The notes under the pieces are model-generated. The model saw nothing but the letters and a program-made list of their open reading frames with translations, did not search any database and was not told the DNA's origin. The translations under genes were made by a program, and so were the position numbers. From assembly GCA_003104975.1 (NCBI GenBank), contig PQAM01000008.1:310001-374000 (forward strand): a stretch of 64,000 nucleotides of DNA, written 5' to 3'. The DNA comes from Candidatus Methylomirabilota bacterium. GTDB lineage: Bacteria; Methylomirabilota; Methylomirabilia; Methylomirabilales; Methylomirabilaceae. Positions within the stretch are counted from its first letter, which is position 1. Every line of letters begins with the position of its first letter. Of this stretch, positions 1 to 64,000 are shown piece after piece.

Positions 1-29
1 ATAGGGTAGAGGGTAGAGGGTATAGGGTG
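1..29. repeat. GGGTA-rich repeat, cut by window edge
   Basis: The first 29 bases consist of short variations on TAGGGTA / GAGGGTA. The same motif returns as an inverted pair after argG (8883-8932), so this is probably the inner half of a palindromic intergenic repeat whose other half lies outside the window. It overlaps the presumed ribosome binding site and GTG start of hslV. Confidence 0.5.
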
Positions 30-560
30 ATAACAACACGAAGCACAACAATTCTGGCGGTACGGCATAAGGGGAAAGTCGTGGTGGCCGGGGACGGGCA
101 GGTGTCCGTCGGCGAGACGGTGATGAAGCAGACCGCCCGCAAGGTCCGTCGGCTATGGAATGATCGGGTGATCGCCGGGTTTGCCGGGGCGGCCGCCGAT
201 GCGTTTGCCCTCCAATCACGGTTCGAGGCAAAGCTGGAGGCGTTTGGCGGCAACCTGCCGCGCGCTGCGGTTGAGCTGGCGAAGGATTGGCGAACCGACC
301 GGGCGCTGCGCCGACTGGAGGCGCTGCTGGTAACAGTCGATAAAGAGCATTCGCTGGTCATTTCGGGGACGGGGGATGTGATTGAACCGGACGACGGGGT
401 CGTCGGCATCGGCTCCGGTGGGCAATACGCGGCCGCTGCGGCTCGGGCGCTTGTACGGTTTTCCGAACTCGACGCCAGAAGGATCGCCGAAGAGGCGATG
501 AAGATCGCTGCCTCTATCTGCGTCTATACGAACGATACGATCACGATCGAAGAGTTGTAG
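27..560 (+). CDS. hslV: ATP-dependent protease, proteolytic subunit HslV
   Basis: HslV is the N-terminal-threonine peptidase of the cytoplasmic HslUV (ClpYQ) protease; two hexameric rings are capped by HslU. The 177-residue product has the family's usual length. The mature N-terminus TTILAVR is visible from residue 7, so a six-residue propeptide would be removed to expose the catalytic Thr. Conserved blocks include AGDGQVS, the FAGAAADA segment, [24 protein letters not shown] and the C-terminal [11 protein letters not shown]. The GTG start at 27 is preceded only by a purine-rich repeat, so the exact start is uncertain, but little can be missing. hslU follows after 143 bases that hold a palindromic repeat, so the two may share a transcript. 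Confidence 0.95.
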
Positions 561-574
561 ATCATTCCGTAAGC

Positions 575-672
575 GTCATTGCGAGGAGCAACGCGACGAA
601 GCAATCTCAGGGCGTGGGGCAAGCTTCATGGTCTTGGTAAGAACGAGATTACTTCGCTACGCTCGCAATGAC
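575..672. repeat. GTCATTGCGAG palindromic repeat (copy A)
   Basis: This element of about 98 bp sits between hslV and hslU. It begins GTCATTGCGAGG and ends with the complement GCTCGCAATGAC, with an inner GAAGCAATCTC / GAGATTACTTC pair, so the whole unit can fold back on itself. Copies with the same termini lie at 2087-2176 and 59643-59732, and a half copy at 55786-55810. It is a REP/MITE-like intergenic element with no coding content. Confidence 0.85.
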
Positions 673-703
673 AGTGTAACGTTACGGGAAGTGGGAGCCT
701 GGT

Positions 704-2056
704 ATGGAACAGTTGACACCGCGACAGATTGTGGCCGAGTTGGATAAATACATTATCGGTCAGAAGGACGCCAAGCGAGCCGTCGCCATTGCGTTGCGCA
801 ATCGGTGGCGGCGTCAGAAGCTGCCGACGGAATTGCGGGACGAGGTAGCGCCGAAGAACATCATCATGATCGGACCGACGGGAGTGGGTAAGACCGAGAT
901 TGCCCGCCGCCTGGCCAAGCTGGTGGATGCCCCGTTCATCAAGGTTGAGGCCAGCAAGTACACCGAGGTGGGCTATGTCGGACGCGACGTCGAATCGATG
1001 GTGCGCGATCTGACCGAACTGGCGGTCGACATGGTGAAGGAGGAACGGATCAAGGGGGTCCAGGAACGGGCGAGGGAGTTGGCGGAGGAGCGGCTCCTGG
1101 ACCTGCTGTTACCCACCAGCAGGATACCCACGCCCTCCGGTATCGAACAATCTCATGACGCAGCAGCCGCCTCGGTGGCCGAGACACGCGAGAAACTCAG
1201 GAAGCGCCTGCACGAAGGGAAACTGGACGACCGCACTGTGGAACTGGAGGTCAAGGATCGGGCCACGCCGATGGTCGAGATCTTCAGCGGCGCCGGCATG
1301 GAGGGGATGGACATCAATATGAAGGAGATGCTGGGGAACCTGTTGCCCCAGCGGACCAAGCGGCGTAAGGTCAAGATCCGGGAAGCGCATCGGATCCTTG
1401 CTCAGGAAGAGGCCGACAAGCTGATCGACGTGGACGAGGTGCGGTCTGAGGCGATTCGCCGCGTTGAGGATTCCGGAATCGTCTTCCTGGATGAGATCGA
1501 CAAGATCGCCGGTCGAGATTCAAGCCACGGCCCGGATGTCTCACGCCAGGGCGTGCAACGCGACCTCTTGCCGATTGTCGAGGGGTGCACGGTCAACACC
1601 AAGTACGGCCTGGTGCGGACGGACCACATCCTGTTCATTGCGGCCGGCGCGTTCCACGTGGCGAAACCGTCTGATCTGATTCCGGAGTTGCAGGGGCGCT
1701 TCCCGCTGCGCGTCGAACTGGCCAGTCTGACGCAGGACGACTTCGTCAGGATCCTTACAGAGCCGCAGAATGCCCTGATCAAACAGTATACCGCTCTTCT
1801 GAAGACAGAAGAGGTTACGCTGAACTTTACAGAAGATGCTGTACAGGAGCTGGCCGCTACCGCAAGCGCCGTCAATCAGGCGACCGAGAACATCGGCGCC
1901 CGCCGCCTGTACACCATCTTGGAGCGGCTGCTGGACGAGGTCTCGTTTGAGGCGCCTGCTATGCACGGGGCCCAGGTGACGATCAACGCTGCGTATGTCC
2001 GGGAGCGGCTTCAGGAGATCGTTAAGAGCGAGGACTTGAGCCGCTATATCCTGTAG
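704..2056 (+). CDS. hslU: ATP-dependent protease ATPase subunit HslU
   Basis: HslU (ClpY) is the AAA+ unfoldase that feeds substrates into HslV in the cytoplasm. The 450-residue length is normal. Walker A is GPTGVGKT at residues 57-64, Walker B is IVFLDEID at 258-265, and the pore motif GYVG is at about 89-92. The I-domain insertion between roughly residues 110 and 240 is rich in charged residues, as in the family. The C-terminus ends SRYIL, the tail that docks into HslV. The ATG at 704 has a GGGAG-type ribosome binding site and the N-terminal block [11 protein letters not shown] matches the family start. Together with hslV upstream this is the standard hslVU pair. Confidence 0.97.
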
Positions 2057-2086
2057 CAAAAGCAAACGCACTTACTCTTACCGTTT

Positions 2087-2176
2087 GTCATTGCGAGCGA
2101 CCAACGGGAGCGCGGCAATCTCGCCGTTGTTGTCTTGAAAAACGGTCAGATTGCTTCGGCTGCGCCTCGCAATGAC
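2087..2176. repeat. GTCATTGCGAG palindromic repeat (copy B)
   Basis: A 90-bp inverted element between hslU and argB. It runs from GTCATTGCGAGCG to CCTCGCAATGAC with internal CGGCAATCTC and AGATTGCTTCGGC arms. It has the same family termini as the elements at 575 and 59643. Nothing else is seen between the two genes. Confidence 0.85.
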
Positions 2177-2208
2177 ACGCCTGGGGCACGTTCTAGGAAG
2201 CGGAGAAG

Positions 2209-3120
2209 ATGGTGGGACAGCAGAAGTCGGAGATTCGACGCGGGATCGATAAGGCAAAGATCCTGATCGAGGCACTGCCGTACATCAAGACCTTTGCCGG
2301 TAAGACCGTCGTCATCAAATACGGCGGCGCGGCCATGACCGACGAGGCGCTGAAGCGGTCGGTGGCGCTGGACATCATCCTGATGCGATATGTCGGGATG
2401 CAACCCGTCGTGGTCCACGGCGGCGGTCCTGAGATTTCGCGGGCGATGGAGCAAGCGGGCCTCAAGCCAACCTTTATCTCGGGGTTCCGGGTGACCGATC
2501 GTGAGACGATGAAGATTGTTGAGATGGTGATGGTTGGCCGGATCAACCAGGAACTGGTGGCGCTAATCAACAGCAGCGGCGGATCGGCCGTCGGTCTCTC
2601 AGGGAAGGACGGCGGGCTGATTCGAGCCAGGAAGGCCGGTCCGGCGGCGACCGCTGAGCCTGCGACGGGTACCGTCGAGTCGCAGGTCGACCTGGGATTC
2701 GTCGGCGAGATTATCAGCGTTGATGAACGGGTGCTGCTTGCCCTCGAGCGCGACGGATTCACGCCGATCGTGGCGCCGACCGGCGTCGATGAGGCCGGCG
2801 TCACCTACAATATCAATGCCGATCTGGCGGCCGGCGCGATTGCGGCCGCGCTTCAAGCGGAGAAGCTGGTCTTCTTGACCGACACTGACGGCGTTCTGGA
2901 TCGAAACGGTACCCTTCTTCCCACGCTGAGCAGGCAACGGGTGGAACAGCTTATCGGCGACGGCGTCATTTCGGGAGGGATGCTGCCCAAGGTTCGGGCC
3001 TGTCTTGCCGCGCTGGACAAGGGGGTTGGAAAGACCCATATGATCAATGGCACGATCCCCCATGCGCTGCTGCTGGAGTTTTTTACGTCGGAAGGGGTCG
3101 GCACGGAGATCGTTGCGTAG
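2209..3120 (+). CDS. argB: Acetylglutamate kinase
   Basis: ArgB phosphorylates N-acetylglutamate with ATP, the second step of arginine synthesis, in the cytoplasm. The 303-residue protein carries the amino-acid-kinase landmarks: KYGG near residues 37-40, HGGGPEI at 70-76, the SGKDGG segment, INADLAAG and the LTDTDGV nucleotide region. The long N-terminal stretch before KYGG is typical of the arginine-sensitive hexameric forms, so feedback inhibition by arginine is likely (inference). The ATG at 2209 has a GGAG site just upstream. It ends at 3120 and argD starts on the very next base, so argB-argD-argF is one operon. Confidence 0.97.
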   Translation: MVGQQKSEIRRGIDKAKILIEALPYIKTFAGKTVVIKYGGAAMTDEALKRSVALDIILMRYVGMQPVVVHGGGPEISRAMEQAGLKPTFISGFRVTDRETMKIVEMVMVGRINQELVALINSSGGSAVGLSGKDGGLIRARKAGPAATAEPATGTVESQVDLGFVGEIISVDERVLLALERDGFTPIVAPTGVDEAGVTYNINADLAAGAIAAALQAEKLVFLTDTDGVLDRNGTLLPTLSRQRVEQLIGDGVISGGMLPKVRACLAALDKGVGKTHMINGTIPHALLLEFFTSEGVGTEIVA

Positions 3121-4320
3121 ATGTCGACAACCGATGAATTGATCGCACAGGCGGCGCGCTATCTGACCAACACCTATGCCCGCTTCCCGGTGGCGCTGGC
3201 GAAGGGGGGAGGTGCGCGGGTCTGGGATGCTGAGGGCAAGGTCTACCTCGACTTCGCAGCCGGTATCGCCGTCGATGTCCTGGGTCACTGCCACCCCAAG
3301 GTGGTGCAGGCCATCCGGGCGCAGGCAGAGACGTTGCTGCACGTCTCAAACCTCTATCATGTCGAACCGCAGATTCGACTGGCCCGCGTGCTGAGCGACC
3401 AGTCGTTCGGCGGGAAGGTCTTTTTCTGCAACAGCGGGGCCGAGGCGAATGAGGCTGCGATCAAGCTGGCCCGCCGTTATGCCAAGGCGCGGTGGAGTTC
3501 GGACCGATATGAGATCATCTGCACGCAGGACTCATTCCACGGCCGGACGATGGCCACCGTGACCGCCACCGGCCAGCCGAAGTACAGCCAGGGGTTCGAG
3601 CCGCTCCTGCCGGGCTTCAAGCATATCCCATTTAACGATCTGCCCGCCGCCGAGCGGGCGATCGACTCCCGGACCTGTGCGATGCTGGTTGAACCGATCC
3701 AGGGCGAAGGGGGCGTGCGTATCCCGGATGACGGCTATCTGCCTGGACTTCGGCGGCTCTGTTCGGAGCGGGAGGTCCTGCTGATACTGGACGAGGTCCA
3801 GACCGGGATGGGTCGAACGGGGCGCCTCTTTGGCTATGAACACTGGGGCATTCAGCCCGACATCATGACGCTCGCCAAGGGACTGGGCGGTGGGCTGCCG
3901 ATCGGCGCGATGGTGGCGAAGGCGACCGTGGCCGACGCCTTTGTGCCGGGCAGTCACGCCTCGACCTTCGGCGGCAACCCGTTCGTCACGACCGTCGCGC
4001 TGACGGTCCTGACAGAGATTCTCGATGCGCGGTTGTCGGATCATGCCGCGAAGATCGGCGCCTACCTCCTTGAGCGTCTGCGGCAACTGGCAGCGCGATA
4101 CCCCGTCGTCAAAGAGGCCCGCGGCAAAGGGCTGATGCTGGCGCTGGAGTTGACGATACCGGCCAAGCCGATCGTCGAACGCTGCCTCGATCACGGCCTG
4201 CTTATCCTGGTTGCCGGCGATCAGGTCCTGCGTTTCGTGCCGCCGTTGATTATCAGCGAGACCGAGGTGGACGAGGCGATAGGCATCCTCGATCCGGTTC
4301 TGGCGGAGTATGTTCGATGA
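3121..4320 (+). CDS. argD: Acetylornithine aminotransferase
   Basis: ArgD is a class-III PLP aminotransferase that converts N-acetylglutamate semialdehyde to N-acetylornithine using glutamate; in some bacteria it also serves lysine synthesis. The 399 residues include NSGAEANE at 104-111, the LDEVQTG motif at 223-229 and the PLP lysine in the segment LAKGLGGG (K253). The start abuts the argB stop with no gap, and the stop overlaps argF by four bases (ATGA), so the three genes are translationally coupled. A second class-III aminotransferase in the window (58416-59603) sits in a catabolic setting, which makes this one the biosynthetic enzyme. Confidence 0.95.
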   Translation: MSTTDELIAQAARYLTNTYARFPVALAKGGGARVWDAEGKVYLDFAAGIAVDVLGHCHPKVVQAIRAQAETLLHVSNLYHVEPQIRLARVLSDQSFGGKVFFCNSGAEANEAAIKLARRYAKARWSSDRYEIICTQDSFHGRTMATVTATGQPKYSQGFEPLLPGFKHIPFNDLPAAERAIDSRTCAMLVEPIQGEGGVRIPDDGYLPGLRRLCSEREVLLILDEVQTGMGRTGRLFGYEHWGIQPDIMTLAKGLGGGLPIGAMVAKATVADAFVPGSHASTFGGNPFVTTVALTVLTEILDARLSDHAAKIGAYLLERLRQLAARYPVVKEARGKGLMLALELTIPAKPIVERCLDHGLLILVAGDQVLRFVPPLIISETEVDEAIGILDPVLAEYVR

Positions 4321-5252
4321 AAAAGGATCTTCTGTCGATCAGCGACCTGACGGCCTCCGAGATCAACTCACTGTTTATCCTGACTGCTGATCTGAAAGCG
4401 CAGCAGCGCAAGGGGATCGCTCAGCCACTGTTGCTTAATAAGACACTGGGCATGATCTTCGAGAAGCCGTCGCTCAGGACTCGAGTGACGTTCGATGTCG
4501 GCATGACCCAGTTGGGCGGTCGCGCCATCTATTTGGCGCCCGCTGACATACAGCTTGGGATACGGGAAACCGTCAAGGATGTGGCAAAGAATCTTGAGCG
4601 ATGGGTCGATGGAATCGTGGCACGGACCTTCACTCACAACACCGTTGAGGAGCTGGCCCGCCATGCGGCGGTCCCGGTGATCAACGGGCTGAGCGACCTG
4701 ACTCACCCCTGTCAGATTCTCGCGGATCTCTATACCCTTCAGGAAAGGTGCGGCACCCTGCGCGGCGTGAAGGTCGCTTACATCGGTGACGGCAATAACG
4801 TCTGTCATTCGTGGCTGTACGGCGCGGCGAGGACCGGAATCGAGCTTCACGTGGGCTGTCCGAAAGGGTACGAGCCGGACCCCGACGTGGTGGCCGCCTC
4901 TCGCCGTGAGGCCGAGCTCTCCGGCGGGTGTATTACGCTGCTGAACGATGCGCGGGCTGCGGCCGAGGGCGCCGATGTCCTGTACACCGATGTCTGGACC
5001 AGCATGGGCCAGGAGGCCGAAACGGCGAAACGGCGGCGAGACTTCCAGGAATTTCAAGTCGATGCGGCACTCGTTCAACTGGCGAAACCCGACGTCCTGG
5101 TCATGCACTGCCTGCCTGCCCATCGGGGCGAAGAGATTACCGACGAGGTCCTCGACGGCCCGCACTCCATCGTCTACGACGAGGCCGAAAATCGCCTCCA
5201 CGTCCAAAAGGCCATCCTGGTGACGCTGCTGGGACACCAGTCAGCGGATTGA
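4317..5252 (+). CDS. argF: Ornithine carbamoyltransferase
   Basis: This enzyme joins carbamoyl phosphate to ornithine to give citrulline, the step after argBD in arginine synthesis. The 311-residue length is normal. The carbamoyl-phosphate loop reads SLRTR at residues 52-56 (usually STRTR), HPCQ lies at 130-133, and the ornithine-side motif HCLPAHRGEE is near the C-terminus. The ATG overlaps the argD stop by four bases. The next arginine genes (argG, argH) lie 2.4 kb downstream, separated by small accessory genes, so the pathway is split into two transcription units here. Confidence 0.97.
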   Translation: MKKDLLSISDLTASEINSLFILTADLKAQQRKGIAQPLLLNKTLGMIFEKPSLRTRVTFDVGMTQLGGRAIYLAPADIQLGIRETVKDVAKNLERWVDGIVARTFTHNTVEELARHAAVPVINGLSDLTHPCQILADLYTLQERCGTLRGVKVAYIGDGNNVCHSWLYGAARTGIELHVGCPKGYEPDPDVVAASRREAELSGGCITLLNDARAAAEGADVLYTDVWTSMGQEAETAKRRRDFQEFQVDAALVQLAKPDVLVMHCLPAHRGEEITDEVLDGPHSIVYDEAENRLHVQKAILVTLLGHQSAD

Positions 5253-5339
5253 GGTATCAAGTGCAGCTCCAGGAGATCGGCAAAGAGGTGGGTGACTGAT
5301 CTCCCCTCTCGGTGGGAGGGGATGAAGGGGAGGGGGAAG

Positions 5340-5582
5340 GTGAACGACTGGAGAGATCGCATTTCGATTGATCCCAATGTATGCCATGGCAAGCCGTGTA
5401 TCAAGGGGACCCGGATCATGGTGTGGATCATCGTCGATTACCTTGCCAATGGGGATTCCGTCGAGGAGGTACTCGCCGCTTTTCCGTCGCTGACCCGGGA
5501 GGACGTTCAGGCCGCGCTCGCCTACGCCGCCGAGATGACCCGCGAGCGTGTCATCCCCGTGGAAGTCGTGGGGATTTCGTGA
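5340..5582 (+). CDS. DUF433 antitoxin-like protein
   Basis: A short DUF433 protein of about 80 residues. It opens with the family signature RISIDPNVCHGKPCIKGTRI and continues with an HTH-like VEEVLAAFPSLTREDVQAAL segment, so it is a probable DNA-binding antitoxin. I chose the GTG at 5340 because AGGGGAGG lies about 6 bases upstream and the family begins close to this point; a longer ATG start at 5292 would run through a purine-rich, repeat-like stretch. It overlaps the next gene by four bases (GTGA), the usual arrangement of DUF433/DUF5615 toxin-antitoxin pairs. The TA role is inferred from the family and the pairing. Confidence 0.85.
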   Translation: MNDWRDRISIDPNVCHGKPCIKGTRIMVWIIVDYLANGDSVEEVLAAFPSLTREDVQAALAYAAEMTRERVIPVEVVGIS

Positions 5583-5953
5583 GGCTGAAGCTCGACGAGA
5601 ACCTGGATCCCCGCGCCGTGAGAATCCTGCATAGTGCCGGTCACGATGTCCTCACTGTACCCGATGAGTACCTAACGGGTCAGCCGGATACCGTTGTGGA
5701 GGCGGCTTGTCGGCAGGAAGGGCGTTGCTTTGTGACGCTCGATCTCGACTTTGCGAACGTGTTCGCCTATCCTCCAGAGAAATATTTCGGACTGGTGGTC
5801 CTACGACATCGTAAACCGACGGCAGCCGGTGTCTTGAACCTGGTTCGCCAGTTTGCCGATTGGTTGAAACGCAAAGACCCCGCGCACAGATTGTGGATCG
5901 TCGAACCTGGCCGACTCAGGGTTCACGAACCGGCCTTTGAAGCTGAGGAGTAA
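5579..5953 (+). CDS. DUF5615 PIN-like toxin
   Basis: This 124-residue protein starts at a GTG that overlaps the DUF433 stop. It begins VRLKLDENLDPRAV, the DUF5615 hallmark with its first acidic residues, and contains HDVLTVPDEYL, FVTLDLDFANV and GLVVLRHRKP. This Mut7-C/PIN-like fold is predicted to be a metal-dependent RNase whose acidic residues (LDEN and TLDLDF) coordinate the metal. With DUF433 it forms a two-gene type II TA-like module. An upstream in-frame ATG inside the DUF433 gene (5381) would add out-of-family sequence and was not used. Toxicity is inferred from the family only. Confidence 0.85.
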   Translation: MRLKLDENLDPRAVRILHSAGHDVLTVPDEYLTGQPDTVVEAACRQEGRCFVTLDLDFANVFAYPPEKYFGLVVLRHRKPTAAGVLNLVRQFADWLKRKDPAHRLWIVEPGRLRVHEPAFEAEE

Positions 5954-6111
5954 TCTTTTGTGGACAGTCGGATCAACACAGACGGGGGAAGATATCGGTC
6001 AAGGGAGCGTTGCTCGCCCGTAATACCCACGTACTTAGACCTCTGGTAGCATCCGGCTCAATGGTGGCCCCGCGTCGTCTTCCTGGGATCGGGAGATCAC
6101 TCGTCGAAAAT

Positions 6112-6145
6112 CCCCTCACCCTCACCCCCAAATGGGGGCGAGGGG
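6112..6145. repeat. CCCCTCACC...GGGGCGAGGGG hairpin repeat
   Basis: An inverted repeat reading CCCCTCACCCTCACCCCC, AAAT, GGGGGCGAGGGG. It matches the left half of the larger elements at 21581-21718 and 55632-55736, so it is a short member of that family. It could also act as a transcription stop for the DUF5615 gene upstream, but no clear T-run follows. Confidence 0.75.
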
Positions 6146-6169
6146 AAAATAAAAACTCTGTGCGCCGCA

Positions 6170-6219
6170 GGGATATACGATAATTGACTGTGGGATACAT
6201 ATGGGATGTGGTTGGGATA
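6170..6219 (+). promoter_or_regulatory. Phased GGGATR repeats, candidate operator
   Basis: GGGATA or GGGATG occurs at 6170, 6192, 6203 and 6214. The last three are exactly 11 bp apart and the first is 22 bp (two turns) away. The three adjacent units are TGGGATACATA, TGGGATGTGGT and TGGGATATGCC. The array ends 36 bp before the start of a ribbon-helix-helix gene. RHH repressors commonly bind helically phased half sites and autoregulate, so this is a good operator candidate; binding is inferred. Confidence 0.5.
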
Positions 6220-6255
6220 TGCCCGGTCGATGTGGTCGGATAAGGAGGGTGTCCC

Positions 6256-6513
6256 ATGGGAACGCAGATTTCGATTCGGCTGCAGGAGCCATTGTTCAAG
6301 CAACTTAATCAGGAGGCCTGTAAACGTCGGGTCCGGCGCTCGCACCTCGTTCGGAAGGCGCTTGAAGCCTTTCTGGGCGGAGAGGTCGCTCGGATCGACA
6401 GCCTGCCCTACGAAAGAGTTCGCGATCTGGTCGGCAGTCTGTCCGGGGGCCCGCCGGATCTTGGCGAGCAGCACCGGAGATATCTCCGGGACCTGATCGG
6501 TGAGCGGCGATAG
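6256..6513 (+). CDS. Ribbon-helix-helix (CopG-type) DNA-binding protein
   Basis: An 85-residue protein whose first 45 residues fit the ribbon-helix-helix fold: a short strand GTQISIRLQEPL, then two helices FKQLNQEACKRR and RSHLVRKALEAFL. Such proteins are usually antitoxins or autorepressors that bind DNA as dimers of dimers. GGAGGG lies 8 bases before the ATG, which supports this start. The C-terminal 40 residues may bind a toxin, but no toxin gene follows; the next sequence is a gene fragment (6597-6842). It is therefore an orphan antitoxin-like regulator. Phased repeats just upstream may be its own operator. Confidence 0.7.
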   Translation: MGTQISIRLQEPLFKQLNQEACKRRVRRSHLVRKALEAFLGGEVARIDSLPYERVRDLVGSLSGGPPDLGEQHRRYLRDLIGERR

Positions 6514-6596
6514 CCTCCCTTTCAGCTTCAAGGCCGCTAGAGTGTTATAGGCTTTACAAGGGGGAATACCTCAGAAGTCTCGCCTGTTCTTAAGCG

Positions 6597-6842
6597 GTGC
6601 GATGTAGCCTGAAAATCCACCATCAAGTGGTGGATTTTCTGTTGGCCCGTGGGGAAGAGATGGTTGCTATTGAGGTGAAAGCAACCACTCGCGTAGAGCG
6701 TAGCGACCTTGCAGGGATTGAAGTGTGCGAAGGCGCTCTAGGGAAGCGAATTCGCTTTTCGGTGGTCCTGTACCGAGGCGATCAGGCCGTTGGACTTGGA
6801 CCACGTCGCCTGGCGGTGCCCATCGCAACAGCATTCCTTTAG
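6597..6842 (+). pseudogene. C-terminal fragment of a DUF4143-type AAA ATPase
   Basis: The 81 codons encode VVDFLLARGEEMVAIEVKAT followed by RVERSDLAGIEVCEGAL, FSVVLYRGDQ and VGLGPRRLAVPI. This matches the nuclease-like C-terminal end of the ATPases that carry a DUF4143 domain, where the E-V-D-F-L and I-E-V-K pieces form a PD-(D/E)XK-like motif. The AAA+ part and the rest of the protein (roughly 300 residues) are missing, and there is no convincing ribosome binding site. I read it as a decayed remnant. Confidence 0.65.
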
Positions 6843-6854
6843 ATGTTACCAGAT

Positions 6855-6999
6855 CTACCGTTTCTCCTCCCTTTCCAGAATCAACGTGGCCAACTGCGCG
6901 ATCAATCTTCTCTGATCAGCGAACATCTTGACGGCCTGCCAGCGAAAGTTGAGGTATCGGTGGGCGAGACGGTTGCGTTGAATAGCCAGCTTAGCCAGG
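6855..6999 (-). pseudogene. HEPN-like C-terminal segment, out of frame with the MNT gene
   Basis: Just past the stop of the nucleotidyltransferase gene, the minus strand stays open in the next frame for about 48 codons. It encodes LAKLAIQRNRLAHRYLNF, then WQAVKMFADQRRLIAQLATL, ending EREEKR and a TAG at 6855. The R-N-R-L-A-H motif has the R-x4-H form of HEPN ribonucleases. The frame change falls at a run of seven A residues in the sense strand (7000-7006). It is either a frameshifted C-terminus of the upstream gene or a truncated HepT partner. Confidence 0.45.
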
Positions 7000-7488
7000 T
7001 TTTTTTGATAACGCCTCCAGATTGCGCTTCGCAACGGTTAGCTGCCAATCGCGGCCAAATAGACTAAAATCTTCCATCTGGGAAACGGCTTCGTTTTTCA
7101 GATCAACGTATCGATTAAAGTCCTCAAAAAATACGGGGACACCTGAAACAATCGCGTTATAACACAGCATCGGTTTACCAAACGAGGGATCGATTGCGAT
7201 GACATTCACCTCTGAATGAAGCTCCCTTGACAGCCGTAACGATATGTCGGTGATATGTCTGAAGATCTCTTCTTCACAAGAAAGCTTTTGTGAAAAAACT
7301 AAGGCAATATCGATATCGGAATCCGGTCTCGGGAACCCTGTGGCCCACGAACCGTACAAGAGGGCCATATCTATCCCATAGCGTCCCGCATTGTTTCTAA
7401 AAAATTCTTCTAAATGGCTGATGAGAGGTTGTCTGGATTCCAAAACTACGCCTCCATTCTTGGCTTCTTCGACCGGGTCTCTGCTCAT
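6991..7488 (-). CDS. MNT-type nucleotidyltransferase domain protein
   Basis: This 165-residue protein contains the minimal nucleotidyltransferase signature: YGSWATGF near residues 45-52, followed by DSDIDIALVF with metal-binding D58 and D60. MNT proteins pair with HEPN RNases in the HepT-MntA toxin-antitoxin family, where MntA adenylylates and neutralises the toxin. I chose the ATG at 7488; a TTG at 7521 would add 11 residues. The normal C-terminus may be lost: the frame closes right after an A7 run, beyond which a HEPN-like segment continues in another frame. It is transcribed towards the arginine genes upstream and divergently from argG. Confidence 0.75.
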   Translation of the reverse strand: MSRDPVEEAKNGGVVLESRQPLISHLEEFFRNNAGRYGIDMALLYGSWATGFPRPDSDIDIALVFSQKLSCEEEIFRHITDISLRLSRELHSEVNVIAIDPSFGKPMLCYNAIVSGVPVFFEDFNRYVDLKNEAVSQMEDFSLFGRDWQLTVAKRNLEALSKKPG

Positions 7489-7655
7489 ATGGAATTCCGA
7501 GGAACCCTTTTTTAGCTGCAATATGTGAAATGATATACTAAAATACCGTTTTTGTCATTGAGGCCGACAGTCTTTCCGACGCAAAGCGGTGAGGTGCAGC
7601 AGGCTGTTACGGTATCCATGCATCGTCGCATCATCAGCGGATTGGGACAATAGGC

Positions 7656-8894
7656 ATGAAAAAGGTGAAAAAGATCGTCCTGGCATACTCCGGCGGGCTG
7701 GATACGTCGGTGATCCTGCGCTGGCTCATCGAGACCTATCACGCCGAGGTGATCGCGTTCTGCGCCGACCTGGGACAGGGCGAGGAGCTGGAGCCGGTGC
7801 GGGAGAAGGCGCTCAAGACGGGCGCTAGCAAGGTCTACATCAAAGACCTGCGAGAGGAGTTTGTGCGCGACTTCGTCTTCCCCTGCGTGCAGGCCAATGC
7901 AGTCTATGAGGGGCGGTACCTGCTCGGCACCTCGATGGCGAGGCCGTTGATCGCGAAGCACCAGATGGCGGTTGCGCGCAAGGAGGGCGCGGATGCCGTG
8001 GCACATGGCGCCACCGGGAAGGGGAACGATCAGGTTCGGTTCGAGCTCGCCTACTATGCCATCGACCCCCGCATTCGGGTCATCGCGCCGTGGCGCGAAT
8101 GGGACCTCGGTTCGCGGTCCGATCTGATTGCGTATGCCAGAAAGTATGATATCCCGGTGCCGATCACAAAGGCGCGGCCGTACAGCACCGACCGCAACCT
8201 GTTTCACATCAGCTTCGAGGGCGGGATCCTGGAGGACCCGTGGCAGGAGCCGCCGGACGAGATGTTTGTCTTGAGCGTCGCGCCGGAGCGGGCGCCGGAC
8301 CGCGCGACCTATGTTGAGGTTGAGTTCCAGAATGGCCGACCTATCGCGCTGGACGGCAAGCGCCTCTCGCCCGCGGGGCTGCTGCAGCGCTTGAACAAGA
8401 TCGGCGGAGAGCACGGAATCGGTCGGGTCGATATCGTTGAAAATCGCTACGTCGGGATGAAGTCGCGAGGGGTCTATGAGACACCGGGGGGAACCATCCT
8501 GCAGGCCGCCCATCGCGCCGTGGAATCGCTCACAATGGATCGCGAGGTGATGCACCTGCGCGACTCCCTCATCCCTCGTTTCTCTGAGCTGGTCTACTAC
8601 GGCTACTGGTTCTCGCCGGAGATGGAGATGCTGTTGCGGACGATCGAGGCGTCTCAAGAGGGGGTGACCGGGACGGCCCGGGTGAAACTGTACAAGGGCA
8701 ACTGCGAGGTGGTGGGGCGGAAGTCGGCAGTCTCGCTCTACGATCCAGCCTTCGCGACCTTTGAGGCGGATCAGGTGTACCGACAGGCCGACGCCGAGGG
8801 GTTCATCCGTCTGAACGCGTTGCGGCTTCGTATTCGCGCCTTAAGAAAACAACGTGGGGTGCGGGGGCGCGCAAGGGCGAAATATAGGGTATAG
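7656..8894 (+). CDS. argG: Argininosuccinate synthase
   Basis: ArgG condenses citrulline and aspartate with ATP to give argininosuccinate, the penultimate step of arginine synthesis. The 412 residues are typical. The PP-loop [12 protein letters not shown] lies at the N-terminus. Downstream come [15 protein letters not shown], the [14 protein letters not shown] block that binds ATP and citrulline, and [13 protein letters not shown]. The last codons (KYRV and the TAG stop) are encoded inside a GGGTATAG palindromic repeat, so the C-terminus may have been remodelled by that element. argH follows after 74 bases. Confidence 0.97.
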
Positions 8895-8932
8895 CTAGAC
8901 CCTACCCCCTAAACCCTACACCCTGTTTTTGA
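8883..8932. repeat. GGGTATAG / ACCCTACCCC palindromic repeat
   Basis: An inverted element: TATAGGGTATAGCTAGACCC, then TACCCCCTAAACCCTACACCCTG. The left arm supplies the last codons and stop of argG. Its GGGTA-rich arm resembles the sequence at 1-29. It sits between argG and argH and could weakly attenuate transcription, but there is no clear terminator T-run. Confidence 0.6.
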
Positions 8933-8968
8933 GGTGTGTGGTGCATGTAATGACGCAGCAGTTAGACC

Positions 8969-10366
8969 ATGAAAACAAGACGAAAAGCTAAAAAGCCATG
9001 GGGTGGGCGGTTTCAGCAGGCGACCGATCCGCGGGTCGAAGCCTACACCGCCTCGATTCACTTCGACCGTCGCCTCTATCAGCACGATATCGCCGGCAGT
9101 ATTGCCCACGCGCGGATGCTGGCGCGGTGTGGCCTGCTGACCAGGGCCGAGGCCGATAAGATCAGCTCAGGGCTGACCGAGATCGGGGGCGAGATCGAGC
9201 GTGGCGAGTTCCGTTTCGATCCGTCGCTGGAAGATATCCACATGGCGATTGAGGCCCGGCTGATCGAAAAGGTGGGAGAGGCCGGCGCCAAGCTCCACAC
9301 CGGCCGGAGTCGGAATGACCAGGTTGCCCTTGATCTGCGTCTCTATCTGCGGGAGGAGATCGATCAGGTCCGACACCTGATCGTTGAGCTTGAGCGTGCG
9401 CTGATCACACAGGCGGAAGCGCATCTGAAACTGATCATGCCCGGCTACACCCACCTGCAACGGGCCCAGCCGATCCTCCTGGCTCACCACCTGATGGCCT
9501 ATGTCGAGATGCTGGAGCGGGATCGCGAGCGACTGCGCGATGCCATTCGCCGGGTAAATGTGCTCCCGCTCGGTTCAGGGGCGCTGGCTGGGGTCGGCCT
9601 GCCGATTGATCGCGCCTTTGTCGCCAGGGCGCTCCGTTTCCCGTCGCTGTCGGCCAATTCGCTGGATGCGGTGTCGGACCGCGACTTCGTCATTGAACCG
9701 CTTTCTGCATGCGCACTTCTCATGGCGCACCTATCCCGCCTGGCGGAGGAGATCGCCCTGTGGGCGTCGGCAGAGTTCGGATTCATTGAGCTGCCGGACG
9801 CCTTTGCCACCGGGTCCAGCATGATGCCGCAGAAAAAGAATCCGGATATCGCCGAGCTGGCGCGGGGGAAGAGCGGCCGTGTCTTCGGCGCCCTCATGGC
9901 GCTGCTCACTATCGTCAAGGGGCTGCCGCTCAGCTATAATCGCGATCTGCAGGAGGATAAGGAACCGCTTTTTGACAGCGTGGAGTCGGTCAAGGCGACG
10001 CTCGTCATTATGGCGTCATTGGTGCGTCATCTGACATTCTGCGCGGATCGCATGCGGGAGGCGGCAGAGGAGGGATGCTTGAACGCTACCGATCTGGCCG
10101 ATTATCTGGTGTGCAAGGGGATGCCGTTTCGACAAGCTCACGAGGTGGTGGGCCTGCTCGTCCGGAGCGCGCTTACCAAGCGGTGTCGGCTCGAGGATCT
10201 GTCGCTGCAAGAACTACAGACTGCCTCCCCCCTGCTTGAGAAGGACGTCTTTCCCTATATTACGCTCGAGGCCTGCATCGAGCGACGAACAGCCGTCGGC
10301 GGGACCGCGACCAGCGCAGTGAAAAAGGCGATCACAGCCGCGAAGACCAGACTTCGGAGTCGATAA
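8969..10366 (+). CDS. argH: Argininosuccinate lyase
   Basis: ArgH splits argininosuccinate into arginine and fumarate, completing the pathway. The 465-residue protein has the fumarase/aspartase superfamily signature GSSMMPQKKNP (with the flexible loop carrying the catalytic Ser) at about residue 285, the HTGRSRNDQVALDLRL block near residue 110, and GYTHLQRAQP. The N-terminus KPWGGRFQQATDP is the family's standard start. It is the distal gene of the argG-argH unit; a lipoprotein gene begins two bases after its stop and is probably co-transcribed. Confidence 0.97.
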   Translation: MKTRRKAKKPWGGRFQQATDPRVEAYTASIHFDRRLYQHDIAGSIAHARMLARCGLLTRAEADKISSGLTEIGGEIERGEFRFDPSLEDIHMAIEARLIEKVGEAGAKLHTGRSRNDQVALDLRLYLREEIDQVRHLIVELERALITQAEAHLKLIMPGYTHLQRAQPILLAHHLMAYVEMLERDRERLRDAIRRVNVLPLGSGALAGVGLPIDRAFVARALRFPSLSANSLDAVSDRDFVIEPLSACALLMAHLSRLAEEIALWASAEFGFIELPDAFATGSSMMPQKKNPDIAELARGKSGRVFGALMALLTIVKGLPLSYNRDLQEDKEPLFDSVESVKATLVIMASLVRHLTFCADRMREAAEEGCLNATDLADYLVCKGMPFRQAHEVVGLLVRSALTKRCRLEDLSLQELQTASPLLEKDVFPYITLEACIERRTAVGGTATSAVKKAITAAKTRLRSR

Positions 10367-10367
10367 G

Positions 10368-11414
10368 ATGCGGATTCGAGAGATCATCGTTGCAGCGTCT
10401 CTAGGCTTGTTGGTGTTCTCGGGGTGTGGCCGGAGCGGTCCGCCTGTCATACCGATTACGATAGAGCCCTCTCCGCCGACCGATCTGACGGCGCTTGTGC
10501 GCAACCGTGCGGTGGTCCTTGCATGGACGAGACCGACGACGAATATCGATGGCACGGCGCTGAAATACCTGGCGACGTTTCAGATCTCCCGAGCGCAAAC
10601 AGCCCCCCAGACCTCCGGCTACTCGGTCATCGCCACCGTAAAGGCCGAGAAGCCGGAGAATGCGGTCGTGTCGCGCAATCGGTACGCATTTACCGACGGC
10701 AGTGTGGTTGTGGGTGCCAGGTACACCTATACCGTCGAGGCGGTGAGTCGGCGAGGGGTGGTCGGCCCGTCGTCACCGGAGGCGACCGCCCTGGTCACGG
10801 TCGAGATGGAAGCCCCCTCCAACGTGCGAGTTGAAGCCGGCGAGCGAGCGGTTCGTCTTTTCTGGGATGCGCCTGCTCGACGAATTGATGGAAGTCCGCT
10901 GGATCTTGTGCCACGCTATAACATCTACCGTGGTGCGAGCCCCGGCCAATACGATCCCGTCCCGGTCAATCGAGAGCCCATTGTTGGTACGCAGTTTCAG
11001 GATACGGATCTGGTGAACGATCGGACCTACTATTATCGCATCGCCGCCGTGGAAAGTCAGGAGCCGCCCTGGCAGGAGGGATTGTCGTCCGGCGAGGTGA
11101 GCGCCGCGCCGATGGATCTGACGCCTCCGGCGCCTCCACAACGGGTACGGGCCGTCGTTGGACCCGGCCTGGCCGTCTCGCTGAGTTGGGATCTGAACCG
11201 CGAGGCGGACCTGCTGGGCTATCACGTCTATCGAAGCGATGCGACCGAACGCCCTCCCCAACGGCTGACAGAAGCTCCACTCAAATCGCCGACCTTTACC
11301 GATCGATCGGTCAGATCGCGCGGTCGATATCTCTACACCGTGACGGCGATTGACGCCTCATCCCGACACAACGAAAGCGTCGCCTCGGAGCCCGTCGAAG
11401 CCCGCGTTCCATAG
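10368..11414 (+). CDS. Lipoprotein with fibronectin type III-like repeats
   Basis: The N-terminus has a short signal peptide ending in the lipobox VFSGC and then GRSGPPVIPI, like the small lipoproteins commonly encoded beside argH or lysA. After the lipid anchor come three FN3-like modules at roughly residues 35-135, 145-240 and 250-348. Each starts with P-x-x-(L/V) and contains a V-x-L-x-W core (VVLAWT, VRLFWD, VSLSWD), with Y-x-V-Y/Y-T-V endings. The protein is predicted to be an outer-membrane or periplasmic lipoprotein with an adhesive or scaffolding role. It follows argH by one base, so it is co-transcribed with arginine genes without an obvious functional link. Confidence 0.8.
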   Translation: MRIREIIVAASLGLLVFSGCGRSGPPVIPITIEPSPPTDLTALVRNRAVVLAWTRPTTNIDGTALKYLATFQISRAQTAPQTSGYSVIATVKAEKPENAVVSRNRYAFTDGSVVVGARYTYTVEAVSRRGVVGPSSPEATALVTVEMEAPSNVRVEAGERAVRLFWDAPARRIDGSPLDLVPRYNIYRGASPGQYDPVPVNREPIVGTQFQDTDLVNDRTYYYRIAAVESQEPPWQEGLSSGEVSAAPMDLTPPAPPQRVRAVVGPGLAVSLSWDLNREADLLGYHVYRSDATERPPQRLTEAPLKSPTFTDRSVRSRGRYLYTVTAIDASSRHNESVASEPVEARVP

Positions 11415-11487
11415 AAAAACGGATACCGGGCGGTTGACATCGTCGCCGAGGTTTCCAAACGATTCGGTGACGGGAAGGTAACGCGCG

Positions 11488-12108
11488 TTACGCGGAACCG
11501 TTTGCGCCCTGCCTCAGCTCCCGACAGGCCCGCTCCAGCGCAAGCACGGCCCGATGAGAGGTTGCGGACCGTGATCTTTTCGCTTGCTTGATCAGCCGCT
11601 CCAGCACGTCGATCGTTTCCTGATACGGTTCCGCAGGCGATCCTGTCCCCTTTGTCCCGTAGTGGCCCACCTGCTCAGCCGCTCGTTGTCGCGTGTTTCG
11701 TTCGACCGCATACCGGACGGCCTTCCGCTTGCCTCCTGTCATCCTGCGATGGACGTTGAGGACGCGGATGATCTCCAGCAGCAGTGGGATATCGCTGCGC
11801 GATATCTTAGCGACTTCCCGGAGCAGCGCCGTTCTTTCCGCTTCTCCGCTGAGTGTTCTGAGTTCCTCCGGCAGCAGATGAGATGAGGCTTCTTCCTGGA
11901 AAAAAAACGCAAGAGGGGCAGCTAATGCGTCGCTGAGCTTTTCCAGCACCTTGAGTGAGGGTAGTTGCTCTCCCCGCTCGATCTTTCCGATATACGTGTA
12001 GTCTACCCTTCCTACAATCTTATTGGCCACCTCCTTCTGGGTCAGATTGCGCATCCTTCGAATCCGCCTCAGACGCCTGCCAATTTGAATTGTCAGCTCT
12101 GCGCTCAC
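11488..12108 (-). CDS. XRE-family transcriptional regulator
   Basis: A 206-residue protein with an N-terminal Cro/C1-type helix-turn-helix: IGRRLRRIRRMRNLTQKEVANKI then YTYIGKIERGEQLPSLKVLEKLSDAL, roughly residues 6-65. The rest is helical and rich in Arg and Leu and may bind a ligand or mediate dimerisation. I chose the GTG at 12108 because AGGAGG lies five bases upstream; a longer start at 12156 would place that site inside the gene. It faces the 12.3-13.1 kb genes across a 200-bp gap that holds a plus-strand promoter, so it may control those divergent genes (inference). Confidence 0.8.
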   Translation of the reverse strand: MSAELTIQIGRRLRRIRRMRNLTQKEVANKIVGRVDYTYIGKIERGEQLPSLKVLEKLSDALAAPLAFFFQEEASSHLLPEELRTLSGEAERTALLREVAKISRSDIPLLLEIIRVLNVHRRMTGGKRKAVRYAVERNTRQRAAEQVGHYGTKGTGSPAEPYQETIDVLERLIKQAKRSRSATSHRAVLALERACRELRQGANGSA

Positions 12109-12220
12109 ACATTCCTCCTGGAAGCGAAAAGTACTTCGCTTTTCTACTGAAGTCAATAGGATTCCAAGTCCTCATAGAATAGGAGGCTTTCGAAAAACGA
12201 TATATAGTCTTGATTATGGC

Positions 12221-12249
12221 TTGACAATAATGTGTATATATCCTACACT
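12221..12249 (+). promoter_or_regulatory. Sigma-70-type promoter
   Basis: TTGACA at 12221-12226 and TACACT at 12244-12249 are separated by 17 bp in an AT-rich stretch of an otherwise GC-rich region. It points towards the small ORF at 12318 and the response regulator at 12712. Confidence 0.6.
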
Positions 12250-12317
12250 TTCGCGCATAGAAAAACGTCGCAGCATGAAAGAGCGTGTAACATCATTAAA
12301 ACAATCTTTAAATACGA

Positions 12318-12719
12318 ATGTCACGCTGTGTGGCAGCAGACGCCATGAATAAGCGAGTTGCACTATTGGCCTTGATTTGCCGATCTCGATGGTTTTCATC
12401 GATGTCCACGGAAGAACTGAAGTTATATCTTCTCCTCCTGGTTTCCGCTGTACGGATTGGCGAGGAAGGGCAGATCGCTTGGGAGATCTTAAAGCGGGGG
12501 CTGGGAGCATCACTGACCGTCAAGAAGATAGAGCGGCTAGGCGAAGCTTTGGGCCGGCATGGGCTTGCCAGGGTGCGTGTGATCTATCCGCCGGAAGCCG
12601 GCGGGCGTGAACGAGGTGATGTAGTTCCTGTGGTCTACTCAACAGTCTTTGGTTTAGAGCGGTTAATAGGTCCGGCGTCGAGGGGTCCGAGACGCGGGCG
12701 CGAGAAAGACGATGGTTGA
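12318..12719 (+). CDS. Hypothetical protein, winged-helix-like
   Basis: I do not recognise this family. The 133 residues include a helical stretch TEELKLYLLLLVSAVRIG and then LTVKKIERLGEALGRHGLARVRVIYPP, which reads like a small winged-helix domain (helix, recognition helix, strand). It ends in a basic tail. No clear ribosome binding site was found for either ATG (12318 or 12345), so the start is uncertain. It overlaps the response regulator gene by eight bases, so both are expressed together from the promoter at 12221. It could be a DNA-binding output partner for that receiver. Confidence 0.55.
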   Translation: MSRCVAADAMNKRVALLALICRSRWFSSMSTEELKLYLLLLVSAVRIGEEGQIAWEILKRGLGASLTVKKIERLGEALGRHGLARVRVIYPPEAGGRERGDVVPVVYSTVFGLERLIGPASRGPRRGREKDDG

Positions 12720-13128
12720 TCCGAGCCTGGAGGGGCGCGACCGGTTTCGGGTTCTGGTTGCGGATGATAGCAGCGAGATCCGCGAACTGCTCTTTGAGGC
12801 CCTCAGTTCGATAGAGTGCCGCGTGACTTGCGTGAGAGACGGTCTGGAGGCGCTTGCCAGCTTACAGGCTGGGACGTACGATCTCCTCATTACCGACTAT
12901 CAGATGCCTCATCTGAACGGGCTGACCCTGCTCAGATGCCTGCGAACCGTGGGCTGCTGCCCGCGCTCGATTCTGATTACTGCACACAATTCACCCGATC
13001 TCATCGAGGAGGCCAAACAGGCAGGGGCCGCCCTCGTGCTTCCCAAGCCTGTGGCCATTGCTTACCTCCTTTCCCTTGTGAAGACTATCAGGGCTCAGCA
13101 ACCTCCGAATCGAAAGGACGGGGTGTAA
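12712..13128 (+). CDS. Single-domain response regulator
   Basis: A 138-residue protein consisting only of a CheY-like receiver. The acidic pair ADD is at 17-19, the phospho-acceptor is D62 in LLITDYQMP, the conserved Thr is T90 in ILITAH and the Lys is K112 in VLPKPV. No output domain follows, so it must work through a protein partner. It overlaps the upstream small gene, which may be that partner. No histidine kinase lies next to it; the nearest one (24037) has its own regulator. Confidence 0.85.
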   Translation: MVDPSLEGRDRFRVLVADDSSEIRELLFEALSSIECRVTCVRDGLEALASLQAGTYDLLITDYQMPHLNGLTLLRCLRTVGCCPRSILITAHNSPDLIEEAKQAGAALVLPKPVAIAYLLSLVKTIRAQQPPNRKDGV

Positions 13129-13378
13129 GGCGCCCAGAGACGGTCCTGGAGCTCAAAACAAAAAAAGAAGACAAAAACGCGCGAACTCCCCTCGGCGGAT
13201 GCGAGACAGGATCTGATCCGGCTTGCTTCCGGGAAAGGCTAAGGCGGAGATCAGGGCGGCAGATATTCTGCAACGCCTCCTGACGGATTTTGCCCCGCGA
13301 CCAGCAGCTTTTCAGGGTAGGACAGTGCGCGACGTACTGTCCATCTTCTCCGAGTTCGACGATCACCTTGATGTTCAT
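13088..13378 (-). pseudogene. Truncated HicB-like antitoxin gene
   Basis: The first 38 residues, MNIKVIVELGEDGQYVAHCP through TLKSCWSRGKIRQEALQNI, match the N-terminal RNase-H-like half of HicB antitoxins. After ALQNI the expected family continuation (an acidic segment and a DNA-binding tail) is replaced by unrelated basic and Ser/Arg-rich sequence. The frame also overlaps the end of the response regulator gene. No HicA partner lies on either side. I read it as a HicB gene broken by a frameshift or deletion. The open frame itself is intact, so a hybrid protein could still be made. Confidence 0.55.
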
Positions 13379-13578
13379 ACCCAGAGTCTACGCAAGCCAT
13401 TCCAAAACAATGTCAATTAACCCAACAAGAATCGGCCCATCGCCAATCCGATTTCGTTGAACCCGCCAAGAGCCGTAATGTCAAACCAGGCGTGTCAAGG
13501 GAAACCCAGGGCAGGGGTATGGAGCCCTTAACCTTGTGGCCGCTTGGAGGCGTGTGGTACCATGGCGCTGTGGCGACC

Positions 13579-15486
13579 ATGAAGCACATTATCGTAGGGA
13601 CCGCAGGCCATATTGACCACGGCAAGACTGCGCTCGTCAAGGCCCTCACCGGCGTCGACACCGACCGGTTGAAGGAGGAGAAGGAGCGCGGAATCTCCAT
13701 CGAGCTCGGGTTCGCCGACCTGGTCCTGTCCGATGACCTGCAACTCGGGATCGTCGACGTCCCGGGACATGAGCGGTTCGTCAAGACGATGCTTGCGGGC
13801 GTCGGCGGGATCGACATCGTTGTGCTGGTCATTGCAGCCGACGAGGGGGTAATGCTCCAGACGCGCGAGCACCTGCACATCTGCGAGTTGCTTCAGGTCA
13901 AGCGGGGTGTCGTAGCACTGACGAAGATCGATCTCGTCGAGCCCGATTGGCTGGAAATGGTGCGGACCGATTTGCAGGGGTTTCTGGCCGGCACCTTCCT
14001 TGAGGGTGCGCCGGTCGTTGCCGTCTCATCGGTGACCGGGCAGGGGCTTTCGCAGTTGAGGACGATCCTCCGCGAGACGGCCGAGACGATCGAGCCGAGG
14101 TGCGACAGCGGGATCTTCCGTCTGCCGATCGATCGGGTCTTTACCATCAAAGGATTCGGCACAGTGGTCACCGGCACCCTCTGGTCTGGAACGGTGCGGG
14201 TTGGAGGCGAGGTGGTCATCCTGCCTGTCGGACGCCGTTCGCGCGTCCGGCGGCTTCAGGTCCACGGCCACACAGTCGAGCAGGCCTGGGCCGGACAGCG
14301 GACCGCCGTTAACCTGCCGGGTCTCGAGGTCGATCAACTCAATCGCGGCGATCTCTTGGCGTTTCCGGATACGCTGCAACCGACCCTGACCCTCGACGTA
14401 TCATTAGCCCTGTTGAAGGACGCTCCGCGTGCCTTGCGGAATCGGACGCGGGTCCGTTTCCACTTGGGGACCGGCGAGATTCTGGCTCGCGTCGTCTTGC
14501 TCGATCGTGAAGAGTTGAATCCGGGCGAAGAGGCGTATGCCCACCTGCGATTGGAGGGGATGACCGTTGCCCTGGCCGGCGATCGGTACGTCATCCGAAG
14601 CTACTCGCCCGCCCAGACGATCGGGGGTGGAAGTATCCTCGATCCGAATCCCCCGGTCCGGCGCCGGGCCAGGGCGATGCTGCTCGAACACCTCAAGGTC
14701 CTGCAGACCGGTACATCGGCCCAGCAGGTCGAGCGCCTGCTGTTGCAGGCCGGTCCGGTACCGATCATGCCGGATGCGCTCAGGGTATCGGCCGGCCTGG
14801 ATGAGACCGCGTTGCAGCGAGAGCTTGGACAACTTATTGAGGGCGGTACGGCTGTGGCGTTGGGGACCAAAGGCGAACTCGGATATCTGCACCGGCAAAG
14901 CTATGATCGTTTGGCGGCAGAGATCGTATCTCGTCTGAAGGATTTCCATAAACAGGAACCGCTGAAGGACGGGTTGCCGAAGGAGGAGCTGCGGTCCAAA
15001 CTGCATCAGGTCGGTCCGGCCCTGTTCGTGCACCTGCTACAGGGACTCGCAGAGCAGCGGCACATCGCGCTCGACCGGGAAAAGGTACGACATTTCGAGC
15101 ACCGTCCGACCCTTTCAGCCGCAGAACAGGCCGTGAAGGCGCGTCTGGCCGCGATCTACCTGCAGGCCGCCCTTCAGCCGGCGGACCTTGAGCCGGCGCT
15201 GACCCAGGCCGGCGCCGACCGCAAGACCGGGATCACCATCTTTCGTCGCCTTGTGGACGAGGGGATAGTCATCAAGATCAAGGACAACCTCTACCTGCAC
15301 CACGATCATTACGGCCGTGCGAAGGAGATGCTTCTCAAACACTTTGAGACCCATGCCGCCATTACCGTGCAACAGTTCAAGGAACTCCTGGGGATCAGCC
15401 GGAGGTTTGCGATCCCCCTTCTGGAGCACTTCGATAGTGTCAAGCTGACCCGTCGGCATAACGATGAGCGGGTCCTCTATACCTAA
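13579..15486 (+). CDS. selB: Selenocysteine-specific elongation factor
   Basis: SelB carries selenocysteyl-tRNA to in-frame UGA codons by binding the SECIS mRNA hairpin. The 635 residues begin [17 protein letters not shown] with the G1 P-loop at 10-17, followed by the GISIELGF switch region, DVPGHE (G3) and TKIDL (G4). Two beta-barrel domains and about 250 residues of winged-helix repeats follow; the C-terminus, [12 protein letters not shown] and [14 protein letters not shown], is the SECIS-binding end. I chose the ATG at 13579; an upstream GTG start at 13492 adds 29 non-family residues. Neither selA nor a tRNA-Sec was seen in the window, so the rest of the system is elsewhere. Confidence 0.95.
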
Positions 15487-15509
15487 GAGGCCGCAAGAGA
15501 GGAGGGCGC

Positions 15510-15716
15510 ATGTTCGGATTGGGGATTCAAGAATTGGTGATCATTCTCATCATCGTGCTGCTCCTGTTCGGCGCCAGCCGGTTACCGGAGGTCGGCAGCG
15601 GCCTGGGGAAGGCCATTCGAGGCTTCAAGGATTCGCTGGCAGGGAAGGATGCCATCGATGTGACGCCTAAGAACGACAAGGATGAGGAGAAACGATCCGG
15701 TAAAGGAAAGGTGTAA
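15510..15716 (+). CDS. tatA: Sec-independent translocase protein TatA
   Basis: TatA forms the size-variable pore of the twin-arginine export system. The 68-residue product has the standard plan: a short N-terminus [10 protein letters not shown], one membrane helix [14 protein letters not shown], the hinge and amphipathic helix [16 protein letters not shown], and a charged tail. AGGAGG precedes the ATG. tatC is not nearby. It follows selB by 23 bases and is probably on the same transcript; many selenoenzymes such as formate dehydrogenases are Tat substrates, so the pairing may be meaningful (inference). Confidence 0.93.
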
Positions 15717-16140
15717 CGTACGATAAGATAAACTGAGGAGCTGTATAGTCCTGCGCAATGTCTACGAACCGGAGCGCGTACGGATGTTGGGATTCACGTA
15801 TTGTGGGGTTGGACGATAATCCGAGGGGCGGAGATCTGAGCAATAAACGACTGGACTGTCTTGTGCAGGCTTGTGATGCGCAAGTATGGGGAATTTTGTG
15901 AGTATTTTTGTGCTTGACCTTGGGTGTCGCGTTTTAGTACACTGTGCTTCCGCAAGCAGTAGACACGTGCGAGACTCACGCGATACGCTGAACCGCTGCT
16001 TCTAGCCTCGAGAAAGATCTATACGTATCTGTCATATCTGTTGTGCTTGTTACGTCCGGGGATCCCGGAGAGTCATACCGATTATCGGAGCAGGAACGAG
16101 TGCGGGGTAACCGTCTAACCATATCGAAGAGAGCCGATCG
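15717..16140. other. Intergenic region upstream of pntAa
   Basis: No gene was found in these 424 bases. Apart from the promoter candidate at 15914-15943 there is no obvious repeat or riboswitch. The roughly 190-base leader between that promoter and pntAa is long enough for regulation, but I could not identify a known structure. Confidence 0.6.
15914..15943 (+). promoter_or_regulatory. Candidate promoter for pntAaAbB
   Basis: TTGACC at 15914-15919 and TACACT at 15938-15943 with an 18-bp spacer. This is the best sigma-70-like pair in the 424-base gap before the transhydrogenase genes. Confidence 0.45.
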
Positions 16141-17283
16141 ATGAGGGTTGCAGTCCTGAAGGAGACCGAGTCAGGAGAAAAGCGCGTCGCGATTATCCCT
16201 GAAACGGTCAAACGATTGGTTAAAAAGGGTGTTGAGGTCTGCGTTGAGTCCGGCGCCGGTGAGGGGTCGTGCTTCCGGGATGGGGAGTACGAGGAGGCCG
16301 GCGCGACAATAGAGCCCTCGGCAGAGGCGCTACTCGCCGCGACGGATGTCATCATGAAGATTCAGCGCCCGACCCCGGCGGAACTCCAGAAGATTCGGGA
16401 AGGCACGACGATCATCAGCTTGCTCTATCCGCTGGTCAACCACGACCTCGTGCATACGCTTGCCGCCCGCAAGATCACCGCGGTCGCGGTGGACAGCATC
16501 CCCCGGACGACGCTGGCCCAGATGATGGATGTTTTGAGCTCGCAGGCAACGATCGCCGGATACTATGCGGTGATCATGGCTGCGTACACGCTGCCAAAGT
16601 TCTTCCCCATGTTGATGACCGCCGCGGGGACGATTGCGCCGGCCAAGGTGCTGATTCTGGGCGCGGGTGTCGCCGGCCTTCAGGCTATCGCCACCGCAAG
16701 ACGGCTTGGCGCCACGGTGGAGGCGTTCGACACGCGCAAGGTCGTCAGGCAACAGGTGGAAAGCCTGGGTGCGCGGTTCGTTGAGGTGGATGTCGCCGAG
16801 GACGCCCAGACGACCAGCGGATACGCGAAGGAGCTGTCTGACGAGTATAAACGGCGACAGGCCGAGCTGTTGCACCGGCATATCGTCAAATCGGATGTCT
16901 GCATCACGACGGCGTTGATCCCCGGTCAGCGCGCGCCCATTCTGATCACCGAAGAGATGGTCCAGGCCATGAGGCCCGGGTCGGTGATCGTGGATCTTGC
17001 GGCGGAGCAGAGCGGTAACTGCGCGCTGACCGAGCCCGGAAAAGAGGTCGTCAAGCATGGCGTGACGATCCTCGGCCGGTTGAATCTTCCCAGCCGTCTG
17101 GCGGTCCATGCGAGCCAGATGTATTCGCGCAATATGGAGAAACTCCTCCTGCACCTGATGGGTGACGGCGGGTTGAAGCTGAATCTCCAGGAGGAGATCA
17201 CCCAAGGGTGTGTCATCACGCTGGGAGGGGAGATTGTTCAGCCGAAGGTCAAGGAGCTGCTGTCAAAAAGGGGTGGAGCCTGA
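16141..17283 (+). CDS. pntAa: NAD(P) transhydrogenase alpha subunit, part 1
   Basis: This is the NAD(H)-binding domain I of the proton-translocating transhydrogenase, which uses the proton gradient to reduce NADP+ with NADH. The 380 residues show the alanine-dehydrogenase/PNT fold: MRVAVLKETESGEKRVAIIP at the N-terminus, the nucleotide-binding ILGAGVAGLQAIATARRLGA motif near residue 180, and the RQQVESLGARF and TSGYAKELS segments. In E. coli domains I and II are fused in PntA; here they are split into pntAa and pntAb as in many other bacteria. Its TGA overlaps the ATG of pntAb by one base. Confidence 0.95.
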   Translation: MRVAVLKETESGEKRVAIIPETVKRLVKKGVEVCVESGAGEGSCFRDGEYEEAGATIEPSAEALLAATDVIMKIQRPTPAELQKIREGTTIISLLYPLVNHDLVHTLAARKITAVAVDSIPRTTLAQMMDVLSSQATIAGYYAVIMAAYTLPKFFPMLMTAAGTIAPAKVLILGAGVAGLQAIATARRLGATVEAFDTRKVVRQQVESLGARFVEVDVAEDAQTTSGYAKELSDEYKRRQAELLHRHIVKSDVCITTALIPGQRAPILITEEMVQAMRPGSVIVDLAAEQSGNCALTEPGKEVVKHGVTILGRLNLPSRLAVHASQMYSRNMEKLLLHLMGDGGLKLNLQEEITQGCVITLGGEIVQPKVKELLSKRGGA

Positions 17284-17582
17284 TGTCCAATGAGATGATG
17301 CTCGGTTTGTACGTCTTTGTGCTGGCGATATTTGTGGGGTTTGAGGTGATCTCAAAGGTGCCGCCGATGTTGCATACCCCCTTGATGTCCGGGTCGAACG
17401 CGATCTCCGGGATCACCCTTGTCGGCGCGATTATCGCCGCCGGCTACGGCGGATTCGATCTGCTCGGGCTCTTCGGCTTCCTTGCGGTTGCGTTCGCCAC
17501 GCTGAATGTGGTCGGCGGCTACCTTGTGACAGACCGGATGTTGCGGATGTTTAAACGCGAACCCAAAGGGAAGGCCCGATGA
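17283..17582 (+). CDS. pntAb: NAD(P) transhydrogenase alpha subunit, part 2 (membrane)
   Basis: A 99-residue membrane protein with about three transmembrane helices: LGLYVFVLAIFVGFEVI, ISGITLVGAIIAAGY and LFGFLAVAFATLNVVGGYLV. The segment VISKVPPMLHTPLMSGSNAI is the highly conserved PNT domain II signature. I chose the ATG at 17283, which overlaps the pntAa stop (TGATG); the frame is open further upstream but that would extend into pntAa. It overlaps pntB by four bases. Together with PntB it forms the proton channel. Confidence 0.95.
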   Translation: MSNEMMLGLYVFVLAIFVGFEVISKVPPMLHTPLMSGSNAISGITLVGAIIAAGYGGFDLLGLFGFLAVAFATLNVVGGYLVTDRMLRMFKREPKGKAR

Positions 17583-18949
17583 TCATCGAGTTCCTCTATT
17601 TGTCCGCGGCCGTACTCTTTATTATCGGCCTGAAGTTAATGAGCAACGTGGGATCGGCCCGGTTTGGCAACTACCTGTCGGCTGGGGGCATGGGTCTTGC
17701 GATTCTGGCGACGCTCATGAAAGGCGAGGGTTTCACGTGGACACAGATCGTGGCCGGCGTCATCGTGGGCACTGTTCTCGGCGCCGTATCTGCGATGAAG
17801 GTCCAGATGACGGCCATGCCGCAAATGGTGGCGCTTTTTAACGGATTCGGTGGCGCCGCATCCCAGCTTATCGCCGTGTCGGAACTCTATCGGTTGGGGG
17901 CCGAGTTGTCCATGGTGGCCCTGATTGCCGTTCAACTCACCGTGATTGTCGGCGCAGTGACCTTCAGCGGCAGTATGATCGCCTTCGCAAAGCTCCAGGA
18001 ACTGATGTCTGGGCAGCCGATTCTCTTTACGGGCCAGCACTGGGTCAATCTTTCGTTTCTGCTGCTTTCCACCGGGCTGAGCGTATGGGTGGTGACGGTT
18101 CCGGATGCCTGGGGTCAATTTATCCTCCTGAACCTGATCGGTCTTGTGCTCGGCGTGCTGGTGGTGATACCGATCGGCGGGGCCGATATGCCGGTTGTGA
18201 TCTCGCTGCTCAACTCCTACTCCGGGATTGCCGGCGCAGCCGCCGGTTTTGTCCTCTCCAATAATGCGCTCATCATCACCGGCTCGTTGGTCGGCGCTTC
18301 GGGCATCATTCTGACCGACATTATGTGTAAGGGGATGAATCGATCGCTGGCGAACGTTCTGTTCGGAGGGTTCGGCGCAACGGCAGCAGCGGCCCCCTCC
18401 GGTGCGGCGTCTACCGCCGGCAGTATCAATGAGGGAACGATCGACGATGCGGTAACGGTTCTGAGGAATGCGCAGGGTGTGATTGTCGTACCCGGGTACG
18501 GTATGGCGGTATCGCAGGCTCAGCATGCGCTGCGGGAATTGGCCGATCTGCTAAGCTCGGACGGCGTCACCGTCAAATATGCGATTCATCCGGTGGCGGG
18601 CCGGATGCCGGGCCATATGAATGTCCTTCTGGCTGAGGCCAATGTGTCGTACGACCAACTGTACGATCTTGAGGACATTAACGAAGAGTTTTCGAAAACG
18701 GACGCGGTGATTGTCGTCGGCGCGAACGACGTCGTCAATCCTGCCGCGAAGACCAACCCCTCGAGCCCTATTCACGGCATGCCGGTCCTGAATGTGGAGG
18801 AGGCGCGTACGGTCATCGTCCTCAAGCGCAGTATGGCCGCCGGCTTTGCGGGCATCGACAACGAGCTCTTCACGCTGCCTAACACGATGATGGTATTCGG
18901 TGACGCGAAACAGACCCTCGCGAAGATGGCGCAGGCACTGAAGGATTAG
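17579..18949 (+). CDS. pntB: NAD(P) transhydrogenase beta subunit
   Basis: PntB supplies the remaining membrane helices and the NADP(H)-binding domain III. The 456 residues begin with about nine hydrophobic helices, followed from about residue 285 by the soluble domain: VIVVPGYGMAVSQAQHALRE, VKYAIHPVAGRMPGHMNVLL, VIVVGANDVVNP and IVLKRSMAAGFAGIDN. These are the NADP-binding motifs of the family. It starts four bases before the pntAb stop, so the three genes are translationally coupled. The likely role is NADPH supply for biosynthesis or for a methylotrophic C1 pathway. Confidence 0.96.
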   Translation: MIIEFLYLSAAVLFIIGLKLMSNVGSARFGNYLSAGGMGLAILATLMKGEGFTWTQIVAGVIVGTVLGAVSAMKVQMTAMPQMVALFNGFGGAASQLIAVSELYRLGAELSMVALIAVQLTVIVGAVTFSGSMIAFAKLQELMSGQPILFTGQHWVNLSFLLLSTGLSVWVVTVPDAWGQFILLNLIGLVLGVLVVIPIGGADMPVVISLLNSYSGIAGAAAGFVLSNNALIITGSLVGASGIILTDIMCKGMNRSLANVLFGGFGATAAAAPSGAASTAGSINEGTIDDAVTVLRNAQGVIVVPGYGMAVSQAQHALRELADLLSSDGVTVKYAIHPVAGRMPGHMNVLLAEANVSYDQLYDLEDINEEFSKTDAVIVVGANDVVNPAAKTNPSSPIHGMPVLNVEEARTVIVLKRSMAAGFAGIDNELFTLPNTMMVFGDAKQTLAKMAQALKD

Positions 18950-19074
18950 CACGTGTGCGACGGTCATCCCAGATGACCCAACCCCGTACGCCTCTTCTGT
19001 TCCGGATCAGATAATATCCGTTCCGCGCATAACCCGCCGCCGTCCGCTCCCTCCTCATAGCGGCAAGAGGAATC

Positions 19075-20229
19075 GTGGATATTCTGATTGTGGGGGTTAG
19101 CGCGCGCGCCATGGCGGAGTCGGCGATTCGGACTGGTCTGGCGCATCGAATCGTTGCGGCCGACTACTTCGGAGATTTCGACCTTGGGTCGCTCTGCCCG
19201 CACCGTTCAATCAAGCGCGATCTGAACCTTCCGTATGAGGCCCGTCATCTGATCGCCGCGTCCGCAGACCTTCCGTTCGACGTGCTGATCTATACCGCAA
19301 ACCTGGAAAACTATCCGTCAGTCATCGAGGCGATAGCCGGCGATAAACCGATCCTGGGCAATAGCCCTACCGTCCTGACATCGGTGAGGGACCCTGCCAG
19401 ATTATTCGACGTTCTCACGCAGGCCGGGATTCCTGCGCCCCGCATTGTCTTTGACGCCGAGCGGCTCGATCTGGGTCCTGATACCGTCTGGTTGCGCAAA
19501 CCGCTGCGCGGCGGCGGCGGTCATGGAATCGCCGTTCACCGTTCCGAAGACCGGCTTGAGTGCGCTGTATTTCTTCAGGAATACCTGGATGGTGTGTCGT
19601 GCGGCGCAGTCTTCGCTGCGGATGGGTCGGAGGCGCGCCTGTTGGGTATCTCCGAACAGCTTATCGGCAGGACCGAGTTCGGAGCGGACGGCTTTCGCTA
19701 CTGCGGCAGTATCCTTGGGCCGGTGAGAGCGGGTTGGAGCGAATGGAGCGATCTGGTCGAGCGCGTGAATCGGGTCGTTCGGGCCATTACCCGCGCGTTC
19801 CACCTTGTCGGCGTGAATGGGATCGATTTCATTTTGAAGGGACAGACCGTCTACCCGATCGAGGTCAATCCCCGCTATACCGCTTCAATGGAATTGATCG
19901 AGAGGGCCTACGGCCTGAACATCTTCAGGACTCATCTCGATGCCTGTCTGGGGAGACTGCCGGATTTCGACCCCCTCGCACACCATGACGTGGGCTACTT
20001 CGGTAAGGCCGTTCATTTTGCCTCGCGGGCGCTGATTTTTCACAATCCGCAATGGTGGTTCGAGCAGGGCATTCGGGATCTGCCGCACGAAGGGGAGCAG
20101 ATCGCGCCGGGAAAGCCGGTCTGCACACTTTTCTCACGCGGACAAAGTCGGTCGGAGTGCTATAATCAGCTCGTAGATCTCTCCGCGACGATAGAGCAGA
20201 CATATCCGGACGCGACAACAACGGTATGA
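19075..20229 (+). CDS. ATP-grasp ligase (COG2232-like)
   Basis: This protein begins at a GTG preceded by AAGAGG. The 384 residues have an N-terminal pre-ATP-grasp domain (MDILIVGVSARAMAESAIRT) and an ATP-grasp core with the Lys-Pro-x-x-G-G-G-G-x-G loop (RKPLRGGGGHGI), the FLQEYLDG region and the metal-binding VNPRYTASMELIE. Such enzymes ligate a carboxylate to an amine through an acyl phosphate. The closest match I can name is the COG2232 family, members of which occur near tetrahydromethanopterin/methanofuran genes of methylotrophs. It is coupled (ATGA) to a PLP decarboxylase-like gene, and a TonB receptor follows. A cofactor or a metallophore product are both possible; the substrate is unknown. 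Confidence 0.7.
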   Translation: MDILIVGVSARAMAESAIRTGLAHRIVAADYFGDFDLGSLCPHRSIKRDLNLPYEARHLIAASADLPFDVLIYTANLENYPSVIEAIAGDKPILGNSPTVLTSVRDPARLFDVLTQAGIPAPRIVFDAERLDLGPDTVWLRKPLRGGGGHGIAVHRSEDRLECAVFLQEYLDGVSCGAVFAADGSEARLLGISEQLIGRTEFGADGFRYCGSILGPVRAGWSEWSDLVERVNRVVRAITRAFHLVGVNGIDFILKGQTVYPIEVNPRYTASMELIERAYGLNIFRTHLDACLGRLPDFDPLAHHDVGYFGKAVHFASRALIFHNPQWWFEQGIRDLPHEGEQIAPGKPVCTLFSRGQSRSECYNQLVDLSATIEQTYPDATTTV

Positions 20230-21533
20230 CAAAACGCACAATCCACGACTACCGCCGGTTTGCATCATCGGCTACGCGCCGCCTCCTCGAACAGGACAGG
20301 CCGTTTCATGTGAAGGATGGGGAGGTCCGGATCGAACAGTTGCCCTGCCGGGAGGTTGTGAAACCGCTCGGCACGCCGCTCCTGGCCTACTCGGCGGCGC
20401 GGCTGCGCGAGAACATTGTCGAGGCGACAGCCGCGGCGGCCGCGTCACCCCGGCCGATCCGCATCCACTTCGCATTGAAGGCCTGTTATCTGGTTGGGGT
20501 TGTATCGCTTCTTCAACAGGCCGGGCTGAATGTCGAGGTGATATCCGAATATGAATACCTGCTGGCTCGACGGATCGGCTTTACGCCGGATCAGATCATC
20601 GTCAACGGACCCGCGAAGCGGCCGGAGTTCCTGGAGCGTGCCGTCAGTGATGGGGTCTGTCTGATCAATGTGGAGTCGCTGCCGGAGATCGCGTTTCTCG
20701 ACGGCTTAGGCCGACGGCTGGGGCGAACGATCGAGGTCGGCATCAGGATCAATCCGCTTCTGTCGCGCCGTCTCCGGGGTCCGTTTACCCCTCCAGGATC
20801 CAAGTTCGGTTTTGATGTACCCGGCGGTGAGGCAGAGAACGCCGTGCGAACCATCGTCGCCTCACGCTTCCTCTCCCTCCGAGCGGTCCATTGTCACGGC
20901 TACACGCGGCAATACACACCTGACGCTCATCGCGCTCAGGTGGCGGCAGTAGTGAAGTTTTTGCGACAAGTGGAAGCCGATCTCGGGATCCGGATTCCCA
21001 TCCTCGACCTTGGGGGCGGGTTCGGCAGTCGCTATCTGATGGAGGCCCACGGGTGGCCGTTTCGCGAGTTCGTGCGTGAGATGTTGGACCCGCTTGTCGG
21101 TCTGGCCGGTGACCGACAGGTCATCGTTGAGCCGGGGCGATATCTGGTCAATGATGCCGCCGCATGCCTGACGAGCGTGCTCACGTGCAAGCGAACAGCG
21201 CACCGACGCTGGGCGCTGGTGGACGCGGGACGGAATATCCTGCCGCCTCGCGAAAACGCCGAATATGTCGTCATACCATGTCGGGTGTCACCAGGACGCA
21301 CCTTGTATCACGTCGGCGATTTTCTCTGCACACCGTCTGAGCCGGTTCCGCTCTCACTGGTGAGCGGACCCATGAAGCCGGGCGACCTGCTGGCAGTGTT
21401 CAATGCCGGGGCCTACACCTTTTCCATGGCCCAGAACTTCGGAGAGCCGATCCCGAATGCCATCTTGATCGATAAGACCGAGTGGAGTTGGTTGTTCAGG
21501 AAGCAAACGGTTGAACGGCAGTTCGTACAATGA
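20226..21533 (+). CDS. PLP fold-type III decarboxylase-like protein
   Basis: The 435-residue protein belongs to the Orn/DAP/Arg decarboxylase (fold type III) superfamily. The PLP lysine lies in HFALKAC, and there follow HCHGYTRQ (the usual HxGSQ position, altered), ILDLGGGFG, the phosphate-binding VEPGRYL, and near the end FNAGAYTFSMAQNF with the conserved GAY tyrosine. The usual C-x-S-x-D active-site segment reads CTPSEP, so the substrate probably differs from diaminopimelate. It overlaps the ATP-grasp gene by four bases. Such pairs occur in peptide-like cofactor and siderophore pathways. What it decarboxylates cannot be read from the sequence. Confidence 0.7.
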   Translation: MTKRTIHDYRRFASSATRRLLEQDRPFHVKDGEVRIEQLPCREVVKPLGTPLLAYSAARLRENIVEATAAAAASPRPIRIHFALKACYLVGVVSLLQQAGLNVEVISEYEYLLARRIGFTPDQIIVNGPAKRPEFLERAVSDGVCLINVESLPEIAFLDGLGRRLGRTIEVGIRINPLLSRRLRGPFTPPGSKFGFDVPGGEAENAVRTIVASRFLSLRAVHCHGYTRQYTPDAHRAQVAAVVKFLRQVEADLGIRIPILDLGGGFGSRYLMEAHGWPFREFVREMLDPLVGLAGDRQVIVEPGRYLVNDAAACLTSVLTCKRTAHRRWALVDAGRNILPPRENAEYVVIPCRVSPGRTLYHVGDFLCTPSEPVPLSLVSGPMKPGDLLAVFNAGAYTFSMAQNFGEPIPNAILIDKTEWSWLFRKQTVERQFVQ

Positions 21534-21580
21534 GGCGACACGGTGCGGATCACCATTGAGGGTGTATTGCTCTGCAAGTT

Positions 21581-21718
21581 CCCCCTCACCCGCACCCTCT
21601 CCCCCAAAGGGGAGAGGGGAACACAAAAGGGGCCTGCTCGCTGCACGAAGGGTTGAGGGATTAATAATAAACTCACCTCTCCCCCACACCTGGGGGAGAG
21701 GATGAAGGTGAGGGGGTG
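21581..21718. repeat. CCCCCTCACC...GGTGAGGGGG palindromic element
   Basis: A 138-bp inverted element. The left arm is CCCCCTCACCCGCACCCTCT followed by CCCCC, and the right arm is its near complement, GGGGGAGAGGATGAAGGTGA followed by GGGGG. A second inner hairpin, CTCTCCCCCAAAGGGGAGAG, lies in the left arm. Related elements are at 6112 and 55632. It separates the decarboxylase gene from the TonB-receptor gene and ends 13 bp before the receptor start. Confidence 0.8.
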
Positions 21719-21730
21719 CCGGGAGGAAGC

Positions 21731-23917
21731 ATGACGCTGACAGGGAAGGCGAGGTTCGGATCATATCGAACGATTATCGCTGTGGCAGGATTGTTCGCCA
21801 TCGCTACCTTCATGCGACCGTCTCCGGCGGCGTGGGGGGCCGATGCCGGCGTGCCGACGGCGGGTACAAACGGAGAGACGGTGCGTCTCGATCCGGTTGT
21901 GGTCTCCGCCAGCCGGGTGGAGCAGCGACTGCGGGATATCCCGGCCAATGTCACGGTCATCACGCAAGAAGAGATCAGGCAGTCGCCGGCCAGGACGGTG
22001 GACGATCTGCTGCGGCAGGTGCCGGGGTTCAGTCTGTTCCGGCGCAGCAGCAGCCTGGTCACGCATCCGACGGCGCAGGGGGTCTCGTTGCGTGGGATCG
22101 GACCCAGCGGGGTCAGCCGGACGCTGGTGCTCTTGGACGGGGTGCCGCTGAATGATCCGTTCGGCGGGTGGGTCTATTGGAGCAAGGTGCCGATGGAGAG
22201 CATCGAACGTATCGAGGTGACGCGTGGCGGCGGCTCCGGCGTGTGGGGTAACTATGCCCTGGGCGGCGTCATCAATATCATCACCAGGCGGCCGGAGGCG
22301 CGGGTGGCGCAGGCCAAGCTCGATGTCGGCACGCGGGACACGGTCGATGCCGACCTCCTGGTCAGTCATGCGACAGGGCCGTGGGGTATCTCGCTTGAGG
22401 GCAACTACTTCGACACCGACGGCTACAAGATCGTCAAGAAGAGCCAGCGGGGAGACATCGATGTTCAGGCGACCTCCAACCACAAGACCTTTAACGGCCG
22501 ACTGGAGTATGCGCCCTCTTCGAACTCCTCGCTGTATCTGACCGGCAGCTTTTTCCATGAGGATCGCGGGAACGGGACCCCGCTTCAGGAAAATTCGACC
22601 GAGACCGGTTATGTGGCAACCGGAGGCCGTCTGAAAACCGTGGACGGCAGCGAGTGGCAGCTTACAGTGTTTTCTCATCTGCAGACCTTCGACAGCACCT
22701 TCAGCTCTGCGGCTCCAGATCGGAACTCGGAGACCCCGGCGCTCGATCAGTTCGATGTTCCTTCAACGGATGCAGGGATAAACTTTCAGTGGTCGAAGCG
22801 GATCTTTCAATCGCATCTGCTAACGGCGGGAACCGATGTCAGGTGGATCGATGGAGCAACCAATGAATTCTTCACATTTAATCAGACCCTGAACGATTTC
22901 ACCAGACGGCGGAAAGCCGGGGGAGAACAGGTCTTAACAGGGGCTTATGTTCAGGATATTTTTACGCCGGCGCCCGGATGGCAGGTGACGATTGCCGGTC
23001 GGTTCGATTCCTGGCAGAGCTTCCATGCGTCCCGTATTGAGAGGAATAAACAGACCGGAGCGATCACTCGAGAAAATCCGTTTGACGACCGGGACGAATT
23101 CGCCTTCAGCCCGAAGGTCGCCGTCCTTTACCATGCGACCGACCAACTCTCGCTGCGCAGCTCGTTTTACAAGGGATTTCGGGCACCGACCATCAATGAA
23201 CTCTTTCGACCGTTCAGGGTCCGAAACGACATCACCGAGGCCAACGAGAAACTGGACCCGGAGCGGCTGATTGGGGGAGAGGTCGGGATGGACTACGCCA
23301 TACTGCGCAACCTGTTCGGTCGACTCACCGCCTTTTGGAACGAGGTGAAGGACCCGGTCGTCAACGTCACCAGGGGAATCAATGCCGGCTCAGCGGGGAT
23401 CACCATTGATCCGTGCGGCTTCGTCCCTGCCGGCGGCGTCTGCCGTCAGCGGGCAAACCTGGACCGGACGCGAATCAGGGGGATCGAGGCCGAACTGGAA
23501 TACCGTCCGCATCAGCAGTGGACCTTGTCCGGCAGCTATCTGTATAACCATACCAAAGTCTTAAGCGCCTCCAACCAGCCGGAATTGGAAGGGAAATGGA
23601 TCGCGCAGGTTCCGAGACAACAGTTCACGTTGAAGGTGGGTTACACCAACCCGTCCTTCATCAACCTTTACGTTCAGGGGCGGTTTGTCGGGGATCAGTT
23701 CGAGGACGACCTCAACTCGTTGAAGCTTGGCGACTACTTCGTGGCGGACCTCATGATATGGCGGCCGATTCCCCTCCCCAAGCTGTCTGCGGGGGAGGTC
23801 TTCCTGGGGGTAGAAAATCTCTTCGACAGGACCTTTGAGGTCGCCAAAACGGCCGACGGCATCGTCACGACCGGTGCCCCCGTGCTGGTCCACGGCGGCC
23901 TCCGGGTCCGGTTCTGA
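21731..23917 (+). CDS. TonB-dependent outer-membrane receptor
   Basis: The 728-residue product has a signal peptide (to about residue 35), a TonB-box-like segment DPVVVSASR, and a plug domain with VITQEEIRQSPARTVDDLL, RGIGPSGVSRTLVLLDGVPL, IERIEVTRGGGSGVWGNYAL and GGVINIITR. A 22-strand barrel follows with the NLFDRTF element and a C-terminal Phe (GLRVRF). I chose the ATG at 21731 because GGGAGGA lies just upstream; a GTG at 21716 falls inside the repeat. It follows the ATP-grasp/decarboxylase pair and precedes a sensor kinase and regulator, so it may import a metallophore or cofactor linked to that group. The ligand is unknown. Confidence 0.9.
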   Translation: MTLTGKARFGSYRTIIAVAGLFAIATFMRPSPAAWGADAGVPTAGTNGETVRLDPVVVSASRVEQRLRDIPANVTVITQEEIRQSPARTVDDLLRQVPGFSLFRRSSSLVTHPTAQGVSLRGIGPSGVSRTLVLLDGVPLNDPFGGWVYWSKVPMESIERIEVTRGGGSGVWGNYALGGVINIITRRPEARVAQAKLDVGTRDTVDADLLVSHATGPWGISLEGNYFDTDGYKIVKKSQRGDIDVQATSNHKTFNGRLEYAPSSNSSLYLTGSFFHEDRGNGTPLQENSTETGYVATGGRLKTVDGSEWQLTVFSHLQTFDSTFSSAAPDRNSETPALDQFDVPSTDAGINFQWSKRIFQSHLLTAGTDVRWIDGATNEFFTFNQTLNDFTRRRKAGGEQVLTGAYVQDIFTPAPGWQVTIAGRFDSWQSFHASRIERNKQTGAITRENPFDDRDEFAFSPKVAVLYHATDQLSLRSSFYKGFRAPTINELFRPFRVRNDITEANEKLDPERLIGGEVGMDYAILRNLFGRLTAFWNEVKDPVVNVTRGINAGSAGITIDPCGFVPAGGVCRQRANLDRTRIRGIEAELEYRPHQQWTLSGSYLYNHTKVLSASNQPELEGKWIAQVPRQQFTLKVGYTNPSFINLYVQGRFVGDQFEDDLNSLKLGDYFVADLMIWRPIPLPKLSAGEVFLGVENLFDRTFEVAKTADGIVTTGAPVLVHGGLRVRF

Positions 23918-23947
23918 CACAAGCTGTCAGCAATCAGCCGTAACTTC

Positions 23948-24002
23948 TGTAGGGGCGCTGCTTGCTGCGCCCACTGAGGGCAGGGCAAGCCCTGCCCCTA
24001 CA
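23948..24002. repeat. TGTAGGGGC...GCCCCTACA inverted repeat
   Basis: TGTAGGGGCGCTGCTTGCTG then CGCCCACTGAGGGCAGGGCA then AGCCCTGCCCCTACA. The outer ends are complementary (TGTAGGGGC/GCCCCTACA) and the inner part has two small hairpins. It lies between the TonB receptor and the sensor kinase genes and may end the receptor transcript. Confidence 0.75.
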
Positions 24003-24036
24003 ATCACTGTTGATAGCCGAACGCTATTTCTATTCC

Positions 24037-25515
24037 ATGCTGATCCGCACAAAGCTCCGTATCGGCTATCTGGTCATCTTCGTCCTGGCGCTCTGCATTG
24101 GGCTGGTCATGATCTGGGCCATGCATGGCTGGCGGGCGGCCACAGAAGACCTCACCTACGCCCACGCGCAAGGCCTGAAAGCCGAGCGACTGCGGGGCGA
24201 TCTGTATCGACAGATCAAAGAGATCCTCGACCGACTGGTCAGCGGGGATCGATCTGCCAGACAGGAGTTCGACGCGCTGGGCGTCGCGTTAGAGGACGAA
24301 CTGGCCGGCCTGCGCCGTCATGCTCGAACCCCTGAAGAGCGAGAGCGGGTTCACGCACTGGTAGAGGCGCATCAACAGGTGACTCTGCTGGCGAGAGAGA
24401 TTTTTGATCTCCTGGCAACAGGGTCTCGGGACCGGGCCGTACCAAAGGTTGAGCGCGAGTTGGAGCAAGTGGCGTTCGCGCGACAGGACGACGCGATCGA
24501 TCAACTCCGCGCCTATTATGATGCGGCGTCGCAGCGGTCGCTGCAGCGGACCCTTGCGATCGGTGTCCAAAGTGAGTTGCTGGCGGGGATTGTCATACTG
24601 CTCGCTCTTGCGTGGGGGGGCGGGTTGCTCTTCGGCATCCAGCGATGGTTGGTGAAACCTCTTCAGGTAATCGGTCGCTCGACCGCTGTCATCAGTACCG
24701 GGGCGTTGGATCATCGTGTACGGGTGGCGTCGCAGGATGAATTGGGCGATCTGGCGACATCGATCAATCGTATGGCCGGATCGCTGAAAGAGATCCAGGA
24801 ACGCCTGCTGCAAGCCGAGCGGGTGGCGGCGGCCGGCGAACTCTCTGCCTATATCGCCCATAATATCCGCAACCCGTTGGCCAGCATCCGATCCTCGGCT
24901 CAGGCAGCCCTCAATACATCACAGGTATCGGAAGAGGTTCGGGACGATCTTCAGAGTGTCATTGGCACCGTCGATCACTTAGGGCAGTGGGTCCATCATT
25001 TACTGTTTGCGCTGAAGCCGATTACGGCGACACTCACGCCCGCCGATCCGAATCGAGTGATCGAGCAGGCGCTTGAGGTCGTTCGCCCTATGATCGAACA
25101 GAAGCGGATTGCGGCTGAGTGGAGCGCGTCCTCGGACCTGCCTCCGATCCCCCTCGACGAACGGTATCTGGAACAGGCCTTCGTGGCCCTCCTGACAAAT
25201 GCCTGCGAAGCGACGCCACGGGGCGGGAGGCTTGCGATTGCCTCCCGAGTGCTGCGGGAGGGTAATGGCCCCACAGGTATCGCCATTGACCTGGTCGATA
25301 ACGGGGTGGGCATCCCCGCCGAGATACTCCAGAGACTGTTTACGCCGTACGTGACCACGAAGAGCGATGGGATCGGTCTGGGCCTGACGATGGCCCGGAA
25401 GATCATCAGCGCCCACGGCGGGAGCCTTGTGATATCGGATCGACCCGAGGGCGGGACGATAGCGAGCGTTCGCCTTCCGCTTGCCCACCATGGAGGAACT
25501 GCTCAGGATGGCTAA
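24037..25515 (+). CDS. Membrane sensor histidine kinase
   Basis: A 492-residue kinase. TM1 is IGYLVIFVLALCIGLVMIWA (residues about 8-27). A periplasmic helical sensor of roughly 155 residues follows, then TM2 (SELLAGIVILLALAWGGGLL), a HAMP domain, the H-box with the phospho-His in YIAHNIRNPLASIR, the N-box ALLTNACEATP, and the G1/G2 boxes DNGVGIP and GLGLTMARKI. I chose the ATG at 24037; an upstream TTG lies within the repeat. The stop overlaps the regulator gene by eight bases, so the two form one unit. Kinase and sigma-54 regulator are the NtrB/NtrC type; the signal is unknown. Confidence 0.92.
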   Translation: MLIRTKLRIGYLVIFVLALCIGLVMIWAMHGWRAATEDLTYAHAQGLKAERLRGDLYRQIKEILDRLVSGDRSARQEFDALGVALEDELAGLRRHARTPEERERVHALVEAHQQVTLLAREIFDLLATGSRDRAVPKVERELEQVAFARQDDAIDQLRAYYDAASQRSLQRTLAIGVQSELLAGIVILLALAWGGGLLFGIQRWLVKPLQVIGRSTAVISTGALDHRVRVASQDELGDLATSINRMAGSLKEIQERLLQAERVAAAGELSAYIAHNIRNPLASIRSSAQAALNTSQVSEEVRDDLQSVIGTVDHLGQWVHHLLFALKPITATLTPADPNRVIEQALEVVRPMIEQKRIAAEWSASSDLPPIPLDERYLEQAFVALLTNACEATPRGGRLAIASRVLREGNGPTGIAIDLVDNGVGIPAEILQRLFTPYVTTKSDGIGLGLTMARKIISAHGGSLVISDRPEGGTIASVRLPLAHHGGTAQDG

Positions 25516-26926
25516 GATCCTGGTTATCGATGACGAGGTCGTATTCGCCCGTTCGTTGGCCCATGCCTTAAGCAGGAACGGTCACGAGTGCCGAAGTCTG
25601 GCGAGTGCGGAGGAGGGGATCGCCTCACTCCAGACGAATCGGCCTGACATCATTCTGCTCGATGTCAAGCTGTCGGGGATCAGCGGTCTCGAGGCGCTGA
25701 AGAGGCTGATAAGTCTGGACCCCGACCTGATCGTCATCATGGTGACCGCCTACAGCAGCGTGCAGAGTGCCGTGGCCGCCATGAAGGCCGGGGCGTACGA
25801 TTATATCCAGAAGCCGGTCGATCACGACGAACTCGGCCTCGTGATCGAAAAGGCGCTGGAGACGCATCGCCTGCGGGAACGCCTGTCCTACTTTCAGCGC
25901 AAAGAGATTCAGCAGGCCGCTCATGGTGAGATTATCGGTGCGTCCCCCAGGATCATGCAGGTGATCGAGCTGATCGAACGGATCGCACACCTCGAACCCG
26001 GATCGGCAGGCGAACTGCCGACGGTGCTGTTACTGGGTGAGACTGGGACGGGGAAGGATCTGGTGGCGAGAGCGATCCATCGCCAAGGCACGCTTGCCGG
26101 ACAGCCGTTCGTGGAGATCGACTGCGCGTCGATCCCGAAGGAGCTGGCCGAAGCGGAACTGTTCGGGTATGAGCGGGGCGCGTTCACAAGCGCGACGACG
26201 ACGAAGCCCGGCCTGATCGAGGCCGCCGACGGCGGGACCCTCTTCCTGGACGAGATCGGCGAATTGGGCCCGGAGCTTCAGGCGAAACTCCTCAAGGCGA
26301 TCGAGCGCCGGCAAGTTCGTCGGGTGGGCAGCCTGCGCGAGCGAAAGATCAATATCCGTATTATCGCGGCTACCAACCGCAACCTCGAAGCTGCCGTCGA
26401 GACGGGCGCCTTCCGACCGGACCTCTACTATCGTCTGAAGGTCCTCACGGTGGAACTACCGCCGTTGCGTGAGCGCGGCGACGACGTCGTCCTGCTGGCG
26501 AATCACTTCCTGAAACAGCTTACACACAAGTATTGCCTTCCGCCACGGCGGTTCACGGAAGCCGCCATCGAAGCCCTCAGAACGTATCGCTGGCCCGGCA
26601 ATGTCCGGGAGCTTCTCCATCAGGTCGAGCGGGCGCTGTTGGTCTGTGATGAGGAAGAGATTACCCCATCGGCCCTTGGCCTGGACACCCCGTTCTCCGA
26701 TGTGCCGAGCCGAAGGCGCACACCTCCGTCCGATACCGATACGTCGTTGCAGATCGTGTTTCCCGAACAGGGGGTCGACCTGGAGGAGGTCGAGCGACAA
26801 CTGATCAGGCAGGCGCTCGATCTGACGGACGGCAACGTTACGGAAGCCGCCCGAAAACTCAATATCGGTCGTGAGGCGCTCCGCTATCGCATCCAGAAGC
26901 ACGGCATCACCCGCTCTTCGTCATGA
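25508..26926 (+). CDS. NtrC-family sigma-54-dependent response regulator
   Basis: The 472 residues contain a receiver (phospho-acceptor D52 in ILLDVKLSG), an AAA+ sigma-54 activator domain (Walker A GETGTGKD at 177-184, Walker B LFLDEI at about 245-250, RPDLYYRLKV) and a Fis-type HTH at the C-terminus (NVTEAARKLNIGREALRYRI). The sigma-54 contact loop reads GAFTSA at 224-229 instead of the usual GAFTGA. I chose the ATG at 25508, which gives the family N-terminus AKILVIDDE. It is coupled to the kinase by overlap. Targets should have -24/-12 promoters; I found none obvious next to the gene. Confidence 0.93.
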   Translation: MAKILVIDDEVVFARSLAHALSRNGHECRSLASAEEGIASLQTNRPDIILLDVKLSGISGLEALKRLISLDPDLIVIMVTAYSSVQSAVAAMKAGAYDYIQKPVDHDELGLVIEKALETHRLRERLSYFQRKEIQQAAHGEIIGASPRIMQVIELIERIAHLEPGSAGELPTVLLLGETGTGKDLVARAIHRQGTLAGQPFVEIDCASIPKELAEAELFGYERGAFTSATTTKPGLIEAADGGTLFLDEIGELGPELQAKLLKAIERRQVRRVGSLRERKINIRIIAATNRNLEAAVETGAFRPDLYYRLKVLTVELPPLRERGDDVVLLANHFLKQLTHKYCLPPRRFTEAAIEALRTYRWPGNVRELLHQVERALLVCDEEEITPSALGLDTPFSDVPSRRRTPPSDTDTSLQIVFPEQGVDLEEVERQLIRQALDLTDGNVTEAARKLNIGREALRYRIQKHGITRSSS

Positions 26927-26965
26927 TACGAGGGCGAGGAGTCGCGTCGCGCAGCTCTCACAGTC

Positions 26966-27394
26966 TTAGATGATCTTGATACCGATCTTTAAAGCGGTTT
27001 TGGTGAGAGTTTTATCTGAGCAGAGGAATTTAGCATCATGGAAACTGTGGGCTGCGGATAGCTGAAGCGCATCCAGAGTTTTAAGGCCATACCGTCTGCC
27101 CAACTCCCGTATCAGGTCGGCTGCCTTCAGGTAATCTCTGTCATTGAGGGTGACCAACTCCACCTGCCATGTCTGAAGATCGTCAAGAAAGGTATTCCAT
27201 ACGACCGTTTCCTGCTCTTTCTGGATGTCACCCATTCTGACCTTTTTGGATAGGGCGGATGCCATTTCAACAACGGTTAGGTTGGTGATGTAGATACGTT
27301 CAGCACGTAATAGCAGGGCTTCTATCCTGTCGCTATCCGGTTCGGGATAGTAGAATTTGACGAGGGCGCTTGTATCAACGAAGAGAGAGGGCAT
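26966..27394 (-). CDS. VapC-type PIN-domain toxin
   Basis: A 142-residue PIN-domain protein. The acidic residues of the metal site are seen in FVDTSALVKFYY (first Asp), TVVEMASAL (Glu), LKTLDALQLSAA (Asp) and LCSDKTLTKTA (last Asp). VapC toxins are site-specific RNases. Its ATG shares one base with the stop of the antitoxin gene upstream (TGATG), the normal order of antitoxin first. The nearby NtrC-type gene on the other strand is convergent and unrelated. Confidence 0.88.
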   Translation of the reverse strand: MPSLFVDTSALVKFYYPEPDSDRIEALLLRAERIYITNLTVVEMASALSKKVRMGDIQKEQETVVWNTFLDDLQTWQVELVTLNDRDYLKAADLIRELGRRYGLKTLDALQLSAAHSFHDAKFLCSDKTLTKTALKIGIKII

Positions 27395-27633
27395 CAGAAC
27401 GTCTCTTCTTTTCTTGATTCAGAAACAACCTTTGATAGGGGTTTCCCTTTCGCAAGGATTGACGCTCTGAACTCTTTATGGCTTTTCAGGTGACGTTTAA
27501 CCCTTTTCTTGATGGGCATAATGACCGCAATCGGTTCTTTCCGCTTCGAGATAATGACCTCCTCGCCCCTCTCGACTCTTGCGAGGAATTCTGTGAAATG
27601 TTGACGCGCCTCTTTGATGCCGGTAGTTTTCAT
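27394..27633 (-). CDS. Phd/YefM-type antitoxin
   Basis: This 79-residue protein reads MKTTGIKEARQHFTEFLARV then ERGEEVIISKRKEPIAVIMP, the Phd/YefM DNA-binding N-terminus, followed by a basic C-terminal tail that would wrap the PIN toxin. I chose the ATG at 27633 because AAAGGAG lies about nine bases upstream; a longer start further up would not match the family. With the gene at 26966 it is a vapBC-type operon that should repress itself. Confidence 0.85.
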   Translation of the reverse strand: MKTTGIKEARQHFTEFLARVERGEEVIISKRKEPIAVIMPIKKRVKRHLKSHKEFRASILAKGKPLSKVVSESRKEETF

Positions 27634-28088
27634 AAAGCCGGTCTCCTTTCTGTAATGACTACCAGTGTACACCATGCTATGGATCTTATCAAGGAACGTC
27701 GTTCTCCCCAAACCGGTTGAAAGCAACCGTCGGTTGAAATCAACCACCTGTTCACCCGCCCAGACTCGGACGAGATCTGGAATCACTGCTGACAATCCAA
27801 CAACTTAGTCTCTCCTTACCCTCGGTCATATCCGGCATACGTGTTGCAACATAGACTTCTCCCGGGGGAGGAGTCTACTCGAACGTGCTCAGGTAGACCT
27901 GATGCAGTGCGTCTGACGCCTCCTTACATCCATTCTGGAGCCGTCATTCCCGCGAAAGCGGGAATCCAGCGTCGAAAGACTGGATTCCGGAACCTGACCT
28001 GGACTCGATCCGGAGTGAAGCCCGGAATGACCATCGCTCTAAAGGGATGTATGGGACACACACGGGGCGTCCTTCTGGAGGTAATGCT
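27634..28088. other. Intergenic region before the second TonB receptor
   Basis: No gene was found in these 455 bases. They hold one GTCATTCC palindromic repeat (27943-28031) and, at the end, GGAGG followed by the receptor start. The first third contains a duplicated GGTTGAAAGCAACCG / GGTTGAAATCAACC motif at about 27716-27748, of unknown meaning. Confidence 0.6.
27943..28031. repeat. GTCATTCCCGC palindromic repeat (copy E)
   Basis: GTCATTCCCGCGAAAGCGGG at the left, an internal CTGGATTCCGG, and CCCGGAATGAC at the right end. It resembles the dRS3-like repeats with ATTCCC...GGGAAT ends. Related copies are at 31010-31096 and 48317-48410. Confidence 0.8.
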
Positions 28089-30434
28089 ATGCGGGGAACT
28101 CTAGCACTGGCAGTCGGATTGGTGGGCGGGTTGATCATCGGGTATTCGGCTGACACGGCGTGGGCGCAAGAACCCGAAGTTCCGCAGGAGGCGAGCCCCC
28201 TCGAGGCGTTTGAGCTCCCGGCGGTGGAGGTGATCGAACATACCCCTGTGCCGGCTCTCGGCATTCCCATCGAGAAATACCCGGGGAACGTTCAGGAGAT
28301 GGCGTCTGAAGAGGTCGAGAGTCAGAACCCCCCCGATCTCTCGGATATGCTCTACCGGAATCTCGGCTCGGTCAATATCAACGCCGCTCAGAACAACCCC
28401 TGGCAGAACGATGTGACCTTCCGCGGTTTTCTCGCCTCGCCCCTGACCGGCAGCCCCATCGGTCTGTCCGTGTATATGGACGGTATGCGCTTCAACGACG
28501 GATTCGGGGAAACCGTCAACTGGGACCTCATTCCCCAGTCCGCCATCGCGGAAATCGATCTGATTCCCGGTTCCAATCCGGTCTTCGGCTTGAATACCCT
28601 CGGTGGCGCCCTCAACATCCGCACCAAGCGCGGATTCGATTTTCAGGGTACGGAAATCGAAGCGTCCGGAGGATCTTTCGGGCGCTGGGCGGTGGAGGCA
28701 GAGCACGGCGTTGCGCACGGTCCGTTCGACTTGTATCTGACATTCAACGCACTGGACGAACACGGCTGGCGCGAGCACTCGCCGAGTGACTTACGGCAGT
28801 TATTCAGCAGAATCGGGTATAAAACGGAGCGCACTGATCTCAACCTGAACTACATCTGGGCCGACAATGATCTTATCGGCAACGGCTTGGTCCCGGAGAG
28901 TACACTGGCGCGAGACCGCGATGCCGTCCACACATTTCCCGATCGGACCGAAAATCGTATGCACCTGCTCAACCTGCGCGGCAGTCGCCGGATTACGGAT
29001 GCCCTGCTGCTCTCGGGGAACGGGTTCTATCGCTATTACAAGCGCAAGACCCTGAATGGGGATGCCGAGGTCGGCTGTATGGACGACGCGACCGGCGAGG
29101 GGGTCTTCGACGCCGGCGGCCGTCCGCTGCATCTGGGGCTGTGCGCCGGCTCAGCCGTCGGATTCTTTGACGAGGACGGCAATCCGCTGAGCGGAGCACT
29201 GGAGCGCGAAGCCGAGGGTGAGGACCGTACGACGAGAACCCGCACCCATGACTTTGGCGGAATACTCCAGCTTTCGCATAGCGGTTCCATCATGGGCCGC
29301 GTCAACCGGCTGACTGTCGGATTCGCCTTCGATCGACACGAAAGCCATTTCAACCAGCGCGAGGCCGAATCGGAACTGGTGCCGGATGGCAACAGCGTGG
29401 GCACGGAACGCGAGGAACCCTTTGAGACGGAGGTGAACGTCGGCACCCGGCAGGATAATGCCGGTGTCTACATTACCAATACCTTCGACATCACCGAGCG
29501 ACTGGCGCTGACGCTGTCGGGGCGATATCAACATGTGGACATTCGCCTACGCGACCGGACGGGCGAGAACGACGATCTCAACGGCCACCATACATTCGAG
29601 CGCTTCAGTCCCGCCGTTGGATTGACGTTTCAAGCGCTGAAAAACGCCACGCTCTTCTTTTCCTACAGCGAGGGCTTTCGCGCCCCTACTCCGGCGGAAC
29701 TTACCTGCGCCGATGAGAATGATCCGTGCAATCTGCCGAATGCGTTTGTTGCCGATCCGCCGCTCAACAAGGTCGTTGCCCGCACGTACGAGTTCGGCAC
29801 GCGCGGCAGTCTGCCGATCGGAAATGGGTTGCGGTGGAACGCCGGCTTCTTCCGCACCGACTTGAGCAACGACATCCTGTTTACCGTCGTTGAAACCGGT
29901 GGGGCCGGCTTTTTCCGGAACGTTGACGCGACACGCCGCCAGGGAGTCGAGGTCGGCCTGCAGGGCAGGTGGCAGCGACTGAGATACTTTGGGAGCTACG
30001 CGTATGTTGATGCCACCTACCAAAGCGACGTGACGCTCGCGAGCGTCACGGAATCAGACGGCGTGAGGGTCAAGGACGGCGATCAGATTCCCGGCATCCC
30101 CAAGCACAATGCCAAGATTGGCGCAGAGTACGCCCTGCTGGACAATCTCTGGATCGGCGGCAACGTGATCGCCGTGTCCGGCAACTATCTCCGCGGCGAC
30201 GACGGCAACAACCAAAGCAAGACGGATGCCTACGCGATACTGAATCTTCATGCCCGCTACGTGCCGATCAAGAACCTGGAGATCTGGACGCGCATCGACA
30301 ACGTCACCGATACCCACTACGAGACGGCGGGCGCGCTCAATTTTAACGCCTTCAGCAATCCCATCGCCGTTGAGCGGTTCGTCGCCCCGGGATCGCCCGT
30401 AGCCGGCTGGGTCGGTGTCAAGTTGCGCTTTTGA
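28089..30434 (+). CDS. TonB-dependent outer-membrane receptor
   Basis: A 781-residue receptor with a signal peptide ending near TAWAQE, a TonB-box-like FELPAVEVIEH region, and a plug domain containing VTFRGFLASPL, GLSVYMDGMRFNDGFGETV, IAEIDLIPGSNPVFGLNTLG and GGALNIRTKRG. The barrel has the usual FFSYSEGFRAPTPAEL segment and a C-terminal VGVKLRF. GGAGG eight bases before the ATG at 28089 supports this start. It is related to the receptor at 31169. The DSE of cysteines ELTCADENDPCNL may form a surface disulfide loop. The two receptors precede tonB and the methanol-oxidation genes; a metal-complex ligand is plausible but not shown. Confidence 0.9.
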   Translation: MRGTLALAVGLVGGLIIGYSADTAWAQEPEVPQEASPLEAFELPAVEVIEHTPVPALGIPIEKYPGNVQEMASEEVESQNPPDLSDMLYRNLGSVNINAAQNNPWQNDVTFRGFLASPLTGSPIGLSVYMDGMRFNDGFGETVNWDLIPQSAIAEIDLIPGSNPVFGLNTLGGALNIRTKRGFDFQGTEIEASGGSFGRWAVEAEHGVAHGPFDLYLTFNALDEHGWREHSPSDLRQLFSRIGYKTERTDLNLNYIWADNDLIGNGLVPESTLARDRDAVHTFPDRTENRMHLLNLRGSRRITDALLLSGNGFYRYYKRKTLNGDAEVGCMDDATGEGVFDAGGRPLHLGLCAGSAVGFFDEDGNPLSGALEREAEGEDRTTRTRTHDFGGILQLSHSGSIMGRVNRLTVGFAFDRHESHFNQREAESELVPDGNSVGTEREEPFETEVNVGTRQDNAGVYITNTFDITERLALTLSGRYQHVDIRLRDRTGENDDLNGHHTFERFSPAVGLTFQALKNATLFFSYSEGFRAPTPAELTCADENDPCNLPNAFVADPPLNKVVARTYEFGTRGSLPIGNGLRWNAGFFRTDLSNDILFTVVETGGAGFFRNVDATRRQGVEVGLQGRWQRLRYFGSYAYVDATYQSDVTLASVTESDGVRVKDGDQIPGIPKHNAKIGAEYALLDNLWIGGNVIAVSGNYLRGDDGNNQSKTDAYAILNLHARYVPIKNLEIWTRIDNVTDTHYETAGALNFNAFSNPIAVERFVAPGSPVAGWVGVKLRF

Positions 30435-30448
30435 TGCCTGCACTGATA

Positions 30449-30491
30449 GCGCTTTCTCAACCCTGCCCCACCCATCAACGTTCCGGTCGGC
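30449..30491 (+). pseudogene. Fossil of a TonB-receptor C-terminus
   Basis: These 43 bases match the 3' part of the receptor gene at 31169 (positions 33346-33388) with 37 identities and no gap. In frame they encode RFLNPAPPINVPVG against RFLNPAPPINVLVG; five of the six differences are synonymous. The last nine or so codons and everything upstream are missing, and the segment begins 14 bases after the stop of the previous receptor. It is what is left of another receptor gene. Confidence 0.7.
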
Positions 30492-30526
30492 GCCGGTAAC
30501 AGATTTTAGAGGAAGGAGGCAGTCCC

Positions 30527-30673
30527 ATGAAAACACAATGCCTGGTACTCAGCGCGGTCCTGTTGTCATTTCTGATGGAACTCGCTGGTGAAGTGCGATA
30601 TCTATTGCCCACGACCCCGCCCCATGATAGGTTTTCGTGTTCACTCGCCCCTCTGCAGGCATTCTGGGATTGA
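30527..30673 (+). pseudogene. Truncated start of a secreted-protein gene
   Basis: A very strong ribosome binding site (AGGAAGGAGG) lies six to seven bases before this ATG. The 48 codons begin MKTQCLVLSAVLLSFLMELA, a clear signal peptide, but the mature part stops after 28 residues that match nothing I recognise. It looks like the 5' end of an exported-protein gene cut by a deletion, placed where a gene downstream of the lost receptor would have been. Confidence 0.45.
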
Positions 30674-30859
30674 GTGTCCGAACGATTCGGAACCACGAGG
30701 TTATGGCCTCTTACCCGGCTTGGCATCTCGGCTTGGCGCATCAGGCTTCCAACCGAGCGCCTCACGTCGATCGGGGGCGCTACGCAACTGGCATAGTGTC
30801 CTTTACGCTTCTTTCGACATGCCGTTCGCCCTACGCTGATCGAAGATGTGTGTGCTTGG

Positions 30860-30941
30860 CTTCGACAGGCCTGTCCTGAGCACCGTTCGTTCCTTCGGCA
30901 GGCTCAGGACGAACGGTGTCGACAGGCTCAGCCCGAACGGG
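30860..30941. repeat. Repeat with GACAGGCTCAGG / CCTGTCCTGAGC units
   Basis: The stretch combines CTTCGACAGGCCTGTCCTGA, ACCGTTCGTTCCTTCGGCAG, GCTCAGGACGAACGGTGTCG and ACAGGCTCAGCCCGAACGG. ACCGTTCGT and ACGAACGGT form an inverted pair. The pattern is known from intergenic repeats of many environmental bacteria. No other copy was found in the window. Confidence 0.65.
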
Positions 30942-31009
30942 TCCAGTGCCAACCGATTACAGCGAGACTACACTGCGGTGTGTCTGAAATTCGCTATATC
31001 TGTCCGGCC

Positions 31010-31096
31010 GTCATTCCGGCCAAGCCGGCATCGGGGGCGCGAGCCGGAATTCAGGAAATACCGGGGGTTCTGGATTCCCGCTTTCGTGGGAATGAC
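31010..31096. repeat. GTCATTCC palindromic repeat (copy F)
   Basis: GTCATTCCGGCCAAGCCGG at the left; GGATTCCCGCTTTCGTGGGA then ATGAC at the right. The two ends come from slightly different subtypes (CCGG and CCCGC), as if the element were a hybrid of two copies. Confidence 0.75.
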
Positions 31097-31168
31097 GACA
31101 CATGGAGCGCCGACTTCTTCACCGAACTTCTGATTCAGGACACTGGACATCCTTAAAGGGGTAACTGT

Positions 31169-33406
31169 ATGACGGGAGGTCGAGCGTGGATCGTCGGCGC
31201 GCTGGCGGCATCAATCATCGGATGGTCGGGAAACGGCGTGCGGGCTCAAGAGGCTGACACCCCGTCGGAGATTGTCCCGCTTCCGGAAATCGTGGTCACT
31301 GCACCGACCCGCCTGGCCGAGGCGCCGCTATCCTTGGCGGAAATCCCCGCCACCGTCCATGTGATGACGGGCGAAGAGGTTCAGCGCTCTCGATCTCTCA
31401 ATCTCCAGGATGTCATGCAGACGCTTCCAGGGGTCCATCTCAATGACCAGCAGGGCAACTCCTATCAGTTTGATCTGTCGCTTCGAGGCTTCAGTGGGAC
31501 CTCGGTCACCGGGGTCCCGCAGGGGATCAGCGTCTTCGTGGATGGGGTCCGGGTGAATGAGCCGGCTGTCGAGGAGATCAATTTCGACCTCTTACCCCTC
31601 GACCATGTGGAGCGGATCGAGTTGATCCGCGGCCCGACAGCAATCTTTGGCCGGAATGCGCTGGCCGGGTCTATCAACATCGTCACCAAACGTGGGGGTG
31701 CAGAACAGGAGATCTCGGGTGAGATGTCGGGCGGCAGCTTCGGTCGCCGGAAGGGCGGCGGGCACATCAGCGGGACCGCCGGGCTGATCGATTATTACTT
31801 CGCCGGGAGCCGGTTCGATGAGGACGGCTGGCGGGATCAAACCGATAGCCGCCTCTCCCAGGCATTCGGGAAGCTGGGATTTCGCCATGGCGGTACCGAC
31901 ATCACCCTCTCCTACCAGTTTCAAAACAACAGGATCCTGCAGGCAGGGACATTGCCGGAAAGCGTCCTGAATGTCGATCGAACGGCGAACTTTACCGGGG
32001 GAGACTTCTTCAATCCGAACCTCCATATGGGCGTTCTCAATGTTCACCAGCGGCTCGGAGCCGGCTTCTCTCTGGCCCTCAACGGCTTTGCCAGAAGTTT
32101 TGAAACCGAGCAGTTCAACGTCAGTCTGATCAGCGAGAACACCCGTCTGTTTAACGATACCTTCTCCGGCGGTGGGACGGTGCAACTGACACACGAAGGT
32201 CGATTCTGGGGGCGTAAAAATAGTCTCACACTTGGGGTTGAGGGTGCGCGTCATGACGTGGGTATTACGGTCTCCGAGGAGCAGAACGACCGGTCCCGTC
32301 AGCAATGCCGAGCGGAGGCGATCGCCGCCGGCGAGGATCCTGATGACGCCTGCCCGGAAAAGACGCTGACCTCCGTCCTTTCCGACAAACAGGACACCGT
32401 CGGGGCATATATCCACAATACCGCCGAGCTGGGGCGCGGGCTATTGCTGTCGAGCGATAGCCTGTTTGTGACCGGGGCGCTCCGGGCCGACTATGTCCGT
32501 CACAGTATTATCGACTCGAGTCCCGAAGAGCCGGGAAAGGCGTCGGGAAGGGCCTCGTACAGTCGTGTACTCCCCAGGGCGGGTATCAATTACAATCTCT
32601 CGGATCGTTACGGGTTGTACTTCTCATATTCGCAAGGATTTCGTGTCCCGGCCTTTCTGGAGCTGACCTGCGCAAGGGCCGATTCGCCCTGCGTCGGCTT
32701 GCAGGCGGGGGTGGCGCCGGATACCGGGTTTCTCAAGTTGAGTCCTGTGCGAGTCCACAACTACGAGGTTGGCTTCCGGGCGCGTCCCCTCCCATGGCTG
32801 GAGGGGAACCTGGCGCTCTACCGGACCGACGTGAGGGACGATATCTTTTCGGTCTCCGATCCGGCCGAGCTGACGGTCTTCTTTCAGAACGTGGGCAACA
32901 CCCGACGGCAGGGGATCGAGATCGGCCTGCGCGGAATCTTTCAGAACCTCCTCGAAACATACGTCAACTACACGCTGACCCGGGCGACATTTCGGGACAA
33001 CATCCAGCTCGCCTCGCCTCGGACGCCCGGCATCCCTCAGCAGGTCGACGCGGGGGACGACATCCCCATGACCCCAAGCCACCGGATGAATGCCGGTCTC
33101 CGCTATCATTTCAATCGATGGCTGTCCTTCTCGCTGGACCTGAGCTACGTCGGCGATCAGTTTCTCCGAGGCGACGAGGCGAATACCCAGGCGAAGCTCG
33201 ACGACTACGTCGTCTTGAACGCCGGTCTCGATCTTCACTGGCAGCAGGTTGCCGGATTCGTGAAGATCAGTAATCTGACCGACAACCGTTACGAGACGTT
33301 CGGGACCTTTGCGCCCAACGCCAAGGTCGCCGGCGAACCGATCGAGCGCTTCCTAAACCCCGCCCCGCCCATCAACGTCCTGGTCGGCATGAGCTACCGA
33401 TTCTGA
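31169..33406 (+). CDS. TonB-dependent outer-membrane receptor
   Basis: The 745-residue protein has a signal peptide (cleavage near GVRAQEA), a TonB-box-like PEIVVTAPTR segment and a complete plug: VHVMTGEEVQRSRSLNLQDV, LRGFSGTSVTGVPQGISVFV, VERIELIRGPTAIFGRNAL and AGSINIVTKRGG. The barrel includes YFSYSQGFRVPAFLEL and ends VGMSYRF with the terminal Phe. AAAGGGG precedes the ATG. Like the receptor at 28089 it carries a short Cys-x-n-Cys loop (LTCARADSPCVG). A 43-bp fossil of its close relative lies at 30449, so receptor genes have been duplicated and lost here. Confidence 0.9.
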   Translation: MTGGRAWIVGALAASIIGWSGNGVRAQEADTPSEIVPLPEIVVTAPTRLAEAPLSLAEIPATVHVMTGEEVQRSRSLNLQDVMQTLPGVHLNDQQGNSYQFDLSLRGFSGTSVTGVPQGISVFVDGVRVNEPAVEEINFDLLPLDHVERIELIRGPTAIFGRNALAGSINIVTKRGGAEQEISGEMSGGSFGRRKGGGHISGTAGLIDYYFAGSRFDEDGWRDQTDSRLSQAFGKLGFRHGGTDITLSYQFQNNRILQAGTLPESVLNVDRTANFTGGDFFNPNLHMGVLNVHQRLGAGFSLALNGFARSFETEQFNVSLISENTRLFNDTFSGGGTVQLTHEGRFWGRKNSLTLGVEGARHDVGITVSEEQNDRSRQQCRAEAIAAGEDPDDACPEKTLTSVLSDKQDTVGAYIHNTAELGRGLLLSSDSLFVTGALRADYVRHSIIDSSPEEPGKASGRASYSRVLPRAGINYNLSDRYGLYFSYSQGFRVPAFLELTCARADSPCVGLQAGVAPDTGFLKLSPVRVHNYEVGFRARPLPWLEGNLALYRTDVRDDIFSVSDPAELTVFFQNVGNTRRQGIEIGLRGIFQNLLETYVNYTLTRATFRDNIQLASPRTPGIPQQVDAGDDIPMTPSHRMNAGLRYHFNRWLSFSLDLSYVGDQFLRGDEANTQAKLDDYVVLNAGLDLHWQQVAGFVKISNLTDNRYETFGTFAPNAKVAGEPIERFLNPAPPINVLVGMSYRF

Positions 33407-33407
33407 A

Positions 33408-33752
33408 CTACCTGCCGAGTACGATGTCGATCCCGGCGAGGATGAGTCTTAGCTGTACAGCCGGAAGCTTGCCGACCCGCTCCGTGAGGTGCGCCTTATC
33501 CACAGTGACGATCTGCGACACATTGGCGACCGACTCTCTGGTGAGCCCCGTGGCGCGGGGCGCGAGGGTCACGTTCCCCGGCGCCGCCGCCCACTTGAGA
33601 TTGCTGGTCAACGGGATGCACACCACCGTACCGATTCGGCTACGGTTCAGACTGTCACCCTGGATGACAACGATAGGGCGCCGGAACCCGGGACCGGATC
33701 CGCTGGGCTCCGGCAGATCAGCCCACCACACATCTCCCTGTGAGATCACCAC
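33408..33752 (-). CDS. MazF/PemK-type mRNA interferase toxin
   Basis: A 114-residue PemK-like protein: ISQGDVWWADLPEP, RRPIVVIQGDSLNRSRIGTV, VCIPLTSNL and VSQIVTVDKAHL are the family blocks. MazF proteins cut mRNA at short motifs. The gene overlaps its antitoxin by seven bases and the two are convergent with the TonB-receptor gene, whose stop lies two bases from the toxin stop. Confidence 0.9.
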   Translation of the reverse strand: MVISQGDVWWADLPEPSGSGPGFRRPIVVIQGDSLNRSRIGTVVCIPLTSNLKWAAAPGNVTLAPRATGLTRESVANVSQIVTVDKAHLTERVGKLPAVQLRLILAGIDIVLGR

Positions 33753-33985
33753 TCGCTACGCTCCAGGATCTGGCGCGCAGCTCTCGCAGTGAACTCATCG
33801 GGCGTGGCCTCTCCCAGTTCGGCGCACACGCGGTCCATTGCGTCGGTTACCTCATCCGAGGCATGCCGTGCGACATACTCGCAGAGGGCCTCGCTGAACA
33901 GCCGACTGCGGGACATGCCTGTGCGTTTGGCCAACCTCTCGACCTGCTTGAAGATCTCGTCAGGGATGGAGACGGCAGTTTTCAT
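33746..33985 (-). CDS. RHH-type (MazE-like) antitoxin
   Basis: The 79 residues begin MKTAVSIPDEIFKQVERLAK then RTGMSRSRLFSEALCEYVAR, a ribbon-helix-helix DNA-binding domain. The acidic C-terminal tail would bind the toxin. It is the first gene of the pair and probably represses its own promoter. Confidence 0.88.
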   Translation of the reverse strand: MKTAVSIPDEIFKQVERLAKRTGMSRSRLFSEALCEYVARHASDEVTDAMDRVCAELGEATPDEFTARAARQILERSEW

Positions 33986-34430
33986 ACCGATAGTATAACC
34001 ACAGATATCCAGGGTGTCAAGGCGGAGAATCCGGAGCCCGGGACACCGTCTTCCCGTCCTTTTCCCTCGACCCCACCCGGCTGCACTAGGCCAAAAGGCG
34101 TATTGACAGCCTTACCTGGCCGGGGTACACGAGACAGGTTGTCACAGGCCGTTCCAGATATTCATCTTGCTCAGGAGTTCTTTTTGCTTCCCCTCGCCCC
34201 CCCCAGCTATCCCCCGCATCCTAATGCCTTCACCTGGCCCCTGGCTGCGCCATATACGCCAAATGAACTATTGACGCAGATGGGGCAGCGCGTGCCACAA
34301 TCAGCGTGAACTTATCGGGACGCCTAATCCCAGGGAAAGAGAGGGAGCGGAGAGGGCCGATACGCCCATACCAAAGCTGGAAGAGTCCTCTTGCGACCGG
34401 GGATGAACAGTTTTCGCTGGAGGTGCCGAA
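33986..34430. other. Intergenic region, no gene found
   Basis: These 445 bases are unusually rich in C-runs (CCCCTCGCCCCCCCCAGC near 34194) and carry no recognisable ORF or family repeat. A weak TTGACG (34275) could be a -35 for the BNR-type remnant that follows, and GGAGG lies just before 34431. Confidence 0.5.
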
Positions 34431-34967
34431 ATGCGAGATCGAAGGTCGTGTAAAGCCGTGCGGATCACCGTCGGCGTGGTGTTCTTATCCGCCTTGCTCT
34501 GGGCGTGCGGGAGAAGTACGGGCCAGCCTGGAATCAGAGAGTGGTTCCGTTTTGGCTTTTTGGGTGGGCAAATTTGGTCCCTCGCCATCGACCCCGCCAC
34601 CCCCACCACTCTCTACGTGGGGACCTGGCTCGGCGGTTTCAAGAGCACCGACGGTGGCGTGACCTGGGGAGCGCGATGAGCACGTGGCTGGTCAACCGCG
34701 ATGTCCGGACCCTCATTATCGACTACGCCACCGCCTCACCCCGACGCGGGAACGCGAGCGGTGTCTTCGTATTTAGAGGGAAAGCGGTGCATTTGGCGCC
34801 AGGCCCCGAGCTGCCCGGGACAGGTCCAGGGCAAGAGTCTGAGCGCGATGCTGCCTCCCGGCACGACCGCCTCGGGGCAGTATGTGATCGCCGTGCTTGA
34901 TGCCGCCAACGTCATCGCCGAGCAGGATGAGACGAACAATGTGATCGTGTTCGGGCCGATGCCGTGA
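34431..34967 (+). pseudogene. Broken lipoprotein with BNR-type and CARDB-like parts
   Basis: A GGAGGTG site and ATG open a frame with a lipoprotein signal (LLWACG) and one repeat, IWSLAIDPATPTTLYVGTWL then GGFKSTDGGVTW, typical of BNR/sialidase-like propellers. It stops at 34679. In another frame NRDVRTLIIDYATAS looks like the next propeller repeat, and in a third (ending 34967) SGQYVIAVLDAANVIAEQDE then TNNVIVFG matches the end of a CARDB domain. At least two frame changes and a large deletion separate these parts, so this is a decayed gene for a surface lipoprotein. Confidence 0.65.
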
Positions 34968-34991
34968 GGGGGCCGATGGGAACCGGTGAGC

Positions 34992-35031
34992 AAATCCCCC
35001 CGCGCCCCCCTTTTGTAAAGGGGGGGACTTG
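34992..35031. repeat. CCCCCC-TTTTGTAAA-GGGGGG hairpin
   Basis: AATCCCCCCGCGCCCCCCTT followed by TTGTAAAGGGGGGGACTT: a strong C/G-run hairpin with a short T/A loop. This sequence type is a common intergenic repeat in several phyla. No other copy was noted in the window. It directly follows the BNR/CARDB remnant. Confidence 0.6.
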
Positions 35032-35063
35032 CGACGCAAGATCCTGTGCAACTCAACAGGAGA

Positions 35064-35243
35064 TTGACACCGCCTGACACTCTTGGTAGGGTTACGACGA
35101 GATAACAAGGGGCCAGGACCGTGACGTACAAGTCAAATTCACCTACGACGATTACCTGCTGTTCCCCGACGACGGCCGACGCCCTCAGTACACCCCTCCT
35201 GCCGGGATTCAGCATACCGCCGATCGAGCTGTTCGAGCGGTAA
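35064..35243 (+). pseudogene. Internally deleted copy of the Uma2 gene
   Basis: The first 120 bases match 36248-36368, including the upstream region and the first 20 or so codons of the Uma2 gene, with a single-base deletion after the start codon. The last 60 bases (35184-35243) match 36800-36859, the gene's 3' end. About 431 bp are missing between CCGACGCC (left) and CCGACACC (right), two near-identical 8-mers in the intact copy. The result cannot encode a protein. Confidence 0.85.
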
Positions 35244-35379
35244 CCGCCCCAATGCCGTAGACGTCAACCAGATTGTGCCCCTGTTGATCGATCTCGTGAC
35301 GTGACCAGCTCGCGCCGCAAGAATCGTACGCCCCCTGAGGCAGCACCATCCGCCTGACCATTCATTGCATCCGGGCTGA
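35244..35379. other. Intergenic region after the deleted Uma2 copy
   Basis: A non-coding stretch between the deleted Uma2 copy and the 3' end of the PIN toxin gene on the opposite strand. I see no repeat or gene in it. Confidence 0.5.
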
Positions 35380-35763
35380 TCAGCGAATCAGTTTGACGGA
35401 TACCCCGGCGTCGATGTCTGCCCACGCCTGGTCCGCCGTAACGGCGGTGGCGTCGAGACGACGGGCGAGAACCAGGCAGACCCGATCGCCCAGGGACAAC
35501 CCTGAGGGTCGGGTCGCCGGCGCGAGGAGTCCCACCTCGATGCTCTGCTCGACATCGAACAGGACGGTTTCCAGCGGCAGGACGTTCAGGACCTCCCGAA
35601 TGGCGGATTCCGGCATTCCGGCAAGAGCCAGGCGTGTGACGACCTCAGCCAGGTTGACCGTTGAGATTGCAGCATCTGCTAAAAACGGGGCAACCTTCTC
35701 CGCCCCCACCTCCTGATTCAGGAGGGCAAGGAGCGCCGAGGCATCCAGGACAGCCCTACTCAC
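35380..35763 (-). CDS. PIN-domain toxin (VapC-like)
   Basis: The 127-residue protein starts at a GTG (35763) with GAAAGAGG upstream and overlaps the antitoxin by eight bases. PIN landmarks are AVLDASALLALLN (first Asp), TVNLAEVVTRLAL (Glu), LSLGDRVCLVLARR (Asp) and AVTADQAW (last Asp). An upstream in-frame ATG would add 31 residues taken from the antitoxin gene, so it was not used. A VapC-type RNase is the expected function. Confidence 0.87.
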   Translation of the reverse strand: MSRAVLDASALLALLNQEVGAEKVAPFLADAAISTVNLAEVVTRLALAGMPESAIREVLNVLPLETVLFDVEQSIEVGLLAPATRPSGLSLGDRVCLVLARRLDATAVTADQAWADIDAGVSVKLIR

Positions 35764-36031
35764 GCTGCGCCTCTTTCCGACGCTCCCGCAGCAGCGTATC
35801 GACCAGGGCGGCGTCTGCCGGAATATGACGGCGAACGCGGCGTTGGGCCTCAGCAATGGCTTGTCGGAGCGGGATCAGGCGCAACGTCGCCTCTTCGATC
35901 CTGATGACTACAGGATCGCCCGGTCTGAGGGTAAGTGCCTTGCGGAACGAGGCCGGGATGACGACCCTTGCCCCTCGACCTATTCTGGTTACCACCCCGT
36001 CGCGTGGGCTGTCTTTCAACTTGACTGTCAT
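35756..36031 (-). CDS. AbrB/MazE-type antitoxin
   Basis: A 91-residue SpoVT/AbrB swapped-hairpin protein: TRIGRGARVVIPASFRKALT then LRPGDPVVIRIEE is the DNA-binding domain, followed by an Arg/Glu-rich helical tail for toxin binding. With the overlapping PIN gene it is a vapBC-type module. It is divergent from the Uma2 gene across a 273-base AT-richer gap. Confidence 0.87.
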   Translation of the reverse strand: MTVKLKDSPRDGVVTRIGRGARVVIPASFRKALTLRPGDPVVIRIEEATLRLIPLRQAIAEAQRRVRRHIPADAALVDTLLRERRKEAQRE

Positions 36032-36304
36032 GATCTAAATAATACCACAAAGTATATTTACGTCAAGTATCAGCAATATACCAATATCTTAAAAGCAGAC
36101 ATAAACGTTCGGTGTACCATTACTGTAAGACGATTCATGGTGTAGTCACAAGCTCACCGTATTTCAGTGAGAGCACGGTCAGAACGCTTTAGCCTCTCCG
36201 GCTGTCTGTGCCGCAAGATTGAATTTATCTTAGTAGGCGCGAGGGGGTTGACACCGCCTCAGGCTCTTGGTAGGGTTACGACGAGATAACAAGGGGCCGG
36301 GACC

Positions 36305-36859
36305 GTGACCGTACAAGTCAAATTCACCTATGACGATTACCTGCTGTTCCCCGACGACGGCCGACGCCACGAGCTGATCGATGGAGAGCACTATATGACA
36401 CCCGCGCCGTCAACGACACATCAGAGATTGGTGGTACGCCTTTCGATTGCCCTCGGGACTTTCCTGAATCGACAGAAGGCTGGGCAGATTTTTGTCGCCC
36501 CCACCGATGTCGTCCTCTCCGACCTCGATGTCGTCCAACCGGATCTCATCTTTGTCTCATCGGCTCGGGCCTCGATTATTACTGCAAAGAACATCCAAGG
36601 CACACCCGACCTCCTCATCGAAATCCTCTCCGAGACCACCCGTAAGACCGATGAGATCATCAAGCGGAAACTCTACGAGCGGTACGGCGTACAGGAGTAC
36701 TGGATCGTCGACCCGGAGCTGGAGACGGTGAAGATCTATCGCATAACCCCTCAGGGCTACAGCCGCACCGCCGAGCTAAGCCGTGAGGCGACCGACACCC
36801 TCAGTACACCCCTCCTGCCGGGATTGAGGATTGTACTGGTCGAGTTGTTCGAGCAGTAA
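36305..36859 (+). CDS. Uma2-family (DUF820) putative endonuclease
   Basis: A 184-residue protein of the PD-(D/E)XK-like Uma2 family. Typical motifs are YLLFPDDGRRHELIDGE, VVQPDLIFVS, PDLLIEILSETTRKTDE (with the catalytic-type acidic residues), KRKLYERYGVQEYWIVDPE and a C-terminal LLPGLRIVLVELF. It starts at a GTG. The family is widespread and abundant in accessory DNA; a nuclease role is inferred from the fold. An internally deleted copy lies 1.2 kb upstream (35064-35243), and the two share their upstream sequence, so the gene was duplicated locally. Confidence 0.85.
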   Translation: MTVQVKFTYDDYLLFPDDGRRHELIDGEHYMTPAPSTTHQRLVVRLSIALGTFLNRQKAGQIFVAPTDVVLSDLDVVQPDLIFVSSARASIITAKNIQGTPDLLIEILSETTRKTDEIIKRKLYERYGVQEYWIVDPELETVKIYRITPQGYSRTAELSREATDTLSTPLLPGLRIVLVELFEQ

Positions 36860-36927
36860 GACCAGATGACACAGGACCGGTACAGCGGTCGCCGAAAAAA
36901 CGGCTCGCCTGCTTTGGGTGGATTCGC

Positions 36928-36933
36928 TATAAT
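36928..36933 (+). promoter_or_regulatory. Perfect -10 box immediately before tonB
   Basis: TATAAT at 36928-36933 ends six bases before the ATG at 36940, so transcription would start about at that ATG. Either the mRNA is leaderless, or translation starts downstream (for example the ATG at 37024, before the membrane segment). No clear -35 box is seen. Confidence 0.45.
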
Positions 36934-36939
36934 CATTAC

Positions 36940-37920
36940 ATGACTCCGAAGGACACCCTCGCTTTTGACAATCAGGGAGGCAGTACCGAGGTCAGTCGGA
37001 CTTCCAATGCAGCTCACCCTGCCATGACATCATTCGTGGGTTTTCAGACCAGATCACTTTCGTTGGGACGATTTCTCGTCAGTTCCACCGGATTCCACCT
37101 GATCCTGGCCTGGATCGTCATCAGCTTTGGGATTCCCAAGGTTCCATCGGCTTCAAAGCCCCTGGTTGTCAATATCATCGGAAGCAACAACTCCGGATCG
37201 TCTGCTGAGTCCGGACGACCTGATCGTGCGGAGACCAAGCGACCGGGCGCACCTGGACCGGTCGCATCACCCGCCAAGGCTATGGCCAAACCTCAGGTTT
37301 CGCCTCCGACTTCTGCTGCTGCGCCGCCTGCGCCTGCTCAGGTGATGGACCCGGACGATCACGTTGCCGAGCCGAAGGCTGTCGGCATGGCCGCCGGCGG
37401 GGCGGACACCGCGGGTATCGGTGCGGCGACGGCATTCGCCATGGGTGGTCCGTCGCGGGGGCCGGTTGTCCTGGGTCCCGACGGGGATGGCGCGGTCGAG
37501 TCCGGCCCGGCGCATCGCGGTGGAAGAGGGGGCGGACTTGACACCGCCTTGGTTGCGCCTACGATGCCGGCGGTCACTGTAGGTTTGCCCTATGGTACGG
37601 GCGGTGGAGGAGCAGGCTGGGCCGGCAATGGTGCTGGGTCTGGAGGGCGATTCGCAGCCGCCAATTACGGGGTTAATCCGCTGCCGAAGTATCCCCTGAC
37701 GGCGCGGGAGAAAGGATATGAGGGGACGGTCTTCCTGCGGGTATTGGTTCGGGTGGATGGCCGCGTTGAGCGACTGACGGTGGATCGATCCTCCGGATAC
37801 GAGATGCTGGACCGGGCTGCGGTGGACGCGGTCAGGGAGTGGGCGTTTTTTCCGGCGAAACGGGGCGGTAAGACGGTAGAAAGCTGGGTGCTGCTTCCAG
37901 TCAAGTTTGCGCTCAACTGA
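36940..37920 (+). CDS. tonB: TonB-family energy transducer
   Basis: TonB passes proton-motive energy from ExbBD to outer-membrane receptors. The 326-residue protein has one N-terminal membrane helix (FLVSSTGFHLILAWIVISFG, about residues 46-65), a long Pro/Ala/Gly-rich periplasmic spacer, and a C-terminal TonB domain with PLPKYPLTAREKGYEGTVFL, VRVDGRVERLTVDRSSGYEM and AVREWAFFPAKRGGK. No ribosome binding site is visible before the ATG at 36940. exbB and exbD are not in the window. It lies after two TonB receptors and directly upstream of an Asp-loop repeat protein, which overlaps nothing but starts two bases after the tonB stop. Confidence 0.88.
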   Translation: MTPKDTLAFDNQGGSTEVSRTSNAAHPAMTSFVGFQTRSLSLGRFLVSSTGFHLILAWIVISFGIPKVPSASKPLVVNIIGSNNSGSSAESGRPDRAETKRPGAPGPVASPAKAMAKPQVSPPTSAAAPPAPAQVMDPDDHVAEPKAVGMAAGGADTAGIGAATAFAMGGPSRGPVVLGPDGDGAVESGPAHRGGRGGGLDTALVAPTMPAVTVGLPYGTGGGGAGWAGNGAGSGGRFAAANYGVNPLPKYPLTAREKGYEGTVFLRVLVRVDGRVERLTVDRSSGYEMLDRAAVDAVREWAFFPAKRGGKTVESWVLLPVKFALN

Positions 37921-37921
37921 T

Positions 37922-39172
37922 ATGGCATCGGGTATGACGGCTCTCCGGCAGACTCCGACAACACGCTCCACATTTATCATCCTGCCTTTTATCCTCTTCT
38001 TCTTATTGTTTATGTCTGCTTCCCAGACCACAGGGGCCGAGCCGGCTAATAAGTTCTTCTACGACGAAAAGGGGCGAGTGATTCGGGAGGAGATCGACAC
38101 CGGTTCCGGACGGATCGATACATGGGTCACCTATCGCGAGGGGCGTGCGGTTCTTCAGGCCGTCGACACGGACAAAGACGGCAAGCCCGATGCCTGGTAC
38201 CATCTGGCGTCAAATCGTCAGGTGGAGAAGGCCGAGAAAGACAGCAACGGCGACGGCAAGCCCGATGTCTGGATGGTCTATCAGCAGGGCGCGCCGACTA
38301 AGGGGGAACAGGATCTGGATGCCGATGGGCGTATCGATCGATGGATCTTCTACGAAAAGGGAAGGGTCGTTCGAGCCGAGGAATCGCTGAAACGCGACGG
38401 CAAGATCACCCTCTGGTCGTTTTACGGCAGTGGCGGCGTACTGATTCGAGACGAAGAGGATGCCAAGGGCATCGGTCGGCCGACGCTCTTTTCTTACTAT
38501 CAAGAAGGGAAGCTCTCGAAACGCGAGGAGGATACCAAGGGTTCTGGGCGAATAGATCGCTGGTCCTATTATGATCAGGATGAGCGCCTGATCCGACGTG
38601 AGGCGGCTCGAAAGGGATCCGGACGGCCCGACGTCTGGGCTTACTATGAGAACGGACAGATTGTCAGGCAAGAGGAGGATGTCCTGGGTCGGGGACGTCC
38701 GAATGTCGCCTACTTCTTTCAAGCGGGGACGCTGGCTCGCCGAGAGGAGGACACACAAGGAGGCAGCGGTCGGCCGGATCTGATCGAGTGGTACGAGAAT
38801 ACCAAACCGGTCAAGCGGCATCAGGACACCAGACGACAGGGGAAGACGGATGTTGTAACCTACTTTCACGATGGTGCTATTCAACGGCAGGAGGTGGACA
38901 CCAAATACGAAGGGCGATACGATCTGATTCGCTTTTTTGAGAACGGCCGTCTCGCAAGAGAAGAGTACGACACCAATGCGGACGGCCGACCGGACGTCTG
39001 GGTTGCCTACAATGAAACGGGCGAAAAGGTGTTTCAGGACGAGGACACCGACTACACCGGCAAGGCCCAGATCCGTTTTCGCTTCGCGGGTGGGAAGGTT
39101 GTGGGAAAGGAGCTGCTGAAACAGCAGCGAGCCGACAGCCCGCCCCGCCTTCTGATGCCCAAGATTCCGTAG
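37922..39172 (+). CDS. Secreted protein with repeated Asp-rich loops
   Basis: After a signal peptide (IILPFILFFLLFMSASQTTG, about residues 19-38), the 416-residue protein consists of about 13 repeats of 24-25 residues. Each unit has a loop, then W/Y-rich YYEnG, then a basic-acidic xLxRREED run. In four units the loop is a full D-x-[DN]-x-D-G-x-x-D motif: residues 82-90, 107-115, 131-139 and 350-358; the others are degenerate (KGSGR, KGIGR). Such loops bind Ca2+ in EF-hand and thrombospondin-3 repeats and can bind lanthanides in EF-hand proteins. It starts two bases after tonB. I chose the ATG at 37922; 37934 is possible. A periplasmic metal-binding or structural role is inferred. Confidence 0.7.
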   Translation: MASGMTALRQTPTTRSTFIILPFILFFLLFMSASQTTGAEPANKFFYDEKGRVIREEIDTGSGRIDTWVTYREGRAVLQAVDTDKDGKPDAWYHLASNRQVEKAEKDSNGDGKPDVWMVYQQGAPTKGEQDLDADGRIDRWIFYEKGRVVRAEESLKRDGKITLWSFYGSGGVLIRDEEDAKGIGRPTLFSYYQEGKLSKREEDTKGSGRIDRWSYYDQDERLIRREAARKGSGRPDVWAYYENGQIVRQEEDVLGRGRPNVAYFFQAGTLARREEDTQGGSGRPDLIEWYENTKPVKRHQDTRRQGKTDVVTYFHDGAIQRQEVDTKYEGRYDLIRFFENGRLAREEYDTNADGRPDVWVAYNETGEKVFQDEDTDYTGKAQIRFRFAGGKVVGKELLKQQRADSPPRLLMPKIP

Positions 39173-39214
39173 TGCCAAGCCGCGCAATCCGGCGCGTCTT
39201 CAGAGAAAAATTGC

Positions 39215-39244
39215 TTGACAGGTCTCGCGCGAGTACGCTATATC
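39215..39244 (+). promoter_or_regulatory. Sigma-70-type promoter
   Basis: TTGACA at 39215-39220 and TATATC at 39239-39244 with an 18-bp spacer, about 130 bases upstream of the next gene. It would start a separate transcript for the large secreted protein and possibly xoxF. Confidence 0.5.
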
Positions 39245-39377
39245 TCCACCGCGTCAAACAGCGTCTCGAAAGAGTTTTGCTCTCCGTTGCGTGAGAGAGG
39301 GCGCGCTGTCTTTCCTTGATGTTATCGAGTCGGTGCCGTTTGCGTTCAAAGGCATGAAGGGTTCCGCCTATTTTGTA

Positions 39378-41501
39378 ATGAAGACAAAAACGGGAAGAGC
39401 TGCCCCCTCCTACGGATGGCGTGGACCGGTCTTCCTGTCTCTCGCTGTTGCCTGTGTGATTCCGCTCATTGCCCGTCAAGCCTGCGCGTTGGAACCCGCC
39501 TTTGGTCAAGCTGCTGAAGACGCCGCAGCCAAACTGGCTGAGGCCTTCCCGGTTGTCCAGGGGGCCGTGACCGCCGTTGAGAAGGACCGCGTCCTGATCG
39601 ACCTTGGCGCCAAACAGGTCTATCAGGGGATGGAGCTGCAGGTCTACCGCGAGGGCGAAGAGGTCAAACACCCGGTCACCGGCGAGGTGCTGGGGAGGCG
39701 GGACAAAAAGCTGGGTCTCCTCAGGGTTGTCGAGGTGAAGGAGCGATTCTCCGAGGCGACGATTGTCTCCAGAGAAGAGGGATCGGTCATTCGGACGAGA
39801 GATCTGGTTCGGGTGACTTCGGACCGGCTTGTGGTTGGCCTTCCTCTGATCGATGCCGGTGGGGTCAAGGAGGCGAACGTCCAGTCGGCGACCAAGGATC
39901 TGGCCATTGCGCTGGCCAAGACCGGCCGTTTTATCGTCATTGAGGATCCGCTGCTTAAAGCAGCCCTGGCGGGGGAGCGTACCCCGCAGGTGGGATCGTT
40001 CAGTGACCCCTCAACCTTAAAGTTGTTGGCGGAGAAAGCCCATGCGCAACTCCTCATTCTGGGTAAGCTGAACCCTGGCCACCGGGGACTGTTCCTCGAT
40101 CTTCAGGTGATGTCGGTTGTGACGGGGGCGCCATTGACGGTGGCAAGCGTTGAGGTGACGGAGCGTGGGCCGATTGTGATGGCCGCCCCGTCGCCTGTGT
40201 CACGGCCGGCCCTCCGACCAGGTACGGGACCGGGACCATCGGCGACGTCGCGACCGTCATTCATCACCGAGCCACAGACCGGTTCTCGATCGGAGATGGC
40301 CTCATCCCGCCGGAGCCCGGCTGCCCAACCGCCGTCGCGAGAGGCCGACAGCCCTTCGTTCCTGACGGCGACCAGAAGCGACGCGACCCCAGCACCCTCT
40401 GCCGAAAAAGGCGCTCAAGAAGCTGTGACGATCGAGCTGTCCGATCCGTTGCTTGCGCTGGCGGCGGGCGATCTGGATGGAGATCAGCGGCCTGAGATCG
40501 TCGGGATCACCTCGTCCGAGGTGATTGTGTATCGGTGGCAGAATCAACGATTGGTCTCGATCGCCAAGGCCGGCAGCCCGAGACTGGTTCGTCACCTCCA
40601 TCTGGACGTCGGGGCGATCAATGGCCGCGGTCCGGCCCAGGTGGTCGTGACCGCCCTGTCGGGCGGTCGAAACGATCTGCAGTCGTTTGTGTTGGAACTC
40701 CGAGACGGTCGACTCGTTCGGATTGCGGAGAAGCTGGGCTATTTCCTTCGGGTCGTGACGGGGCCGGGCATCGACACGCCCATCCTGGCCGGTCAGCGGA
40801 TGGGGGAGCTGACGGCGTTTGAGGGGCCGATCGTCCGACTGGCGTGGGACGGCACCCGCTATGTCGAGGGCCAGCCGCTCGCCCTTCCGGCTCAGGTGAA
40901 AAAACTGTATGAATTTGCGCCGCTGAAGGCCGTCGGCGATCAGATATCGGAGGTGGTTGTGGTCAGCGACCAGCGGGTCAAGACCTACGGTAGCGGGGAC
41001 AAGCCGTCCTGGGAGGGCAAGGATGATTTGGGGGATGTTGATCATCTTGCCTTTTTCCACGTCCCGACGTACCGGGCATTGCAGATGCTCCAGGCGAAAG
41101 AGGGGCTCCAGTCCGGTTCGGGGATCCAGATTACGCCTGAAGAGCACGCCGTCCGGGAGATCCTGCCGCGGCGGGTTCTTGTTGAGGCGACGCCTCTATG
41201 GGGCAACGCGAAGACCGAGCTGCTGACCTTCACGAATCCAAAAAAGGTTGGGGTGTTTCGAACGGAGATGGCCTACCCCCCGAGTCAGGTAGTGGCGTTT
41301 GATCGCCAGAACGGCACCTTTGCGCGGGGATGGGAGACGATCCCGCTTGAGGGGCAGGTGCGTGACGTCGCCTTGGCGGATCTCAACGGTGCGGGCCGGA
41401 AAGACCTGATTGTCCTGTCGGCGGTCAAGGAGAAAGGCCTCATCGCCTATCTGCAGGACGGTTCGCGTGGTATCATCAGCGTATTTTCCTTTGTCCGTTA
41501 G
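39378..41501 (+). CDS. Secreted protein, FlgT/CsgG-like plus FG-GAP-like
   Basis: The start is uncertain; I chose the ATG at 39378, which gives a clean signal peptide ending ARQACALE (an ATG at 39354 is also in frame). The 707-residue product has an N-terminal part resembling FlgT-type/CsgG-like assembly domains (VQGAVTAVEKDRVLIDLGAK, YQGMELQVYREGEEV, then a nucleotide-fold-like AIALAKTGRFIVIEDPLL). A Pro/Ser/Arg-rich linker follows at about residues 290-370. The C-terminal half has FG-GAP/VCBS-like units, including AAGDLDGDQRPEIVGI and ALADLNGAGRKDLIVL with calcium-loop-like D-x-[DN]-G. A cell-surface or periplasmic role is likely; it sits between tonB and xoxF. Confidence 0.6.
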   Translation: MKTKTGRAAPSYGWRGPVFLSLAVACVIPLIARQACALEPAFGQAAEDAAAKLAEAFPVVQGAVTAVEKDRVLIDLGAKQVYQGMELQVYREGEEVKHPVTGEVLGRRDKKLGLLRVVEVKERFSEATIVSREEGSVIRTRDLVRVTSDRLVVGLPLIDAGGVKEANVQSATKDLAIALAKTGRFIVIEDPLLKAALAGERTPQVGSFSDPSTLKLLAEKAHAQLLILGKLNPGHRGLFLDLQVMSVVTGAPLTVASVEVTERGPIVMAAPSPVSRPALRPGTGPGPSATSRPSFITEPQTGSRSEMASSRRSPAAQPPSREADSPSFLTATRSDATPAPSAEKGAQEAVTIELSDPLLALAAGDLDGDQRPEIVGITSSEVIVYRWQNQRLVSIAKAGSPRLVRHLHLDVGAINGRGPAQVVVTALSGGRNDLQSFVLELRDGRLVRIAEKLGYFLRVVTGPGIDTPILAGQRMGELTAFEGPIVRLAWDGTRYVEGQPLALPAQVKKLYEFAPLKAVGDQISEVVVVSDQRVKTYGSGDKPSWEGKDDLGDVDHLAFFHVPTYRALQMLQAKEGLQSGSGIQITPEEHAVREILPRRVLVEATPLWGNAKTELLTFTNPKKVGVFRTEMAYPPSQVVAFDRQNGTFARGWETIPLEGQVRDVALADLNGAGRKDLIVLSAVKEKGLIAYLQDGSRGIISVFSFVR

Positions 41502-41735
41502 CGCGTCGTATGTATGACAGGGTGTTCATTGAACCACCTGATGCAATGCCATCTGCAAAAGAAAGGAGGGGTGAACGACAGTTTTTCATCGTGAGTGATT
41601 ACGTATGTGGATTGCCGTGCGCAAGACCGGCGTACATGCAGTAGATGCACGACCGTATGAGAAAACGATGAGGGATGAGTAGCTGAAAGAGCGCGTCTGG
41701 TAAGTAATGGGACCGAATGAAGAGGGAGGCATTCA
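41502..41735. other. Leader region of xoxF
   Basis: No gene was found. A Shine-Dalgarno-like AAAGGAGGGG at about 41559-41568 is followed at once by GTG and only eight codons, so a leader peptide is possible but unsupported. The real xoxF ribosome binding site, AGGGAGG, lies at the end of the region. No convincing promoter pair was seen; xoxF may be read from the upstream transcript. Confidence 0.45.
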
Positions 41736-43577
41736 ATGAGCCTAAAACGAAGTACGTCACTGATCGGGGGTCTGCTGATCCTGGCTGGAAGCCTTGTCGT
41801 GACGGCGCCGATGGCCTCTGCCAACGACGACCTGCTCAAGCTCCAGAAAGATGACGGGCAGTGGGCGCAGCAGGGGAAGAACTATGCGGCGACCCGCTAC
41901 AGCACCCTGAACCAGATTACGCCCGACAACGTGAAAAACCTGAAGGTCGCCTGGTCGTTCTCGTTGGGGACCCTCAACGGCCAAGAGGGAGGCCCGCTGG
42001 TTGTCGGCGACACCATGTACGTCCACAGCTCCTACTCAACGGGCAACTCGCACAACATCTTCGCGCTTGACCTGTCCAAGGAAGGGGCGCCGATCAAGTG
42101 GAAGTACGTGGCCAAGCACGACCCAAAGGCGGTTCCGGTCGCCTGCTGCGACCTCGTCCATCGGGGTCTCAATTACGCGAACGGCAAGATCCTGTATCAG
42201 ACGCTTGACGGTATCGTGATTGCCCTCGATGCCAAGACCGGCAAGGAGATCTGGAAGGCTCGGAATGCCGATCCCTCGAAGGGTGAGACGAACACCGGCT
42301 CCGGCATGGTGATTCACAATAAGTTCATTGTGGGTGTCGCCGGAGGTGAATTCGGCGTCCGCGGGTGGATCTCGGCCTACGACGTCGACACCGGGAAGCT
42401 GATCTGGAAGGCCCGCAGCGCGGGACCCGATGACGAGCTCTTGCTGGCGTCGGATTTCAACTCCGCCAATCCGCATTACGGGCGATTTGGCGAGGGGACC
42501 AAGAGCTGGCCCGGCGAGCAGTGGAAAGTGGGCGGCGGCACTACCTGGGGCTATTGGTCCTACGACCCCGAGTTGAATCTGCTCTATTACAGCACCGGCA
42601 ACCCGGGGACCTGGAACCCCGCTCCCCGCAAGGGCGGCGACAACAAGTGGTCGATGACCATCTGGGCCCGCAACCCTGATACCGGGATGGCCAAGTGGGC
42701 CTACCAGATGACCCCGTGGGATAACTGGGACTATGACGGGATCAATGAGTCTCTTCTGACCGACCAGACGATCGGCGGTAAGAAGGTCAAGGCCCTCACG
42801 CACTTCGACAGGAACGGCTTTGTCTACACCCTGGATCGCACCAACGGCACCCTCCTCAAGGCCGATGCGTTCGTCTATGTCAACTGGGCCAAGGGGGTCG
42901 ATCTGAAGACGGGACGGCCGATTGTGAACACCGAGAAGCTGACCAAGCAGGGCGAGGACACCAAGAATATCTGTCCCTGCGCCATGGGCGGCAAGAACCA
43001 GGTGCCGGCTGCCTACTCTCCGAAGACGAACCTCTTCTATGCGGCCGTCAACAACATGTGCATGAACTATGAGGGCGTGCTGGTTCAGTATACGGCCGGC
43101 GCTCCGTACGTGGGCGCGAATGTCCTGATGTTCAACGGTATGTCCAGCGGTGGCGAGCGCAAAGACAACTGGTGGGGTAATGTCATCGCCTGGGACGTCA
43201 ACCAGGGAAAAAGGGTATGGGACATCAAAGAGCAGCAGCCGCCATGGAGCGGCCCGGTCGTGACGTCTACAAACGTGGTCTTCTACGGCACGATGGACGG
43301 CTGGTTTAAGGCGGTTAGCGCTGTCGATGGGAAGCTCCTGTGGAAGCACAAGGTCGGCTCCGGGATCATCGGGAACCCGATGACCTTCAAAGGGCCGGAC
43401 GGCAAGCAGTATGTCGCCGTCTACTCCGGGATCGGCGGGTGGTTCGGCGCCACCGTGTCGCTCGACCTGCCGCCGGATGATCCGACTGCCGCATTGGGCG
43501 GTGTGAATGCGGCCTACCTGTCCGGTCTGCCCATGGCATCAAGCAAGGGCGGGACGCTGTACGTGTTTGGTCTGTAA
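41736..43577 (+). CDS. xoxF: Lanthanide-dependent PQQ methanol dehydrogenase XoxF
   Basis: XoxF oxidises methanol in the periplasm, using PQQ and a lanthanide ion, and passes electrons to a c-type cytochrome. The 613 residues start with a signal peptide (cleavage after ASAN or nearby). The eight-bladed propeller shows the vicinal disulfide C137-C138 (ACCDLVHRG) over PQQ, and the metal site E205 (VAGGEFGVRG), N289 (STGNPGTWNP) and D332 with the extra D334 (NWDYDG). The D-x-D pair distinguishes XoxF from calcium-dependent MxaF, which has Ala at the second place. Tryptophan-docking repeats such as GKLLWKHKVG and NLLYYSTGNPG are present. A strong terminator follows; xoxJ and a cytochrome gene come next. 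Confidence 0.96.
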   Translation: MSLKRSTSLIGGLLILAGSLVVTAPMASANDDLLKLQKDDGQWAQQGKNYAATRYSTLNQITPDNVKNLKVAWSFSLGTLNGQEGGPLVVGDTMYVHSSYSTGNSHNIFALDLSKEGAPIKWKYVAKHDPKAVPVACCDLVHRGLNYANGKILYQTLDGIVIALDAKTGKEIWKARNADPSKGETNTGSGMVIHNKFIVGVAGGEFGVRGWISAYDVDTGKLIWKARSAGPDDELLLASDFNSANPHYGRFGEGTKSWPGEQWKVGGGTTWGYWSYDPELNLLYYSTGNPGTWNPAPRKGGDNKWSMTIWARNPDTGMAKWAYQMTPWDNWDYDGINESLLTDQTIGGKKVKALTHFDRNGFVYTLDRTNGTLLKADAFVYVNWAKGVDLKTGRPIVNTEKLTKQGEDTKNICPCAMGGKNQVPAAYSPKTNLFYAAVNNMCMNYEGVLVQYTAGAPYVGANVLMFNGMSSGGERKDNWWGNVIAWDVNQGKRVWDIKEQQPPWSGPVVTSTNVVFYGTMDGWFKAVSAVDGKLLWKHKVGSGIIGNPMTFKGPDGKQYVAVYSGIGGWFGATVSLDLPPDDPTAALGGVNAAYLSGLPMASSKGGTLYVFGL

Positions 43578-43591
43578 GTTAATATGCCTGG

Positions 43592-43632
43592 AACCGGCGC
43601 CGAAGGATTGTCTCTTCGGCGCCGGTTTTTTG
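43592..43632 (+). terminator. Intrinsic terminator after xoxF
   Basis: AACCGGCGCCGAAG, a loop of seven bases, CTTCGGCGCCGGTT and a TTTTTT run: a near-perfect 14-bp stem with T-tail beginning 15 bases after the xoxF stop. Confidence 0.92.
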
Positions 43633-43641
43633 TGCTATAAT
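43631..43641 (+). promoter_or_regulatory. Extended -10 promoter for xoxJ-xoxG
   Basis: TGTGCTATAAT contains a perfect TATAAT at 43636-43641 preceded by TG-n, an extended -10 element. It starts right at the T-run of the xoxF terminator, so the distal genes have their own promoter. No -35 is visible because the upstream bases form the terminator stem. Confidence 0.55.
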
Positions 43642-43681
43642 ACGGCTAGGTAATTTTCAGGTCGTAGGGACAAACAGGTCG

Positions 43682-43723
43682 ATAGGCTGGAGGCTGTTAG
43701 GTAATCTTCAGCCTTCAGCCTAA
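43682..43723. repeat. ATAGGCTGGAGGCTG / CAGCCTTCAGCCT inverted repeat
   Basis: GATAGGCTGGAGGCTGTTAG, then TAATCTTCAGCCTTCAGCCT. It folds into one hairpin and matches the palindrome at 58335-58394. It lies in the xoxJ leader, between the extended -10 box and the start codon. Confidence 0.7.
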
Positions 43724-43742
43724 GCCTTTATGTTGAGGATGT

Positions 43743-44633
43743 ATGATGGACCGAAGACGTACTACACTCAGTGGATTGATTGCGCTGCTGCTGCTGCTAC
43801 CCTTTGTCGGACAGGCCTCAGGCGCTCATCTTTCGCAACTCAAGGTCTGTGGCGATCCGGATAACCTGCCCTTCTCGAACAAGCAATCGGAGGGGTTTGA
43901 GAACAAGATTGCCGAGGTCATCTCCAAGGAGATGGGAGCAGAGCTGGCCTACTTCTGGTGGCCCCACCAGCGTGGGTTGGTCCGGCGTGCGCTGCGACCG
44001 GGACTCTGTGATGTGATGATCTCGATCCCGCAGGGCTGGGATCAGGTGCTCTGGACAAAGCCCTATTATCGGTCGGCGTATGTCCTGATCTATCCCAAGA
44101 ATCGAGGGTTGCAGATCACATCGCTCGATGATCCGATTTTGAAGCAACTTAAGATTGGCGTATATATCAACACCCCGCCGGCGGAGGCATTGGCCAACAG
44201 GGAGATCAGGGCCAATGTCGTCGGTTACAGCCTCTTTGATAACGTTTCGACCGTGCGATCGGATAAGATCATCCGGGACCTGATTGCCGGCGAACTTGAT
44301 GTCGTACTGGATTGGGGGCCGATGGCCGGCTATGCGGTCAAGCAGTTGAACGGATCGTCACCCCTGGAGGTCGTCCTCCTCCAGGGTGGAGAGCCGGGAC
44401 TTCCTTTTACCTTTGAGTTTTCTATGGGGGTGAAGGAAGGCAATAAGGAACTCAAGGCTGAGCTTGAGGCGGCGATCGGCAAGCGCCAGGTCGAGATTCG
44501 GAAGATCCTGGAGGATTACGGGGTGCCACTTTTGCCGCTCCTGGCGCGCGAGCAATTTTCAAAGACTGAAGACAAGCCTGGAGAAATCTTTTACCGCCGT
44601 TTCGATCGGGAGGATCCCCTTCCCTCCTACTGA
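43743..44633 (+). CDS. xoxJ: Periplasmic binding-protein-like XoxJ/MxaJ
   Basis: A 296-residue periplasmic solute-binding-protein fold (SBP family 3 type). The signal peptide ends near GQASGAH and the body contains LKVCGDPDNLPFSNKQSEGF, MGAELAYFWWPHQRGLVRR, LRPGLCDVMISIPQGWDQVL and YYRSAYVLIYPKNRG, all typical of MxaJ/XoxJ. The protein is thought to help XoxF receive its metal or activate it. The ATG at 43743 is followed by a second ATG. It is followed 35-40 bases later by the cytochrome gene. Confidence 0.92.
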   Translation: MMDRRRTTLSGLIALLLLLPFVGQASGAHLSQLKVCGDPDNLPFSNKQSEGFENKIAEVISKEMGAELAYFWWPHQRGLVRRALRPGLCDVMISIPQGWDQVLWTKPYYRSAYVLIYPKNRGLQITSLDDPILKQLKIGVYINTPPAEALANREIRANVVGYSLFDNVSTVRSDKIIRDLIAGELDVVLDWGPMAGYAVKQLNGSSPLEVVLLQGGEPGLPFTFEFSMGVKEGNKELKAELEAAIGKRQVEIRKILEDYGVPLLPLLAREQFSKTEDKPGEIFYRRFDREDPLPSY

Positions 44634-44673
44634 AAAGGGCTAACCTAATCTTCTCTTACGAGGACCAGTGACC

Positions 44674-45165
44674 ATGAGACAGAAAAAGTCGCTTGTTACC
44701 ACGTTAATCCTCAGCGTTGTGATGTTGGGATGTGCCCAGAGCCTGACGGCTCAGACACAGAAGGAGCCGGAGAGGGCCGCACAGTATGCTCAAGCGCAGC
44801 CGGCCGAGTCGCCGAAGGCGCCTGAGACCCCAGCGCCTGCGGATCAGACGCCCAAGAAGCTGAATCCGTTTACCGGCAATCCGGATGCGATTAAGGAAGG
44901 GCGGCAATTATATCTGCAGAACGGGTGTCCGGGCTGTCATGGTTCTGGAGGCGGCGGTGCAATGGCCGGCGCGACGCCGTTCATCCGTGACGCCTGGAAA
45001 TTTGGTGGTGACGACGAGACCTATTTCAAGGTGATCAAGGGGACCTATCCGGGTCAGACGATGCCGGCGGTATTCGGGGCCAATCTGACCGATGAGCAGA
45101 CATGGAAAATCATTGCCTGGATCCGGTCCATCTATAAAGGCGATCCGGAAAGGATCGTCTGGTAG
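44674..45165 (+). CDS. xoxG: Cytochrome c, electron acceptor of XoxF
   Basis: A 163-residue class-I cytochrome c. The N-terminus MRQKKSLVTTLILSVVMLGC has a lipobox-like VMLGC, so it may be membrane-anchored; a Pro/Ala/Gln-rich linker follows. The heme site is C85-P-G-C88-H89 and the likely axial Met is M130 in GQTMPAVFG. I chose the ATG at 44674 because AGGA lies nine bases upstream; a GTG at 44668 is too close. By position after xoxF-xoxJ it is the XoxG/MxaG-type cytochrome taking electrons from methanol dehydrogenase, an inference from context. Confidence 0.88.
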   Translation: MRQKKSLVTTLILSVVMLGCAQSLTAQTQKEPERAAQYAQAQPAESPKAPETPAPADQTPKKLNPFTGNPDAIKEGRQLYLQNGCPGCHGSGGGGAMAGATPFIRDAWKFGGDDETYFKVIKGTYPGQTMPAVFGANLTDEQTWKIIAWIRSIYKGDPERIVW

Positions 45166-45177
45166 GGCGATACACGG

Positions 45178-45612
45178 ATGAGTCGGTCTCGTGTACGGCC
45201 CGATTCCGCCGGGCATCGAATAGTGGGTGCGAGGCGGACGGTTGGGGCGCTGGTGCTTGCGCTAGTCGCCTTCGTTCTTGTCCCGCAGGCCCTCGCTCAG
45301 GACGATATCGGGCTCCCGATCCATCCGCAGGCCGTTGCGTCGACGATCGTTCGTCGATCCGGAGAGGGCGAAGGAACCCGGTGGTTTCAGGTGAGCTTCA
45401 CGGCCAACGCGCCCTATGGCCAGGTCGTCAAATTCTATCGGGAGAAGGTGGGTAGGGATGCGCAGGTCTCCCAGGTGGACTCCGGAAAGCTGATGAATAC
45501 ACTGATCCTGATCAGTCGAGATCCCGCAGATCAGTTCAACGTCAATATCAGTAGTAAGCCGGGGAAAAAGGCCACGCGGGTCGAGCTATCCCGGAACGTG
45601 GCCGGTCCATAG
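45178..45612 (+). CDS. Small secreted protein of the xox operon
   Basis: I do not recognise the family. The 144 residues begin with a basic stretch and a hydrophobic segment (VGALVLALVAFVLVPQALAQ) that looks like a signal peptide with cleavage after ALA. The mature part has FQVSFTANAPYGQVVKFYRE and KLMNTLILISRDPADQFNVN, resembling the small alpha/beta domains of periplasmic proteins that follow a K-V-V-x-F-Y pattern. It starts 12 bases after the cytochrome gene and is surely co-transcribed, so it may help cytochrome or XoxF maturation. No heme or metal motif is visible. Confidence 0.6.
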   Translation: MSRSRVRPDSAGHRIVGARRTVGALVLALVAFVLVPQALAQDDIGLPIHPQAVASTIVRRSGEGEGTRWFQVSFTANAPYGQVVKFYREKVGRDAQVSQVDSGKLMNTLILISRDPADQFNVNISSKPGKKATRVELSRNVAGP

Positions 45613-45673
45613 ATACTTTATGTAATAATGTGTGAAAGTGTGGTTTTTTAGACGGAAAAGCCTAAAAAAGTTC

Positions 45674-45702
45674 TTGACATTACAACGTATTACCTTTATT
45701 GT
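45674..45702 (+). promoter_or_regulatory. Promoter of the first cold-shock gene
   Basis: TTGACA at 45674-45679 and TATTGT at 45697-45702 with a 17-bp spacer. The TATTGT part is repeated 381 bp later (46078-46083) but there the TTGACA is absent, so the second gene probably depends on readthrough or on the first promoter. Confidence 0.6.
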
Positions 45703-45743
45703 GCTGTTGACTCCGTAGCACGCTTTTGTTGCGCAATTTCGAG

Positions 45744-45802
45744 AACCGCGAAAGCTGCTGAATGAGGCTTTCGCGGTTTTTGTTTATCGGGGCACCGCCC
45801 CG
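45744..45802 (+). promoter_or_regulatory. Structured leader of cold-shock gene 1
   Basis: AACCGCGAAAGC (45744-45755) pairs with GCTTTCGCGGTT (45767-45778), followed by TTTTGTTT, a terminator-like hairpin upstream of the gene. A second small hairpin, CGGGGC-ACC-GCCCCG (45788-45802), precedes the ribosome binding site GAAGGGGG. The layout suggests a temperature- or attenuation-controlled leader. Confidence 0.6.
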
Positions 45803-45832
45803 AGTGTTCAGATGGAAGGGGGTGAAAGTTTC

Positions 45833-46039
45833 ATGCGAGTAACAGGTACAGTGAAGTGGTTCAATGATGCAAAAGGTTACGGATTTATTGCGCGGGAAGA
45901 TGGCGACGACGTTTTCGTACACTATTCAGCGATTTCCGGATCCGGCTTCCGATCCCTTAACGAGGGGCAGGCCGTAGAGTTTGACGTCGTAGATGGACCA
46001 AAGGGCAAGCAGGCAGCCAACGTGACCAGGGCAGCGTAG
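45833..46039 (+). CDS. Cold-shock domain protein, copy 1
   Basis: A 68-residue CspA-type OB-fold protein: [20 protein letters not shown] with RNP1 (KGYGFI), then DVFVHYSAI with RNP2, then [20 protein letters not shown]. It binds single-stranded RNA or DNA and acts as an RNA chaperone in the cytoplasm. I chose the ATG at 45833 as in CspA; a start at 45812 would add seven residues. The strong GAAGGGGG site lies about eight bases upstream. It is the upstream member of a recent tandem duplication and has its own promoter. Confidence 0.93.
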
Positions 46040-46124
46040 AGCTTACGTCCGCTCCGAACCAAGCAATGCAATGCCTTTATTGTGCATTTGACGTTGTAGC
46101 ACGCTTTTGTTGCGCAATTTCGAG

Positions 46125-46183
46125 AACCGCGAAAGCTGCTGAGTGAGGCTTTTGCGGTTTTTGTGTATCGGGGCACCGCCCCG
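46125..46183 (+). promoter_or_regulatory. Structured leader of cold-shock gene 2
   Basis: The same two hairpins as in copy 1. AACCGCGAAAGC (46125-46136) pairs with GCTTTTGCGGTT (46148-46159); the C-to-T change keeps pairing as G-U. CGGGGC-ACC-GCCCCG is at 46169-46183. Stem preservation despite loop and stem changes supports a functional RNA structure. Confidence 0.6.
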
Positions 46184-46213
46184 AGTGTTCAGATGGAAGG
46201 GGGTGAAGATTTC

Positions 46214-46420
46214 ATGCGAGTGACAGGTACTGTAAAGTGGTTCAACGATGCGAAGGGCTACGGCTTTCTCGCGCGGGAAGATGGCGAGGACGTATTCGTA
46301 CACTATTCAGCGATTTCCGGATCCGGCTTCCGATCCCTTAACGAGGGGCAGGCCGTAGAGTTTGACGTCGTAGATGGACCAAAGGGTAAGCAGGCAGCCA
46401 ACGTGACCAGGGCAGACTAG
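46214..46420 (+). CDS. Cold-shock domain protein, copy 2
   Basis: A 68-residue cold-shock protein nearly identical to copy 1 (FLA for FIA, GED for GDD, and Asp for Ala as the last residue). The RNP1 (KGYGFL) and RNP2 (VFVHYSA) motifs are intact. The leader is duplicated too, but the TTGACA -35 box is not, so expression may depend on transcription from copy 1. A terminator follows at 46448. Confidence 0.93.
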
Positions 46421-46447
46421 CCCACCGACGTTCTGTGCTGAACCGTA

Positions 46448-46487
46448 ACGGCCTCTCGGAGAATCCTCCGGGGGGCCGTTCTCTTTT
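46448..46487 (+). terminator. Intrinsic terminator after the cold-shock genes
   Basis: ACGGCCTCTCGGAG, AATC, CTCCGGGGGGCCGT then TCTCTTTT: a stem with a small internal mismatch and a T-rich tail, 28 bases after the second stop. Confidence 0.8.
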
Positions 46488-46510
46488 ACGGGTTCCGCCG
46501 TCCGCTGAAC

Positions 46511-47041
46511 TCAGTGTGGTGTCGCCGTATTTATTCGGCGAGTGGAGCGAATCAACAACCAGATACACAGTGTGAGTTTCACCAGATCGAGGACGGTGAA
46601 GGTCAGATGGAGTCTCTTGAAGTAGGCCAATGCAGGGGGTGGCGGGGTACGAGGTACGAAGTCCAGGCTCCGACCGAGCGTCAGAAGCATCTGACTGAAC
46701 AGCAGCGACCCGAGGACGACGGCGAAAATCACGATGGCGATGGTGAGCGCCGTACGGTCTAACGGTCTCAATCCGACGACAGCAACGATGACGGCTGCGC
46801 CGAACACGACTTGGGCCACTCCCCAGGCGCTGAAATAGAGCCGATTGAGTTCCGCCACCAGATAGCGTAAGACACTACGAGCCTCATCCTGTCCACCGAG
46901 AGGAGCAATCGCGTGAGAGAACTCCTGCGTCGGCGAAGACAGCAGCCGATCGACCGTCCGGAAATTTTGTGTCGCGACGAATGCCATAAATAGGGTGCCG
47001 AGGATCCACCCGCCAAGCACCGTCGCGAGAAGTAATCTCAT
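46511..47041 (-). CDS. DUF4149-like integral membrane protein
   Basis: The 176-residue protein has about four membrane helices: LLLATVLGGWILGTLFMAFV, GVAQVVFGAAVIVAVVGL, TALTIAIVIFAVVLGSLLFS and LTFTVLDLVKLTLCIWLLIR. The arrangement and the FVATQNFRTVDRLL loop fit the DUF4149 family of unknown function. I chose the ATG at 47041, which puts the first helix at the N-terminus; a longer start would add 29 Gly/Pro-rich residues. It is the last gene of a minus-strand group with sixA and the ybhB-like gene. Confidence 0.6.
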   Translation of the reverse strand: MRLLLATVLGGWILGTLFMAFVATQNFRTVDRLLSSPTQEFSHAIAPLGGQDEARSVLRYLVAELNRLYFSAWGVAQVVFGAAVIVAVVGLRPLDRTALTIAIVIFAVVLGSLLFSQMLLTLGRSLDFVPRTPPPPALAYFKRLHLTFTVLDLVKLTLCIWLLIRSTRRINTATPH

Positions 47042-47094
47042 TGTTGGCCCGCCACCGATCCCAACCGTTTCGTATGAAGACTCATCAGGAGACC

Positions 47095-47577
47095 CTACCC
47101 CTGGGCCAGCTCTGGGGTGAGGACCCACAGGAGCCGAAAACCCCGATCGGTCTTTACAAGACAGATCATCGTACCAGTGTCCGGTCGGATGATCTCTGTC
47201 TCGCTGTTCCCCAGCACCAGTGCGGAGATGAGGCGGCTCAGATGCGGCAGGTGACCGACGAGCATCAGGGGCTCCGTCGCTTCTTCCAATTGGCCGCGGA
47301 CAGGTTCGAGTTCGGCGCCGGGCGAAAGACCTTCGGTCTCGCGGATACCGAGCCCGGGCAGCAGGTATTCGGCCAGAATCTCGGCAGTCTGTCTGGCCCT
47401 CAGCCTGTTGGAATGGCGAATTTCGCCGACCTCAATGCCGACGGACGCGGCGTATCGCGCCACCCGCATGACCTCCCGACGTCCGAGATCGCTAAGCGGC
47501 TTGGTCGGATCCTCCAGTTCGGTTTTTGCCGCTCCATGCCGCACCAGATAGTGCAGGACTGTCCGCTCTCCTGCCAT
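47095..47577 (-). CDS. sixA: Phosphohistidine phosphatase SixA-like
   Basis: A 160-residue histidine-phosphatase-superfamily protein. The phosphate-binding catalytic motif LVRHGAA contains the nucleophile H14, and MLVGHLPHLSRLISALV carries the second conserved His. SRLRARQTAEI-like residues (NRLRARQTAEILAEYL) complete the site. SixA removes phosphate from histidines of phosphorelay proteins. GGAGATAGGG precedes the ATG. It is two bases downstream of the ybhB-like gene and so belongs to the same operon. Confidence 0.85.
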   Translation of the reverse strand: MAGERTVLHYLVRHGAAKTELEDPTKPLSDLGRREVMRVARYAASVGIEVGEIRHSNRLRARQTAEILAEYLLPGLGIRETEGLSPGAELEPVRGQLEEATEPLMLVGHLPHLSRLISALVLGNSETEIIRPDTGTMICLVKTDRGFRLLWVLTPELAQG

Positions 47578-47579
47578 CC

Positions 47580-48116
47580 CTATCTCCGGCGATAGGTGCC
47601 CATCAGTTCAGCCTGTGCCACAATATGACCTTGCATCGCCTGTTCGAGGTCCTTCTTGGTTGCGCTGGACGGTAGGCCCATGGTCGTGTCGAGGGCGTAG
47701 AGCTTGAAGTAATACCGGTGGATCCCGGACGGCGGGCAAGGGCCGCCGTATCCCACCCGATGGAAGTCGGTCGTACCCTGCTGTGTTCCATTTGGGAGTG
47801 AGGCCGTCTTGGGGAAGTTCTCGTCGAAAGCGCGGCTGCTCGCCGGGATATTCCACATCACCCAATGAACCCATGTCCCCATCGGTGCATCAGGATCATC
47901 TGAGATGAGGGCAAAGCTTACCGTCCCGGCTGGAGGATCGGTCCAACTCAGCGGCGGAGAGATGTCTTGCCCATCGCAGGTGTACTTCGGGGGAATCATA
48001 TTGCCGGCCTGAAACGCCTGACTCTTCAGTTCCATGGTTGTCCCTCCTGCGCCGATCAGCAGCGCCGCAACCCCCATCACACCGAATCGCGTCAGTACAT
48101 TCATCAAGAAAGTCAT
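47580..48116 (-). CDS. YbhB/YbcL-type PEBP-family protein, secreted
   Basis: The 178 residues begin with a signal peptide (MNVLTRFGVMGVAALLIGAG) and then a phosphatidylethanolamine-binding-protein domain with IPPKYTCDGQDISPPLSW, DDPDAPMGTWVHWVMWNIPA and CPPSGIHRYYFKLYALDTTM, the DPDxP and GxHR anion-site motifs. Bacterial YbhB-like proteins bind small ligands; a precise function is unknown. I chose the ATG at 48116, four codons before a second ATG. It is the first gene of the ybhB-sixA-DUF4149 group. Confidence 0.85.
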   Translation of the reverse strand: MTFLMNVLTRFGVMGVAALLIGAGGTTMELKSQAFQAGNMIPPKYTCDGQDISPPLSWTDPPAGTVSFALISDDPDAPMGTWVHWVMWNIPASSRAFDENFPKTASLPNGTQQGTTDFHRVGYGGPCPPSGIHRYYFKLYALDTTMGLPSSATKKDLEQAMQGHIVAQAELMGTYRRR

Positions 48117-48503
48117 CCTATGGTCGTCCCGGTCACGCCTATGTCTTCGAAGAGCTCTACGATCTCTATGTGATGATAAGGAATGGTCGGTTATTACCAT
48201 AAGTCGGAACATAATGGCACTATACTTCTACTGTTTGCAATCACAATCTCCCATTTCGCGCCCGCCTGTCGGATAGCATAAAGGGGACTACTGCTTGATT
48301 GAATTAATACCCGGACGTCATTCCCGCAGTCTTTAAGCGGGAATCCATTGATTTTACTGGATACCCGCTCCCCGCTTACAGCCTGCGGGGACAAGCTTCG
48401 CGGGTATGACGGCTTATGTGCGTTGACTGTCGCAATGACGCACTACATACATCAGGCGGCAGTTACACCCGGCAGGTTATAGAAACCTGAATCCCGAGAC
48501 CCT
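48117..48503. other. Intergenic region with one palindromic repeat
   Basis: No gene was found in these 387 bases. They contain a divergent GTCATTCCCGC repeat at 48317-48410. The 3' end of the minus-strand operon (48504) lies right beside it, so the element may also serve as a transcription stop. Confidence 0.6.
48317..48410. repeat. GTCATTCCCGC palindromic repeat (copy G)
   Basis: GTCATTCCCGCAGTCTTTAA then GCGGGAATCC, and on the right GCGGGGACAAGCTTCGCGGG then TATGAC. The right end (GGGTATGAC) is diverged from the GGGAATGAC of the other copies (27943, 31010). Confidence 0.75.
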
Positions 48504-49748
48504 TCACCCCTGTGCAATCCACTGGCGGTACCAGGATTGGTCGTACCCTTGAACCTCTACCTTCTCCGCGTCCTCCAGAACAACGAATGGCGATCTGGAT
48601 TCCACCATCACGGCCACTTCTTCTCGAAACGGTAAGTCCCGTGGATCGGGTACCTCTTGCGGGGCGGTGTTGGCCAGCGTGCGGAGATCAGGCCCATGAG
48701 CCAAACCGGCCGGGTGTAACGTCATGAACCCATCCGCGATGTCGGGGCGAGCACCGTATCCCTTGTGATTGAAGAGCGCCTCATCCACCCAGTTAAGATG
48801 GTGATACGGCAGGCTATGAATCCAGCGGGGGAGGAATACCTGGATCGCCGCACCCTCATCCTCGCTCACAAACACGGTAAGTTTCTTCGGATCGAGATGA
48901 ACGTGGGGCGAAGACAGCGCCACCAGTTCGTCGAGCCGCAGGATGAAGGGCCATATCTCGCCCTCCCATGCCACAACATCGAAGATCGGCGTAGCGCATG
49001 AGAGCAACGTGGGACCGGCAAGTTGTCGTTTGATAACCACCTGCGTGGCCTCAGCTCCGCTGAGCGGCGGCTGAAGTTCGGTAAGCGGCGTCGGCTCCGG
49101 CGGAATCGGTGCAGCCGGCGAAAATGGCCAGAGCTGCTGATCCCCCATCCAGTAGTCGTAGGGCCGAAACAGCCGTTTGGGAATTTCATACAGGAGGAGG
49201 GTGACCCTTCCGGTTAAGAGAAACGAGTAGGCGACACCCCGCGGCAGAAATATGAAATCACCTTCGCGAATGTTTTCGAGGAGCCCGAACTCGGTCATAA
49301 GACTGAGGGGATGTTGAGACCGATGAAGAAAATAGAGCTCATAGCAATCGGCATGACGAGTAGCCGGTTGCCACTTCCCGACGTCGCCAAAATCCCCATT
49401 GCAGACCCAAATGGTCGCATCGTGACTCGCGAGGATGGGGACCAGGGAGTTGGACGCAGTGTGCTCTGTCAGATAGAAGGCGCGTCTCTGAAGAGGATGA
49501 CGTTCCGCAGTCGGCTGTGAGAGGTGCGCCCCGGATAAGGGATGGCGGGAGACAATCGTCTGGCTTTCAATGATGGGGGTTGGAGGATGCTCCAGCAGCA
49601 GTTCCGTACCGAATTCAAGCTTATAGCTCGAAAGGCCCCTCGGAGGGCGGCCGCTCCCGTGCCAGTCCTTGAGCCGCGTCTGATAGTCAACTCGAACCCT
49701 CCGTTCGGTTCGCGTGAGGTTCACCATCTTTGGTGCGTACCCCATCAT
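48504..49748 (-). CDS. Homogentisate 1,2-dioxygenase-like cupin protein
   Basis: The 414-residue protein is a distant relative of homogentisate 1,2-dioxygenase, an Fe(II) cupin that opens an aromatic ring. The three iron ligands are all in place: H317 in YHHLNWVDE, E323 six residues later, and H351 in GLAHGPD, with the same spacing as in the known enzyme. The N-terminal half is a beta-rich domain with GDFIFLPRGVAY. GGAG precedes the ATG at 49748. It is the last gene of a five-gene minus-strand operon with HPPD-like, FAH-like, PRTase-like and diiron-protein genes. The substrate is probably not plain homogentisate, since the protein is divergent. Confidence 0.75.
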   Translation of the reverse strand: MMGYAPKMVNLTRTERRVRVDYQTRLKDWHGSGRPPRGLSSYKLEFGTELLLEHPPTPIIESQTIVSRHPLSGAHLSQPTAERHPLQRRAFYLTEHTASNSLVPILASHDATIWVCNGDFGDVGKWQPATRHADCYELYFLHRSQHPLSLMTEFGLLENIREGDFIFLPRGVAYSFLLTGRVTLLLYEIPKRLFRPYDYWMGDQQLWPFSPAAPIPPEPTPLTELQPPLSGAEATQVVIKRQLAGPTLLSCATPIFDVVAWEGEIWPFILRLDELVALSSPHVHLDPKKLTVFVSEDEGAAIQVFLPRWIHSLPYHHLNWVDEALFNHKGYGARPDIADGFMTLHPAGLAHGPDLRTLANTAPQEVPDPRDLPFREEVAVMVESRSPFVVLEDAEKVEVQGYDQSWYRQWIAQG

Positions 49749-49790
49749 CTCTTCGCTCCAGTCTGAGGGAGCCGTGCTTCCCGGCTCCTT

Positions 49791-50474
49791 TTATGCTTCG
49801 AACGGATCCCAGTCAGGCGGAATACTGTCGAAGTCGAGGATCCAGATCGGTGTACCGGCCTCTTGCAACTCCTCCAGGCACCGATAGAGCGCCTGGACCG
49901 TGGCATGGTGGAAGTGAGTGGGATCACGTTCAAACAGGTCGAGGCGCTGATTGAGCTCGAGGAAGGGACCTGCCGCCGGGTTTGGCGAGCGGAAGAGCGA
50001 GCCGGTGAACATCTGGAGCAGCCGGCTGCGATCATCATACAGGATGGGGGTGGTGTAGCGGACCCCCAACTGCTCGGTGATCCGACGATACACTTCGATC
50101 GGACCCCCCTCGATACGGAGCGCCACGTGCTGAATTCCTTCCCCACAGCACGTGATGATGTGCGAGACCTGCGACTCACCCATCCGGTCGATCCCCTCCA
50201 CCGGCGCAATATAGCCGGCTCCAGACATCTTGCCGAGCTGGATGGCGACGGTCTTCATGCTGGAAGGGGCGTCAGGATCGGCGACATCGCGGCTTTTATA
50301 GGTGACATGGCCTCCCTGGATGGCGCGCATGAACAGATAGGCGGTCTCTCTGAGGCTCTGCGTGGCAAGTGCTGCATGATCAAGCTTCAACGTGAAGGTG
50401 TCCCATAGCTCTGCCAGGAGCAGATCCCGTTCCGCCTCGCTCAGACCGCCCGGTCCGCGCTGCGCTTTATCCAT
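49791..50474 (-). CDS. HPPD-like vicinal oxygen chelate protein, single module
   Basis: This 227-residue protein corresponds to the catalytic C-terminal module of 4-hydroxyphenylpyruvate dioxygenase; the N-terminal module (about 150 residues) is absent. The metal ligands are H33 (KLDHAAL), H116 (GIQHVALR) and E173 (PFLELNQR), and LLQMFTGSL matches the family. An Fe(II) oxygenase acting on an alpha-keto-acid-type or aromatic substrate is expected. I chose the ATG at 50474 (the previous codons are Arg-rich and unconvincing). It overlaps the FAH gene by eight bases and lies 42 bases before the homogentisate-dioxygenase-like gene. Confidence 0.75.
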   Translation of the reverse strand: MDKAQRGPGGLSEAERDLLLAELWDTFTLKLDHAALATQSLRETAYLFMRAIQGGHVTYKSRDVADPDAPSSMKTVAIQLGKMSGAGYIAPVEGIDRMGESQVSHIITCCGEGIQHVALRIEGGPIEVYRRITEQLGVRYTTPILYDDRSRLLQMFTGSLFRSPNPAAGPFLELNQRLDLFERDPTHFHHATVQALYRCLEELQEAGTPIWILDFDSIPPDWDPFEA

Positions 50475-51237
50475 GCCCCTCGCTCCTTCTGACAAAGCTG
50501 GTTGCAAGCGTTCCAATTCCCTCGACCTCCATCTCAACGGTATCTATCGTCTTTCCGTCCAACAGCCATGGATACTTCCCGGATGTTTCGGCGATGGAGC
50601 CGCCGGCAAACGTCCCGGACCCGATGAGCGTTCCGGCGTCGAGAATCAAAGGCTGTTGAGACAGATAGGCGATGATTGTTGGGAATGTCCACAAGGTCGA
50701 GTCGGTGTACGCCTGGGCTTCCAGACGAACCTCGCCGTTCACCCGCAGGACGATCTTGGGGTTTCGCGTCGCGAATTCCGCATACCGCACAAAGCGCGGC
50801 CCCAGCACCTTCCCGAGGATAGATTTGCTTCGTGCGGGGCCAAGCCCGAGTTGAACGTCCTCGCCTTGAAGGCATCGGCAGGACAGATCATTGAGGATCG
50901 TTACGCGACCATGTTTCCGCAGAAACGCCTCGGCCTCTTCCTCGGTCCATCCTTCCTGTGTGGCCTGATCGAGCAGGAGCGCGACTTCGAACTCGTAGTC
51001 CGCTTTCCGGATCGAGCGGGGGATGTTTACCGTCTCGCCGGCATGATGGATCTCGTGCCGGCCGAGGGCGAGCGCATAGTATGCCCACCTTACCCTGCGA
51101 AGATCGAGACTGTTTTGAATCTCCTCGTCGCTGCGTCCCGAACTCCTGCCCATGCCGATGATGTGTCTGGCATCCGAGACGCCGTCCAGGAATCGGACCG
51201 GATAGGTGAGGGCGTCTTTAATCGAGGTAACGGTCAT
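50467..51237 (-). CDS. Fumarylacetoacetate-hydrolase family protein
   Basis: The 256 residues have the FAH fold: acidic metal ligands in DYEFEVALLLD (E82, E84) and ILNDLS (D117), then SKSILGKVLGP, and the SGT motif in IGSGTFAGG. FAH-family enzymes hydrolyse or decarboxylate beta-keto compounds produced by ring cleavage; exact substrates differ. Here it lies between the PRTase-like gene (six-base gap) and the HPPD-like gene (overlap), all on one operon, so a ring-opening pathway product is the likely substrate. Confidence 0.8.
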   Translation of the reverse strand: MTVTSIKDALTYPVRFLDGVSDARHIIGMGRSSGRSDEEIQNSLDLRRVRWAYYALALGRHEIHHAGETVNIPRSIRKADYEFEVALLLDQATQEGWTEEEAEAFLRKHGRVTILNDLSCRCLQGEDVQLGLGPARSKSILGKVLGPRFVRYAEFATRNPKIVLRVNGEVRLEAQAYTDSTLWTFPTIIAYLSQQPLILDAGTLIGSGTFAGGSIAETSGKYPWLLDGKTIDTVEMEVEGIGTLATSFVRRSEGHG

Positions 51238-51243
51238 ATCCCT

Positions 51244-51942
51244 TCACCTTCTGAGGCGAGCGATGATCTCGGCGTTCGCCTCCTGCCAGGGTCGTAGTGT
51301 TGGTGCGCCTGCCGGACAGGCATCCGGATCATGATGGGTGACGGCGACGTGGAATGTAGTGTAGAGGTTGTCGGGAAACCTCCGCCGAAGCGCCTCGTTG
51401 AGGGGTGACGTCCCGAGAGCAATGGCGGCCGTACCGATGACGTGCCCGCCGCGCTTGACGGCTGCGTCCGGGAGTCGAAATCCGATACACCGACCGCCGG
51501 TCAGGCTGGTCAGATTGAACGTCAACACCGAAGAGCCGGTCGGAAGGTCCCCCTCGACGGCCTCGCCGAACCGACCGCTGGGCCTGGTCTCGAGATAGAC
51601 CGGTATGGCATCGACGACTTTCGAAAGCTGCTCGACGAAGCGCCGGGCCGGATCAGTCCCAGGAGCGAAAATGACGTGAGGCCGGAGGCCCTTCGTCGTC
51701 ATCCAGCGCATCACATCTTCGACGAGCCATGACACATATTCCTGGAACTCCACGATCGCTTCTGTGGCAAAATAGGCCTCGAGATGCACCTGCGCCCCAT
51801 CCGAATCCGAGGGGTACGCCAGATGCTGCCCGATCAAGAACGGCTCCGCCTCCTTGATGATCCTGCGCGCCCGCTCTGCGTCGAGGGTCGGTGACACGAG
51901 CGTTACGCCTTCAGCGATCCTCATCGAATCCCCCGCGTTCAT
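51244..51942 (-). CDS. PRTase-like protein with degenerate active site
   Basis: A 232-residue protein of uncertain family. A phosphoribosyltransferase-like fold is suggested by LRPHVIFAPGTDPARRFVEQ, then VDAIPVYLET, then SSVLTFNLTSLTGGRCIGFR and HVIGTAAIALGTSP, which follow the order of a type I PRTase core. But the canonical DDxxTTGG PRPP loop reads NLTSLTGG with the acidic pair lost, so it may not use PRPP. Its ATG overlaps the diiron gene stop by one base. The operon gives no canonical role for it, which makes it the most obscure member. Confidence 0.45.
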   Translation of the reverse strand: MNAGDSMRIAEGVTLVSPTLDAERARRIIKEAEPFLIGQHLAYPSDSDGAQVHLEAYFATEAIVEFQEYVSWLVEDVMRWMTTKGLRPHVIFAPGTDPARRFVEQLSKVVDAIPVYLETRPSGRFGEAVEGDLPTGSSVLTFNLTSLTGGRCIGFRLPDAAVKRGGHVIGTAAIALGTSPLNEALRRRFPDNLYTTFHVAVTHHDPDACPAGAPTLRPWQEANAEIIARLRR

Positions 51943-52751
51943 TACGCGAGCACTTGTCTGGCCGAGTTGAGCCCTTCCCAGAAAATGTATAAGGCATCAA
52001 GTGCTCTCCGCCCACCCTCTATGAACCTCTCTTGATCGAACGTGGGGTGAGAAAAGGTGTCCAGAAGCTCGCCGTACACGTTCTCTCCGTGCCCCGTTTC
52101 AAGCTCGAAGTGATGCTGGAAAAAGCCGAGCGGAATCGGCTCCAGACCATACGGCAGGCGCTGATGTTCATTGAAACCCCTCAGTCCGATGATCAGTTGT
52201 TTCCAGAAATTTGTGGACTCCGTCTCGTCGCCTTTGCCGATTCCCCACGCCGCCCAGGTCTCGATGCCGTAACTGGCGCCCGTGGCAAGCCGCCAATCGA
52301 GACTTCCATAGGCCTTCTCAAGCTCAATCAGAAAGCGCCGTGTCGGCGGGGTGGCGGTTCGCCAGTTGCCCAGCCGCTCCGGATCCAGTTTGAGCGGCGC
52401 GCATGTCTCGCGCAACCATTCAATATGGGCCCACTCCGTTCTGAATATCTGGTTCTCCGGGGTCTTATCCGATCCAAGCCTCACGCCGCATTCGTTGACC
52501 AGGATGTGGCGCGCCAGCTTCTCGCTTTCAAGGTTCGTCGCACGGGCGACTCGCTTGGCCTGTATCGGGACAAAATGCTTGGAAAAGACGGCGAACTGTT
52601 CAAGGAAATGGATGACTTGAGCAGGGTTGACTTCGCCGCGACTGAACCAGATGCAGAACCGGTTGTTCCTGATGACTTGATGCCGATGGATCTTCAGTGC
52701 GATCTTCTTCCAAAAGGCATCGAATTGTTTCTGTCGGGCATCGCTCTGCAT
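51942..52751 (-). CDS. Heme-oxygenase-like diiron protein (TenA/CADD-like)
   Basis: A 269-residue all-helical protein of the heme-oxygenase-like diiron oxidase/PqqC-like group. Candidate metal ligands are E87 (LVNECGV), H109 (WAHIEW), E164 (YGIETWAAW) and the H214-x3-E218-x2-H221 cluster (HHFELETGH), the same spacing as in CADD-type proteins. Such enzymes cleave or oxidise amino-acid-like or fatty substrates with two irons. GGAG precedes the ATG at 52751. It is the first gene of the five-gene operon. The non-aromatic chemistry expected of this fold contrasts with the ring-cleavage genes downstream, so a hybrid pathway is suggested. Confidence 0.7.
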   Translation of the reverse strand: MQSDARQKQFDAFWKKIALKIHRHQVIRNNRFCIWFSRGEVNPAQVIHFLEQFAVFSKHFVPIQAKRVARATNLESEKLARHILVNECGVRLGSDKTPENQIFRTEWAHIEWLRETCAPLKLDPERLGNWRTATPPTRRFLIELEKAYGSLDWRLATGASYGIETWAAWGIGKGDETESTNFWKQLIIGLRGFNEHQRLPYGLEPIPLGFFQHHFELETGHGENVYGELLDTFSHPTFDQERFIEGGRRALDALYIFWEGLNSARQVLA

Positions 52752-52957
52752 GGCGCTTTCTCCGATATGAGGAGGCCACGTAGCGTCATCGGTGGACCGG
52801 TAAGGATCACGCGAGAGGTATAAGCCCTCGCCTGTGCAGCTACTTGTAATCTAATCTGATCCTGAGCATACGTCAAGGAACGCGATCGAGCAGATCGCTA
52901 CGCCTCCTCGCATGGAGAATCGATGCGTGACAGATCCGACCGTGTACCCTTTGCAGC

Positions 52958-53515
52958 TTACCTGTTGCGGCCCAAAAAGACCACCGTCCAGTAGTCGGTA
53001 TAACGGGAGCCCTCGCTGATATGAACAAGACCGACGCCGACTTCATCGACCCTGCTATCGAGGATGTTGCGCCTATGTCCCTCGCTTGCCATCCAACTAT
53101 CGAACTGCTCTCTGGCGGTCGCGTGGGTCCCGATATTCTCGGCGATCCAACGCCAAGGGGGCGCATACGCTTCTCCGGCCTCTTGAACCCGGTCGCCAGG
53201 ATTCTGACCATCCGGGTTGATATGGTCGAAGAAATCCCGACAGGCCATATCCTTGCTGTGTTCGCTGGCCACGAGTGAAAGCATGCCATCGCGGGTCAAG
53301 GGGGCAAGCCCGGCGTCGGCTCTTGCGTCATTGATCAATGTGACCATCGCATCCTGTTCCCCTCCCTGGGGGATCGACCATTCTCTGCCGTCGGGACAGT
53401 GTCCTGTATGACAGCCACCCAAGCCAAACGATAGGAGGACGACAATAGAGACAAGTACGGTCCGCTTTGCAAGCCTTTGCCTCGTCACGGTGTGCTTGAT
53501 ATCGGTGTACGGCAT
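52958..53515 (-). CDS. CAP-domain (SCP/PR1-like) lipoprotein
   Basis: The 185-residue product starts with a signal peptide and a lipobox-like GLGGC, followed by a CAP domain: VTLINDARADAGLAPLTRDG, ASEHSKDMACRDFFDHINPD, the IAENIGT segment, WMASEGHRRNILDSRVDEVG and the C-terminal YWTVVFLGR. The two His-containing motifs (SEHSKDM and SEGHRRNIL) are the family's putative metal site. GGAGGGAGG precedes the ATG at 53515. Bacterial CAP proteins are secreted and of uncertain role. It is 20 bases downstream of the IPT/TIG-like gene on the same strand. Confidence 0.85.
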   Translation of the reverse strand: MPYTDIKHTVTRQRLAKRTVLVSIVVLLSFGLGGCHTGHCPDGREWSIPQGGEQDAMVTLINDARADAGLAPLTRDGMLSLVASEHSKDMACRDFFDHINPDGQNPGDRVQEAGEAYAPPWRWIAENIGTHATAREQFDSWMASEGHRRNILDSRVDEVGVGLVHISEGSRYTDYWTVVFLGRNR

Positions 53516-53535
53516 ATCCTCCCTCCGTAAATGTG

Positions 53536-54630
53536 CTACGGAAATCGTACGTGCACTGGGTTGGACCATGCTTCTGAGGGGCCGCTCATAATCACGAAGA
53601 AGTCGCCGGACGGGGAGGGTCCGGAATGTCGGACGCGAATCCGGGTATCCGACCATGTTGTGACGGGCAGAGGAGACGAGATCCCGTAGAGCGGAGCCTG
53701 AGGGTCGTCCTTATGTCTGATGTTCCATTCCAAATTGTCCAGGTCCTGCTGCCTCATCAGATGCACCTTTCGTGGCCCTTGCATGGTGCCGAAGTTGAGC
53801 CCCAGGATATCCATCTCTTCAGCCCCCATACCGACGTGTTTCATGACGAAGACGAGGCGACATGGTGCCGCAACGACGTTACGAAACTGACTCCTCGACT
53901 CCCATTCCGCCGGCTCAGTCGACCGAAGGACGATACGTTGCCCGAAACCCGACCGTCCTCCGCTCTTGGTTGGAATCAACAGGAACTCCCCGGCGGCCAG
54001 TCCATCCGTAGGGAGCCTCACGCGCATGTGCTGCCTCGCGAGCTCTCCCGGCAGCGGTTGAAGCACCCACTGCTTCTGGATGTCCGGGTTCTGTTGTTTG
54101 ACATCGTCGCTCGGAACCAGGATCACCTCATCGTTGCTCGGATCCGGATTAGGGAAATCGCCATACAGATCGACAAACTGCCCCGGAGAGACCAGTTCGG
54201 GATGAACCCGAACAATCAGACCTCTGCCTTGCACCGCGCCTTTGGCAGGTGGACCCGATAGACCCTGCACCGTGAGTGGTACCTCATTAGACTCACGATG
54301 TCTACCCCATATCGCGAGACGATATTCCCCGGGGTCGCACCCCGTCACAAGGGTCACGATGCGATCCTCACGCCAGTCGACAATAGGGACCGGACAGCCA
54401 GGACTCGCGGGATCAAAATTCCCTGTGGGTCCGCCCACGACAGGGGCAAGAGAGACTCTCCTGGAACTGGACGGTCCGAGTGCCGTACCGAACGAGGCGC
54501 CATAGATTACCACAAGTTGTCCGGCCCTGACGTTCGCCGGCCCGGCAGAGTCGATCCTCGCGGCCCACGCGACGGTCGTTGCCAGAAGCAGCGTCATCGA
54601 CACGAATGTTCCTGCTAAGACTCCCTTCAT
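53536..54630 (-). CDS. Secreted IPT/TIG-like protein
   Basis: A 364-residue exported protein with a signal peptide ending AWAAR. The body reads as immunoglobulin-like IPT/TIG segments: VRAGQLVVIYGASFGTALGP, VSPGQFVDLYGDFPNPDPSN, and MDILGLNFGTMQGPRKVHLM followed by TWSDTRIRVRHSG, the G-x-x-F-G and W-x-D-x-x-I patterns of TIG domains. It likely sits on the surface or in the periplasm as a binding or scaffold protein. The ATG at 54630 has GGAGGTGGAGAG upstream. It forms a pair with the CAP gene. Confidence 0.65.
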   Translation of the reverse strand: MKGVLAGTFVSMTLLLATTVAWAARIDSAGPANVRAGQLVVIYGASFGTALGPSSSRRVSLAPVVGGPTGNFDPASPGCPVPIVDWREDRIVTLVTGCDPGEYRLAIWGRHRESNEVPLTVQGLSGPPAKGAVQGRGLIVRVHPELVSPGQFVDLYGDFPNPDPSNDEVILVPSDDVKQQNPDIQKQWVLQPLPGELARQHMRVRLPTDGLAAGEFLLIPTKSGGRSGFGQRIVLRSTEPAEWESRSQFRNVVAAPCRLVFVMKHVGMGAEEMDILGLNFGTMQGPRKVHLMRQQDLDNLEWNIRHKDDPQAPLYGISSPLPVTTWSDTRIRVRHSGPSPSGDFFVIMSGPSEAWSNPVHVRFP

Positions 54631-54774
54631 CTCTCCACCTCCCTGCTTCTCAGGTTCGGTCGTTGGTAATCTCGGCGTGACTGCCTCACGGCAATGCCGC
54701 GACGGGACATGCCACGTCCGGGCTACGGTGGCTCATGGGATGACGTATGCAGGTGATATCTCATTGAAGTCGTT

Positions 54775-55206
54775 TTAGGGTGTGAGTCGTGTGAACCCGT
54801 ATTGCGTGAAGTGCTCATCGAAGCTGAAGGCCCATCGGCTGCGACGACGCTCCATCACTACAAATGACGTGGCATCCGCGAGAGAAAAGCTCTTATCCCG
54901 ATACGTAATAATAAGTGTTCGGGCATTCGTGTAGTCGCGCTCGGTCACCCACTCTTCCGGAAAGGGCTGTGTCATCAGCCATGTGCGTGCGATGGTGTGG
55001 TGTGAGCGGATCAGGAACAGGGTATGGGCCTCGATGATTAGGACATTGGTGGTGAAAGGCTGGCATCTCTCGACCTGCATCGTGTGCCAGATACGCTTGG
55101 CTGCTTCGTGATTGTCGTCGTGGCGATTGGCCAATGCAACAAGCGCGCTGGTGTCCACGAGGACGGAGGCCCGATGGAGAGACCCCGCTTGAGGGCGGCC
55201 GGTCAT
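54775..55206 (-). CDS. PIN-domain toxin
   Basis: A 143-residue PIN protein. SVLVDTSALVALANRHD holds the first Asp, FTTNVLIIEAHTLFL the Glu, FSLADATSFVVMERR the third acidic residue and FSFDEHFTQYGF the last. This is the VapC-like RNase layout. It overlaps the XRE antitoxin gene by four bases. Confidence 0.85.
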   Translation of the reverse strand: MTGRPQAGSLHRASVLVDTSALVALANRHDDNHEAAKRIWHTMQVERCQPFTTNVLIIEAHTLFLIRSHHTIARTWLMTQPFPEEWVTERDYTNARTLIITYRDKSFSLADATSFVVMERRRSRWAFSFDEHFTQYGFTRLTP

Positions 55207-55514
55207 GGCCGCTTTCTTGAACCGGCCAGGTAGTCGTCATGATGAATCGAGAGATCCTTGGGGCCGGAGAAGATGCCTACAATTCCTGAAATGTCTATCC
55301 GATCGGCAGACAGCCACTGTCGATGGGCAGGCTTCATTTTGGGCAGAATTGGCTGCACCGACTGATTGAGAAGCCGCTCTGCGGCCGGTGATGGCTTGGA
55401 CTCGCCTCGCTCCCAGCGGCTGATAGTGCTGAAGCTTAACCCCAGTTCCTGCGCCAGCCGTTCCTGGGACCAGCCTAACTGCTTCCGAATCTGTTTGATT
55501 TCTTCCTTAGACAT
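55203..55514 (-). CDS. XRE-type antitoxin
   Basis: A 103-residue protein starting MSKEEIKQIRKQLGWSQERL then AQELGLSFSTISRWERGESK, a Cro/C1-type HTH, and a C-terminal part (YLAGSRKRP) that would contact the toxin. It precedes and overlaps the PIN gene, so the two form a TA-like operon with an HTH antitoxin rather than the usual VapB. Confidence 0.8.
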   Translation of the reverse strand: MSKEEIKQIRKQLGWSQERLAQELGLSFSTISRWERGESKPSPAAERLLNQSVQPILPKMKPAHRQWLSADRIDISGIVGIFSGPKDLSIHHDDYLAGSRKRP

Positions 55515-55631
55515 TGTTCCCTCCCGGGGCTACTATAGCAAATGCCTAAGCATACATCAAGGCTGCATAAATCCTAATAACAGAGATTGATATGGCAACC
55601 CGTTCATTTATCTGTCATTACCTCGACAGTT

Positions 55632-55736
55632 CCCCTCACCCCCGCCCTCTCCCCCAAAATGGGGGCGAGGGGTTCATCATAAAGGACTCCTCTCCCCGGG
55701 TACCCTCTGGGTTCGCAGAGGAGTGAGGTGGGGGGT
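55632..55736. repeat. CCCCTCACC / GTGAGGTGGGGG element
   Basis: CCCCTCACCCCCGCCCTCTC then CCCCAAAATGGGGGCGAGGG, a middle part, and CAGAGGAGTGAGGTGGGGGG. The termini are related to 6112-6145 and 21581-21718. Confidence 0.7.
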
Positions 55737-55785
55737 TCGAGCTTTTATGTTCATACTGGGATACTTGAGGGCGCAGAACAGTTGG

Positions 55786-55810
55786 ATTGCTTCGCTACGC
55801 TCGCAATGAC
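55786..55810. repeat. Half copy of the GTCATTGCGAG repeat (copy D)
   Basis: ATTGCTTCGCTACGCTCGCA then ATGAC equals the right end of the element at 575-672. The left end is missing, so the copy is broken. Confidence 0.7.
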
Positions 55811-56025
55811 GCATTTCGATCTCTTGGGGGAAACATCTTGTCCTCGTTTATGCTTCGCGCTAGATTATGAGTGTACGGATCGGGTCTTGATTCTTCTAGG
55901 GCGACGAGGTTGAGCGGCCGGTAGGGGAAGGACGACGTCGCTCACGCGGGAGAGAGACCCAATGCACTCATCGAGGCAGGGAGCGTCGAGGCGGCCTGCT
56001 TTTCGTATTTGCAGGAGGTAGGACG

Positions 56026-57516
56026 ATGGACGGCAAGAACTATATCGCAGGCAGATGGGTAGAGGCGGTCGGAGGCGGCAGGTTCGAACGTCGCAACCCT
56101 GCCGGGTTCGATCAGGTGCTGGGTACGGTGGCGCTGTCGAATCGCGAGGATACGGAGCAGGCGGTCGCGGCGGCGAAGGCGGCCTTTGCCGGCTGGCGGG
56201 CGCTGTCACGGGTCAAACGCGGGGAATACCTTGATCGATTCATCGAGGCGGTCAAGGCCAGGACCGACGAGATTACCCGTCTCGTGGCTCAGGAGGCCGG
56301 CAAGGCATATAACGAGTCGAAGGCCGATGTGGTCGAGGGGATCCACATGGCGCAGTACATGTTCGGTCATGCACGGCTTGCCTCCGGTCAGGTGGTCGCC
56401 TCAGAGATCGCCGAGAAGGATGCGTATATGTTCCGCAAGCCGAAAGGGGTGGTGGCGGTCATCAGCCCCTGGAATTTTCCCTTCGCCATTCCCATCTGGC
56501 TGATCACCCCGGCGCTGCTTGAAGGGAACACGGTGGTCTTTAAACCGTCCGGCAATACCCCGTTGGTGGGGGAGAAGATCGTGGAATGTTTTGAGCGGGC
56601 CGAACTTCCGCCCGGCGTCCTGAATCTGGTTCACGGCACGGGAGAGGATGCGGGGTGGCCGATGGTCACCCATCCCGACGTCGAGGTGGTACTCTTTACC
56701 GGCTCCTATGGCGTGGGATCGCGGATCAAGGAGGCCTGCGTCAAGGATTATCGCAAGATGTACGCCTGCGAGATGGGCGGAAAGAATGCGATGATCATCT
56801 GTCAGGATGCCGACCTCGATCTGGCCGTCCGGGCGGCGATACTCAGCGTCTTCAAGACGACGGGGCAGCGCTGCACATCGGCCTCCCGTCTCATCGTCCA
56901 TGAGAGCCGGCTGGAGGAGTTCGCGAATGCCTTCGTCGCCATGGCGGGGCGGATCGTCATCGGCGATCCTCTTGATCCGCAGGTCTTCATGGGGCCGCTC
57001 ATCAATGAGTCGGCGATGAAGAAGGTCGGCTTCTATAACCTGCTGGCGAAGCAGGAGGGAGCAGAGGTGCTGCTGGATGGCGGGCGTCTGGAGGACGACG
57101 CCCATCGGCAGGGCTACTTCTTCAGCCCGTTCATCTATCGGATGACACATCGACACGATGCCAGGGTGCTCCACGAGGAGGTCTTCGGGCCGCATGTCGC
57201 GCTGATCCCCTTCCGAACGCCGGACGAGGCGGTAGCCGTTCACAACGATGTGGAGTACGGCCTGGCCTGCTCCGTGATCACCGAGGATTACCGGATCGCC
57301 CGTCGTCTTCGCGAGGAGTGTGAATTCGGCGTCGGCTATTGGAACCTGCCCACCATCGGGGCAGAGGTCCACCTGCCGTTCGGCGGATTGAAGAAGAGCG
57401 GGACAGGGGTGCCTGCATCGTGGCCGTTGTTGGATCTGGTCACGCACAAGGTCGCGTGGACCGTCGGTCACAGTCACGAGATCAAGATGGCGCAAGGTCT
57501 GAGCGCTGACGTGTAA
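56026..57516 (+). CDS. Aldehyde dehydrogenase, P5C/semialdehyde type
   Basis: A 496-residue NAD(P)-dependent aldehyde dehydrogenase. The catalytic Cys is C283 (TTGQRCTSASR) and the general-base Glu is E249 (ACEMGGKNAMII); the N-terminal WNFPF block (SPWNFPFAIP) and the FKPSGNTPL segment bind NAD. Its neighbours are an arginine deiminase/dihydrolase-type enzyme and an ornithine-type aminotransferase, so the natural role is oxidising pyrroline-5-carboxylate (glutamate semialdehyde) to glutamate. Motifs alone do not exclude aminoadipate or other semialdehydes. AGGAGG precedes the ATG. The next gene starts two bases after its stop. Confidence 0.85.
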   Translation: MDGKNYIAGRWVEAVGGGRFERRNPAGFDQVLGTVALSNREDTEQAVAAAKAAFAGWRALSRVKRGEYLDRFIEAVKARTDEITRLVAQEAGKAYNESKADVVEGIHMAQYMFGHARLASGQVVASEIAEKDAYMFRKPKGVVAVISPWNFPFAIPIWLITPALLEGNTVVFKPSGNTPLVGEKIVECFERAELPPGVLNLVHGTGEDAGWPMVTHPDVEVVLFTGSYGVGSRIKEACVKDYRKMYACEMGGKNAMIICQDADLDLAVRAAILSVFKTTGQRCTSASRLIVHESRLEEFANAFVAMAGRIVIGDPLDPQVFMGPLINESAMKKVGFYNLLAKQEGAEVLLDGGRLEDDAHRQGYFFSPFIYRMTHRHDARVLHEEVFGPHVALIPFRTPDEAVAVHNDVEYGLACSVITEDYRIARRLREECEFGVGYWNLPTIGAEVHLPFGGLKKSGTGVPASWPLLDLVTHKVAWTVGHSHEIKMAQGLSADV

Positions 57517-57518
57517 CG

Positions 57519-58328
57519 ATGACCCGGCTGCTGATGTGTCGTCCCGACCACTACGGGATCTATTACGAGATCAACCCCTGGATGGACCGAAGGCGCCAGG
57601 CGGATCGGGCGGTGGCCCTGAGGCAGTGGGAGGGGCTGTATCGGCTACTCACCGATATGTTGCGGTTTCACGTAGAGTTGCTGCCGCCCATCTCGGGGCT
57701 GCCGGACCTCTGTTTCACCGCCAATGCCGGACTGTTGGTGAATGGCCTGTTTGTGAGTAGTCGTTTTCGATACCGCGAGCGCGAGGCGGAGGTGCCGTAC
57801 TATACGCGGTGGTTTCTGGAGCGCGGTTACCGGGTCGCCTGTTTGCCGGAACCCGCCTTTTTTGAAGGGGAAGGGGATGCCCTCTTCTGCGGTGATCTGT
57901 TGTTCGCCGGGTACCGCTTTCGTTCGGAACTTCAGGCCCATCGTTTGCTTTCGGAACTCATTGGACGGCCGGTCTACTCCCTGGAGATGACCGATCCGTG
58001 GTTCTATCACCTGGACACCTGTTTCTGTCCGCTTCAGGCAGGCCGGGCGGCGTACTACCCGGAGGCGTTCAGTCCGGCTTCTCAACGGCTGTTAAAAGAA
58101 ACGATCGCTGAGCTTATCCCGGTGACGGAGACCGAGGCCCGGCGCTTTGCCTGTAACGCGATCGTTGTCGGACAGGCCGTCGTGATGAATGCGGACTGCC
58201 CCCATCTGTCTCAGATGCTGGCCGAGACCGGGTATCGGGTCTACGAGGTTGGGACGACGGAGTTTCTCAAGGCCGGGGGCGGACCCAAGTGTCTGGCCCT
58301 CTTTCTGGATCGGGACGAATCATGGTAA
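57519..58328 (+). CDS. Guanidino-group hydrolase (arginine deiminase/dihydrolase-like)
   Basis: A 269-residue protein of the amidinotransferase/DDAH superfamily (five-bladed propeller). Landmarks are LCFTANAGLLVNGLFVSSRF, FFEGEGDALFCGDLLFAGYR, FYHLDTCFCPL with the catalytic His, and the C-terminal nucleophile Cys in GGGPKCLALFL. These enzymes act on arginine or dimethylarginine. Flanked by an aldehyde dehydrogenase and an ornithine-type aminotransferase, an arginine dihydrolase giving ornithine (as in cyanobacterial ArgZ) or a deiminase giving citrulline is likelier than dimethylarginine hydrolysis. It is co-transcribed with the dehydrogenase. Confidence 0.8.
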   Translation: MTRLLMCRPDHYGIYYEINPWMDRRRQADRAVALRQWEGLYRLLTDMLRFHVELLPPISGLPDLCFTANAGLLVNGLFVSSRFRYREREAEVPYYTRWFLERGYRVACLPEPAFFEGEGDALFCGDLLFAGYRFRSELQAHRLLSELIGRPVYSLEMTDPWFYHLDTCFCPLQAGRAAYYPEAFSPASQRLLKETIAELIPVTETEARRFACNAIVVGQAVVMNADCPHLSQMLAETGYRVYEVGTTEFLKAGGGPKCLALFLDRDESW

Positions 58329-58334
58329 CTACAA

Positions 58335-58394
58335 GGTAGATAGGCTGTAGGCCTTTAGGCTATAACACCCTACAGCCTGTAGCCTATAGCCTCA
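58335..58394. repeat. ATAGGCTGTAGGC / GCCTGTAGCCTAT palindrome
   Basis: GATAGGCTGTAGGCCTTTAG, then ACACCCTACAGCCTGTAGCC, then TATAGCC. It matches the element at 43682. It lies between the guanidino-hydrolase and aminotransferase genes. Confidence 0.75.
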
Positions 58395-58415
58395 ACACCT
58401 GAGTAGGTACGAACT

Positions 58416-59603
58416 ATGAACCATTGGATAGAGCGGGACAAGCGATACTTCATGGACACCGGTCACCGGCGTCTCGGAGTGACCATCGTCCGTGGTGAGG
58501 GCGCAAGGGTCTGGGACGAGGCCGGGCAGGAGTATCTCGACCTTATCGCGGGATGGGCCGCGTGCAGCCTGGGCCACTGTCATCCTGTTGTTCAGGAGGC
58601 GCTTCGGGAGCAGGCATCACGCCTCATTCTGGCCAGCCTTGATGTCTATACGATCCCGCAGATCGAGCTGGCGGAACTGCTGACCTCCACATGCGGTCTG
58701 GCCAAGGTCTTTGTGTGTAACAGCGGCGCCGAGGCAAACGAGGGGGCGGTGAAGCTGGCCAGGAAATATGGGAAGCTGCATCTGAACGGCGCGTATGAGG
58801 TCATCTCGACCCTCAAAAGCTTTCATGGCCGGACATTGGCGATGGTGGCCGCGACGGGAAAGCCGGAGTACCAGGCCACCTTTACCCCGCTCCCTGAGGG
58901 GTTCATCAATGTCCCGTACAACGATATCCCCGCCTTGCGGGCCGCCGTGCGCGATCGGACCTGTGCGATCCTGCTGGAGCCGATCCAGGGCGAGGGCGGG
59001 GTGAATATTCCGTCTGACCACTACCTGCAGGAGGTCCGCGCGCTGTGCGACGAACGCGGCATTCTATTGATCCTGGACGAGGTCCAGACGGGTTGCGGTC
59101 GGACGGGTATGCTGTGGGCGCATGAGCATTTTGGCATCCGGCCGGATATCATGACGGTGGGTAAGGGTCTGGGGGGCGGGGTCCCTATCGCCGCTTTCCT
59201 GGCCAATGAACGGGCCGCCTGCTTCGGGCCGGGCGATCACGGCTCCACCTATGGGGGCAACCCGCTCTGCTCGGCAGTCGCCCTCGAGGTCTTACGGTTC
59301 ATCATGAAAGAAGACCTCGTCGGGAACGCGACCCGTATGGGACGCTACTTTCAGGAACGGCTTCTGGGCGTGCAAGAGCGGCGGGCGATAGTGAAGGAGG
59401 TTCGAGGTCGGGGTCTGCTGGTGGCGGTAGAGTTTACCGAGCCGGTCGCGCCGGCGATGGCCCAGGCCTGCCGTGAGCGAGGCCTGCTGATCAATCCGAT
59501 TCCGCCTCGGACGATCCGATTCATGCCGCCCCTGATCATCACGAGCCAGGACATCGATCGAGCCGTCACGATCCTGGAAAGCGCCATAGAGCAGATCGCG
59601 TAA
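58416..59603 (+). CDS. Class-III aminotransferase (ornithine/acetylornithine type)
   Basis: The 395 residues show the class-III PLP fold: NSGAEANEGAVKLARKYGK, the LDEVQTGCGRTGM motif, MTVGKGLGGGVPIAAF with the PLP lysine, and the HGSTYGGNPL substrate loop. It is related to argD (3121) but sits beside arginine-degrading enzymes, so ornithine-delta-aminotransferase, giving glutamate semialdehyde, is the most likely role. The ArgD-like alternative cannot be excluded from sequence alone. It follows the guanidino hydrolase after an 87-base gap that contains a palindromic repeat. Confidence 0.8.
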   Translation: MNHWIERDKRYFMDTGHRRLGVTIVRGEGARVWDEAGQEYLDLIAGWAACSLGHCHPVVQEALREQASRLILASLDVYTIPQIELAELLTSTCGLAKVFVCNSGAEANEGAVKLARKYGKLHLNGAYEVISTLKSFHGRTLAMVAATGKPEYQATFTPLPEGFINVPYNDIPALRAAVRDRTCAILLEPIQGEGGVNIPSDHYLQEVRALCDERGILLILDEVQTGCGRTGMLWAHEHFGIRPDIMTVGKGLGGGVPIAAFLANERAACFGPGDHGSTYGGNPLCSAVALEVLRFIMKEDLVGNATRMGRYFQERLLGVQERRAIVKEVRGRGLLVAVEFTEPVAPAMAQACRERGLLINPIPPRTIRFMPPLIITSQDIDRAVTILESAIEQIA

Positions 59604-59642
59604 GCGACGCCGTCTTCCGATATTGTTCCGAAAGTCCCCCGT

Positions 59643-59732
59643 GTCATTGCGAGGCGAAGCCGAAGCAATCTCACAGTCGTTCGGGGCAACTACGGTGAGA
59701 TTGCCGCGCTCCCTTCGGTCGCTCGCAATGAC
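59643..59732. repeat. GTCATTGCGAG palindromic repeat (copy C)
   Basis: A full 90-bp copy: GTCATTGCGAGGCGAAGCCG, AGCAATCTC, then GAGATTGCCGCGC, GGTCGCTCGCAATGAC. It has the same termini as 575-672 and 2087-2176. It lies between the aminotransferase and ThDP-enzyme genes. Confidence 0.85.
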
Positions 59733-59801
59733 GAACTGGCGAATGGCGCGTTCTCGAACAAACTGTCTTACCCATGAGCTTGTCTGTATTGGAGGATCCC
59801 G

Positions 59802-61427
59802 ATGACCGGGGCAGAGGCGGTTGTCGAGTGCTTGAAGGCTCAAGGGGTTGAGCTGATCTTTGGGATACGCGGCCTGCACATTGCGCCGGTAGCGGCCGCC
59901 GCCAAGATGCGAGGACTTCGATTCATTGAGGTCCGGAATGAGCAGTCGGCAGCCTTCATGGCCGATGCCTATGCCAGAGTGAGTGGCAAGATCGGAGTTG
60001 TGCTGGCTGGGACGGGCGCCGGTGCGTCCGCTACAATGATTGGGGTACAGGAGGCCTATTGCAGTTCCTCGCCCGTGTTACTCATTGCCAGCCAGATTGA
60101 GCAGGCCCATCTGCACAAGGGATGGGGGGATATCCACGAGGTCAAAGATCAGCATGGGCTGATCTCGACTGTGACTGAGGCCTGTTATGACGTGAAAAGC
60201 GCATCGGACATCCCTCTCTACCTGTACGAAATCTTTTCTCGAATGCAGAATGAACGGCCGAGACCATACGGTCTCGAGATCGCTGCCGACATTCTGAAGG
60301 AGGAACTTAGCGTACCTTTCGCATATCAGCCGGCAGTACGTACGCCGACACAGCCCGATGAAAAGCGGCTGAAAGAAGCGGTCGACCTGATTGCGGGGGC
60401 GAGACGGCCGGTCATCTATGCCGGTGGCGGCGCGATCGCTTCCGGCGCAGGCAACGTGATCGAACGATTGGCTGAATTGCTTCACGCCCCGGTCCTCACC
60501 AGCATCAAAGGTAAAGGGGCGATCTCGGAGGCTCATGACCTGTCGCTGGGCAACCTGGGAACCGAGGTGCCTGTGCAGTCGCTCCTGGCAACGGCTGATC
60601 TCGCGATCGTTGTCGGCACCCGGTTCAGCAATCGATCGACCGGCAGGTGGTCGTTGCGGCTGCCCCCGCGGTGGATCAGGGTCGATTGTGACCAAGGGCA
60701 GTTCGCCTCGACCCATCCGGACGTTCAAGGGCGCAACGTTGTCGAGTTGGTTGGAGACGCCCGCATAACGTTGGAGCGTGTTCTTGAACGGCTGGGCCGA
60801 CAGTCGTTGCGATCGCCGGGCTTTGAGCGACCTGAGGTGATCGGGGCCAAACGCCGGGTCCTCGATGGCCTCAGGGCGCACTACCCGACCGAGTTGCGGT
60901 TGCTTGAGGTCATCCGGAACTCGTTGCGGCGTGATGCCGTCGTCGCCAACGATTCCACCGTTGCAACGTACTGGACCCGCAGGTACTTTGAGGTCTACGA
61001 ACCCAGGACATTCCTCTGGGCGATGGGAAGCGGGACGATCGGGTTCGGGTTGCCGGCCGCCATCGGTGCAAAGCTCGCCAAATCTGACAGTCAGGTCCTG
61101 GCGCTGTGCGGTGACGGCGGATTCCTCTATTCCTGTCAGGAACTTTCGACCGCCGTGAAGCACCAGATTGCCATTGTCGTCTTACTCTTTAATGACAACG
61201 CCTTCGGCGTTGTGGATTACGCTGAACGGAAGGCAGGGCGACTCGTTGGCGATGAAGCGCTCAGCAACCCGGACTTTATCGCCCTCGCGCAATCGTTTGG
61301 AGCAATTGCGATGAGGGTGGACTCCCTTGATAGGCTCGGTGAAACCCTGCTCAAGGCGCTTGAGCGGAATAGACTGACCGTCATCGAGGTACCCGCAGCC
61401 TTACACGTCCCGCCGGATCTCGCCTGA
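59802..61427 (+). CDS. ThDP-dependent enzyme, acetolactate-synthase-like
   Basis: A 541-residue ThDP enzyme of the POX/acetolactate-synthase family. The catalytic Glu is E47 (VRNEQSAAFMADAYAR). The central domain has VIYAGGGAIASGA, and the ThDP-binding motif is GDGGFLYSCQEL ending in LFNDNAFG. The usual GGxxGP-type N-terminal loop reads GIRGLHIAPV, unlike biosynthetic acetolactate synthases, and no small subunit gene follows. The substrate could be a 2-keto acid such as pyruvate, oxalyl-CoA-like or a sulfonated analogue; I cannot tell. It begins after a repeat and may be a separate transcript or the last gene of the arginine set. Confidence 0.75.
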   Translation: MTGAEAVVECLKAQGVELIFGIRGLHIAPVAAAAKMRGLRFIEVRNEQSAAFMADAYARVSGKIGVVLAGTGAGASATMIGVQEAYCSSSPVLLIASQIEQAHLHKGWGDIHEVKDQHGLISTVTEACYDVKSASDIPLYLYEIFSRMQNERPRPYGLEIAADILKEELSVPFAYQPAVRTPTQPDEKRLKEAVDLIAGARRPVIYAGGGAIASGAGNVIERLAELLHAPVLTSIKGKGAISEAHDLSLGNLGTEVPVQSLLATADLAIVVGTRFSNRSTGRWSLRLPPRWIRVDCDQGQFASTHPDVQGRNVVELVGDARITLERVLERLGRQSLRSPGFERPEVIGAKRRVLDGLRAHYPTELRLLEVIRNSLRRDAVVANDSTVATYWTRRYFEVYEPRTFLWAMGSGTIGFGLPAAIGAKLAKSDSQVLALCGDGGFLYSCQELSTAVKHQIAIVVLLFNDNAFGVVDYAERKAGRLVGDEALSNPDFIALAQSFGAIAMRVDSLDRLGETLLKALERNRLTVIEVPAALHVPPDLA

Positions 61428-61499
61428 GGGGCAGATCGCTCCAACACGGGGGACACCGTTACCCGCCTAATTTGTTTCAATATCACGGGTCGCTTCGGG

Positions 61500-61505
61500 T
61501 ATAAT
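61500..61505 (+). promoter_or_regulatory. Candidate -10 box before the DUF3015 gene
   Basis: TATAAT, 57 bases before the DUF3015 ATG. A TTCAAT at 61476 (18-bp spacer) is a weak -35. It suggests a separate transcript for the DUF3015/DUF4105 genes. Confidence 0.45.
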
Positions 61506-61562
61506 GCGCGCATCACGTGAGACGTACCGCGCGTCGTTGACCACTTACAAGGAGGGGGACGT

Positions 61563-62075
61563 ATGGTAAGGAAAGCGGTGATGGTGTCGGTCGCAGTGCT
61601 GTGTGGGATGCAGGCAGGTCCGGCAATGGCGGTGTCGAATCCCGATACGGGACCAGGGTGCGGCTTGGGGAAGCTCGCCTGGGCCGACTCTCAGAGGCAG
61701 AAGGACATTGCCCCGCAGGTCATGATGGCGACGACCAACGGGACCTTCGGCAGCCAGACGTTCGGCATCAGTTCGGGGACCTCCGGTTGTACCAATGACG
61801 GCAAGGTCTGGGGCGATGCCAGGACGACCATGTTCGCCGAGTTGAACTTCGACAACCTCTCCCAGGAGATGGCGCGAGGTCAGGGGGAGCATCTGGCCTC
61901 GCTGGCGACCTTGATGGGGATACCGGCCGATCAACACGGCGCCTTCTTCGCCATGACCCAGGAACGCTATACGTCGCTGGTCGAGGCGGGCGAGACCTCT
62001 CCGGCAGCGATGGTGAAGGCGATCCATGACGCGATGGCCGGTCATCCGGTACTTGCCAAGGCCTCTGTTCGGTAG
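61563..62075 (+). CDS. DUF3015 secreted protein
   Basis: A 170-residue exported protein with a signal peptide ending PAMAV. The mature part has the DUF3015 signature: GCGLGKLAWADSQRQ, VMMATTNGTFGSQTFGISSG and TSGCTND with the two conserved Cys. The function is unknown; such proteins are probably periplasmic and often sit next to DUF4105 genes, as here. GGAGGGGG lies just upstream of the ATG. Confidence 0.85.
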   Translation: MVRKAVMVSVAVLCGMQAGPAMAVSNPDTGPGCGLGKLAWADSQRQKDIAPQVMMATTNGTFGSQTFGISSGTSGCTNDGKVWGDARTTMFAELNFDNLSQEMARGQGEHLASLATLMGIPADQHGAFFAMTQERYTSLVEAGETSPAAMVKAIHDAMAGHPVLAKASVR

Positions 62076-62082
62076 CATTCAG

Positions 62083-64000
62083 TTGGTAAATGGGCTCTGG
62101 CCTTCCGGTCAGAGCCCATTCTGTTTTCTCGTTCGAGCCTCACCCCTGCTCGGCCTGATCATTGTCGTCGTCTGTCTCGCCTCGTCGCCGGTCGGCGCAC
62201 AGCCGCTCGCCGCCGCCGCATATCTGTCCGAACTGCAGACCCAGGCGCGTGCAGCCAAACTTGCGGATGATCGTGAGTGGCACCTGCTTCTGCATTATCG
62301 CCCCCGTCTGTTCGGCGGACTCGAGAGCGAACAGGACGATCCGGGCTTTTTCTTGTCGTCGAAAGGAAAGACCGATCCTCAGGCGGAGCTCGATGCGACG
62401 CTGGCGCAATTCTTCTCATCGGAGTTGGTGGGACGGTCGCGGCAGCCGGCTCAATGCGCGTTCGTTGCGCGCTATCACTGGTTAAGGCAGCGATTGCAGT
62501 TCGACGATTCGCGCCTGCCGAAGCCGGCGTGCGAGCGATTCGACCGATGGGTTGCGGACTTCGAGGCCCGGTCGATCACGCTGATCTTTCCTTCGGCCTT
62601 CATGAACAATCCGGCCTCCATGTTCGGTCATACCTTGCTGCGGGTCGATCAGAAGGGCCAGACCGAGCAGACACGGATCCTCGCCTACACGATCAATTAT
62701 GCGGCGGATGTCCCGCCGGACGCCGGTATCGCCTATCCGGTTCGCGGCGTCTTCGGACTCTACAGGGGCTACTTCTCAACGATCCCGTACTATCTGAAGG
62801 TCCAGGAGTATCGCGACATCGAGGACCGTGACATCTGGGAGTATCGCCTCAATTTTACCGATCAGCAGGTAGAGCGGCTGCTGATGCATGCGTGGGAGCT
62901 GGGTAATGCCTCCTTCGACTATTTTTTCTTTAAGGAAAATTGTTCCTATCACCTGCTGACGCTGCTCGATTACGCCGACCCGTCACTCCACCTTGCGGAC
63001 CGGTTTCTGTTCTGGACGGTCCCGGCCGATACGGTTCGACTGATTGCATCCAAGCCGGGGTTGGTATCGGAGGTCACGTATCGACCAGCCCGCAGCAATA
63101 TGATTCGGCGCAAACGGGCATCCCTCCCGCCGGGCGACCGCGCCCTGGCCGACCGCATCACACGCGATCCGGGTGAGCTGACGTCGCCGTCATTCGTCGA
63201 CCGGAATCCCCAGCAACAGGCGTTCCTGCTCGATCTGGCATCGGACGTCTTGCGATACCGCATCGACACGGCTGATGAGCCATCCCCTGAACTGCGAGAG
63301 CAAAACCGGACACTCTTGACGGCCCGCAGCCGCATCAGGTTGCCGTCTGAGGATTTTGAGGTGGCGCCGTTTGCGAAACAGCCGGAGTCAGGGCATAAGA
63401 CCTCCCGCGTCGGCGTGGGAACGGGGTGGCGGAATCGAGATACGTTTGAAGAGGTCACGATACGGGCGGGCTATCACGATCTGCTGGATCCGGAGGATGG
63501 CTATACCCCGGATGCTCAGATCGAGATCGCATCCGTGACGGTCCGTCATTACAATCGGGCGGATGAGACACGCGTTGAACGGGCGACCCTGGCCGATGTC
63601 TTCTCCCTGTCGCCGATTGATGCGGTGACCCATGCCCCGTCGTGGAAGATCAATGTCGGCATGCAGACGATCCGGCATCATGGCTGTCGACTGTGCCGTA
63701 ATGGGGTCTTGGGTGGCGGCATCGGGGCCGCCGTTGAGTCTCGACTGCTGGGGCGTGAGGTCCTGTTCGCGTTTGCGGAGGCCGAGGGCAATTATAGTCG
63801 TGCCTACGACAAGCGGCATCGTATCGGCGGCGGCGGCACCGTCGGAATCGTGGCTGATCTGACGCCGTCTTGGCGAGCGATGGCGACGGGGACGTATCTG
63901 GGGTATGCGGTAGGCGAGCGATCCGACGATATTCGATGGTCTATCGGATCGCGCTACACGTTATCGCGGAATTGGACCCTTCGCATCGAGTATCACCATC
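62083..64000 (+). CDS. DUF4105-family protein (3' end outside window)
   Basis: A large protein whose reading frame is open from about 62083 to the window end. After a hydrophobic segment (LLGLIIVVVCLASSPVGAQP) it has the DUF4105 motifs LIFPSAFMNNPASMFGHTLL, INYAADVPPDAGIAYPVRGV, EYRDIEDRDIWEYRLNF and the conserved FKENCSYHLLTLLDYA. Beyond about residue 430 the sequence becomes beta-barrel-like, typical of the family. The start is doubtful: the only conventional candidate is a TTG at 62083, which lies within or just before an intrinsic terminator (62089-62129), and the signal-peptide hydrophobic core only begins at about 62149. No ATG or GTG is available in frame before it. Confidence 0.7.
   Translation, partial: MVNGLWPSGQSPFCFLVRASPLLGLIIVVVCLASSPVGAQPLAAAAYLSELQTQARAAKLADDREWHLLLHYRPRLFGGLESEQDDPGFFLSSKGKTDPQAELDATLAQFFSSELVGRSRQPAQCAFVARYHWLRQRLQFDDSRLPKPACERFDRWVADFEARSITLIFPSAFMNNPASMFGHTLLRVDQKGQTEQTRILAYTINYAADVPPDAGIAYPVRGVFGLYRGYFSTIPYYLKVQEYRDIEDRDIWEYRLNFTDQQVERLLMHAWELGNASFDYFFFKENCSYHLLTLLDYADPSLHLADRFLFWTVPADTVRLIASKPGLVSEVTYRPARSNMIRRKRASLPPGDRALADRITRDPGELTSPSFVDRNPQQQAFLLDLASDVLRYRIDTADEPSPELREQNRTLLTARSRIRLPSEDFEVAPFAKQPESGHKTSRVGVGTGWRNRDTFEEVTIRAGYHDLLDPEDGYTPDAQIEIASVTVRHYNRADETRVERATLADVFSLSPIDAVTHAPSWKINVGMQTIRHHGCRLCRNGVLGGGIGAAVESRLLGREVLFAFAEAEGNYSRAYDKRHRIGGGGTVGIVADLTPSWRAMATGTYLGYAVGERSDDIRWSIGSRYTLSRNWTLRIEYHH
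62089..62129 (+). terminator. Intrinsic terminator after the DUF3015 gene
   Basis: AATGGGCTCTG, a ten-base loop, CAGAGCCCATT then CTGTTTTCT: a perfect 11-bp stem and a T-rich tail, 13 bases after the DUF3015 stop. It sits where the DUF4105 gene must begin. Confidence 0.75.

Follow-up and report, generated by a model that had tools for sequence, protein, structure and literature searches.

A subfamily of heme-oxygenase-like diiron-type oxidases (HDO) is tied to the homogentisate pathway by both gene linkage and co-occurrence, which is the strongest and most portable result of this analysis. One member heads a tight operon of five minus-strand genes in Candidatus Methylomirabilis, running from position 52751 down to 48504 of the window (the whole stretch of 64,000 nucleotides that was analyzed). 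Since the same HDO subfamily recurs elsewhere beside ordinary HPPD/HGD/FAH/acetoacetyl-CoA synthetase clusters, the Methylomirabilis operon is best regarded as derived, with divergence, from a tyrosine/homogentisate gene set to which HDO was coupled. Our preferred functional reading, to which we give a probability of roughly 45%, is that the operon encodes an O2-dependent aromatic amino acid route, in which HDO would oxidize phenylalanine or tyrosine at the top and derived enzymes would act downstream.

Read 5' to 3' on the minus strand, the gene order is HDO-like, PRT-like, FAH-like, HPPD-like and HGD-like:

51942..52751, minus strand: HDO-family heme-oxygenase-like diiron-type oxidase (269 aa; PF14518 above cut-off, putative 3H/3C ligands)
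51244..51942, minus strand: genus-specific protein, possibly with a degenerate type I PRTase fold (232 aa; without a Pfam or NCBIfam family)
50467..51237, minus strand: FAH-family hydrolase (256 aa; PF01557, metal residues E82, E84 and D117)
49791..50474, minus strand: HPPD-like VOC protein, catalytic (C-terminal) half only (227 aa; start set from relatives and the alignment with HPPDs)
48504..49748, minus strand: HGD-like cupin dioxygenase (414 aa; PF04209 and TIGR01015, alignment to human HGD 1ey2)

All the open reading frames of the initial annotation are present and, as it held, they overlap or lie at most 42 bases apart. The HDO and PRT-like genes share a single base (TAATG), the gap between the PRT-like and FAH-like genes is 6 bases, and 42 bases separate the HPPD-like gene from the HGD-like gene. 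The start of the HPPD-like gene was placed at the ATG at 50474, because an in-frame stop lies upstream of that ATG in most relatives; the overlap with the FAH-like gene is therefore 8 bases.

Judged by its sequence, the first gene encodes an HDO subfamily member with a full putative 3H/3C ligand set, which agrees with the diiron heme-oxygenase-like label it had received initially. The protein scores 29.6 bits against PF14518 (cut-off 28.9), a model that matches 8 of the 17 subfamily members. Six putative ligands (E87, H109, E164, H214, E218 and H221) do not vary among 17 sequences drawn from several phyla, and they match the 3H/3C pattern of the HDO superfamily as given in an HDO review (PMC13108848). 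The profile alignment with BesC (7twa) spans E164, H214, E218 and H221, while E87 and H109 were assigned as ligands by order only. Another candidate for the N-terminal ligand pair, E51/H59, was ruled out as neither residue is conserved. Structure models built from three sequences were unusable (pLDDT of 45 for HDO and 37 for the PRT-like protein). Between Methylomirabilis and the phylum of genome G386, HDO is the best-conserved component, at about 50% identity (24–29% for HGD and 31–36% for FAH), and in the phylogenetic tree the Methylomirabilis HDO is sister to the G386 clade. The phage search returned no HDO.

Members of the HDO subfamily adjoin ordinary genes of tyrosine breakdown in no fewer than three other phyla, represented by a cyanobacterium and two further phyla. 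The cyanobacterium, Kovacikia minuta, carries the order HPPD-HGD-HDO-acyl-CoA synthetase-aminotransferase on plasmid pA. Six more HDO matches outside the Methylomirabilis phylum came from the sample of 388 genomes. The HDO gene of G386, whose product is 50% identical to that of the operon, adjoins an HPPD-FAH-HGD-flavin reductase-thiolase-acetoacetyl-CoA synthetase cluster. The HDO gene of G127 lies divergently to HPPD-HGD-aminotransferase, and FAH is close by; that of G137 adjoins an acetoacetyl-CoA synthetase-like gene and that of G272 an aminotransferase gene. No homogentisate gene was found near the HDO loci of G110, G119 and Gloeothece. The diiron gene had initially been regarded as an unrelated addition to the operon, a view that does not survive its recurrence beside HPPD/HGD/FAH/acetoacetyl-CoA synthetase clusters in other phyla.

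Linkage is accompanied by co-occurrence. PF04209 as a genome-wide HGD marker missed the divergent cluster HGDs at an E-value of 1e-6, and we therefore counted co-occurrence with the HGD protein of the G386 phylum. In that phylum HDO is encoded in 11 of 77 genomes and the matching HGD in 9 of 77, all nine of which are HDO-positive (hypergeometric P = 3.4e-10, uncorrected for ancestry). The two genomes with HDO and without HGD are about 70% complete. Joint presence or joint absence of HDO and HGD varies inside the genera g297, g304, g306 and g309; shared ancestry alone is thus not the whole reason for the association. The two genes are adjacent in six genomes and lie on separate contigs in three (G392, G398 and G412), and two HDO genes of this phylum adjoin a gene of the indole/phenylpyruvate decarboxylase family. 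Taken together, the HDO family is probably an unrecognized part of aromatic amino acid metabolism.

The gene content of the HDO loci bears on which step the enzyme may serve. Jointly, the loci hold genes for an aminotransferase, HPPD, HGD, FAH, thiolase and acetoacetyl-CoA synthetase; they lack phenylalanine hydroxylase and, in most cases, the isomerase. All 18 HDO-positive genomes examined lack PhhA (PF00351), and two of the nine HDO-negative ones have it, a weak anti-correlation (Fisher test, approximately 0.10). Maleylacetoacetate isomerase (MAAI; TIGR01262 above cut-off) is encoded in one of the 18 HDO-positive genomes and missing from the other 17. By TIGR01262 the genome with the operon has no MAAI, in agreement with the initial annotation, which had noted the missing isomerase. 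It might be argued from this distribution that HDO acts elsewhere in the homogentisate pathway, either replacing the isomerase or the aminotransferase or clearing a by-product. However, the sole MAAI carrier, G137, encodes a strong MAAI (269 bits), a classical HGD, FAH and an aminotransferase together on one contig, other than the contig with its HDO gene, and HDO therefore need not replace those steps. An aminotransferase gene also lies near HDO in G127, G272 and Kovacikia, and isomerization needs no O2-activating diiron site. We regard such a role as rather unlikely, and HDO as a substitute for MAAI or the aminotransferase in particular is disfavored by the gene content of G137. We favor an oxidation step at the head of the route, because the PhhA step is absent and the HDO of G137 is not needed for the other steps.

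The likeliest HDO reaction would be a pterin-free ring hydroxylation converting phenylalanine to tyrosine. Transamination would come next, and from the arylpyruvate the HPPD-like protein would then make a dihydroxyarylacetate. Ring opening is predicted for the HGD-like cupin, and cleavage of the ring-opening product for the FAH-like hydrolase. On the simplest account, the HDO reaction would be common to Methylomirabilis and the other phyla, the downstream enzymes of Methylomirabilis having drifted or been re-targeted. A more specific proposal, which we hold as doubtful, is that the HDO subfamily acts as a pterin-independent phenylalanine (aryl) hydroxylase feeding the homogentisate pathway in several phyla, the Methylomirabilis ring-opening pathway being derived from it.

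The three downstream enzymes are strongly diverged and nevertheless keep their metal sites. The HPPD-like protein, recognized from the start as half-length, corresponds to the catalytic C-terminal half, so that the two-domain (N + C) architecture of HPPD is not present; its score against TIGR01263 is sub-threshold (18.2 bits, cut-off 277). Alignment with HPPDs of HGA clusters indicates that the His-His-Glu iron site (H33, H116 and E173) and the pocket residues Gln102, Gln115, Gln154 and Phe156 are retained. The protein has lost some 30 residues of its C-terminal domain in addition to the N-terminal one, and the set of HPPD pocket residues is incomplete, the equivalents of Asn282, Asn423 and Phe424 (numbering of plant HPPD, Arabidopsis) being replaced. 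Since the N-terminal domain and several pocket residues are gone, 4-hydroxyphenylpyruvate may not be the substrate.

The HGD-like protein scores 28.5 bits against PF04209 (cut-off 21) and only 44.6 bits against the TIGR01015 equivalog (cut-off 510.75). As the initial annotation noted, it is divergent with its iron ligands in place: H335, E341 and H371 of human HGD align with H317, E323 and H351 (alignment to 1ey2). H284, Y331 and H345 are further residues noted in the protein. The FAH-like protein scores 86.7 bits against PF01557 and 18.5 bits against the TIGR01266 fumarylacetoacetase equivalog, below its cut-off of 375.3. It is 31–37% identical to the FAH of HGA clusters, and its E-x-E ... 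D metal site (E82, E84 and D117) is conserved across the genus. In the respective trees both proteins sit on long stems outside the other sampled HGD and FAH clades, and hence do not fall within any sampled tyrosine-degradation clade. The cluster HGDs of relatives are themselves divergent.

The remaining gene of the operon encodes a protein for which no Pfam or NCBIfam family match was found and which is confined to Methylomirabilis among the 388 genomes. Its best lead, obtained with a genus profile, is a weak match to orotate PRTase (5hkf, E = 0.056). Where the PRPP loop would lie, it has VLTFNLTSLTGGR, in which TGG is retained and the acidic pair is lost. The protein thus weakly resembles a PRTase, and the initial PRTase-like label gains weak support.

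Because the three downstream enzymes are strongly diverged and a genus-specific fifth protein has been added, the Methylomirabilis substrate may be a variant of 4-hydroxyphenylpyruvate or homogentisate. Divergence could also have gone further. We consider it possible, though on balance not probable, that the pathway has been re-targeted to a different aromatic, e.g. a modified or ring-substituted arylpyruvate, and that the operon might serve synthesis rather than degradation, the PRT-like protein conjugating or binding a product. The losses in the HPPD-like protein, the long stems of the HGD-like and FAH-like proteins and the genus-specific fifth gene all fit this idea. Moreover, Methylomirabilis lives on C1 compounds and has no obvious need for amino acid catabolism. 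On the other hand, the HPPD pocket keeps all iron ligands and three Gln residues, HDO is 50% identical to that of loci resembling plain tyrosine catabolism, and the operon has no added resistance, transport or export gene. Of the initial suggestion of another, perhaps biosynthetic, substrate, the first part is still a possible reading given the remodeled HPPD pocket and the long stems, while the biosynthetic sense gained no direct support.

Within the genus, the HGD-like and HPPD-like proteins are encoded in 9 of 15 Methylomirabilis genomes (that of the window included). HDO is present in eight of the 15; in the ninth operon-bearing genome the contig stops before the HDO gene. No operon gene was found in the remaining Methylomirabilis genomes, including G001, G007 and G014, which are 94–99% complete. 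The operon is thus either there or missing as one unit across the genus. Where it occurs in other Methylomirabilis genomes, the five-gene order is kept. Between species, dN/dS ranges from 0.06 to 0.26 across all five genes, indicating purifying selection, and is lowest for the truncated HPPD-like gene (0.06–0.11). As the gene order is conserved in the genus and dN/dS is low for every gene, the operon is more than a chance arrangement. The FAH-like protein is 85–87% identical to its named Methylomirabilis relatives, which places the window in a genome of this genus. The surroundings are conserved in position as well: an xoxF-type methanol dehydrogenase cluster follows 3–7 kb downstream, and the upstream side carries a block of four genes (ALDH/DDAH-like/aminotransferase/TPP). 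One Methylomirabilis species (G009) has an extra gene of the tryptophanase/tyrosine phenol-lyase family between the HPPD-like and HGD-like genes. The plasmid search revealed no relatives of the HPPD-like or PRT-like proteins.

These data also bear on the simplest explanation, ordinary tyrosine degradation with incidental extra genes and divergence by lineage drift. In its favor, HPPD-, HGD- and FAH-like proteins are all encoded in a single operon. Nevertheless, the pairing of HDO with the pathway is repeated in several phyla, dN/dS is low in all five genes and HPPD is truncated, which together make this explanation very improbable.

The preferred reading, an HDO-headed aromatic amino acid route, has several implications. 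By gene order and co-occurrence the HDO subfamily is tied to aromatic amino acid catabolism, which provides a concrete, testable substrate class. HDO may explain how phenylalanine is handled in genomes that have the homogentisate pathway and lack PhhA. Methylomirabilis is a methane oxidizer that produces its own O2, and its operon would represent a diverged O2-dependent ring-opening operon in such an organism. The papers searched contained no link between HDO and homogentisate and no description of the system. The available text of the HDO review describes no aromatic ring hydroxylation (PMC13108848).

Compared with the tyrosine/homogentisate pathway (HPPD, HmgA/HGD, MAAI and FAH), the operon likewise unites HPPD-, HGD- and FAH-like proteins with their metal ligands kept, and relatives of its HDO reside inside recognizable HPPD-HGD-FAH-thiolase-AACS clusters. 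It differs in having half an HPPD, highly divergent HGD and FAH and no MAAI, and in adding the HDO gene and a genus-specific gene. HDO is proposed to occupy the same pathway position as PhhA (PF00351), feeding the homogentisate route; however, it belongs to an unrelated family, and PhhA is absent from 18 of 18 HDO-positive genomes tested. The weak profile match with orotate phosphoribosyltransferase (5hkf) covers the PRPP-loop region of the PRT-like protein, but the loop has Asn-Leu instead of its acidic pair and the match reaches only E = 0.056. With the known HDOs BesC, UndA, SznF, AetD and CADD, the operon HDO shares PF14518 and the 3H/3C ligand set, and the HDO profile touches few PDB sequences, including those of BesC and CADD (E-values of 0.07–1.1). 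In contrast to these enzymes, it belongs to a separate subfamily in which we found no characterized member. Its relatives occur in the context of homogentisate catabolism, whereas the known HDOs act in natural-product, fatty-acid or p-aminobenzoate synthesis.

Three further genes, named by eye, follow the homogentisate dioxygenase (HGD)-like gene on its strand:

window 46511-48212, minus strand: small membrane protein, SixA-like phosphatase and PEBP/YbhB-like protein genes

They are separated from the HGD-like gene by a gap of 290 bases in the window and start within a few bases after it in loci L034, L041 and L042. Because of this close spacing, the operon transcript may extend further in these loci. 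A few kilobases downstream of the operon lies another cluster, with synteny kept across the genus:

window 41736-45165: genes of an xoxF-type methanol dehydrogenase (xox names assigned by eye)

An insertion within the operon, between the HPPD-like and HGD-like genes, was found only in G009, one Methylomirabilis species:

L035:10316-11719: tryptophanase/tyrosine phenol-lyase family gene

HGD genes are also accompanied by an uncharacterised plasmid family of about 290-340 residues, which has no Pfam match:

L128:1-1017 (P0006): family member
L129:5032-5910 (P0007): family member
L058:5832-6728: family member

The family occurs in 17 plasmid records, from Priestia, Streptomyces, Rhodococcus, Pseudonocardia, Nonomuraea and Kovacikia. 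An HGD gene is present in most of them and often adjoins the family gene; in Priestia, the fumarylacetoacetase gene fahA lies next to it. Since the majority of the hosts belong to glutathione-free lineages, we consider the family a candidate glutathione-independent maleylacetoacetate isomerase.

Relatives of the heme-oxygenase-like diiron oxidase (HDO) encoded by the first operon gene occur in other settings as well:

L098:10216-11868: indolepyruvate/phenylpyruvate decarboxylase family gene, directly adjoining an HDO gene
L099:8152-9834: the same arrangement
L057:9923-12818 (Gloeothece verrucosa plasmid): HDO relative, 2OG-Fe dioxygenase and class V aminotransferase-like gene, in this order

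The decarboxylase neighbor was found in two genomes of another HDO-containing phylum (that of G386). On the Gloeothece plasmid, the dioxygenase and aminotransferase-like genes take the place of the homogentisate genes; perhaps the same HDO is put to a different use there.
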